Below, one piece after another: positions 1 through 43,386 of a stretch of DNA of 43,386 nucleotides; the first letter of the stretch is position 1; each line of letters opens with the position of its first letter. This stretch comes from Solirubrobacterales bacterium (GTDB lineage: Bacteria > Actinomycetota > Thermoleophilia > Solirubrobacterales > 70-9), in contig JAICSS010000022.1 of the NCBI GenBank assembly GCA_025936755.1, positions 1 through 43,386 of the forward strand, read 5' to 3'. The notes under the pieces are model-generated. The model saw only the letters and a list, made by a program, of their open reading frames with translations, was not told where the DNA came from and ran no database searches. A program made the translations under genes and the position numbers.

Positions 1-2691
<2,691 letters not shown>

Positions 2692-2696
2692 GGATT

Positions 2697-2735
2697 GTGG
2701 GTTAGTACGGGATGTGTACTGCCCACAGAAGTGGG
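2697..2735 (+). other. Competing hairpins just after rpoC
   Basis: GTGGG-TT-AGTAC (2697-2708) can pair with GTACT-G-CCCAC (2716-2726). The same CCCAC (2722-2726) can instead pair with GTGGG at 2731-2735 across an AGAA tetraloop, so the two folds are mutually exclusive. The surrounding 2692-2800 is visibly less GC-rich than its neighbours and holds no convincing gene. It may be an rpoC 3' UTR, a processing site or a small RNA; function is unknown. Confidence 0.35.
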
Positions 2736-2801
2736 TAGATAAGAGGCACCCCGAGAACACGTCATCTTCTTGCTCTTGAGGTGCTTCATTTCTCCTTGAC
2801 G

Positions 2802-2835
2802 CCGAAGGCCGGGTCCACCTTTCCCCGGCCTTCGG
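2802..2835 (+). terminator. Perfect hairpin downstream of rpoC
   Basis: CCGAAGGCCGGG (2802-2813) pairs perfectly with CCCGGCCTTCGG (2824-2835) around a 10-nt loop. No T-run follows, which is common for actinobacterial terminators. It lies between rpoC and the next gene, so termination of the rpoBC transcript is the simplest reading. Confidence 0.65.
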
Positions 2836-2867
2836 TGCGTTCCGGGCCCGGCGGTCGCCGTCCGAAA

Positions 2868-2883
2868 CTGGCCGCGTGGCCAG
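2868..2883. promoter_or_regulatory. Candidate operator upstream of the flavin monooxygenase
   Basis: CTGGCC-GCGT-GGCCAG is a perfect 6+6 inverted repeat that ends 5 nt before a -10-like TAGATT. Its position between the expected -35 and -10 is where TetR-type repressors commonly bind. No regulator gene is adjacent, so this is a suggestion only. Confidence 0.35.
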
Positions 2884-2888
2884 TCCGA

Positions 2889-2894
2889 TAGATT
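2889..2894 (+). promoter_or_regulatory. -10 box TAGATT for the monooxygenase (leaderless type)
   Basis: TAGATT ends 6 nt before the ATG at 2901, and no Shine-Dalgarno sequence is visible. A transcript starting about 7 nt after the box would begin at the start codon. Confidence 0.5.
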
Positions 2895-2900
2895 GGCGCG

Positions 2901-4226
2901 ATGGAGGACGCGGAGAAGGTTTGCATCATCGGCGCCGGCAGCTCCGGCATCTGCGCCGCGCAGGTGCTGGACGCTCGGGGGATTCCCTTCGACTGCTTCG
3001 AGAAGGGGTCGATGATCGGCGGCAACTGGCGCTACGAGAACGACAACGGGATGTCGTCGGCCTACCGCTCGCTGCACATCAACACCTCGCGGCGGGTGAT
3101 GGCGTTCAAGTCGCTGCCGATGCCCGAGCACTTCCCGGACTATCCGGACCACTTCCAGATGGCGGCCTACTTCGACGAATTCGCCGACCACTTCGGGCTG
3201 CGGGAGAAGATCGGCTTCCGCACCGAGGTGGTGAAGGTGGAGCCGGCCGACGGCGCCTGGGCGGTGACCGTGAGGGGCGAGGACGGGGGAGAGCGGACCG
3301 AGCGCTACCGCGCGGTGATGGTCGCCAACGGCCACCACTGGGACCCGCGCTGGCCCGAACCGGCCTTTCCCGGCGCTGACGAGTTCGAGGGCGAGCAGCT
3401 GCACGCCCACCACTACCGCGAGCCCGACGTGCTCCGCGGCAAGCGGGTGCTCGTGCTTGGCCTCGGCAACTCCGCCACCGACATCGCCGTGGAGTCCTCC
3501 CGGATCGCCGACGCCACCTTCCTCGCCACCCGTCGTGGCGCCTACGTGATCCCCAAGTACATCAACGGCAAGCCGATCGACGAGCTCTCGAACCCGATCA
3601 CGTCGATGACGCCGCTGGCGGTGCAGCGATTCTTCGCGATGTGGGCGCTCGGTGTGGCCTCCGCTGCGGACCCCACGGCCTACGGGTTGCCCAAGCCCGA
3701 CCACAAGCTCTTCGAGGCGCACCCGACGGTCTCCTCGGAGCTGCTGCCCCGGCTCGGCCACGGCGACATCGCGGTGAAGCCGAACATCGAGCGCTTCGGC
3801 GGCGGCCGCCAAGTTCGCTTCGTCGACGGTAGCAGCGAGGAGATCGACCTCGTCGTCTACTGCACCGGCTACAAGATCACCTTCCCGTTCTTCGATTCCA
3901 AGGTGCTCTCGGCGCCCGAGAACCGCTTGCCGCTCTACCGCCGCGTCGTCTCGGTCGAGCGCCCAGGGCTCTACTTCGTCGGCTTCATCCAGCCGCTGGG
4001 GCCGATCATGCCGCTCGCCGAGGCGCAGTGCGAATGGGTCGCCGACCTGCTCGGCGGCCGGGCGACGCTACCGCCGGCGGGGGAGATGAAGCGGGAGATC
4101 GCGCGGGAGGAACGGAAGCAGGCGAAGCGCTTCGTTGCCTCTAAGCGTCATACCGTCGAGGTCGACTTCCACCCTTATCTGCGCGAGATCCGGCGCGAGC
4201 GAAAGCGGGCTGCGCAGCCGGCTTGA
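2901..4226 (+). CDS. Flavin-containing monooxygenase
   Basis: The 441-residue product resembles class B flavoprotein monooxygenases, which use NADPH, FAD and O2 to oxygenate soft nucleophiles or ketones. The N-terminus has the FAD Rossmann motif GAGSSG (residues 11-16). The FMO signature FxGxxxHxxxY is present as FEGEQLHAHHY around residue 163, followed by the NADPH-binding LGLGNSATD. Substrate cannot be predicted. Length is normal for the family. The gene sits between rpoC and the rpsL/rpsG genes, an unusual insertion point. Its last 86 bp overlap the convergent small membrane protein gene. The start is supported by the -10 box 6 nt upstream. Confidence 0.9.
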   Translation: MEDAEKVCIIGAGSSGICAAQVLDARGIPFDCFEKGSMIGGNWRYENDNGMSSAYRSLHINTSRRVMAFKSLPMPEHFPDYPDHFQMAAYFDEFADHFGLREKIGFRTEVVKVEPADGAWAVTVRGEDGGERTERYRAVMVANGHHWDPRWPEPAFPGADEFEGEQLHAHHYREPDVLRGKRVLVLGLGNSATDIAVESSRIADATFLATRRGAYVIPKYINGKPIDELSNPITSMTPLAVQRFFAMWALGVASAADPTAYGLPKPDHKLFEAHPTVSSELLPRLGHGDIAVKPNIERFGGGRQVRFVDGSSEEIDLVVYCTGYKITFPFFDSKVLSAPENRLPLYRRVVSVERPGLYFVGFIQPLGPIMPLAEAQCEWVADLLGGRATLPPAGEMKREIAREERKQAKRFVASKRHTVEVDFHPYLREIRRERKRAAQPA

Positions 4227-4476
4227 CGACGCGGGTGCGGCCGCCGGGCGGGCAGTCCGGCACCGGCAGGGCGGCGCCGCCTCCGTGGGGACCGCCGCGA
4301 CGCGGGCCGCGGGGCAGCTTCGGCTGGGGCCGGCGCTTGGAGCCGCCGCCGTCCTCGTCGGTCACCGCCTCCGGTTCGTCGTGCTGCTTGGCCGCCCAGT
4401 AGACGAGCCAGAGAGACGCCAAGACCGGGATCTTGAGCACCACGGCAAGGAAGAAGATGGGCCAGAACCCCGTCAC
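4141..4476 (-). CDS. Small single-span membrane protein of unknown function
   Basis: The product is 111 residues from a GTG start. A hydrophobic segment FWPIFFLAVVLKIPVLASLWLVYW (in two pieces, residues 3-26) should form one N-terminal membrane helix. The rest is a cytoplasmic-type tail rich in Pro, Arg and Gly. A TACACT box on the minus strand (4484-4489) lies 7 nt before the GTG and supports this start over the longer upstream frame. The 3' end overlaps the convergent monooxygenase gene by 86 bp. I recognise no named family and assign no function. Confidence 0.6.
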   Translation of the reverse strand: MTGFWPIFFLAVVLKIPVLASLWLVYWAAKQHDEPEAVTDEDGGGSKRRPQPKLPRGPRRGGPHGGGAALPVPDCPPGGRTRVVKPAAQPAFARAGSRADKGGSRPRRYDA

Positions 4477-4481
4477 CTGAA

Positions 4482-4991
4482 TCAGTGTAGAGAGATGGCC
4501 CAGGCGGTCAAAGCGTCGACGTGCCCCTCCTCGAGCCCCAGATCCGGCTCGGTCGGGACCAGCAGCGTCGGCGCCCCGCGGCGCTCCGCCCACTCGTAGC
4601 AGCTGGCATCGAAGTTGTCGTCGATCCAGGCGATCGCCCGCTCACCCGCGTAGGCCTCCAGCGCCGCCAGCTTCCAGTGCGCGCCGCCGCTGCCGGCGGC
4701 GACGTCGAAAGAGACGTGCGGCAGCTCCGGCAACCCCAGCAGCTGCGGCAGGTAGAAGTTCGCTTTGTCCTCCCACCCGCTCGCCCAGACCAGCTCAAAC
4801 CTCTCCGAGAGCCGCAGCAACCGATCCCCACAAACAAGTGAGATGCAATGAGGGACTCCATCAACCAGCTGTATCTGTGAATGCGCTGGCCTCTCCTCGA
4901 ACCCAAACAGCGAAATGACCCCATCAATATCGACTGCCAGCAGCGGCTTGTCCAGGGGCGGGGGATGGCCCTCGGGCTGGCGGATACTCAA
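4482..4991 (-). CDS. HAD-like domain protein
   Basis: The product is about 169 residues. LLAVDIDGVISLF near the N-terminus matches HAD motif I (DxD), and AWIDDNFD near residue 140 matches the acidic motif IV. The overall pattern resembles the stand-alone HAD domain also found in the so-called Swiss Army Knife RNA repair proteins; phosphatase or phosphotransferase activity is an inference. The only in-frame start of a normal type is a TTG at 4991-4989. That TTG sits in the T-run of the rpsG terminator hairpin, and the first codons form one arm of a larger inverted repeat. The true start is therefore uncertain; a CTG at about codon 13 is possible. Confidence 0.7.
   Translation of the reverse strand: MSIRQPEGHPPPLDKPLLAVDIDGVISLFGFEERPAHSQIQLVDGVPHCISLVCGDRLLRLSERFELVWASGWEDKANFYLPQLLGLPELPHVSFDVAAGSGGAHWKLAALEAYAGERAIAWIDDNFDASCYEWAERRGAPTLLVPTEPDLGLEEGHVDALTAWAISLH
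4484..4489 (-). promoter_or_regulatory. -10 box TACACT for the small membrane protein gene
   Basis: TACACT on the minus strand ends 7 nt before the GTG at 4476, the same spacing as at several other genes in the window. It lies just inside the 3' end of the upstream HAD-like gene. Confidence 0.4.
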
Positions 4992-5045
4992 AATGCCGGC
5001 CTAATTAGGCCGGCATTTGTCAGAACGAGGGCCATCCCCCGCCCC
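4955..5045. repeat. Nested inverted repeat between rpsG and the HAD gene
   Basis: Outer arms of 20 nt (4955-4974 and 5026-5045, GGGGCGGGGGATGGCCCTCG and its exact complement) enclose a 28-nt perfect palindrome at 4991-5018. The two stems are separated by 16 nt on one side and 7 nt on the other, so the full structure could form about 34 base pairs. The left outer arm is coding sequence of the HAD gene; the right arm lies between that gene and the rpsG stop. Confidence 0.85.
4991..5018. terminator. Palindromic terminator downstream of rpsG
   Basis: AAATGCCGGCC-TAATTA-GGCCGGCATTT is fully self-complementary. Read on the minus strand, rpsG is followed 33 nt later by this stem and then by TTTTG, the layout of an intrinsic terminator. 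The symmetry means it could also stop transcripts coming from the other side. Confidence 0.8.
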
Positions 5046-5051
5046 AACCAC

Positions 5052-5522
5052 CTACCAGCGATAGTGAGCGAAAGCTTTATTCGCCTGCGCCATGCGGTAA
5101 ATATCGTCCTTCCGCTTCCAGGCGCTGCCCTGCTGCTGGTTGGCGTCGAGGATCTCGGAGGCGAGGCGCTCGGCCATCGAGTACTCGCGGCGGGCGCGTG
5201 CGAACTGGACCAGCCAGCGGACCGCGAGGGTGCGGGCACGGCGGGCCGGAACCTCGACGGGGACCTGATAGGTGGCGCCGCCGACGCGGCGGGAGCGGAC
5301 CTCGAGCACCGGGGTCAGCGTTTTGATCGCCGACTCCAGAACCTCGACCGGGTCGTCGCCGCTGCGCTCGCCGACGATGGCGAGGCTGTCGTAGACGATC
5401 CGCTCGGCAAGGCTCTTCTTGCCGTCGCTCATCACCTTGTTGATCAGCTGCTGAACCAGACGGTTGCGGTGCCTGGCGTCCGGCTCGATCGGCCGTATCT
5501 GGGCGGCGGAGCGGCGCGGCAT
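5052..5522 (-). CDS. rpsG: 30S ribosomal protein S7
   Basis: The 156-residue protein begins [15 protein letters not shown] and has the usual S7 length and sequence, including LVQQLINKVMSDGKKSLAE and the C-terminal FAHYRW. S7 nucleates assembly of the 30S head by binding the 3' domain of 16S rRNA. The start codon overlaps the rpsL stop by one base (TAATG), so the two are translationally coupled. Both genes run opposite to fusA and tuf, unlike the usual rpsL-rpsG-fusA-tuf order. A strong palindromic terminator follows. Confidence 0.98.
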   Translation of the reverse strand: MPRRSAAQIRPIEPDARHRNRLVQQLINKVMSDGKKSLAERIVYDSLAIVGERSGDDPVEVLESAIKTLTPVLEVRSRRVGGATYQVPVEVPARRARTLAVRWLVQFARARREYSMAERLASEILDANQQQGSAWKRKDDIYRMAQANKAFAHYRW

Positions 5523-5917
5523 TACGAAGCTTTGACGCCGTAGCGGGAGCGGGCTTGCTTGCGGTCGGAGACCCCGGCCGCGTCGAGGGTGCCGCGGACG
5601 ACCTTGTAGCGGACGCCCGGCAGGTCCTTGACGCGACCACCCCTGATCAGGACCACCGAGTGCTCCTGCAGGTTGTGGCCCTCGCCCGGGATGTAGGTGG
5701 TGACCTCCATCCCGTTGGTCAGCCGCACACGGGCGATCTTGCGCAGGGCCGAGTTCGGCTTCTTCGGGGTGACCGTTGCGACACGGGTGCAGACGCCGCG
5801 CCGCTGCGGGGCGGCTACGCGCTTCTTGCGACCTTGGCCCGACTTGAGGCCCGGCGTCGTGGTCTTCTTCTTCGGGCGCTTGCGGCCCTTCCTGACAAGC
5901 TGATTCGTATTCGGCAC
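5522..5917 (-). CDS. rpsL: 30S ribosomal protein S12
   Basis: The 131-residue protein is a decoding-centre component of the 30S subunit. The conserved [11 protein letters not shown] and [11 protein letters not shown] loops, whose lysines are the classical streptomycin-resistance positions, are wild-type in appearance. The GTG start follows a TACTAT box by 8 nt with no Shine-Dalgarno, so the mRNA may be nearly leaderless. The first ~100 bp overlap the 3' end of the upstream membrane protein gene in another frame, which puts the rpsL promoter inside that gene. Confidence 0.97.
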
Positions 5918-6715
5918 GGCCGCGCATAGTAGAGGAGTCCGGCCAGAACCATCATCCCGGCCGCTGCGAGCTCGGCGTAGAAGCCGTCCTCGAGCACCGC
6001 CGAGGTGCCGGCGAAGCGCGAAGCCTGACCGCCCTCGTCGAGCCCGTGGGGCAGGTCGACGAGGAGGATCACGGCAAGGGAGAGGAGTCCGAGGGCGGCG
6101 ACGAGGAGCCCGAGCCGTTTCCGCTCCCGCCGCATCGCCAGCGCCCCGAGGGCGATCGCCGCGATCCCGAGCGGGACCAGGAGGTAGGCGTGGGCGGCGC
6201 CGGCGGTCTTTTCGCCGACGGTCGGAACCTTCGCCACCGCGGGGAGGGCGGCGTAGCCCGGCTGGCCGATCTCGATCGCCCGGTAGTCGATGAACTGGGA
6301 GGCGACGAGCAGCGCGCCGGCGGCGAGGAGAACGAAGGCGGCGGCCCGGGCCGGGGTGATCAGGCCGCTGAGGGCGGTCGTTGCCCGGACCGACAGGGTG
6401 CAGGCGCGGCGGATCCAGCGCTCGCCGGCCGCCAGGGCCTTGAAGAGCAGGGCCAGCAGCGGTCGCAGCCGCGGCCAGGCCCAGGCCCAGCCTCGGCGTG
6501 CCCAGCGGGCGAGGCGGTGCCGCAGCAGGACGAGCGGCGGATAGGCCCGCTCCAAGCCCCGGTTGGCCGCCCGGTCAACCTGTCTGGACCTACGGCGAAG
6601 CGCTGCTATCATCGCCCGTCGCTCAGGCAGTTTTCGCTGTTTCTTCGCAGGACGCTTGGCCGGGCCCTTGGGGGCCTTTTTTTGCGGCTTATCACGACTA
6701 CTGGACTTAGGACTC

Positions 6716-6717
<2 letters not shown>
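5815..6717 (-). CDS. Polytopic membrane protein of unknown function
   Basis: The product is 300 residues from the ATG at 6717, or 265 from an internal ATG at 6612. The N-terminal ~35 residues are Lys-rich. Four hydrophobic segments follow (beginning [50 protein letters not shown] and [15 protein letters not shown]), with a loop of about 45 residues between the first two. The last ~34 residues are Arg-rich and encoded inside rpsL in a shifted frame, so the C-terminus may be accidental read-on. The ATG at 6717 shares two bases with the divergent fusA ATG. Starting at 6612 would leave about 100 bp for promoters. No family was recognised. Confidence 0.6.
5926..5931 (-). promoter_or_regulatory. 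-10 box TACTAT for rpsL
   Basis: TACTAT on the minus strand ends 8 nt before the rpsL GTG at 5917. It lies within codons of the upstream membrane protein (around LLYYARP). Confidence 0.5.
6607..6612 (+). promoter_or_regulatory. Possible -10 box TATCAT for fusA
   Basis: GCTATCAT resembles the elements upstream of tuf and rpmJ, and the sequence 17 nt upstream (CTGGAC) is a weak -35 match. It would give a leader of about 95 nt. The box overlaps the internal ATG of the divergent membrane protein gene. Confidence 0.35.
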
Positions 6718-8827
<2,110 letters not shown>

Positions 8828-8855
8828 GGCCAACCGCGGACGGGCACTGATCCTG

Positions 8856-8869
8856 GCTATATTTCCCGG
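8856..8869 (+). promoter_or_regulatory. Promoter element upstream of tuf
   Basis: GCTATATTTCCCGG contains the -10-like TATATT. It matches 13 of 14 bases of the element at 26690-26703 upstream of rpmJ. It would give tuf its own transcript with a leader of about 100 nt. Confidence 0.5.
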
Positions 8870-8874
8870 GTTGC

Positions 8875-8900
8875 CCGCAGGCAGGTAGAAGCTCCTGCGG
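8875..8900 (+). other. Leader hairpin upstream of tuf
   Basis: CCGCAGG (8875-8881) pairs with CCTGCGG (8894-8900) around a 12-nt loop, right after the proposed tuf transcription start. It may stabilise the 5' end of the tuf mRNA or play a regulatory part; no T-run follows. Confidence 0.35.
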
Positions 8901-8972
8901 AAAGTCCGCCCACGAGACTCAAGCACTTAGACCAGACAGAACACACGATTTCGAAAGGCGAAACGGAGAGAG

Positions 8973-10160
<1,188 letters not shown>

Positions 10161-10167
10161 CCCCCTA

Positions 10168-10189
10168 GGGGCGGGCCTCCACCCGCCCC
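10168..10189 (+). terminator. First hairpin after tuf
   Basis: GGGGCGGG (10168-10175) pairs with CCCGCCCC (10182-10189) around CCTCCA, starting 8 nt after the tuf stop. A second stem, CCCGCCC (10193-10199) with GGGCGGG (10202-10208), follows but has only a 2-nt loop. Either could trim or end the tuf transcript. Confidence 0.5.
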
Positions 10190-10233
10190 GACCCCGCCCC
10201 CGGGCGGGAGACAACTGCAAGGACATACGACCG

Positions 10234-10265
10234 GGGCGGCGCCCCAAGCACATGGGGCCCCGCCC
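10234..10265 (+). terminator. Terminator or attenuator hairpin upstream of rpsJ
   Basis: GGGCGGCGCCCCA (10234-10246) pairs with TGGGGCCCCGCCC (10253-10265), 12 of 13 pairs with one C-C mismatch, around a 6-nt loop. TCTTT follows. This is the strongest terminator-like structure between tuf and rpsJ. It could separate tuf from the S10 operon or act as an attenuator in an S10 leader. Confidence 0.6.
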
Positions 10266-10312
10266 TCTTTGCGCGGTAAAGACGACAAGAGAGAAGAAGA
10301 GACGGAAGAGCA

Positions 10313-10633
10313 GTGGCAACGATCGCGGCACAGAAAATTCGGATCCGACTGAAGGCGTACGACCACGACGCCATAGATCGGGCTGCCAAGGAGATCGTCG
10401 AGACCGCCGAGCGCACCGGCGCCACGGTCTCCGGCCCGGTACCGCTTCCGACCGAGAAAAACGTCTACTGCGTGATCCGCTCGCCGTTCAAGGACAAGGA
10501 CTCGCGCGAGCACTTCGAGATCCGCACCCACAAGCGGCTGATCGACATCCTCCAGCCTTCGCCGAAAACCGTCGACTCGCTGCAGCGGCTGGACTCGCTG
10601 CCGGCGGGCGTCGACATCGAGATCAAGCTCTAG
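10313..10633 (+). CDS. rpsJ: 30S ribosomal protein S10
   Basis: This 106-residue protein starts at GTG ([18 protein letters not shown]), the standard S10 opening, and ends GVDIEIKL. S10 is a 30S head protein and also the NusE subunit of antitermination complexes. A purine-rich stretch (GACGGAAGAGCA) supplies the ribosome binding site. It is the first gene of the long ribosomal protein run, and rplC begins 9 nt after its stop. Confidence 0.97.
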
Positions 10634-10641
10634 GTGTCGAC

Positions 10642-11271
10642 GTGGCGGCGATCCTCGGCAAGAAGCTCGGCATGACCCAGGTCTTTCGGGAGGACGGCAG
10701 CGTGATCCCGGTGACGGTGATCGAGGCCGGTCCCTGCAAGGTGACCGCCGTCCGCGACTCCGACCGCGACGGCTACCGGGCCGTGCAGCTCGCCTTCGGC
10801 GAGGTCAGGCAGGGCAAGCTCTCGAAGGCCGAGGAAGGCCACCTGAAGAAGGCCGGCGCGCCGCCGTCGCGCCACCTGGTCGAGTTCCGCGACGAGGACC
10901 TCGGCGCCGAGGAGGGCCCGAAGGTCGGCGACGACGTCACCGTCGAGGGCTTCGAGGCCGGCCAGAAGGTCAAGGTCGCCGGCGTCTCGATCGGCAAGGG
11001 CTTCCAGGGCGGGATCAAGCGCCACAACTTCAGCCGCGGCCCCGTCAGCCACGGCTCCCACAACGTCCGCGCCCCGGGCTCGATCGGCGCCAGCGCCTTC
11101 CCCGCCCGCGTCTTCAAGGGGATGCGGATGCCGGGCCAGATGGGCAACAAGCGGGTCACCCAGAAGGGCCTGGAAATCGCCGACGTCGACGCCGAGCGCA
11201 ACCTGCTCCTGATCAAAGGCTCGGTGCCCGGCTCCCGCAACGGGATCGTCGAGGTGAGGACCGATGGCTAG
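10642..11271 (+). CDS. rplC: 50S ribosomal protein L3
   Basis: This is 209 residues from a GTG start giving [16 protein letters not shown]3 binds 23S rRNA near the peptidyl transferase centre; the tip loop [13 protein letters not shown], including the usually methylated Gln-region neighbourhood, is present, followed by [10 protein letters not shown]. The chosen start is the first GTG giving the conserved N-terminus; the frame is open upstream through rpsJ but without homology. Its stop overlaps the rplD start by 8 nt. Confidence 0.96.
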
Positions 11272-11881
11272 CGCCAAAGCCACCGTGCTCGGGAAGAGCA
11301 CCAAAGCCGACCTGCCGCAGGAGATCTTCGCCGAGCCCTTCCACCAGTCGCTGGTGCACGAGGCGGCTCGCGCCGACCTCAACGCCCGCCGTCGCGGCAC
11401 CGCTTCGACCCTGACCCGCGGCGAGGTCTCCTTCACGACCGCCAAGGCCTGGCGCCAGAAGGGCACTGGCCGCGCCCGCGTCGGCACCCTCGGCGTCCCC
11501 AACCGCTTCGGCGGCGGCGTCGCCTTCGGCCCGAAGCCGCGCAAGTACACGGTCAAGGTCAACCGCAAAGCCCGCCGCCGGGCGATGCGCTCGGCCCTCT
11601 CGGTTCACGCCGAGCGCGACTCGGTCGCGGTCCTCGATGCCTCCAGCTTCGAGACGCCCTCGACCAAGACCGCCGCCCAGGCGCTGGCCAAATGGGGCGC
11701 CAGGAACCCGGTCCTCCTCCTCGTCGCCGCCGAGGAGATCGGGGCGATGAAGAGCTTCCGCAACCTGCCCCGCACCCAGGTGCTCGAGGTGGGCGCCGCC
11801 GGGGTCGCCGACGTGATCGGCGCCGCCGCGGTCGTCATCTCCGAAACCGCTCTCGACACGCTGAAGGCGAGGCTCGGCTGA
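11264..11881 (+). CDS. rplD: 50S ribosomal protein L4
   Basis: This is a 205-residue protein. The exit-tunnel loop is visible as [15 protein letters not shown] and [15 protein letters not shown], followed by the globular domain. L4 lines the peptide exit tunnel and in some bacteria represses its own operon. It overlaps rplC by 8 nt and rplW by 1 nt (TGATG). Length is typical. Confidence 0.97.
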
Positions 11882-12174
11882 TGGACCCCCGCACGATCCT
11901 CATCCGTCCGGTCATCTCGGAGAAGAGCTACGCGCTGATCGCCGAGGGCAAGTACACCTTCCGCGTCGACGACCGCGCCCACAAGACCCAGATCGCGCAG
12001 GCGGTCGAAGAGGTCTTCGGGGTCCACGTCGCCCAGGTGCGGACCGCCAAGGTGAACTCGAAGCCGAAGCGCCGCGGGCTGACCAAAGGCCGCACCCGCG
12101 CCTGGAAGAAGGCGATCGTCCAGCTCGCGCCGGGCGAACGGATCGAGCTGTTCGAGGGCGCCGAGACCGCCTAG
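11881..12174 (+). CDS. rplW: 50S ribosomal protein L23
   Basis: This is a 97-residue protein beginning [19 protein letters not shown], the conserved L23 opening. L23 sits at the exit of the peptide tunnel and is the docking site for trigger factor and the signal recognition particle. The tunnel loop region ([14 protein letters not shown]) is present. Translation is coupled to rplD by a TGATG overlap. Confidence 0.97.
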
Positions 12175-12185
12175 GGAGACCAACT

Positions 12186-13031
12186 ATGCCGAACCGAAAG
12201 ACGAAACCGACCAGCCCCGGCCGCCGCTTCGCGACCTACCCCCTGCGCGAGCAGGTGACCGCCTCCGAGCCGGAGCGGAAGCTGACCGAAGGGCTGAAAA
12301 AGTCCGGCGGGCGCAACGTCAACGGCCGCGTCACCTCCCGCCACCGCGGCGGCGGCGCCAAGCGGCGGTACCGCAAGATCGACTTCAAGCGCCTCAAGGA
12401 CGGGGTGCCGGCGAAGGTCGCCTCGATCGAGTACGACCCCAACCGCACCTGCTACATCGCCCTCCTCCACTACGCCGACGGCTTCAAGGACTACATCCTC
12501 GCCCCGTCGCAGCTGGCGGTTGGCGACGTCGTCAAATCCGGTCCCGAGGCGGACATCAAACCCGGCCACGCGATGGAGCTCGGCCAGATGCCGACCGGCA
12601 CCATCGTCCACAACGTCGAGCTGATCCCCGGCCAGGGCGGCAAGCTCGGCCGCTCCGCCGGCACCTCGATCCAGCTGGTGGCGAAGGAGGGGGAGATGGT
12701 CACCCTGCGCCTGCCCTCCTCGGAGATGCGGATGGTCCGCGCCAACTGCCGCGCCAGCATCGGCGTCCTCTCCAACGCCGAGCACCAGAACATGAAGGTG
12801 GGCAAGGCCGGTCGCAGCCGCCACAAGGGCAAGCGCCCGCAGAGCCGCGGCGTCGCGATGAACCCCGTCGACCACCCGCACGGTGGCGGCGAGGCCCACC
12901 ACACGCCCGGCGGCCACCCCGTCACCCCCTGGGGCAAGCCGACGCTCGGCTACCGGACCCGCAAGAAGGGCAAGCAGTCCGACCGCTACATCGTCCGCGG
13001 CCGTCGCCGCGGCAAGAAGAAGGGCCGTTAG
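12186..13031 (+). CDS. rplB: 50S ribosomal protein L2
   Basis: This is a 281-residue core protein of the large subunit needed for subunit association and peptidyl transferase activity. The hallmark [15 protein letters not shown], with the functionally important His, is at about residues 225-240, followed by the basic C-terminus RRRGKKKGR. An AGGGAGACC Shine-Dalgarno precedes the ATG. The gap to rpsS is 2 nt. Confidence 0.98.
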
Positions 13032-13033
13032 TC

Positions 13034-13297
13034 ATGGGTAGATCGACGAAAAAGGGCCCGTGGGTCGAGGAGCGCCTGATGGGGCGGATCACCTCGCTGA
13101 ACGAGGCTGGCAAAAAACAGATGGTGAAAACCTGGTCGCGGACCTCGACGATCTTCCCGGAGATGGTCGGGCACACGATCGCCGTCCACGACGGCAAAAA
13201 ACACGTCCCGGTCTTCGTCTCGGAGTCGATGGTCGGGCACAAGCTCGGCGAGTTCGCGCCGACCCGGACCTTCCGTTCGCACGGCGGTAAGGAATAG
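13034..13297 (+). CDS. rpsS: 30S ribosomal protein S19
   Basis: This is an 87-residue protein beginning [15 protein letters not shown], with the conserved [28 protein letters not shown] in two pieces and the C-terminal [15 protein letters not shown]19 pairs with S13 in the 30S head and contacts tRNA. It is tightly packed between rplB and rplV (2-nt gaps). Confidence 0.98.
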
Positions 13298-13299
13298 CG

Positions 13300-13890
13300 A
13301 TGGCCGACGAGAAAAAAGACAAAAAAGCTTCGAAACCGGCGGCGAAAAAAGAGACCGCCAAAAAAGACTCGAAAGCCAAAAAAGCTCCGGCAAAAAAAAC
13401 CGAGTCGAAAAAAGCCGCCAAAAAACCGGCTGCCAAAAAAGACTCGAAAGCCAAAGGCAAAGAGAAAAAAGCCGAGGGCAAAGCCAAAAAAGACTCGCAA
13501 GCCAAAAAAGAGCCGGCCAAAAAAGCCGCTCCGAAAAAACCGGCAGCGCCGCCCGTCGTCAAAGCCAAGGCCCGCTACGTGCGGATCGCCCCGCGCAAGG
13601 CGCGGCTGATCGCCGACCAGGTGCGCGGCATGGACATCGAAAGCGCCCGGGCGCTGCTGCAGTTCTCGCCCCGCGGCGCCGCCCACCCGATCCACAAGCT
13701 GATCAACTCGGCCGCCGCCAACGCGGAAAGCAACCACGACCTCGTCGGCGACGAGATGCGCGTCTCCTCGATCACCGTCGACGAGGGGCCGACCCTGCGC
13801 CGCTTCCGCCCCCGGGCGATGGGCCGGGCGACTCCGATCAACAAGCGAACCAGCCACATCGCCGTGGCTCTGACCCCGGTGGAGGACTGA
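13300..13890 (+). CDS. rplV: 50S ribosomal protein L22 with Lys/Ala-rich N-terminal extension
   Basis: The 196-residue product is much longer than the usual ~110. Residues 1-88 are almost only Lys, Ala, Glu, Ser and Pro, in KKDSKAKK-like repeats. The true L22 domain starts near residue 88 ([21 protein letters not shown]) and includes the tunnel-lining hairpin. The tail is encoded with repeated AAAAAA runs (one of eight A), quite unlike the surrounding GC-rich codon use. Lys-rich L22 or L29 tails occur in some actinobacteria. The ATG at 13300 is the only sensible start, 3 nt after rpsS; an internal start at the core is possible but no site is obvious. Confidence 0.95.
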
Positions 13891-13892
13891 GC

Positions 13893-14747
13893 ATGGGACA
13901 GAAGATCCACCCCGAGGGTTTCCGCGTCGGCTACATCCACGACTGGAAGTCGAACTGGTACGAGGACAAAAACTTCGCCGACGTCCTCCAGGAAGACCTG
14001 CAGATCCGCGATCACATCGTCGGCAAGCTCTCGCATGCGGGGCTCTCGAACATCACGATCGAGCGCCGCGGCGAGGTCGCCGTCGACATCCACACGGCCC
14101 GGCCGGGGATCGTCATCGGCAAGTCCGGCAGCGAAGTCGACGCCCTGCGCAAGGAGCTGCACAAGCTCACCGGCAGCCCGGTGAAAGTGAACATCCGCGA
14201 GGTCAAGCGCCCCGAGCTCGACGCCAAGCTGGTCGCCCAGTCGATCGCCGAGCAGCTGCAGAACCGGGTCGCCTTCCGGCGGGCGATGAAACGCGCCCTC
14301 ACCTCGGCGATGCGCTCCGGCGCCAAGGGCGTGAAGGTCCAGGTCTCCGGCCGCCTCGGCGGCGCCGAGATGGCGCGGACCGAACAGTATTCCGACGGTC
14401 GCGTGCCGCTGCACACCCTCCGCGCCGACATCGACTACGGCTTCTTCGAGGCCCGCACCACGACCGGCCGGATCGGCGTCAAATGCTGGATCAACAAAGG
14501 CGAGGTGATGCCGGAGGGCTTCCGCTCCGACCTCGTCTCCGGGGACGGCGACGGCCAGGGCCAGCGCCGCGGCGGCGGTCGTCGCGACGACCGCGGCGGC
14601 GGCGGGCGCGGGCGTGGCCCGGGTGGCGACCGCGGCGGTCGCGGACCGGGCGGAGATCGCGGCGGGCGCGGCGGCGGCGGGCGTGGCCCGGGCGGACGCG
14701 GTCCCGGCGGCGGCGGTCGCGGCGGACAGCGTGGAGGTGGTCGCTGA
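13893..14747 (+). CDS. rpsC: 30S ribosomal protein S3 with C-terminal RGG-rich tail
   Basis: This is a 284-residue protein. The normal S3 body ends near residue 217 ([15 protein letters not shown]) and contains the KH-domain motif [11 protein letters not shown] (about 73-82). S3 forms part of the mRNA entry helicase. Residues 218-284 are a Gly/Arg/Pro tail with [12 protein letters not shown] and GRGPGG repeats, resembling eukaryotic RGG boxes that bind RNA loosely. Long S3 tails are known in some actinobacteria, but the RGG character is notable. Its stop overlaps the rplP start (TGATG). Confidence 0.96.
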
Positions 14748-15166
14748 TGTTGATGCCGAAACGGGTCAAGCACCGCAAACAGTTCCGTGGCCGCATGCGC
14801 GGCAACACCAAGGGCGGCAGCTCCGTCGCCTTCGGCGAGTACGGGATCAAGGCGCTCGAGCGCGGCTGGATCACCAATCGCCAGATCGAGGCCGCCCGTG
14901 TGGCGATGACCCGCAAGATCAAACGTGGCGGCAAGGTCTGGATCAACGTCTTCCCGGACAAGCCCTACACGAAGAAGCCGGCCGAGACCCGGATGGGCTC
15001 AGGCAAGGGCAACCCCGAGGGGTGGGTCGCCGTGGTCAAGCCGGGCAAGGTTATGTTCGAGCTGGCCGGCGTCCCCGAGGACCTGGCGCGCGAAGCGCTG
15101 CGCCTGGCCGGACACAAGCTTCCCGTCAAAACCAAATTCGTCATGCGCGAGGGGGCCGGCGACTGA
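14747..15166 (+). CDS. rplP: 50S ribosomal protein L16
   Basis: This is a 139-residue protein beginning [16 protein letters not shown]16 organises the A-site region of the 50S subunit. The conserved [10 protein letters not shown] and [18 protein letters not shown] segments are present and the length is standard. It is coupled by TGATG at both ends, to rpsC and to rpmC. Confidence 0.98.
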
Positions 15167-15381
15167 TGAAGGCGGCAGAGGCGCATAACCTCAAAGACGA
15201 CGAGCTGGTGGCGAAACTGATCGACGCCAAGCAGGAGGCTTTCAACCTCCGCTTCCGGCACGCGACCGGAGAGCTCGAGAACACCGCCCGGATGGGCCAG
15301 GCGAAGAAGGACATCGCCCGGCTGCTGACCGTGGCCAAGGCCCGCGGCATCGATGTCGAGAAAGAGACCCGACGGATATGA
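15166..15381 (+). CDS. rpmC: 50S ribosomal protein L29
   Basis: This is a 71-residue protein with the typical two-helix layout: [20 protein letters not shown] and the conserved [17 protein letters not shown] region. L29 sits near the exit tunnel beside L23. It overlaps rplP by 1 nt and rpsQ by 4 nt (ATGA). Confidence 0.97.
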
Positions 15382-16061
15382 GCGACGACGAGCAGAAAAA
15401 AGAAGAGACGACCGAGGAGCCTCAGGCTGAGGAGACCCCCGCGGCTGAGGAGACCCCTGCGGCCGAGGAGACTCCTGCCGAGGAGGCTCCCGCGGCTGAG
15501 GAGACTCCCGCCGAGGAGGCGCCTGTCGCCGAGGCTGAGGAGGCGCCCGCCGAAGACGCGGGAGACGCACCTGCCGCCGAGGAGGCCGAGGCTTCGGAGC
15601 CCAACCCCGAGGACGAGCTTCCCTGGAAGGAGCGCCGCCGGCTGCAGAAATCCCGCCGCCCGGTGCGCAAAGCGCTGCCCTCCGACACCGAGGAGCGCAA
15701 ATCGCTGCGGGCCCAGGAGCGCAAACGCAAGGCGGATCTGCGCCGCAAGCAGCGCGCCGCCGCCAAGGCCGCCCACACCGCCGGCACCGGCACCCCGCCG
15801 GCCGAGCGGGAGTCGAACGCGGCCAAGGTGCGGCAGGGGATCGTCGTCTCCAGCAAAGGCGACAAGTCGATCACCGTCCGCATCGACATCGCCCGCCGTC
15901 ACCGCACCTACGAGAAGATCGTCCGCAGCTCGACCAAGCTGCACGCCCACGACGAGCGCAACGAGGCCGGCGAGGGCGACGTGGTCCGCGTGATCGAGAC
16001 CCGACCGCTCTCCAAGACCAAGCGCTGGCGCCTGGTCGACGTGGTGGAGAAGGCGAGGTAG
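15378..16061 (+). CDS. rpsQ: 30S ribosomal protein S17 with ~147-residue N-terminal extension
   Basis: The 227-residue product is almost three times the usual S17 length (~85). The S17 OB-fold domain occupies residues ~148-227 ([20 protein letters not shown] onward). Residues 1-80 are acidic repeats of the type [15 protein letters not shown]. Residues ~83-135 switch to a strongly basic, probably helical stretch ([23 protein letters not shown]). The start is fixed by the ATGA overlap with rpmC, so the extension looks genuinely translated. S17 binds 16S rRNA helix 11. The role of the extension is unknown. Confidence 0.95.
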
Positions 16062-16065
16062 CGAG

Positions 16066-16437
16066 ATGATCCAGCAGGAGTCCAGGCTCAAGGTCGCCGA
16101 CAACTCGGGCGCGCGCGAGATCCTCTGCATCCGCGTCAAAGGCGGCTCCCACCGCCGTTACGCCAGCGTCGGCGACGTCATCACCGCGACGGTGAAATCG
16201 GCCAGCCCGCAGGGCGGCGTCCGCAAGGGCGAGGTCGTGCAGGCGGTCGTCGTCCGCACCCGCAAGCCGCTCAGCCGTCCCGACGGCACCTACATCTCCT
16301 TCGACGAGAACGCCGCGGTGCTGATCGACCCGGCCAGCAACAACCCGCGCGGGACCCGGATCTTCGGCCCGGTGGCGCGCGAACTGCGCGATCGCAACTT
16401 CATGAAAATCATCTCGCTCGCCCCGGAGGTGCTCTAG
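16066..16437 (+). CDS. rplN: 50S ribosomal protein L14
   Basis: This is a 123-residue protein beginning [19 protein letters not shown], with the conserved [17 protein letters not shown] and [14 protein letters not shown]14 lies at the subunit interface and is the docking site of RsfS. It follows rpsQ by 4 nt and precedes rplX by 2 nt. Confidence 0.98.
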
Positions 16438-16439
16438 CG

Positions 16440-16778
16440 ATGGCCAAGTCCATGCGCATCCGCACCGACGACACGGTGCTGATCATCGGCGGCAAGGACG
16501 CCGGCAAGAAAGGCCGCGTCACCCGCACCGACCCGAAGAAGCGCCGGGTCTACGTCGAGAACCTCAACATCATCAAGCGCCACGAACGGCCGCGCTCCCA
16601 GACCGATCTGAAAAACCCGCAGGCCGGGGGGATCGTCGAAAAGGAGGGGCCGATCGACGTCTCCAACGTGATGCTGCTCGATCCCAAAGACAACAAACCG
16701 ACCCGCATCGGCGTCCGCGTCGACAAAGGCGGCAAGCGGGTCCGCTACGCGAAGCGGACCGGAAACGAGATCGGCTGA
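16440..16778 (+). CDS. rplX: 50S ribosomal protein L24
   Basis: This is a 112-residue protein with an N-terminal KOW motif ([19 protein letters not shown]) and the NIIKRHERP and [12 protein letters not shown] segments. L24 is an assembly initiator of the 50S subunit. Its stop overlaps the rplE ATG by one base (TGATG). Confidence 0.97.
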
Positions 16779-17584
16779 TGGAGGCGACCGTGGCACCGAC
16801 TTCACAGGCTGCGCCGCCGCCGCGCCTGCGTGAGAAATACGAGCAGGACGTGCTGCCGGCGCTGACGCAGAAATTCGGCTACACGACGCCGATGGAGGCG
16901 CCGCGCCTGGAGAAGATCACGCTCAACATGGGCCTGGGCAAAGAGAAACAGGACAAGCGCTCCTTCGAACTCGCCCAGGAACAGCTGGCGACGATCGCCG
17001 GCCAGCAGCCGAGCGTGCGCCGCGCCCGCAAGTCGGTCGCCTCCTTCAAGCTGCGCGAGGGGATGCCGGTCGGCGTCTCGGTGACCCTGCGCCGGGCCCG
17101 GATGTGGGAGTTCCTCGACCGCCTGGTCTCGATCGCGGTGCCGCGGATTCGCGACTTCCGCGGCCTCAACCCGCGCTCCTTCGACGGCCGCGGCAACTAC
17201 TCGATGGGCGTCAAGGAGCAGCTGATCTTCCCCGAAATCGACTACGACTCGGTCGACGTCGTCCGGGGTCTGGACGTGACGATCACGACTTCCGCTAAAA
17301 CTGACCTCGAGGCTTTCGAGCTTCTGCTCGGGCTGGGGATGCCGTTCGCCCAGGAGGGCCGTCCCGGACAGGCCGAGCGCGAAGCGAAGCAGAAGGAAGC
17401 CGAAGAGGAGCAGCGCAAAGAGGAGGCCCGCCAGAAGGCCGAGATCGAGCAGGCGGCCCTCGAGCAGCTGAAAGAGGAGAACCCCGAGGCCTACGCCAAG
17501 CCGGAAGGCGAGGACGAGGGCGCCGCCGAGAGCGGAGACGAAGAGGCCGGAGAGACGGCCGAGGAGAGTTCCAACGATGGCTAA
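16778..17584 (+). CDS. rplE: 50S ribosomal protein L5 with acidic C-terminal extension
   Basis: The 268-residue product has a normal L5 body up to about residue 190 (LLLGLGMPF), then a 78-residue extension. The first half of the extension is Glu/Lys/Gln-rich and looks like a charged helix ([20 protein letters not shown]). The end is strongly acidic ([15 protein letters not shown]). L5 binds 5S rRNA and contacts the P-site tRNA. The ATG start is coupled to rplX, and a GTG four codons later is an alternative. The gene overlaps rpsN by 8 nt. Confidence 0.96.
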
Positions 17585-17762
17585 GACTTCGATGAAGGTG
17601 AAGCAGGCGCGGAAACCGAAGTTCAAATCGCGCGGCTACAACCGCTGCCGCCGCTGCGGCCGCCCGCGCGCCTACTTCCGCAAATTCGGCCTCTGCCGCA
17701 TCTGCCTGCGCGAGGCCGCCCACGAGGGGTACATCCCCGGCATGACCAAGTCGAGCTGGTAG
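17577..17762 (+). CDS. rpsN: 30S ribosomal protein S14, zinc-binding (type Z)
   Basis: This short 61-residue S14 carries a CxxC-X12-CxxC zinc ribbon (Cys 24, 27, 40, 43) and the conserved [14 protein letters not shown] end. This is the zinc-dependent form; many actinobacteria also hold a zinc-free paralogue elsewhere. It overlaps rplE by 8 nt, and rpsH starts 12 nt later. Confidence 0.97.
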
Positions 17763-17774
17763 GGACGCGAAGCC

Positions 17775-18170
17775 ATGCACACTGACCCGATCGCCGATTA
17801 CCTGACCCGGATCCGCAACGCGATCCGCGCTGGCCACGACGAGGTGGAGATCCCCCTCAACGGCCTCAAGCTGGAGATGTCCCGCATCCTCAAGGAGCAG
17901 GGCTACATCAAGGACTTCAGCCGCAAGCCGGCGGCCGTCGGCGAGGCGATCAAGGTCGAGCTCAAGTACACCGAGGACCGCCAGCCGGTGATCCTCGGGA
18001 TCGAACGGGTCTCGCGCCCGGGCCGCCGCCGCTACGTCGACCACAAAAACGTCCCCCGCGTCGACGGCGGGACCGGAACCGCGATCGTCAGCACCTCCGC
18101 CGGCGTGATGACCGGCCACGAAGCCCGGCAGAAAGGCGTCGGCGGCGAGGTCGTCGCCTACGTCTGGTGA
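17775..18170 (+). CDS. rpsH: 30S ribosomal protein S8
   Basis: This is a 131-residue protein beginning [24 protein letters not shown], with the conserved C-terminal [19 protein letters not shown]8 binds the central domain of 16S rRNA and represses the spc operon in E. coli. Spacing to rplF is 4 nt. Confidence 0.98.
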
Positions 18171-18174
18171 GCGG

Positions 18175-18708
18175 ATGAGCCGGATCGGAAGAAAGCCCGT
18201 GCCCGTGCCCGACGCCGTCTCGGTGGAGATCGCCCCTGGCAACATCGCCGTCAAGGGGCCGAAGGGGGAGCTGCGCCAGACCCTCTCCGCCGAGATGAAG
18301 GTCGAGCAGGAGGACGGGACCGTCACCGTCTCCCGCCCCACCAACCGCGGCGAGCACCGGGCCCTGCACGGCCTCACCCGCAGCCTGATCGCGAACATGG
18401 TCGAGGGGGTCACCGAGGGCTTCGAGAAGCGCCTCGAGATCCAAGGCGTCGGCTACCGCGCCGCCCTGAAAGGGAAAAAGCTGGAGCTGGCGCTGGGCTA
18501 CTCCCATCCGGTGGCGATCGACGCCCCCGAGGGGATCGACTTCGAAGTCCCGCAGCCGACCGAAGTGATCGTCAAGGGCATCGACAAGCAGCTCGTCGGC
18601 CAGGTCGCCGCGGACATCCGCAAGCGCCGGCCGCCGGAGCCCTACAAGGGCAAGGGCATCCGCTACAAAGACGAGCAGGTCCTGCGGAAGGTGGGTAAGC
18701 GCGCATGA
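18175..18708 (+). CDS. rplF: 50S ribosomal protein L6
   Basis: This is a 177-residue protein with [13 protein letters not shown] at the start and the signature [15 protein letters not shown] near the C-terminus. L6 lies near the factor-binding site of the 50S subunit. It overlaps rplR by 4 nt (ATGA). Confidence 0.98.
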
Positions 18709-19058
18709 CCGTCCTCACCAAGCGTCAGCGCCGGCTCAAACGGCGGCGCCGGGTCCGCGCCCGCGTCCACGGCACGGCCGAGCGGCCGCGGCTCTCGGTC
18801 TACCGCTCCAACAAGGGCGTCTTCGCCCAGCTCATCGACGACACCAAGGGCCACACCGTGGCCGCGGTCAACTGGATCGAGCCGGAGCTGCGCAAGCTCA
18901 ACGCCTCCGAGCAGGCGAAGAAGGCCGGCGAACTGCTGGCCGAGCGGGCGAAGGGCGCCGGCGTCGAGACCTGCGTCTTCGATCGCGGCGGCTACCAGTA
19001 CCACGGTCGCGTCAAGGCGCTGGCCGAGGGCGCGCGAGAGGGGGGTCTGGCTTTCTGA
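18705..19058 (+). CDS. rplR: 50S ribosomal protein L18
   Basis: This is a 117-residue protein with a basic N-terminus and the conserved [16 protein letters not shown] and [26 protein letters not shown]18 binds 5S rRNA with L5. The start overlaps the rplF stop. A 32-nt gap with a small hairpin separates it from rpsE, the widest gap in this part of the cluster. Confidence 0.98.
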
Positions 19059-19060
19059 AG

Positions 19061-19077
19061 CCGTAGTTCCGCTACGG
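19061..19077 (+). other. Small hairpin between rplR and rpsE
   Basis: CCGTAG (19061-19066) pairs with CTACGG (19072-19077) around TTCCG. It could be an mRNA processing or pausing site within the spc operon. Confidence 0.3.
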
Positions 19078-19090
19078 TGAGCCGCTGCTT

Positions 19091-19777
19091 ATGAAGGGTA
19101 TGGACGTCAAGAACGTGGAAACGGTCAGTCCCCGCGGGCTGGACCTGCAGGAGCGGGTGATCGAGATCAACCGCGTCGCCAAGGTGGTCAAGGGCGGCCG
19201 GCGCTTCTCCTTCACCGCGCTCGTCGCCGTCGGCGACGAGGAGGGCGTGGTCGGGATCGGCTACGGCAAGGCCCGCGAGGTCCCGCTGGCGATCCAGAAG
19301 GGCGTCGAGGACGCCCGCAAGAACCTGATCCGGGTGCCCAAATACGGGAACACCATCACCCACCGCATCATCGGCCGCTTCGGCGCCGGCCACGTCGTCC
19401 TGCGCCCGGCCAGCCCCGGTACCGGCGTCATCGCCGGCGGCGGCGTCCGCGCCGTGCTCGAGCTGGGCGGGGTGCGCGACGTGCTGACCAAGAGCATCGG
19501 CACGCAGAACCCGATCAACCTGGTCAAGGCGACGATGGACGGCTTGGTCCGGCTGCGGCGCCCGGAGGAGGTCGCGGAGCTGCGCGGGCTGACCGTCACC
19601 CAGGTTCTGGGGATCGACGGCGGCAACGGCGCCCAGGCGGCCGAGACCATCGCCGCCGGGGAGCCGCCCGCCCCCGTCGAGGAGAAAGCCGAAGAGGCCG
19701 CCGCTGTCGGCGCCGAGGCCGAGAAAGAGGCTCCGGCGCAGCCGGTTGAGCAGCCCGCGGAGGCCGAGCAGTCGTGA
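19091..19777 (+). CDS. rpsE: 30S ribosomal protein S5 with acidic C-terminal tail
   Basis: The 228-residue product has a normal S5 body to about residue 177, including [25 protein letters not shown] (in two pieces) and [13 protein letters not shown]. It then has a ~50-residue tail rich in Ala, Glu and Pro. S5 affects translational accuracy and helps form the mRNA entry helicase with S3 and S4. An ATG three codons later is an alternative start. Its stop overlaps the rpmD GTG (GTGA). Confidence 0.96.
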
Positions 19778-19953
19778 GCGCGGTGAAGATCCGGCAGATC
19801 CGCTCGGCCGCGAAGACCAATCCGAACCAGAAAGCGACCCTGAAGGCGCTGAAGCTGGGGCGGATCGGGAAGTCGGTGGAGCTGAAGGATTCCGAGCAAC
19901 TGCAGGGGCAGCTGCGGGTCGTCTCGCACCTCGTGGAGGTCGACGGTGGCTGA
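19774..19953 (+). CDS. rpmD: 50S ribosomal protein L30
   Basis: This is a 59-residue protein from a GTG start, reading [20 protein letters not shown] with [12 protein letters not shown] and [12 protein letters not shown], the normal L30 pattern and length. The gene is short and easily missed. It overlaps rpsE by 4 nt and rplO by 8 nt, exactly where L30 belongs in the spc operon. Confidence 0.95.
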
Positions 19954-20470
19954 GAAAGCTTCGAAATCGTCTTCGAAGGAATCGACGCGCGCCGAGGAGA
20001 TCGGCCTCCACAACCTGAAGCCGAAGCCCGGCTCCAAAAGGCCGCGCAAGCGGATCGGGCGCGGCGAGGGCAGCGGTCTCGGCAAGACCTCCGGTCGCGG
20101 CCACAAGGGCGCCGGCTCCCGTTCGGGCCGTAAGCGCAAGGCCGGCTACGAGGGCGGGCAGAACCCGATTCACATGCGGATGCGAAAGCTACGCGGCCCG
20201 CACAAAAAGCAGTCGATGCCGTTCGAGAACTTCCGCACCAAGACCCAGGCGGTCAACCTCTCCGACCTCGAGGAGCGCTTCGACAGCGGCGCCGAAGTCA
20301 CGCCGCAGAGCCTCAAGGAGAAGGGCCTGGCGAAGCGGAAGGACCCGGTCAAGGTCCTCGCCCGCGGCGAGATCAAGAAGAAGCTCGAGGTCCACGCGCA
20401 CGCTTTCAGCGCCGCCGCCAAAGAAAAGATAGAGGCGGCCGGCGGTTCCTGTCACACTCTGGAGCCGTAA
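19946..20470 (+). CDS. rplO: 50S ribosomal protein L15
   Basis: This is 174 residues from a GTG inside rpmD. A short Ser/Lys-rich leader (residues 1-20) precedes the conserved [24 protein letters not shown] (in two pieces) and [13 protein letters not shown]15 is a late 50S assembly protein. Its stop overlaps the secY ATG by one base (TAATG). Confidence 0.97.
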
Positions 20471-21738
20471 TGCTCAAAACCATTCTCAACGCCTTCAGCG
20501 TTGCGGACATCCGCAAGAAGCTCGCCTTCACGGCGGCGATGCTGGCGCTGTACCGGCTCGGGTCCTACATCCCGACCCCGGGCGTCGACTCCAACGCCGT
20601 CAAGGAAGTCTCCGAAAACTTCAGCGGCGCCGGCATCCTCAACTTCCTCAACACCTTCTCGGGAGGAAGCCTCTCGCGGTTGAGCATCTTCGCGCTGGGG
20701 ATCATGCCCTACATCACCGCCTCGATCATCCTGCAGCTGCTGACGGTGGTGGTTCCCTCGCTCGAGCGCCTGCAGAAAGAGGGCGAGGTCGGGCAGCAGA
20801 AGATCACCCAGTACACGCGCTACCTGACCGTCGGCCTCGCCTTCGGCCAGTCCCTCGGCTACGTCTTCCTCTTCAACTCCTTCAGCACCGGCCGGACCAG
20901 CGTCGTCGGCAACCTCACCTTCCCGCGCCTCTTCCTGATCGTCATCTGCCTCACCGCCGGCTGCACCCTGCTGATGTGGCTGGGCGAGCTGATCACCCAG
21001 CGCGGGATCGGCAACGGCATCTCGCTGATGATCTTCGCCTCGATCGCCTCGCGGATCGTCCCGGGGCTCTCCAAGTGGTGGAACAACCCCGACCAGGTGT
21101 TCATCGTGATGATGCCCTTCATCGCCCTGGCGGTGATCGTCGCGATCGTCTTCGTCCAGGAGGGCCAGCGCCGGATCCCGGTCCAGTACGCCAAACGCGT
21201 GGTCGGGCGCAAAATGACCTCCGGCGGCTCCACCTACCTGCCGCTGCGGGTCAACATGGCCGGCGTCATCCCGGTCATCTTCGCGGCCTCGATCATGGCC
21301 TTCCCGGCGACGCTCGGGCAGATGCTCAACACCAACACCACGCTCGACTTCGCCGCCTTCTTCGGGCCCAACACCTGGGCCTACGTGGTCGGGGAGGTCT
21401 TCTTCATCATCATCTTCACCTACTTCTATACGGCGGTCACCTTCAACCCGGTCGACCAGGCCGACAACCTGAAGAAATACGGCGGCTTCATCCCCGGCGT
21501 CCGTCCGGGCCGGCCGACCGCCGAGTACCTGGACAAAATCCTCTCGCGCCTGACCTTCCCGGGGGCGCTCTACCTGGGCGCGGTGGCGGCTCTGCCGACG
21601 ATCCTGATCAGCCAGACGTCGGCCAACTTCTACTTCGGCGGGACCTCGATCCTGATCGTGATCGGCGTGGCTCTGGATACGGTCAAGCAGCTGGAGGCCC
21701 AGCTGATGATGCGCAACTACGAGGGCTTCCTCAAATAA
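20470..21738 (+). CDS. secY: Preprotein translocase subunit SecY
   Basis: This 422-residue integral membrane protein forms the protein-conducting channel of the Sec translocon. The N-terminus [18 protein letters not shown] is followed by ten hydrophobic segments. The plug region GGSLSRLSIFALGIMPYITASI and the cytoplasmic loop YAKRVVGRKMTSGGSTYLPL are visible in order. It is translationally coupled to rplO, and adk starts 9 nt later, the usual spc-operon order. Confidence 0.98.
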   Translation: MLKTILNAFSVADIRKKLAFTAAMLALYRLGSYIPTPGVDSNAVKEVSENFSGAGILNFLNTFSGGSLSRLSIFALGIMPYITASIILQLLTVVVPSLERLQKEGEVGQQKITQYTRYLTVGLAFGQSLGYVFLFNSFSTGRTSVVGNLTFPRLFLIVICLTAGCTLLMWLGELITQRGIGNGISLMIFASIASRIVPGLSKWWNNPDQVFIVMMPFIALAVIVAIVFVQEGQRRIPVQYAKRVVGRKMTSGGSTYLPLRVNMAGVIPVIFAASIMAFPATLGQMLNTNTTLDFAAFFGPNTWAYVVGEVFFIIIFTYFYTAVTFNPVDQADNLKKYGGFIPGVRPGRPTAEYLDKILSRLTFPGALYLGAVAALPTILISQTSANFYFGGTSILIVIGVALDTVKQLEAQLMMRNYEGFLK

Positions 21739-21747
21739 GCTCCCCGG

Positions 21748-22428
21748 ATGGTTGAGCTGAATCTCGTCCTCTTGGGCCCCCCGGGGTCCGGCAAGGGCAC
21801 GCAGGGGGAGCGGTTGAACGAGGACCTGCGGCTGCCTTATTACGCGACGGGGGACATTCTCCGGGCCGCGGTGCGGGAGGAGACCGAGCTGGGGCGAACG
21901 GCGAAGGGGTACATGGACCGCGGCGATCTCGTGCCCGACGAGGTGATCGTCGGCGTGATCGCCGAGCGGGTCGGCTCCAGCGAGGCGCTCGACGGCTTCA
22001 TCCTCGACGGCTTCCCCCGCACGACTCCGCAGGCCGAGGCGCTCGACGCCAAGCTCTCCGACCTGGGGCGGGGGGTGACCGCGGTGCTGCTGATCGACGT
22101 CTCCGACGACGAGGTCGTGCGGCGGCTCGGCGGCCGCCGTACCTGCGAGGCGAACGGCCACGTCTTCCACGTCGAGTTCGAACCGCCCACGCAGGAGGGC
22201 GTCTGCGACATCGACGGCTCGCCGCTCATAGTGCGCGACGACGACGAGCCCGAGGTGATCCGCAAGCGCCTCGAGACCTACCACGAGAAGACCGAGCCGC
22301 TCGTCTCCTACTACGACAGCCGCGGCGTCCTGCGGCGGATCGAGGGCGAGGCGGCGCCGGAGGCGGTGGCGGAGCAGGTCCGCGGCACCCTGGCGACGCT
22401 GCGGATGGAGCAGGACGAGGCCGTCTAG
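21748..22428 (+). CDS. adk: Adenylate kinase
   Basis: The 226-residue enzyme interconverts ATP + AMP and 2 ADP. The P-loop GPPGSGKGT is at residues 10-18, LDGFPRT follows, and a long LID domain is present. Zinc-LID ligands are only partly kept: Cys133, Asn136 where Cys is usual, Cys153 and Asp156. Family membership is certain; zinc binding is doubtful. It follows secY closely and shares its transcript. Confidence 0.97.
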   Translation: MVELNLVLLGPPGSGKGTQGERLNEDLRLPYYATGDILRAAVREETELGRTAKGYMDRGDLVPDEVIVGVIAERVGSSEALDGFILDGFPRTTPQAEALDAKLSDLGRGVTAVLLIDVSDDEVVRRLGGRRTCEANGHVFHVEFEPPTQEGVCDIDGSPLIVRDDDEPEVIRKRLETYHEKTEPLVSYYDSRGVLRRIEGEAAPEAVAEQVRGTLATLRMEQDEAV

Positions 22429-22454
22429 CCCGTCGCCTCCCCGCAGGCGACCAT

Positions 22455-22460
22455 TAGCGT
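22455..22460 (+). promoter_or_regulatory. -10 box TAGCGT for map
   Basis: TAGCGT ends 7 nt before the ATG at 22468. This spacing supports ATG 22468 over the GTG at 22459, which overlaps the box itself. Confidence 0.4.
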
Positions 22461-22467
22461 GTACCGA

Positions 22468-23229
22468 ATGATCATCAAGAAGACCCCGGAGCAGGTCGAC
22501 CAGATGGCCGCCTCCGGCGCCATCCTCGTCCGCTGCCTGAAGATGCTCGCCTCGAAGGCCCGGCCCGGGACCACCACCGAGGAGCTGGACGCGGCGGCGG
22601 AGAAGTTCATCCGCTCGCAGGGGGCGACGCCCGCCTTCAAGGGCTACCGCGGCTTCCCGGGCTCGATCTGCGCCTCGCCCAACTCGATGGTCGTCCACGG
22701 CATCCCCGGCGGCTACGAGCTGAAGCGCGGCGACCTGATCTCGATCGACGTCGGCGTGGTCAAGGACGGCTGGGTCTCCGACGCGGCGATGACGCTGCCG
22801 ATCGGCCCGGTCAGCCCCGAGGCGCAGAAGCTCCTCGACGTGACCAAGGCCTCGCTCTTCGCCGGGGTCGAGCAGGTGCGGCCGGGCAACCACCTCGGCG
22901 ACGTCTCCAGCGCGATCCAGCGCACGGTGGAGACCGAGGGCCTCTCGATCATCCGCACCCTGGTCGGCCACGGGATCGGGCGCGACATGCACGAGGAACC
23001 GCAGGTCCCGAACTTCGGCGAGCCCGGCAAGGGGGCGGAGCTGGAGGAGGGGATGGTGCTGGCGATCGAGCCGATGGTCAACGCCGGCGGGGCCGAGGTC
23101 CAGATGGGCGACGACGGCTGGTCGGTCTACTCCGAGGACGGCTCGCTCGCCGCCCACTTCGAGTTCACGGTCGCCGTGACGCCGGACGGGCCGCGGATTC
23201 TCACCCCCTGGCACGAGGAGTCCGACTAG
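22468..23229 (+). CDS. map: Methionine aminopeptidase, type I
   Basis: This 253-residue metalloprotease removes the initiator methionine from nascent proteins. All five metal ligands are present: Asp94, Asp105, His168, Glu201 and Glu232 (numbered from the ATG at 22468). A GTG nine bases upstream would add three residues, but the promoter spacing favours the ATG. Its place after adk is standard; infA and rpmJ, which usually follow, are displaced by two unrelated genes here. Confidence 0.96.
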   Translation: MIIKKTPEQVDQMAASGAILVRCLKMLASKARPGTTTEELDAAAEKFIRSQGATPAFKGYRGFPGSICASPNSMVVHGIPGGYELKRGDLISIDVGVVKDGWVSDAAMTLPIGPVSPEAQKLLDVTKASLFAGVEQVRPGNHLGDVSSAIQRTVETEGLSIIRTLVGHGIGRDMHEEPQVPNFGEPGKGAELEEGMVLAIEPMVNAGGAEVQMGDDGWSVYSEDGSLAAHFEFTVAVTPDGPRILTPWHEESD

Positions 23230-23280
23230 CCGGACAGCCAGCCGGGTAGTCTTCCGCTTGCGGTGGGGCGCCGCGACGAG

Positions 23281-23289
23281 AAGGAGAGG
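23281..23289 (+). promoter_or_regulatory. Shine-Dalgarno that decides a TTG start
   Basis: AAGGAGAGG lies 3 nt before TTG at 23293. It is the best ribosome binding site in the region and argues for TTG initiation rather than GTG at 23263. A TAGTCT -10-like box lies at 23247-23252. Confidence 0.5.
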
Positions 23290-23292
23290 TCC

Positions 23293-25974
23293 TTGCGTAT
23301 TCGAAGCCGTGCCCGCCCCGCGCTCTCGCTGTCGATCGCGCTGGTCGCCCTTGCGATCGCCGCCCCTCCGGTCGCGGCCGCCCCCGCGCCGTATGGAGCC
23401 AACGACGCCGGCGGCTTCCGCAACGTGCTGCCGCCGGGTGAGAACGGAACCGCCAGCTTCAGCGAGATCCTCGCCTTCCGCGGCCCCGGCCTGCTGCCGC
23501 CGCACGCCGCCGACCAGCAGCCGCTCTACGAAAACCTCCTCTACGCGGCGCCGACGCTGACCGAAGACCAGATCCCGAACTACTTCAAGGACGCCACCTT
23601 CGGCGTCCCCGCCGGGGAAGTCGCCTCGACGATCGAACCGCGCCCCGGGGCGACGATCGTCCGCGACAAAGCCTTCGGCGTCCCCCACGTCTACGGCGTC
23701 ACCCGCGCCGACACGATGTTCGGCGCCGGCTACGCGGGGGCGGCCGACCGCCTCTTCCTGATGGACGTGCTGCGCCACACCGGCCGCGCCGAACTCGCCT
23801 CCTTCCTCGGCGGCTCCAACGCCGGCGCCGACGCCAGCCAGTGGCAGTTCGCGCCCTACACCGAAGCCGACCTCGAAAAGCAGCTGGTGCAGGCGCCGCA
23901 GCTCTACGGCGCCCTCGGGCAGCAGGCGGTCGACGACGTCAACGCCTACGTCGAAGGCATCAACGCCTACATCGCCGCCGCCCGGCTCGACCCCGAGCTG
24001 AAGCCGGGCGAGTACACGCTGCTGAACAAGCCGATGGAACCGTGGAAGCCGACCGACGTGATCGCGATCGCCTCGCTGGTCGGCGGCATCTTCGGCCAGG
24101 GCGGCGGCAACGAGCTGAACTCGGCGCTGACGATGCAGGCCTTCGTCAAGCGGATGGGGAAGAAGGCCGGGCGCAGGGCCTGGGCGGACTTCCGCTCCAA
24201 GAACGATCCCGAGGCGCCGACCACCGTCTCCAAGCGCTTCCCCTACGAGACCCGCGGCGCCTTCGCCAAGCGCGGCCTGGCGCTGCCGGACCCGGGCAGC
24301 GTCCGCTTCACCCAGACCGCCAGCGTCTCGACGGCGCCGGGGCGCTCGACCGCCACCGTCGGCCAGCGCCTGCAGGCGGCGATCGAAGCGGCCGGCCACG
24401 CCTCCAACTGGGAGCTCGTCTCCGCCAGGGAGTCGGCCAGCGGCCACCCGATCGCGGTGATGGGGCCGCAGGTCGGCTACTTCGTGCCCCAGATCCTCCA
24501 GGAGGTCGACCTCCACGGCCCGGGCATCGATGCCCGCGGCGCCGCCGTCCCCGGGGTCAGCCTCTACGTCCAGCTCGGCCACGGCCGCGACTACGCCTGG
24601 AGCGCCACCACCGCCACCTCCGACAACGTCGACACCTTCGCCGAGGTCCTCTGCAAGGACAAGTTCCACTACCTCTACCGCGGCAGGTGCCTGGCGATGG
24701 AAAAGCTCGAAAAGAGCGAGAGCTGGACCTCGAACGCCGCCGACACGACCCCCGCCGGCTCGCAGACGCTGGTCGCCTACCGCACCGTGCACGGGATCGT
24801 CTACGCCCGCGGCAGGGTCGGCGGCAGGAAGGTCGCCTTCGCCCGCCAGCGCAGCACCTACGGTCACGAGGCCGACTCGGTCGTCGGCTTCGCCCAGCTG
24901 AACGAACCGGGGGTGGTGACGGGCCCGGCCGGCTTCGAGAAGGCGGTCTCCAACATCAACTTCCTCTTCAACTGGAGCTACGTCGACTCCGAACACATCG
25001 CCTACGCGCTCTCGGGCTGGATGCCGCAGCGGGCAAAGGGCACCTCGCCGGACTTCCCGGTCCTCGGCACCGGCAAGTACGACTGGAAGGGCTACAAGCC
25101 GGCGAGCCGGACCGCGAGCTGGCTGCCGTTCGCCAAGCACCCGCAGGCGGTCGACCCGCCCTTTCTCGTCTCCTGGAACAACAAGCAGGCGCCGGGCTGG
25201 GCGGCTGCGGACGACAAGTACAGCTACGGGCCGCTGTTCCGCTCGCAGATGATCGCCGACAAGGTCAGGGCGGCGACCAAGGGCAGGAAGAAGATGACGA
25301 TCGCCCAGCTCGTCCAGGCGATGGAGGAACCGGCCACCCAGGACCTGCGCGGCTACCGCCTGCTGCCGACGATCCTCGAGGCCGTCGGCAAGCCGTCCTC
25401 GCCGAAGCTGCGCCGGGCGCTGGCAAGGCTGAAGGCGTGGCACCGGCACGGCGCCCACCGCCGCGACCTCGACCGCGACGGCGTCTACGAGGAAAACGAC
25501 GCGGTGGAGCTGATGGACGCCTGGTGGCCGAAGCTGGTCGCGGGCGAGTTCATGCCGGTGCTGGGAGCGAAGACCTACGCGGCGCTGGAAGGGATGGTGC
25601 GGACCGGCAGCTACACCGGCGGCTCGCCGACCGAACCGGACTTCTCGGACGGCTGGTGGAGCTACGTCTCCAAGGACCTGCGCGACCTCTTCGGCCCGAA
25701 GCCGAAGGGCGCCTGGAGCCGGGTCTACTGCGGCGGGGGCTCGAAGCAGAAGTGCCGCCGCATCCTCCAGCGCACTCTCGCCGCTGCCCTGAAGACGACC
25801 CCGCAGCAGCTCTACGGCGGCGGCGACGGCGCCTGCGCAGACAACCCCCAGCCCGCCTGCTTCGACCAGAACCGGCCGGCGGTGACCGGCGGCATCTCCC
25901 TGCCCCCGTTCCCGTTCCAGAACCGCCCGACCTTCCAGCAGGTGGTGACGCCGACCCAAAAGCTGCCCCGCTGA
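23293..25974 (+). CDS. Secreted penicillin acylase family Ntn-hydrolase
   Basis: The product is 893 residues from the TTG at 23293. A signal peptide is clear: RIRSRARPALSLSIALVALA then AIAAPPVAAAP. It fits the penicillin/acyl-homoserine-lactone acylase fold, which self-cleaves to expose an N-terminal serine. Ser371 in GHASNWELV matches that nucleophile, giving an alpha part of ~340 and a beta part of ~520 residues. The following segment SGHPIAVMGPQVGY is typical. Substrates of relatives include penicillins, AHLs and other amides, so the reaction is amide hydrolysis but the substrate is unknown. It lies within the spc/alpha ribosomal cluster, between map and rpmJ. Confidence 0.88.
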   Translation: MRIRSRARPALSLSIALVALAIAAPPVAAAPAPYGANDAGGFRNVLPPGENGTASFSEILAFRGPGLLPPHAADQQPLYENLLYAAPTLTEDQIPNYFKDATFGVPAGEVASTIEPRPGATIVRDKAFGVPHVYGVTRADTMFGAGYAGAADRLFLMDVLRHTGRAELASFLGGSNAGADASQWQFAPYTEADLEKQLVQAPQLYGALGQQAVDDVNAYVEGINAYIAAARLDPELKPGEYTLLNKPMEPWKPTDVIAIASLVGGIFGQGGGNELNSALTMQAFVKRMGKKAGRRAWADFRSKNDPEAPTTVSKRFPYETRGAFAKRGLALPDPGSVRFTQTASVSTAPGRSTATVGQRLQAAIEAAGHASNWELVSARESASGHPIAVMGPQVGYFVPQILQEVDLHGPGIDARGAAVPGVSLYVQLGHGRDYAWSATTATSDNVDTFAEVLCKDKFHYLYRGRCLAMEKLEKSESWTSNAADTTPAGSQTLVAYRTVHGIVYARGRVGGRKVAFARQRSTYGHEADSVVGFAQLNEPGVVTGPAGFEKAVSNINFLFNWSYVDSEHIAYALSGWMPQRAKGTSPDFPVLGTGKYDWKGYKPASRTASWLPFAKHPQAVDPPFLVSWNNKQAPGWAAADDKYSYGPLFRSQMIADKVRAATKGRKKMTIAQLVQAMEEPATQDLRGYRLLPTILEAVGKPSSPKLRRALARLKAWHRHGAHRRDLDRDGVYEENDAVELMDAWWPKLVAGEFMPVLGAKTYAALEGMVRTGSYTGGSPTEPDFSDGWWSYVSKDLRDLFGPKPKGAWSRVYCGGGSKQKCRRILQRTLAAALKTTPQQLYGGGDGACADNPQPACFDQNRPAVTGGISLPPFPFQNRPTFQQVVTPTQKLPR

Positions 25975-25976
25975 GG

Positions 25977-25982
25977 CAGAAT
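25977..25982 (+). promoter_or_regulatory. -10 box CAGAAT for the O-methyltransferase
   Basis: CAGAAT ends 6 nt before the ATG at 25989 and is close to the TAGAAT seen before surE. It suggests a leaderless transcript separate from the acylase gene. Confidence 0.35.
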
Positions 25983-25988
25983 CAGCGC

Positions 25989-26651
25989 ATGGACCAGGAG
26001 CTGTTCTCAGCCGTCGACGCGTTCGTCGGCGAGACGATCGTCAAGGAGGACGAGGGGCTGCGGGGAGCGGTTGAGGCCGCCGAGGCGGCGGGGCTGCCGG
26101 CGATCCAGGTCTCGCCGCCGCAGGGAAGGCTGCTGCAGCTGCTGGTGCGGCTGGTCGGGGCGACGCGGATCCTCGAGTTCGGGACGCTCGGCGGTTACAG
26201 CGCGATCCTGATGGCGCGGGCGCTGGAGGACGGGCGGTTGATCACGCTGGAGGCGAAGCCGGAGTACGCCGAGGTGGCGCGCCGAAGCATCGATGCTGCC
26301 GGCGTCGGGGGGAAGGTCGAGATCCGGGTCGGGCCGGCGCTGGAGGCGCTGCCGGGCCTGGAGGAGGAGGGGCCCTTCGACCTCGTCTTCATCGACGCCG
26401 ACAAGGTCAACACGCCCAACTACTTCGCCTGGGCGCTGGACCGCACCCGGCCGGGCGGCCTGATCGTCGCCGACAACGTCGTCCGCGACGGCACCCTCGC
26501 CGACGCCGGCGCCGCCGACGAATCGACCCGGGCCCAGCGCCGCCTGCACGAGATGCTGGCGGAGGAGGCGCGGGTCAGCGCCACCACCGTCCAGACCGTC
26601 GGCGTCAAGGGCTACGATGGCTTCCTGATCGCCCTCGTCGAGCCTGTGTGA
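25989..26651 (+). CDS. O-methyltransferase, family 3 (caffeoyl-CoA OMT-like)
   Basis: The 220-residue product has the SAM-binding motif [14 protein letters not shown] (about residues 60-73) and the metal-binding DLVFIDADK and IVADNVV motifs of cation-dependent O-methyltransferases. Such enzymes methylate catechol-type hydroxyls; the substrate here is unknown. The ATG at 25989 is chosen because the protein family begins near this point and a -10-like box precedes it; the open frame upstream is only the shadow of the acylase gene. It occupies the place where infA usually precedes rpmJ. Confidence 0.9.
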
Positions 26652-26689
26652 AGCGCGCGAGCGCCAGGCATCGCCAAGGCGTCGCCCCT

Positions 26690-26703
26690 GCTATCTTTCC
26701 CGG
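26690..26703 (+). promoter_or_regulatory. Promoter element upstream of rpmJ
   Basis: GCTATCTTTCCCGG includes the -10-like TATCTT and matches the element upstream of tuf (8856-8869) in 13 of 14 bases. It lies 85 nt before the rpmJ ATG and would start the rpmJ-rpsM-rpsK-rpsD-rpoA-rplQ transcript independently of the genes inserted upstream. Confidence 0.5.
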
Positions 26704-26724
26704 TCGGCCTAGTTGGCCGGTTGG
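26700..26724 (+). other. Possible RNA hairpin in the rpmJ leader
   Basis: CCGGTCGGCC and GGCCGGTTGG can pair over 10 positions, counting three G-U pairs, around TAGTT. It lies directly at the proposed 5' end of the alpha-operon mRNA. S4 autoregulates its operon through a leader structure in E. coli, but nothing here proves a similar role. Confidence 0.3.
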
Positions 26725-26788
26725 TTCGTCCTGCCGTCCGATTCCTGGGGCGCGTGGGAATCCTGTTGTCGATACGAGATCCGGAGCA

Positions 26789-26902
26789 ATGAAGGTTCGA
26801 GCTTCCGTCAAGCCGATGTGCGAGAAGTGCAAGGTAATCCGCCGAAACGGGGCGGTCCTGGTGATCTGCCAGAACCCGCGCCACAAGCAGAGGCAGGGCT
26901 AG
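26789..26902 (+). CDS. rpmJ: 50S ribosomal protein L36
   Basis: This is a 37-residue protein, [19 protein letters not shown], with the zinc ligands Cys11, Cys14, Cys27 and His32. This is the zinc-binding form of L36. A CCGGAG Shine-Dalgarno precedes the ATG, so the short form is preferred to any upstream in-frame extension. rpsM starts 2 nt after the stop. Confidence 0.96.
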
Positions 26903-26904
26903 CC

Positions 26905-27276
26905 GTGGCACGGATCGCCGGCATCAACGTCCCGGTCAACAAACGGGTCGAGATCGGACTCACCTACATCTTCGGCATCGGCCGCTCGACGGCGCTGCAG
27001 ATCCTCGCCGAGACCGGCGTCGACCCCGGCACCCAGGTCAAGGACCTGACCGAGGACGAGGTGATGAAACTGCGCGAAGCTGTCGAGAACCGCGAAGTCG
27101 AGGGAGACCTCCGGCGCGATCGCTCGCAGAACGTCAAACGGCTGATGGAGATCGGCTCCTACCGCGGCCTTCGTCACCGCCGCGGGCTTCCCGTCCGCGG
27201 CCAGCGGACCAAGACGAACGCCCGCGGCCGCAAGGGGCCCCGGCGCCTCAGCGTCGCCGGTAAGCGCAAGGTATAG
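26905..27276 (+). CDS. rpsM: 30S ribosomal protein S13
   Basis: This is 123 residues from a GTG start ([28 protein letters not shown]), with the conserved [28 protein letters not shown] across the C-terminus. S13 is a 30S head protein that contacts the P-site tRNA and forms bridges to the 50S. The start is the standard one for the family. Confidence 0.97.
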
Positions 27277-27284
27277 GCAGGATC

Positions 27285-27683
27285 ATGGCTGAGAAAAAAC
27301 CCGCCAAAGGGCGCACGCGCCGCCGCGTCAAAAAGAACGTCACCTACGGGCAGGCGCACATCAAGACTTCCTTCAACAACACGATCGTCACCCTGACCGA
27401 CACCGACGGCAACGTGATCGCCTGGGAGTCGGCCGGCTCGGCCGGATTCAAAGGCTCCCGCAAGTCGACTCCGTTCGCCGCCCAGGTGACCGCCGACGCG
27501 GCCGCCAAAAAGGGCATGGAACACGGTCTCGAGCGGGTCGAGGTCTTCGCCAAGGGCGCCGGCTCGGGCCGCGAGACGGCGATCCGCTCGCTGCAGGCCG
27601 CCGGCCTCGACGTCACCACCGTCAAGGACGTCTCGCCGCAGGCCCACAACGGCTGCCGGCCGAAGAAGCGGAGGAGGGTCTAG
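27285..27683 (+). CDS. rpsK: 30S ribosomal protein S11
   Basis: This is a 132-residue protein with [20 protein letters not shown] and the C-terminal [13 protein letters not shown]11 shapes the E-site on the 30S platform. The stop overlaps the rpsD GTG (TAGTG). Confidence 0.98.
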
Positions 27684-28303
27684 TGGCTCGCGACACCGCC
27701 CCGCAGTGCAAGCAGTGCCGGCGCGAGGGCCAGAAGCTCTTCCTCAAGGGCGAGCGCTGCTTCACCGACAAGTGCGGCGTCGAGCGCCGTTCCTACCCGC
27801 CCGGCGAGCACGGCCGCGGCCGCCTGCGCCAGAGCGAGTACCGGGTGCAGCTGCGCGAGAAGCAGAAGACCCGCCGCTACTACCAGGTGCTGGAGAAACA
27901 GTTCCGCGCCTACTACGACAAGGCCTCCAGACAGGACGGCGTCACCGGCGAGAACCTGCTGCGGCTGCTCGAGTCCCGCTTCGACAACGTCCTCGTTCGC
28001 CTCGGCTTCGCCGCCTCGCGGCGCCAGGCGCGGCAGCTGATCACCCACGGCCACTGGCAGGTCAACGGCCGCCGGGTGAACATCCCCTCGTACCAGGTAC
28101 GACCCGAAGACATCATCTCGATCAAGGCCGGATCGAACGCCACCGACACGATCCAGCGGGCGACGGAACTGGTTTCCACGGTTCCCGCCTGGTTGCAGGC
28201 CGATCACGATGCCCTCACCGCCAAGGTCCTGCGCTACCCCGAGCGCTCCGAGATCTCGGCGCCGGTCCAGGAGCAGCTGATCGTCGAGCTGTACTCCAAG
28301 TAG
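27683..28303 (+). CDS. rpsD: 30S ribosomal protein S4
   Basis: This 206-residue protein is a primary 16S rRNA binder and part of the mRNA entry site. Its N-terminus carries four cysteines (9, 12, 26, 31), the zinc-binding S4 form. The S4 RNA-binding domain with [20 protein letters not shown] is in the middle. In E. coli S4 represses the alpha operon. The GTG start overlaps the rpsK stop by one base. Confidence 0.98.
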
Positions 28304-28342
28304 CCCGGATACCGATTTCTGAACCACCAGAGCAAGGAACTC

Positions 28343-29323
28343 ATGACCACCGATTTCCAGGTCCCCCGCATCACCTCCGAGAAAGTCGACGACCGTCGCG
28401 GCACGTTCACGATCGAGCCGCTCGACAAGGGCTTCGGCTACACGTTCGGCAATAGCCTTCGCCGCGTCCTCCTCTCCTCGCTCGGCGGCGCCGCCATCAC
28501 CAGCGTCCGCATCGAGGGGGTCGCGCACGAGTTCTCGACCGTGCCCGGCGTCAAGGAGGACGTAACCGACATCATCCTCAACCTCAAGGACCTCGTCGTC
28601 CGCATGCACACCGACGCCGACGAGGTCGAGGCGCCGCTGGTCGCCACCGGCCCCGGCGAGGTGAAGGCGAAGGACATCGACCTCCCCTCCGGCGTCGAGA
28701 TCCTCAACCCCGATGCGCCGATCGCGACGCTCGAGAAAAAAACCAAGCTCGAGGTCTACCTGACGATCGGCCGCGGCCGCGGCTATTCGCCGGCCGAAGA
28801 GAACAAGTCCGACGAGCAGCCGATCGGCGTGATCCCGATCGACTCGATCTTCTCGCCGATCCGTCGCGCCTCCTACGCCGTCGACGCCGCCCGCGTCGGC
28901 CAGCGCACCGATTACGACAAGCTCAGCCTCGACCTCGAAACGGACGGCTCGATCGAGCCGGGGGCGGCGCTGCGCGAGGCTTCCGAGATCCTGATCAAGA
29001 GCCTGGCGATCTTCACCGACGCCGACCGGGTCGAGGAGCTGACCGCGCGTGAACCGCTGCCGGCGGCGCCGAGCGACGGCTTCTCCGCGGGCGGGGACGG
29101 CGGCGTCGCCGCCGCCAACGGCCTCGACGAGATCCTGATCGAGGAGCTCGAACTCGGCGTTCGCTCCTACAACTGCCTCAAGCGCGCCGGCGTGCAGACC
29201 GTCGGCGACCTCGTGCGCAAGTCGCGCGCGGAACTGAACGCGATTCCGAACTTCGGCCAGAAGTCGATCGAGGAAGTGATCGAGACCCTGCACTCCCGCG
29301 GCCTCGATCTGCAGGCGGACTAA
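28343..29323 (+). CDS. rpoA: RNA polymerase alpha subunit
   Basis: This 326-residue protein dimerises to seed RNA polymerase assembly. The N-terminal domain shows EPLDKGFGYTFGNSLRRVLLSS. A linker rich in Ala, Pro and Gly spans about residues 238-258. The C-terminal domain (EELELGVRSYNCLKRAGVQTV to GRGLDL-type end) binds UP elements and activators. It follows rpsD by 39 nt, with an AAGGA ribosome binding site. Confidence 0.98.
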   Translation: MTTDFQVPRITSEKVDDRRGTFTIEPLDKGFGYTFGNSLRRVLLSSLGGAAITSVRIEGVAHEFSTVPGVKEDVTDIILNLKDLVVRMHTDADEVEAPLVATGPGEVKAKDIDLPSGVEILNPDAPIATLEKKTKLEVYLTIGRGRGYSPAEENKSDEQPIGVIPIDSIFSPIRRASYAVDAARVGQRTDYDKLSLDLETDGSIEPGAALREASEILIKSLAIFTDADRVEELTAREPLPAAPSDGFSAGGDGGVAAANGLDEILIEELELGVRSYNCLKRAGVQTVGDLVRKSRAELNAIPNFGQKSIEEVIETLHSRGLDLQAD

Positions 29324-29350
29324 GGGTCTCGACGAGAGCGGAGCGGACTG

Positions 29351-29704
29351 ATGCGGCACAAGAAGAAGCGGAACAAGCTCAGCCGCGACTCCGCCCACCG
29401 CGAGGCGCTGCTCTCGAACCTCTCGAAGCAGCTGATCGAGCACGAGCGGATCCAGACCAGCCAGGCCAAGGCCAAGGCGGTCAAGCCCGAGGTCGAGAAG
29501 CTGATCACCCTGGCGAAACGCGGCGACCTCCACGCCCGCCGCCAGGCGCTGGCCAGCCTCCACAACGACAAGTTCATCGTCCACAAGCTGTTCGACGAGG
29601 TGGCGCCCCGCTACTCCGAGCGCCCCGGCGGCTACACCCGCATCGTCAAGCTCGGTCCGAGGAAGTCAGACTCGACCGAGATGGTCTACCTCGAGCTCGT
29701 TTAA
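29351..29704 (+). CDS. rplQ: 50S ribosomal protein L17
   Basis: This is a 117-residue protein, MRHKKKRNKLSRDSAHREAL, with VEKLITLAKRGDLHARRQAL and the end GGYTRIVKLGPRKSDSTEMVYLEL. L17 lies near the tunnel exit. It is the last gene of the alpha operon; a weak hairpin follows, then an unrelated gene. Confidence 0.98.
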   Translation: MRHKKKRNKLSRDSAHREALLSNLSKQLIEHERIQTSQAKAKAVKPEVEKLITLAKRGDLHARRQALASLHNDKFIVHKLFDEVAPRYSERPGGYTRIVKLGPRKSDSTEMVYLELV

Positions 29705-29705
29705 G

Positions 29706-29740
29706 CCCCGCAACCTGCGCGAAAACAGGCTGGGTCGGGG
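29706..29740 (+). terminator. Possible weak terminator after rplQ
   Basis: CCCCG (29706-29710) and CCTG (29714-29717) can pair with CAGG (29726-29729) and CGGGG (29736-29740) in an interrupted stem. It lies immediately after the rplQ stop, where the ribosomal transcript should end. Confidence 0.35.
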
Positions 29741-29774
29741 GGAGAGTCAGGGCGGCTGCTGACTTGAAGGCGCT

Positions 29775-30701
29775 ATGGCGCCCAAAACTCAGCAAGCACG
29801 GGAGGCAGCGGAGGAGGAGAGGGCACGCGAAGCGTGGAGGCTCGTAAAGAGGCAGCACGATGTGGTGTCGCGGCGGCAGCTCCTGGCGCTTAATTTCACT
29901 CCAGACGGGATCAAGCACCGGATCTCGATCGGACGACTTCACCAAGTGCAGCGTGGCGTTTATGCCGTCGGTCGTCCATCGCTTACCCCGCTCGGGCGCT
30001 GGATGGCAGCCGTTCTCGCGGGCGGTGAGGGTGCCGTTCTAAGTCACTCCAGCGCCGCTGCGCTTTGGCGCATCGGCTACGAGAAGCGCGACGTCATAGA
30101 GCTTTCCCTACCCGGCCCTTCCGACCGTCGGCGCAGCGGCCTCGAGATACACCGCCGTCCGTCCCTTCAACCCAGGGACACCACCAGCCGCCACGGCATC
30201 CCGGTCACCGCGCCGGTGCAGACCCTGATTGACCTGGCGCTGCGACTCGATAGGCGGGGAGTCGAGCGGACGATCAACGAGGCGGACAAATACGACCTCA
30301 TCCACCCGCCCGAGCTGCGAAGAGCCCTCGGGGAACGGGTCGGAGAGCCCGGAGTAGCAAGGCTCCGCCACATCCTCGACCGCCGCACGTTCCGTCTGAC
30401 CAAAGAGGAGCTCGAACGACGATTCTTGCCGCTGGCACGGCAGGTTGGCCTGCCGGCGCCATTGACCGGGCAGTGGGTCAACCGCTTCGAAGTCGACTTC
30501 TACTGGCCGGACATCGGCCTGGTCGTCGAGACCGACGGTCTGCGCTACCACCGCACGCCGGCCGAGCAGGCACGGGACCGGCTCCGCGATCAGGCCCACA
30601 CTGCGGCCGGCCTCACCCAGCTCCGCTTCACCCACGAGCAGGTCCGCTACGAACCGGACCACGTGGTCCGGATCCTTGCTGCGACCGCCAGTCAGCTGTA
30701 G
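29775..30701 (+). CDS. AbiEi-like winged-helix protein with C-terminal DUF559-type nuclease fold
   Basis: The 308-residue product has an N-terminal region (about 20-75: VSRRQLLALNFTPDGIKHRI, GRLHQVQRGVYAVG) typical of the AbiEi antitoxin helix-turn-helix family. Its C-terminus (about 235-300) resembles DUF559/Vsr-like PD-(D/E)xK folds, with NRFEVDFYWPDIGLVVETDG giving Asp241, Glu252 and Asp254. Such proteins are common, often in many copies, in actinobacteria; no AbiEii-like toxin gene is next to it. Function is unknown: a DNA-binding or nuclease role is inference. Base composition is less GC-rich than the neighbours, hinting at acquisition. It separates rplQ from truA, and its end overlaps convergent truA by 10 bp. 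Confidence 0.75.
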   Translation: MAPKTQQAREAAEEERAREAWRLVKRQHDVVSRRQLLALNFTPDGIKHRISIGRLHQVQRGVYAVGRPSLTPLGRWMAAVLAGGEGAVLSHSSAAALWRIGYEKRDVIELSLPGPSDRRRSGLEIHRRPSLQPRDTTSRHGIPVTAPVQTLIDLALRLDRRGVERTINEADKYDLIHPPELRRALGERVGEPGVARLRHILDRRTFRLTKEELERRFLPLARQVGLPAPLTGQWVNRFEVDFYWPDIGLVVETDGLRYHRTPAEQARDRLRDQAHTAAGLTQLRFTHEQVRYEPDHVVRILAATASQL

Positions 30702-31426
30702 CTGACGGACTCCAGGTAGAGGCCGTGGGGCGGAGCGGTGTCGCCTGCCTCGGTCCGCGGCGCCCCCTCGAGCAGGGCGACGAAGCTCTCGGTGCTGCGG
30801 CGGCCGGAGGCGACTTCGAGCTGGGTGCCGACGAGGGCGCGGACCATGTTGCGCATGAAGGCGTCGGCGGCGATGCGGAAGCAGAGGACGTCGCCTTCTT
30901 CGGTCCACGAGGCGGCGAGGACGTCGCGTTCGAAGCGGACGTGGTCGGTCTGGGTGGGGGTGAAGGCGGTGAAGTCGTGGCTGCCGGGAAGGGCCGCGGC
31001 GCAGGCGTCGAGCGCCTCGCGGTCGACCCGGTGCGGCCACCAGAGGGCGTGGCCGAGCTCGAAGGGGCTGGGCGAGCTGCGGGTCAGGAGGCGGTAGAGG
31101 TAGCTGCGGGCCTTGGCGTCGTGGCGGGCGTTGAAGCCGTCGGCGACGGCGGCCGCGGCGGTGACGGCGACGTCGTCGGGGAGCAGGCCGTTGAGGCGGC
31201 GCGTCAGGTCCTCGGGGATCACGGCGGGGGTGTCGAAGCTCGCCACCTGGCCGGTCGCGTGGACGCCGGTGTCGGTACGGCCGGCGACGGTCAGCTCGGC
31301 CGGCTCGCGCAGGATCGTCGCCAGCGCCGTCTCCAGCTCCGCCTGCACCGTCCGCAGCTCGGGCTGCCGCGCCCAGCCGTGGAAGCCGCTGCCGTCGTAT
31401 TCGACGTCGAGCCTGACGGTGGTCAT
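30692..31426 (-). CDS. truA: tRNA pseudouridine(38-40) synthase
   Basis: This 244-residue enzyme isomerises uridines at positions 38-40 of tRNA anticodon arms. The catalytic aspartate is Asp52 in AGRTDTGVHATGQ, and the opening MTTVRLDVEYDGSGFHGWARQ is typical. truA usually follows rplQ in the same direction; here it is reversed, with another gene between. It is divergent from surE across 34 bp, and a GATACT box 6 nt before the ATG supports the start. Confidence 0.96.
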   Translation of the reverse strand: MTTVRLDVEYDGSGFHGWARQPELRTVQAELETALATILREPAELTVAGRTDTGVHATGQVASFDTPAVIPEDLTRRLNGLLPDDVAVTAAAAVADGFNARHDAKARSYLYRLLTRSSPSPFELGHALWWPHRVDREALDACAAALPGSHDFTAFTPTQTDHVRFERDVLAASWTEEGDVLCFRIAADAFMRNMVRALVGTQLEVASGRRSTESFVALLEGAPRTEAGDTAPPHGLYLESVSYS

Positions 31427-31432
31427 GGCGGC

Positions 31433-31438
31433 AGTATC
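31433..31438 (-). promoter_or_regulatory. -10 box GATACT for truA
   Basis: GATACT on the minus strand ends 6 nt before the truA ATG at 31426. The surE box lies just 10 nt away on the other strand. Confidence 0.4.
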
Positions 31439-31447
31439 TCCGAACCC

Positions 31448-34282
<2,835 letters not shown>

Positions 34283-34315
34283 CCGCGGGCGAGCGGGCGC
34301 CGGTGCCGGCCGCTT

Positions 34316-35560
34316 CTAGTAGCCGGCCACCGCGCCGGCGATCCGGTCCTGGTCGAGGTGGGCGAGGCCGAGGTCGTTCACGCCGGCCATCAGGATCGAG
34401 AAGGCCATCACCCGGCCGCTGCGGTTGAAGCAGTAGCCGGAGAGGTTGCTGACGCCGCTGATCGTGCCGGTCTTGGTCCGGCAGCGGCCGTAGGCGGCGG
34501 TGCCCTCCATGCGACCGGCGACGGTCCCCTCGCGGCCGGCAAGGGCGAGGTCCTGGATGAACTCTTCGCCCGCCGGGTCCGCCTCCATCCCCAGCAGCAG
34601 GTCGACGATCTCGCGCGGGCTGGAGCGGTTGGAGCGGGTCAGGCCCGAGCCGTCGACGGCCTCGACGGAGGAGCCGCGGGAGCGGGCGAAGGCCTCGACC
34701 ACGCCCGCCCCGGCGGCGGTGGTGCCGGCGCCGGCGAATTCGGCCCCCAGCAGCTTGATCAGGGTCTCGGCGAAGAAGTTGTCGGAGTAGACGTCGGTGA
34801 GGTTGACGATGCGGTCGAGGCTGGGGGAGCGGACGAGGGCGACGCGCTCGGCATTCGGCGGCGTCGGCCGCAGCGCCACCTGCGCCGGCACGCGGACACC
34901 GGCCTTGCGCAGGGAGCCGGCCAGCTTCGCCGCCGCCAGCTTCGCCGGGCTGGAGGAGAAGCCGCTGGCGCCGGTGGCGCCGGCGAAGCCGGAGTTGAAG
35001 GCGAGCCCGGAGAGGGGGCCGATGTAGGGGCTGGTCGCGTAGCCGGAGTCGGCGACCCCGCGACGGCGGTCGAAGATCGTCTCGTCGGCGTAGAGGCGGC
35101 CGGTGATCGCGGTGATCCCCGCCGCCTCGACCTGCGGCGCCAGCGCGAAGATGTTGGTCCCGAGGCCGCCGAGGTAGCTGCCGTAGAAGCCCGGCGTACC
35201 CAGGGCGGGGTCGCCGCCGCCCCGCAGGTAGAGGCTGCCGTGCAGGACCCCCTCGGCGTCGATGCGGCCGTCGCGGAAGACCCTGGTCGAGATCCGGTGC
35301 TCGGGGCCGAGCTTGGACAGCGCCGTGGAGGTCGTGAACAGCTTCATGTTCGAGGCCAGCGGGCGCATGCGGCCGGGGGCGCTGGCGCACATCACCTGCC
35401 CGGACCCGGCATCGACCACGAGCAGCCCGCTCGCCGTGCCGCCGCCCTGGTGCAGCCACGCGCGCATCCGGTCACACGTGGCGCTTCCCTGGGCGGCCCC
35501 CGCCAGGAACAGGAAAAGGCCTGCTGAGGCGACCAAAAGCGGGAGCAGGATGCGTTTCAC
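34316..35560 (-). CDS. dacB: D-alanyl-D-alanine carboxypeptidase / endopeptidase (PBP4 type)
   Basis: This is a 414-residue exported penicillin-binding protein of peptidase family S13. The three active-site motifs are present: SNMK (Ser70-Lys73), SDN (259-261) and KTG (363-365), with the usual long insertion between the first two. A signal peptide covers about residues 1-26 (MKRILLPLLVASAGLFLFLA). It trims or cuts peptidoglycan stem peptides outside the membrane. The GTG at 35560 is preferred because it places a normal signal peptide at the N-terminus; the frame is open a further 23 codons. It is divergent from the patatin-like gene. Confidence 0.93.
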   Translation of the reverse strand: MKRILLPLLVASAGLFLFLAGAAQGSATCDRMRAWLHQGGGTASGLLVVDAGSGQVMCASAPGRMRPLASNMKLFTTSTALSKLGPEHRISTRVFRDGRIDAEGVLHGSLYLRGGGDPALGTPGFYGSYLGGLGTNIFALAPQVEAAGITAITGRLYADETIFDRRRGVADSGYATSPYIGPLSGLAFNSGFAGATGASGFSSSPAKLAAAKLAGSLRKAGVRVPAQVALRPTPPNAERVALVRSPSLDRIVNLTDVYSDNFFAETLIKLLGAEFAGAGTTAAGAGVVEAFARSRGSSVEAVDGSGLTRSNRSSPREIVDLLLGMEADPAGEEFIQDLALAGREGTVAGRMEGTAAYGRCRTKTGTISGVSNLSGYCFNRSGRVMAFSILMAGVNDLGLAHLDQDRIAGAVAGY

Positions 35561-35619
35561 TGGGTTTCCGAACACGCGAGATGCGGAAGGTAGCGGTCGA
35601 GGATGACCTCTTGCCCTGG

Positions 35620-35625
35620 AATACT
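35620..35625 (+). promoter_or_regulatory. -10 box AATACT for the patatin-like gene
   Basis: AATACT ends 6 nt before ATG 35632 and no Shine-Dalgarno is visible. It supports this start over an in-frame ATG at 35581. Confidence 0.4.
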
Positions 35626-35631
35626 GCACGT

Positions 35632-36882
35632 ATGGGTGAAGTCGTAGACATCGAGTCCAAACCGCGAAAGCGGAAAGGCCGGCGCAAGAAGCCCTCGAAG
35701 ACGGCGCTGGTGCTCGGCGGCGGCGGTTTCACCGGCGGCGTCTACGAGATCGGGGCCCTGCGCGCGCTCGACCTGCTCGCGGTCAACAGCACCGTCAACA
35801 ACTTCGACGTCTACGTCGGCACCAGCGCCGGCTCCTTCGTCGCCGCGATGCTGGCCAACGGGATCAGCCCCGAGGAAATGATGCAGGTGATCAATTCCGA
35901 CGACAGCATGGGCCTCGAAGACCTCGACCTCGACAAGGTGCTCAAGCCCAACTACCTCGGTTTCCTCGCCAAGGGGGCGGCGCTGCCGCTGCGCACGCTC
36001 GAGCTGCTGCGCTCGCTGGTCCGGATCGGCGAGTTCTCGGCGATGGACATCGGCGTCGGCCTGGCCGAGGCGCTGCCGACCGGCCTCTACTCCGGCTCGG
36101 GCCTCTCCGAGTACGTCGAGGAGGCGCTCGGCGACGCCGGCCGCGTCAACGACTTCCGCCTGCTCGAGCAGGAGCTCTACCTCACCGCCACCGACCTCGA
36201 CACCTGCGAGCGGATCGTCTTCGGCGAAGAGGAGTGGTCCGACGTGCCGATCTCCAAAGCGGTCGAGTGCTCGACCTGCCTGCCGATCGTCTACAAGCCG
36301 GTCGACCTCAAAGGGCGCCAGTTCGTCGACGGCGGCATCCGCTCGACCACCAACGTCGACATCGCGGTCGAAAAGGGCGCCAAGTTCATCGTCGTCGTCA
36401 ACCCGCTGGTCCCCTACGTCAACGACTTCGAGAGGACGATCCCGACCGTCTTCGGCCGCCGCGTGCGCCGGGTCTCCGACATGGGCCTGCCGGCGATCGC
36501 CAACCAGACCTTCCGCCTCATCGCCCACGCCCGCCTCCACCAGGCGGTCGAGCAGTGGCAGGAGAAGTACCCGGGGGTCGACATCATCCTGCTCGAGCCC
36601 GAGCCCAACGACGAGCTGATGTTCGGGACGCCGATCATGGACTACTCGCGCCGTCTCAAGATCGCCCGCCACGGCTTCGAAACCGTCACCGCGGCCCTCG
36701 CCGCCGACTACGACCGCTACCACGAGATCGCCGAGCGCCACGGCCTCGAAATCTCCGAGCGCCGCGTCCGCCGCGTCGTCGAGCACGCCTCCGAGGAGGA
36801 GCCCGAGCAGACCTCCGCCTGGAAGCGCGTCCTCGAGCAGACGACGTCGGTGCTACTGCGGCAGAGCGGCGAGGCTTCCTAA
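35632..36882 (+). CDS. Patatin-like phospholipase
   Basis: The 416-residue product begins with a short basic segment (KPRKRKGRRKKPSK), then the oxyanion-hole motif LGGGGFTGGVYEIG. The nucleophile is Ser65 in GTSAG, and the catalytic aspartate is probably Asp233 in VDGGIRS. It should act as a lipid acyl hydrolase at or near the membrane; the natural lipid is unknown. It is divergent from the dacB-type gene and directly abuts a small membrane protein gene downstream, suggesting a two-gene unit. Confidence 0.92.
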   Translation: MGEVVDIESKPRKRKGRRKKPSKTALVLGGGGFTGGVYEIGALRALDLLAVNSTVNNFDVYVGTSAGSFVAAMLANGISPEEMMQVINSDDSMGLEDLDLDKVLKPNYLGFLAKGAALPLRTLELLRSLVRIGEFSAMDIGVGLAEALPTGLYSGSGLSEYVEEALGDAGRVNDFRLLEQELYLTATDLDTCERIVFGEEEWSDVPISKAVECSTCLPIVYKPVDLKGRQFVDGGIRSTTNVDIAVEKGAKFIVVVNPLVPYVNDFERTIPTVFGRRVRRVSDMGLPAIANQTFRLIAHARLHQAVEQWQEKYPGVDIILLEPEPNDELMFGTPIMDYSRRLKIARHGFETVTAALAADYDRYHEIAERHGLEISERRVRRVVEHASEEEPEQTSAWKRVLEQTTSVLLRQSGEAS

Positions 36883-37101
36883 TTGCGCACCCCGATCGGC
36901 AAGGTCGGCCGCGGCTCTTTGGCCCTGCTCCTCGTCATCGTCGCCACCATCGTCACCGGCCTGATCCTGCCCGGCCGCACCGGCACCGTCGTCGAGGTGG
37001 CCGGTTGGATCGCCCTCGCGGTCCTGATCATCCTCGAGGTTGGCATCCGCAGCACCTCAACGCCGGCCAATTGGAACGGCAACGACCGTCGTCCCTACTA
37101 G
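36883..37101 (+). CDS. Small two-helix membrane protein
   Basis: The 72-residue product starts at TTG directly after the patatin stop. Two hydrophobic stretches (about residues 12-31, LALLLVIVATIVTGLILP, and 37-55, VEVAGWIALAVLIILEVG) should form a hairpin in the membrane. No family was recognised. Co-transcription with the patatin-like gene is likely because there is no gap. Confidence 0.55.
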   Translation: MRTPIGKVGRGSLALLLVIVATIVTGLILPGRTGTVVEVAGWIALAVLIILEVGIRSTSTPANWNGNDRRPY

Positions 37102-37133
37102 CTGGCTGGCGATAGAGCTGATGCAGGTTGAAG

Positions 37134-38918
37134 CTACGCAGCGTAGAGCTGCTCGATCGCGCCCTCGTGCTTCTGGGCGACGACGGCGCGCTTGACCTTC
37201 AGGGTCGGCGTCAGCTCGCCTGACTCCTGGGAGAGGTCGTGGGAGAGGATGGCGATCTTCTTGACCTGCTCGACGCGGGCGAAGTTCTGGTTGATCTTCT
37301 CGACGTGGGCTTCGATCGCGGCCTTGACGTCGGGGTTGGCGGCGAGCTGGGCCGGGTCCTCGGGGAGGTTGTTCTCCTGGGCGTATTTGACCGCCTCTTC
37401 GGGGTCGAGGGTGACCAGCGCCACCAGGTAGGGGCGGCGGTCGCCGACGACGACGCACTGGGAGACCAGCGGGTGCTGCTTGATTTCGGCCTCGAGGTTG
37501 GCCGGGGTGATGTTCTTGCCGCCCGCGGTGATGATGATGTCCTTTTTGCGGCCGGTGATCTTGATGAAGCCGTCTGCCTCGATCTCGCCGATGTCGCCGG
37601 TGTGGAGCCAGCCGTCGACGATCGTCTCCGCCGTCGCCTCCGGGTTCTTGTGGTAGCCCTGGAAGACGTTCGGGCCCTTGACGAGGATCTCGCCGTCCTC
37701 GGCGATCTTCACCTCGCAGCCGGGGAACGGTTTGCCGATCGTCCCGACCTTGAAGTCCTCGGGGGTGGAGATCGTCGCTGCGGTCGAGGTCTCGGTCATC
37801 CCCCAGCCCTCGAGCACCAGCACCCCGGCGGCGTCGAAGAAGCGGAGGATCTCCGGGTTGATCGGGGCGGCGCCGGAGACGGCGAGGCGGATCCGGCCGC
37901 CGAAGAGGTTGCGGATCTTCGACAGCACCTGCTTGTCGGCGAAGGCGTGCTGGCGCTCCAGCAGGAAGCCGGGCCTACGGCCGCTGCGTTCGGCCGCGCG
38001 CATCTTCTCCCCGACCTTGATCGCCCAGTTGAAGATCGCCTTCTTGAGGCCGCCCTCCTTCTCGATCCCGCTGGTCGCGGCGGTGTAGATCTTCTCGAAG
38101 ATCCGCGGCACCGAGGGGAAGTAGGTCGGTTTCAGTTCGGCCAGGTTGGGGAGGATCTTCAGCGGGTCCCGCTCCCAGTAGGCGAGGGTGGTGCCGAGGT
38201 CGAAGGTGCCGAACTGGATCAGCAGGGCGAAGGAGTGGGCGAGGGGGAGGTAGAGGTAGGCGAGGTCTTCGTCCTCGATGACGCTGACCCCGTTGACCAT
38301 GTTCAGCATCGCCCGGTAGTTGCCGTGGCTGATGATGCAGCCCTTCGGCGGCCCGGTCGTGCCCGAGGTGTAGATGAAGGTGCAGATGTCAGCCGGGGTG
38401 ACGGCTTCGTAGAGCGTCGCCCAGGTCGCATCGTCCCCGCCTGCCCCCTTGGCCGCCAGCTCCTCGATCGAGATCGCGTCCTCGGCGCTGCCGGTCATCA
38501 GCACGATCTGCTCCAGCTTCGGCAGGTGGTCACGGACGGCGCGCACCTTCTCCAGCTGTTCGGCGTCCTCGACGACGACCACCTTCGAGTCGGAGTTCTC
38601 GAGCACGTAGCGGCACTCCTCGGGGGAGTTCGTCTGGTAGATCGGGACCACGGTGGCGCCGATCGAGAGCGCGGCGAAGTCGAAGTAGGTCCACTCCGGC
38701 CGGGTGTTGCCGAGGATCGAGACCCGGTCGCCTTTCTCGACCCCGAGGGTGACCAGACCGAAGGCGAGGGGGCGGACGATCTCCCGCACCTCCTCGAAGG
38801 TCCTGCCGACCCACCGGTCGCCCTCCTTGTAGCTGACGGCGACCTTGGAGCCGTACTGCTCGGCCGCACGCGGCAGCAGGTCGGCGACGGTCTTCGAGTT
38901 GGTGCCTCTCCCCGACAT
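37134..38918 (-). CDS. Long-chain acyl-CoA synthetase (AMP-forming)
   Basis: This 594-residue enzyme of the AMP-binding superfamily activates fatty acids with ATP and CoA. The phosphate loop YTSGTTGPPKG is at about 183-193, the adenylate motif GWGMTETS follows, and the hinge and catalytic region GWLHTGDIGEIEADGFIKITGRKKDIII is present across two stretches. Its length and order match FadD15/FAA1-like synthetases. Chain-length preference is not readable. The ATG is preceded by a TAGACT box. Confidence 0.94.
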   Translation of the reverse strand: MSGRGTNSKTVADLLPRAAEQYGSKVAVSYKEGDRWVGRTFEEVREIVRPLAFGLVTLGVEKGDRVSILGNTRPEWTYFDFAALSIGATVVPIYQTNSPEECRYVLENSDSKVVVVEDAEQLEKVRAVRDHLPKLEQIVLMTGSAEDAISIEELAAKGAGGDDATWATLYEAVTPADICTFIYTSGTTGPPKGCIISHGNYRAMLNMVNGVSVIEDEDLAYLYLPLAHSFALLIQFGTFDLGTTLAYWERDPLKILPNLAELKPTYFPSVPRIFEKIYTAATSGIEKEGGLKKAIFNWAIKVGEKMRAAERSGRRPGFLLERQHAFADKQVLSKIRNLFGGRIRLAVSGAAPINPEILRFFDAAGVLVLEGWGMTETSTAATISTPEDFKVGTIGKPFPGCEVKIAEDGEILVKGPNVFQGYHKNPEATAETIVDGWLHTGDIGEIEADGFIKITGRKKDIIITAGGKNITPANLEAEIKQHPLVSQCVVVGDRRPYLVALVTLDPEEAVKYAQENNLPEDPAQLAANPDVKAAIEAHVEKINQNFARVEQVKKIAILSHDLSQESGELTPTLKVKRAVVAQKHEGAIEQLYAA

Positions 38919-38926
38919 CCGCGGGG

Positions 38927-38932
38927 AGTCTA
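38927..38932 (-). promoter_or_regulatory. -10 box TAGACT for the acyl-CoA synthetase
   Basis: TAGACT on the minus strand ends 8 nt before the ATG at 38918. The leader would be at most a few nucleotides. Confidence 0.45.
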
Positions 38933-38934
38933 GT

Positions 38935-39126
38935 TCAGCGCTGGTGCTGGCGCGACGCCTGGCGGGAGCCGCTCGCGGCGAGGCTGCGCAGCGATACTTC
39001 GAACAGCGTCCTGTCGATCCGGCCGTGGTAGATCGGGACCCCCATCTGCACGCATCTCCCGATCACCTCCTGTCGCTCCATCTGCAGCTGGTCGGCGAGC
39101 TCGGCGGGCGTCAGGTGATGGGCCAT
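38935..39126 (-). CDS. Small helix-turn-helix-like protein
   Basis: The 63-residue product reads MAHHLTPAELADQLQMERQE followed by VIGRCVQMGVPIYHGRIDRT. The pattern resembles the small three-helix domain seen in IF2 N-termini and in MerR-type DNA-binding domains. A GGAGG Shine-Dalgarno 6 nt upstream fixes the ATG at 39126. It is divergent from the thioredoxin-fold gene and 2 bp upstream of the acyl-CoA synthetase promoter box, so it could regulate either; that is inference. Confidence 0.6.
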   Translation of the reverse strand: MAHHLTPAELADQLQMERQEVIGRCVQMGVPIYHGRIDRTLFEVSLRSLAASGSRQASRQHQR

Positions 39127-39153
39127 CGATGACCTCCAGGGTCGTTGAAAATG

Positions 39154-39171
39154 GGTAGCACCATGTCTACC
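39154..39171. promoter_or_regulatory. Possible operator between divergent genes
   Basis: GGTAG and CTACC form a 5+5 inverted repeat with an 8-nt spacer, between the small HTH-like gene and the thioredoxin-fold gene. The match is short and could be chance. Confidence 0.25.
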
Positions 39172-39195
39172 GCGCCGGCCGGATGCCGTCAACGG

Positions 39196-39201
39196 GATAA
39201 T
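39196..39201 (+). promoter_or_regulatory. -10 box GATAAT for the thioredoxin-fold gene
   Basis: GATAAT ends 8 nt before the GTG at 39210. A GGGGGGAAG stretch in between could also serve as a ribosome binding site if transcription starts further upstream. Confidence 0.45.
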
Positions 39202-39209
39202 GGGGGGAA

Positions 39210-39938
39210 GTGTCCTCCGAAGTCGCCGTAAAGCCGCTGCCCCGGCGGGGCAGGCTCTGGGTCATCGCCCTGCTTGCCCTGGGCCTGTTCGCGCTCGGCT
39301 ACACGATCGTCCAGATGGCGACGCGGAAGCCGGGAGACCCCGTCGTCCACCTCGCCGGCATCTCCGATGCCCAGGGCCTCTTCGGCGGCATCCCGCAGGA
39401 AGGCGACCGGCTCGGCTCCGACGACGCCCCGGTGACGATCCAGGTCTTCAACGACATCCAATGCGACGACTGCCGCGAAGACTTCCTCTCGACGATCCCG
39501 GCGCTGACCGAAAAATACGCCCGGCCCGGCGACGTGAAGTTGCTCTGGCGCCACTACTCCAACAGCGTCCAGCCCGAGCAGCTCGGCTTCTACGGCGCCG
39601 AGGCGGCGGCCGACCAGGGCTATGGCTGGCAGTACATCTACCTCTTCTTCCGCAATCAGAAGGAAGCCGAACGGTTCGGCATCAACCAGGATTTCATGGC
39701 CTCTGTCGCCGCCGGGGTCGGGGAACTCGAAATCGAAGAATGGGAAAAGGACCTCGAAGACAACGGCCAGAAAGGCGGCCCGATCGAGCAGCGCCTCGAA
39801 AGCTACGAGGAAATCGGCCGCAACCTCGAAATCCGCACCGGCCAGGGGATGGTCATCAGCGGGCCGAGCGGGACCGTGACGCTGCAGGAAGGCCCGTCGC
39901 TGGCCGAAGTCGAAGCGGCGATCGCCGAAGTCGAATAA
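39210..39938 (+). CDS. Membrane-anchored DsbA/thioredoxin-fold protein
   Basis: The 242-residue product has one N-terminal membrane helix (about residues 15-36, RLWVIALLALGLFALGYTIV). An extracytoplasmic thioredoxin fold follows, with the redox motif Cys85-Asp-Asp-Cys88 in FNDIQCDDCREDF. It resembles DsbA/DSBA-like disulfide oxidoreductases common in actinobacteria, acting on exported proteins. The middle region (YYIYLFFRNQKEAERFG-like) fits the helical insertion. The GTG start follows a purine-rich site. A perfect palindrome starts one base after the stop. Confidence 0.85.
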   Translation: MSSEVAVKPLPRRGRLWVIALLALGLFALGYTIVQMATRKPGDPVVHLAGISDAQGLFGGIPQEGDRLGSDDAPVTIQVFNDIQCDDCREDFLSTIPALTEKYARPGDVKLLWRHYSNSVQPEQLGFYGAEAAADQGYGWQYIYLFFRNQKEAERFGINQDFMASVAAGVGELEIEEWEKDLEDNGQKGGPIEQRLESYEEIGRNLEIRTGQGMVISGPSGTVTLQEGPSLAEVEAAIAEVE

Positions 39939-39986
39939 GCGTAACCGGCTTTTGCCACAGCCGGCTGTGGCAAAAGCCGGTTACGC
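39939..39986. terminator. 48-bp perfect palindrome, bidirectional terminator
   Basis: GCGTAACCGGCTTTTGCCAC at 39939-39958 begins a 24-nt arm (39939-39962) that is followed without a spacer by its exact reverse complement (39963-39986). It lies between two convergent genes: it starts right after the stop of the thioredoxin-fold gene and includes the stop codon of the hydrolase gene. Termination in both directions is the likely role; the lack of any loop or mismatch is unusual. Confidence 0.85.
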
Positions 39987-40907
39987 GACGCGCCGCAGCC
40001 GGGCTCGCGGCGCGATCACTTCCCGCCACTCGGAGTCGACGATGTGGGCCGGGGCGGTGGTGGCGAGGAAGTCGCCGAGGACGTCCGCCAGCCCCTCCGG
40101 GTCTTCGAGGTTGGGGAAGTGGGCGGCGCGGGGGAGGGTCTCGAAGCGGCAGTTGGGGATCGAGCGCTCGGCCTCGAGCCCGTGCTCGAGCGGGATGGTC
40201 CGGTCGCGCTCGCCCCAGACGATCAGGGTCGGCATCTCCTTCAGCAGGTAGAGGCGGTCGGTGGCGCTGACCTTCTGGCCCTGGACGTCGATCACCGAGC
40301 GCAGCGTCTGCAGGAAGGCGCGGCGGGAGCCGGGCTCCTGCAGCGGCCCCAGCGCGCGGGCGACCGCCTGCAGGTAGACCCCGGTCGAGTTGCCGCGCCG
40401 GCGCAGCTCGGCTCCGGTGGCCGCCAGGGCGCCGACCAGCCGCGGCCGCGTCGCCATCCGCAGCAGCGCCGCCGAGCCGGGCAGCGCCGCGCCGCGGAGC
40501 AGCGGGCTGACGTCGTGACCGAGGCCGCCGCTGGAGATCAGCGCCAGGCGCTCGGTGCGCTGGGGGAACTGGTAGAAGAACTGCATCGCGACGCCGCCGC
40601 CGAGCGAGTGCCCGACGATCGTCGCCCGCTCGACCCCGATCGTCGTCAGCAGGTCGCGGATGCTCGCCGCGTGCGCCCCCAGCGAGTAGTCGCCCCGCGG
40701 CGTCGCCGCGTCGCCGTGTCCGATCAGGTCCGGCGCGATCACCCTGCAGTTCGCCGCCAGCCGCTGCGCGACCGCCTCCCAGTGCTTGGAGGAGTTGATC
40801 ATCCCGTGGATCAGGACCACGTTCGGCCCGCTGCCGACGGTCCGGTAGACGGCGCGGTGCCCGTGCAGGTCAGCCTCGTGGACCTCGAAGGCGGGGCCGG
40901 GGGGCAT
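39981..40907 (-). CDS. Alpha/beta-fold hydrolase
   Basis: This 308-residue enzyme has the oxyanion-region motif LIHGMINSSKHWE and the nucleophile elbow GHSLGGG (Ser101). The acid Asp in GERDRTIPLEHG and the base His in PRAAHFPNLEDPEG complete the triad. It could be an esterase, lipase or C-C hydrolase; the substrate is unknown. The ATG at 40907 is chosen because a TAGTGT box lies 8 nt upstream, and the GTG at 40919 would fall inside that box. Its stop codon is part of the 48-bp palindrome. Confidence 0.9.
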   Translation of the reverse strand: MPPGPAFEVHEADLHGHRAVYRTVGSGPNVVLIHGMINSSKHWEAVAQRLAANCRVIAPDLIGHGDAATPRGDYSLGAHAASIRDLLTTIGVERATIVGHSLGGGVAMQFFYQFPQRTERLALISSGGLGHDVSPLLRGAALPGSAALLRMATRPRLVGALAATGAELRRRGNSTGVYLQAVARALGPLQEPGSRRAFLQTLRSVIDVQGQKVSATDRLYLLKEMPTLIVWGERDRTIPLEHGLEAERSIPNCRFETLPRAAHFPNLEDPEGLADVLGDFLATTAPAHIVDSEWREVIAPRARLRRVA

Positions 40908-40915
40908 GGGAAGAC

Positions 40916-40921
40916 ACACTA
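40916..40921 (-). promoter_or_regulatory. -10 box TAGTGT for the alpha/beta hydrolase
   Basis: TAGTGT on the minus strand ends 8 nt before the ATG at 40907, the spacing repeated at other leaderless candidates in the window. Confidence 0.4.
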
Positions 40922-40945
40922 GCGCCGCCGCGGGCGCGTTTATGA

Positions 40946-40970
40946 GCAGCCGGCCTCGATGATCGGCTGC
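40946..40970 (-). terminator. Hairpin after the 87-residue gene
   Basis: GCAGCCG (40946-40952) pairs with CGGCTGC (40964-40970) around an 11-nt loop. It starts 2 nt after the stop of the minus-strand gene at 40973, so termination is plausible although no T-run follows. Confidence 0.45.
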
Positions 40971-40972
40971 GG

Positions 40973-41236
40973 TTAGTCCTTGCAGCCGTTATGGGTGCAG
41001 AAAGGAATCCCCTCCGCCCCAATGGTCTTGGGGTAGATGACCATCGAAGGATTCTGCTTCCAGTCCTCTTCGGAGACGTTGAAGAGACCCTGGTCCCCCG
41101 GGGGGATCTTCTCCTCGTCGAGGACGATTGATCCTACGTCGTGGGGCCTGTCGATCTCGGTGACTTTTCGGCTGCCGTCTGGATACTCGATCTCGACAGT
41201 CGCCTTGACGACAGTCCCTCGCTGGAACGCGCTCAT
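40973..41236 (-). CDS. Unknown 87-residue protein
   Basis: The product reads MSAFQRGTVVKATVEIEYPD, continues through a negatively charged middle (SIVLDEEKIPPGDQG), and ends in FCTHNGCKD. The two C-terminal cysteines with a histidine could bind a metal, which is speculation. The GGGAGGAAAG site 3 nt before the ATG is one of the best Shine-Dalgarno sequences in the window, so the gene is probably real. It is visibly less GC-rich than its neighbours and sits just downstream of the tRNA-Pro 3' end. No family was recognised. Confidence 0.65.
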   Translation of the reverse strand: MSAFQRGTVVKATVEIEYPDGSRKVTEIDRPHDVGSIVLDEEKIPPGDQGLFNVSEEDWKQNPSMVIYPKTIGAEGIPFCTHNGCKD

Positions 41237-41306
41237 GGCTTTCCTCCCGTTGCACTACAGAAGGACGAATACTAAGGGGTGCTTTGAACTACAGGATCAG
41301 CGGCAA

Positions 41307-41380
41307 TCGGGGCGCCCGGATTTGAACCGGGGACCTCACCGACCCGAACGGTGCGCGCTACCAGGCTGCGCCACGCCCCG
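41307..41380 (-). tRNA. tRNA-Pro (anticodon CGG)
   Basis: The minus strand gives a complete cloverleaf of 74 nt. The acceptor stem CGGGGCG pairs with CGCCCCG, the D stem GCGC with GCGC, the anticodon stem CACCG with CGGTG and the T stem CCCGG with CCGGG. The anticodon loop TTCGGGT has CGG at positions 34-36, reading CCG codons, which are heavily used in this genome. The discriminator base is A, and CCA is not encoded. Confidence 0.95.
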
Positions 41381-41389
41381 AGAGGGGTG

Positions 41390-41395
41390 ATTATC
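41390..41395 (-). promoter_or_regulatory. -10 box GATAAT for tRNA-Pro
   Basis: GATAAT on the minus strand lies 9 nt before the mature 5' end of the tRNA, a normal spacing for a tRNA promoter with a very short leader. Confidence 0.5.
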
Positions 41396-41463
41396 TCAGA
41401 AGCGGGGAAGGGGGCGCCGGGGAGGGGGTGGCGCTACTTTGGGCGGGAGAGCGGTTCCAAGCG

Positions 41464-42567
41464 ATGACGATGGCGCGCAGGCTGATTCCGATCCTGGTTG
41501 TGGGGCTGCTGGCGGTGTGGCCGGCGAGCGCTTCCGGGTACCTGCCGCCGGGCTTCATCGGGGTCTCGCCGCAGAACGCGGGGACGGCCAAGGACTACCG
41601 GCTGATGCGCGAAGCGGGGATCTACAGCGTCCGCATGCCGCTGAACTGGAGCGCCGTGGAGCCGGAGAACCCGGCCTTCTCGGAACGCAACTGGGAAGGC
41701 TTCGACCACGAGGTGCGGCTGGCGGCGCGGGAAGGGATCGAGATCCTCCCCTTCCTCACCAGCTCGCCGGAATGGGTTGCGAAGCAGGGAATCGACCTGC
41801 CGGTCGCCACTCCCTGGCAGCGCCGCGCCTGGGCCTCTTTCCTGCGGGCGGCGGTGCGGCGATACGGGCCCGAAGGCTCCTTCTGGCGCGAAGAAGCCGA
41901 AGCGGAAGAACTCCCCTACCTGCCGATGCGGCGCTGGGAGATCTGGAACGAGGAGAACATCGTCACCTTCGCCGCCCACCCCGAACCGAAGCGCTTCGCG
42001 GAGCTGATCCGGATCGCCGGCCGCGTCATCCACCGGGAAGCCCCCGGCTCGAAGGTGATCGTCGGCGGCCTCTTCGGCCGGCCGCTGCAGATTCCGCCGA
42101 ACGTCGCCTCCGGCGACTTCCTCTCGCGCCTCTACCGCGCCCGGCCGATCAAGCGCTACTTCGACGGCGTCGCCCTCCATCCCTACGTCGCCGACGCCCG
42201 GGCGATGGGAGCGCAGCTGACCAACCTGCGGCGGATCATGCGCCGCCACCACGACGGCGCCACGCCGCTGTACGTGACCGAGCTGGGCTGGGGGTCGGAA
42301 AGCGGTCCGACCCGCTGGCAGCGCGGCCTCTGGGGCCAGGCCTACCAGCTCTCCAAGGCCTTCTCGATGCTCTCCGCCAACCGCACCCGCTGGAAGGTCC
42401 GCGGCGCCTGGTGGTTCACCTGGACCGACGAGGGCGGCAGCTGCGTCTTCCGCCGCTCCGCCGGCCTGCTGACGGCGAAGCGGGAAGGCAAGCCCGCCTG
42501 GTACCGGTTCAACGAATGGACCGGCGGCGACGCCGGCACGGTGCCGCGGATCGGCATCGACGAATAA
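41464..42567 (+). CDS. Secreted clan GH-A-like glycoside hydrolase
   Basis: The 367-residue product starts with a signal peptide ([20 protein letters not shown] then ASASG). The mature part resembles TIM-barrel glycosidases of clan GH-A (GH5/GH39-like). The acid/base candidate is Glu163 in WEIWNEEN, and the nucleophile candidate is Glu273 in YVTELGWG. The polysaccharide target is unknown; proteins of this type often sit near exopolysaccharide genes, but none are visible here. ATG at 41464 or 41470 both give a good signal peptide. It precedes sodA by 44 bp. Confidence 0.8.
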
Positions 42568-42568
42568 G

Positions 42569-42574
42569 TAGGCT
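42569..42574 (+). promoter_or_regulatory. -10 box TAGGCT for sodA
   Basis: TAGGCT begins 2 nt after the TAA stop of the glycosidase gene and would give a leader of about 30 nt that contains the Shine-Dalgarno AAAGGAG (8 nt before the ATG). This is the conventional, non-leaderless type. Confidence 0.4.
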
Positions 42575-42611
42575 CCGCTCAGACTTCAAACCGAGCAAAG
42601 GAGCATTTGCA

Positions 42612-43386
<775 letters not shown>

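Follow-up and report, generated by a model that had tools for sequence, protein, structure and literature searches.

We found that two convergent genes in the window (the whole stretch of 43,386 nucleotides analyzed here, from a soil actinobacterium) share a 48-bp perfect palindrome at their 3' ends. Our data suggest, with slightly less than an even chance, that the palindrome is a recently acquired gene-end hairpin resembling repetitive extragenic palindromes (REP elements), which would give both transcripts a common 3'-end structure that is I-shaped-terminator-like or RNA-protecting. Furthermore, the source genome and that of its sister species are full of long near-perfect hairpins belonging to several families. 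Dozens of gene-end hairpins are present, so that the palindrome, taken alone, is less exceptional than it first appeared; the group of elements that it resembles is poorly described.

Sequence and position of the palindrome

The palindrome occupies positions 39939-39986 and consists of two exact 24-nt arms with zero spacer (GCGTAACCGGCTTTTGCCACAGCC|GGCTGTGGCAAAAGCCGGTTACGC; Table 1). The preliminary description had reported a 48-bp perfect palindrome of this form, and we found its coordinates to be exact and all 24 pairs to be perfect. It had also placed the palindrome between convergent genes and with one stop codon inside, which agrees with our gene models: the hydrolase stop (TAA, read on the minus strand, 39981-39983) lies within the right arm along with the last Ala codon, while the dsbA-like stop (TAA, 39936-39938) lies just outside and the palindrome begins at the following base. 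The further statement that there is no loop holds for the DNA and not for the RNA, since fold prediction for the 88-nt region gave a 22-bp stem that ends in a CCGG tetraloop (-50.4 kcal/mol, z -5.7). Zero-spacer palindromes this long are expected by chance ~6e-9 times in the window and 3e-7 times in 2.4 Mb (70% GC), and the expectation for the window rules out a chance origin.

Table 1. Features at the convergent gene junction, in window coordinates
Feature	Position	Strand	Remarks
DsbA/thioredoxin-like protein gene (Pfam Thioredoxin_4), 242 aa	39210..39938	+	3' end adjoins the palindrome
Hydrolase-transcript tail beyond the hairpin, UUAUUCGACUUCGG	39925..39938	-	Weakly U-rich; the dsbA-side tail GACGCGCC is without a U-tract
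Left arm, GCGTAACCGGCTTTTGCCACAGCC	39939..39962	+	Starts right after the dsbA-like stop codon; contains a second in-frame TAA
CTTT-[20 nt]-AAAG core	39949..39976	.	TTTT 39950-39953, AAAA 39972-39975, 18 nt between; class II inverted-repeat geometry
Right arm	39963..39986	+	Exact reverse complement of the left arm; spans the hydrolase last codon and stop
Alpha/beta-hydrolase gene (Pfam Abhydrolase_1), 312 aa	39981..40919	-	Convergent; stop within the palindrome

The same junction in related genomes

The convergent dsbA-like/hydrolase pair is present in the source genome (G000), in its closest relative (G002, a metagenome-derived actinobacterium, record VAYN01000023.1) and in G004, as well as in G001 and G010, where the hydrolase gene is broken off by the contig end. 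We found no palindrome at this junction in G004, G002, G001 or G010. The two stops almost touch in G004 (TAG C TCA), G001 and G010 have short ordinary spacers only, and G002 carries a ~1-kb insert between the genes instead of the palindrome. Since relatives with the same gene pair lack it, these alignments indicate that the palindrome is most simply a derived feature of the source genome, loss in all the others being a less simple alternative; on this point the preliminary description gains support. The insert in G002 (L003:2221-3240; G002:C21 16068-17091) contains an apparent cytidine-deaminase-like reading frame, as judged by eye, and G003 has a hairpin with 17-bp arms directly 3' of its dsbA orthologue.

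The hydrolase C-terminus is identical in G002 (..RLRRVA-stop). Its V-A-stop end is encoded by GCC TGA in G002 and G004 and by GCG TAA, within the palindrome, in the source genome. Given the same C-terminus in G002, the palindrome swapped GCC TGA for GCG TAA and left the protein unchanged. Both flanks of the palindrome align to G002, with 86% and 91% identity. The window belongs to a draft genome of 45 contigs, which could raise the suspicion of an assembly artefact, but this is very improbable because both flanks are orthologous to G002 and colinear with it, both proteins end where their orthologues end, and 48 bp is shorter than an ordinary read.

We next asked whether the palindrome occurs elsewhere. 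With as many as 3 mismatches tolerated across the 38-nt core, the source genome yielded no second copy, and 49 further family genomes yielded no near copy. The core had no exact match in a species-level genome collection, from which the source genome and its near neighbours may have been left out. A comparison with Rfam 15 returned nothing above the gathering score, only sub-threshold hairpin look-alikes.

Long hairpins at gene ends

We surveyed 2.27 Mb (~63% of the source genome and ~29% of G002) for hairpins with near-perfect arms, loops of up to 14 nt and a score of at least 13. The survey returned 96 hairpins, 67 in 1.52 Mb of the source genome and 29 in 0.75 Mb of G002. A count restricted to perfect arms of at least 12 pairs with loops of up to 12 nt, made on the 1.12 Mb that formed the earlier part of the source-genome sample, gave 38 hairpins vs 4 in a first-order Markov control. 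Most hairpins outside genes have a stop codon and not a start codon as the closest gene boundary (27 of 38 in the source genome, 14 of 17 in G002). The preliminary description had looked to enrichment of similar hairpins at convergent gene ends as a check, and such enrichment was indeed seen: 12 hairpins lie between convergent genes in the source genome vs 5.2 expected by intergenic length (binomial p 0.004) and 5 vs 2.6 in G002 (p 0.11), p-values that count family members as independent and that depend on a crude, home-made gene caller seeded with the genes of the window.

Many of the surveyed hairpins have 14-26 perfect pairs, and two convergent genes of G002 flank a zero-loop palindrome of 38 bp (L126:9240-9277), so that perfection of this degree is not the exception it had been taken for. 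The instability of palindromes in replication carries little weight at 48 bp. Several of the surveyed hairpins fall into repeat families. At two orthologous places the two species have different hairpins (L152 vs L129 and L170 vs L075), a pattern consistent with a requirement for hairpin structure and not for a particular sequence. At another (L087 vs L133) both species retain the hairpin, with each of its arms changed.

We considered whether the palindrome might have formed neutrally, through a replication template switch at its centre, the 8-bp self-complementary AGCCGGCT, that copied one flank inverted and left a functionless structure, perfect because it is young. The presence of this 8-bp palindrome at the centre is consistent with such an event, as are the uniqueness of the sequence and its absence from all relatives examined, and perfection fits youth. 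We nevertheless regard neutral formation as unlikely, since a large number of other long hairpins show the same perfection, and some of those retained in both species have changed on both arms (L087 vs L133; family D, below), suggesting upkeep. Furthermore, a simple switch explains neither the class II geometry described below nor the coincidence with both gene ends.

Inverted repeats of fixed geometry

We defined class II inverted repeats, in the source genome and G002, by the arrangement outer arm-TTT-17/18 nt-AAA-outer arm. A scan for TTT in the left arm and AAA in the right arm, with at least 7 further outward pairs and spacers of 0-60 nt allowed, found 27 inverted repeats, of which 25 have a spacer of 13-20 nt (17-18 nt in 18 of the 27) and one more has a spacer of 3. 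Inverted repeats of the opposite, canonical-terminator polarity numbered 4. The TTT-AAA spacer of the palindrome is 18, as in class II and as in 0.5% of shuffled-arm palindromes, a correspondence to be read with the fact that class II was noticed only after the polarity of the palindrome had been seen. Its arm has no special likeness to class II arms, as 31% of genomic 9-mers before TTT score equally well. This rules out class II membership by arm sequence; the arm is no closer than random, and membership would be by geometry, which was recognized post hoc. Of 30 class II elements, 2 lie at convergent ends, 7 separate divergent gene pairs and 8 are located inside predicted genes. Since they are not concentrated at convergent ends, termination cannot be the general role of class II.

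Within class II, subfamily C has the form GTTCGTCCTTT-N17/18-AAAGGACGAAC (GGCGTTCGTCCTTT-N17/18-AAAGGACGAACGCC). The source genome has 9 copies and G002 has 8, but the other 48 genomes of the family contain none. Its arms are exactly kept while the centre is hypervariable, and the spacer is 17-18 nt in 17 of 17 copies though 10-20 nt was allowed. At one orthologous site (L039:2426-2471 / L144:17859-17905) the two species have identical arms around unrelated centres, in spite of 91-93% identity in the flanks. Because the G002 centre at L144:17859 resembles the centre of another G002 copy, the comparison suggests that the centre may have been replaced by ectopic conversion.

Exact arms around a centre of variable sequence and constant length would suit a candidate site bound by a dimeric protein, either a DNA-binding protein or a recombinase, with class II representing inverted sites separated by a fixed centre of 17-18 bp; the orthologous site with identical arms and an unrelated centre points the same way. 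For the palindrome this seems quite improbable, as a single protein could hardly recognize arms that vary from subfamily to subfamily, and the arms of the palindrome are found nowhere else. We also considered that the palindrome might be a single-copy member of an undescribed actinobacterial set of inverted repeats, characterized by fixed TTT-17/18-AAA geometry, exact arms, a fast-replaced centre, a non-RAYT mode of spread or renewal and use as shared convergent 3' ends, and we hold this to be unlikely, though by no means negligible. RAYT/Y1 transposase (PF01797) was detected in 0 of 12 genus genomes and in 5 of 14 controls, which rules it out as the mobiliser.

Comparison with known terminators and repeats

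Intrinsic terminators are defined by a GC hairpin followed immediately by a U-tract, and the palindrome falls outside this definition. It was not called by a terminator scan; the hydrolase-strand tail UUAUUCGA has 4 U in 8 bases (UUAUU), and the dsbA-strand tail GACGCGCC has no U-tract. The palindrome resembles the canonical bidirectional intrinsic terminator (A-run, GC stem, T-run) in being palindromic and in lying between convergent genes, but its polarity is reversed, with the T-run in the 5' arm and the A-run in the 3' arm, both within the stem. Because the U-tract is missing on the dsbA side and weak on the hydrolase side, and because the in-stem A/T run is of opposite polarity, the bidirectional terminator put forward in the preliminary description finds no support in its canonical form. 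Examples with canonical polarity are present in the source genome (window 4991-5018 and L149:347-374).

An intrinsic terminator serving mainly the hydrolase gene, in which the minus-strand transcript would form the 22-bp hairpin and then UUAUU, might account for a stable hairpin at the stop codon with the tail TTATTCGACTTC immediately after the stem. We consider this improbable: four T in eight bases is under the cut-off of the terminator scan, the stem is longer than usual and the opposite strand is without a U-tract.

I-shaped, U-poor 3'-end hairpins have been described for mycobacteria and Streptomyces (PMC12288462, PMC8269248), including the HS-U-lack transcript ends of Streptomyces clavuligerus (PMC8269248). 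The palindrome agrees with their positional and structural definition, lying 0 bp from the dsbA stop and overlapping the hydrolase stop, with the predicted stability given above. Like I-shaped terminators (PMC12288462, PMC8269248), it is a stable GC-rich hairpin less than 50 bp past a stop, lacks a U-tract on the dsbA side and belongs to a high-GC actinobacterial host. It differs in its perfect 24-bp arms and zero DNA loop, in being common to two convergent genes, in overlapping a stop and in its absence from relatives, and as a terminator it is putative only. By analogy, an I-shaped 3'-end hairpin is the best counterpart, and the palindrome may terminate transcription or may simply mark and protect the 3' ends that Rho and nucleases leave behind.

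We favor, tentatively, a shared 3'-end hairpin that was recently acquired. A 48-bp palindrome with class II geometry would have landed in, or arisen at, a convergent junction where some relatives have the two stops almost side by side, and would have taken over the last codon and stop of one gene, putting equivalents in their place. Upon transcription of either gene, the RNA 3' of the stop would form a hairpin of 22 bp closed by CCGG. This hairpin might act as a U-poor, I-shaped aid to pausing or termination and as a block to 3' exonucleases, and might limit read-through into the opposite gene. Convergent genes would probably gain most, because one hairpin could serve both. Against this explanation, the arm sequence of the palindrome is single-copy and unlike those of class II, the same gene pair manages without a hairpin in G004, G001 and G010, and class II elements occur in every kind of gene context.

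REP elements are repetitive extragenic palindromes tagged with GTAG/CGTC (PMC3733652). The local hairpins resemble them (PMC3733652) in being short palindromes, mostly intergenic or downstream of genes, with several families per genome, restriction to close species, and variable stems and loops. They differ in having ~10-20 copies per subfamily vs more than 100, in their longer perfect stems and in the absence of a RAYT-type Y1 transposase from the 12 genus genomes. The palindrome itself has no GTAG or CGTC tag and is unique; as a single-copy sequence (up to 3 mismatches) in a genus without a RAYT-type transposase, it falls outside the REP definition.

Hairpin families

The hairpins of the two species show two modes of change, with arms kept and centres changing in subfamily C, and loops kept and stems co-varying in family D. 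As a natural collection they lend themselves to two questions: by what means transcript ends arise in high-GC bacteria that lack strong U-tracts, and by what means short palindromes can spread and keep their perfection when no REP transposase is present.

Family D has stems of 20-28 bp and a conserved 13-nt loop, AACAGCGGGGAGG; members include L048:6527-6591, L159:6954-7016, L156:14838-14896, L049:14963-15027 and, in G002, L125:7490-7556. The loop core has 13 exact matches in the source genome and 8 in G002, and ten further genomes of the genus have none. When 10 copies were compared, 9 or more of them were paired at 19 of the 20 stem positions, and two or three different Watson-Crick pair types occurred at 15 of the 20. 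The family is missing at one orthologous site in G002 (L159), and another hairpin stands in its place at a second (L152).

Family B consists of two hairpins (L065:13728-13760 and L044:1230-1262) that have the flanks GTCCTC..TGCGTCCTA in common and stems that differ by paired changes. A further family has loops like TACCTGCTTAGTG and otherwise unrelated stems of 19-22 bp (L056:16802, L053:3211, L042:1464, L042:17150 and L040:1663). Within the window, positions 4955-5045 contain a perfect 28-bp palindrome, AAATGCCGGCCTAATTAGGCCGGCATTT, of canonical bidirectional-terminator polarity, nested in a 25-bp inverted repeat; related elements that share the flank CGGATACTCA but have different stems lie at L063:7873, L058:364 and, reversed, L047:797.
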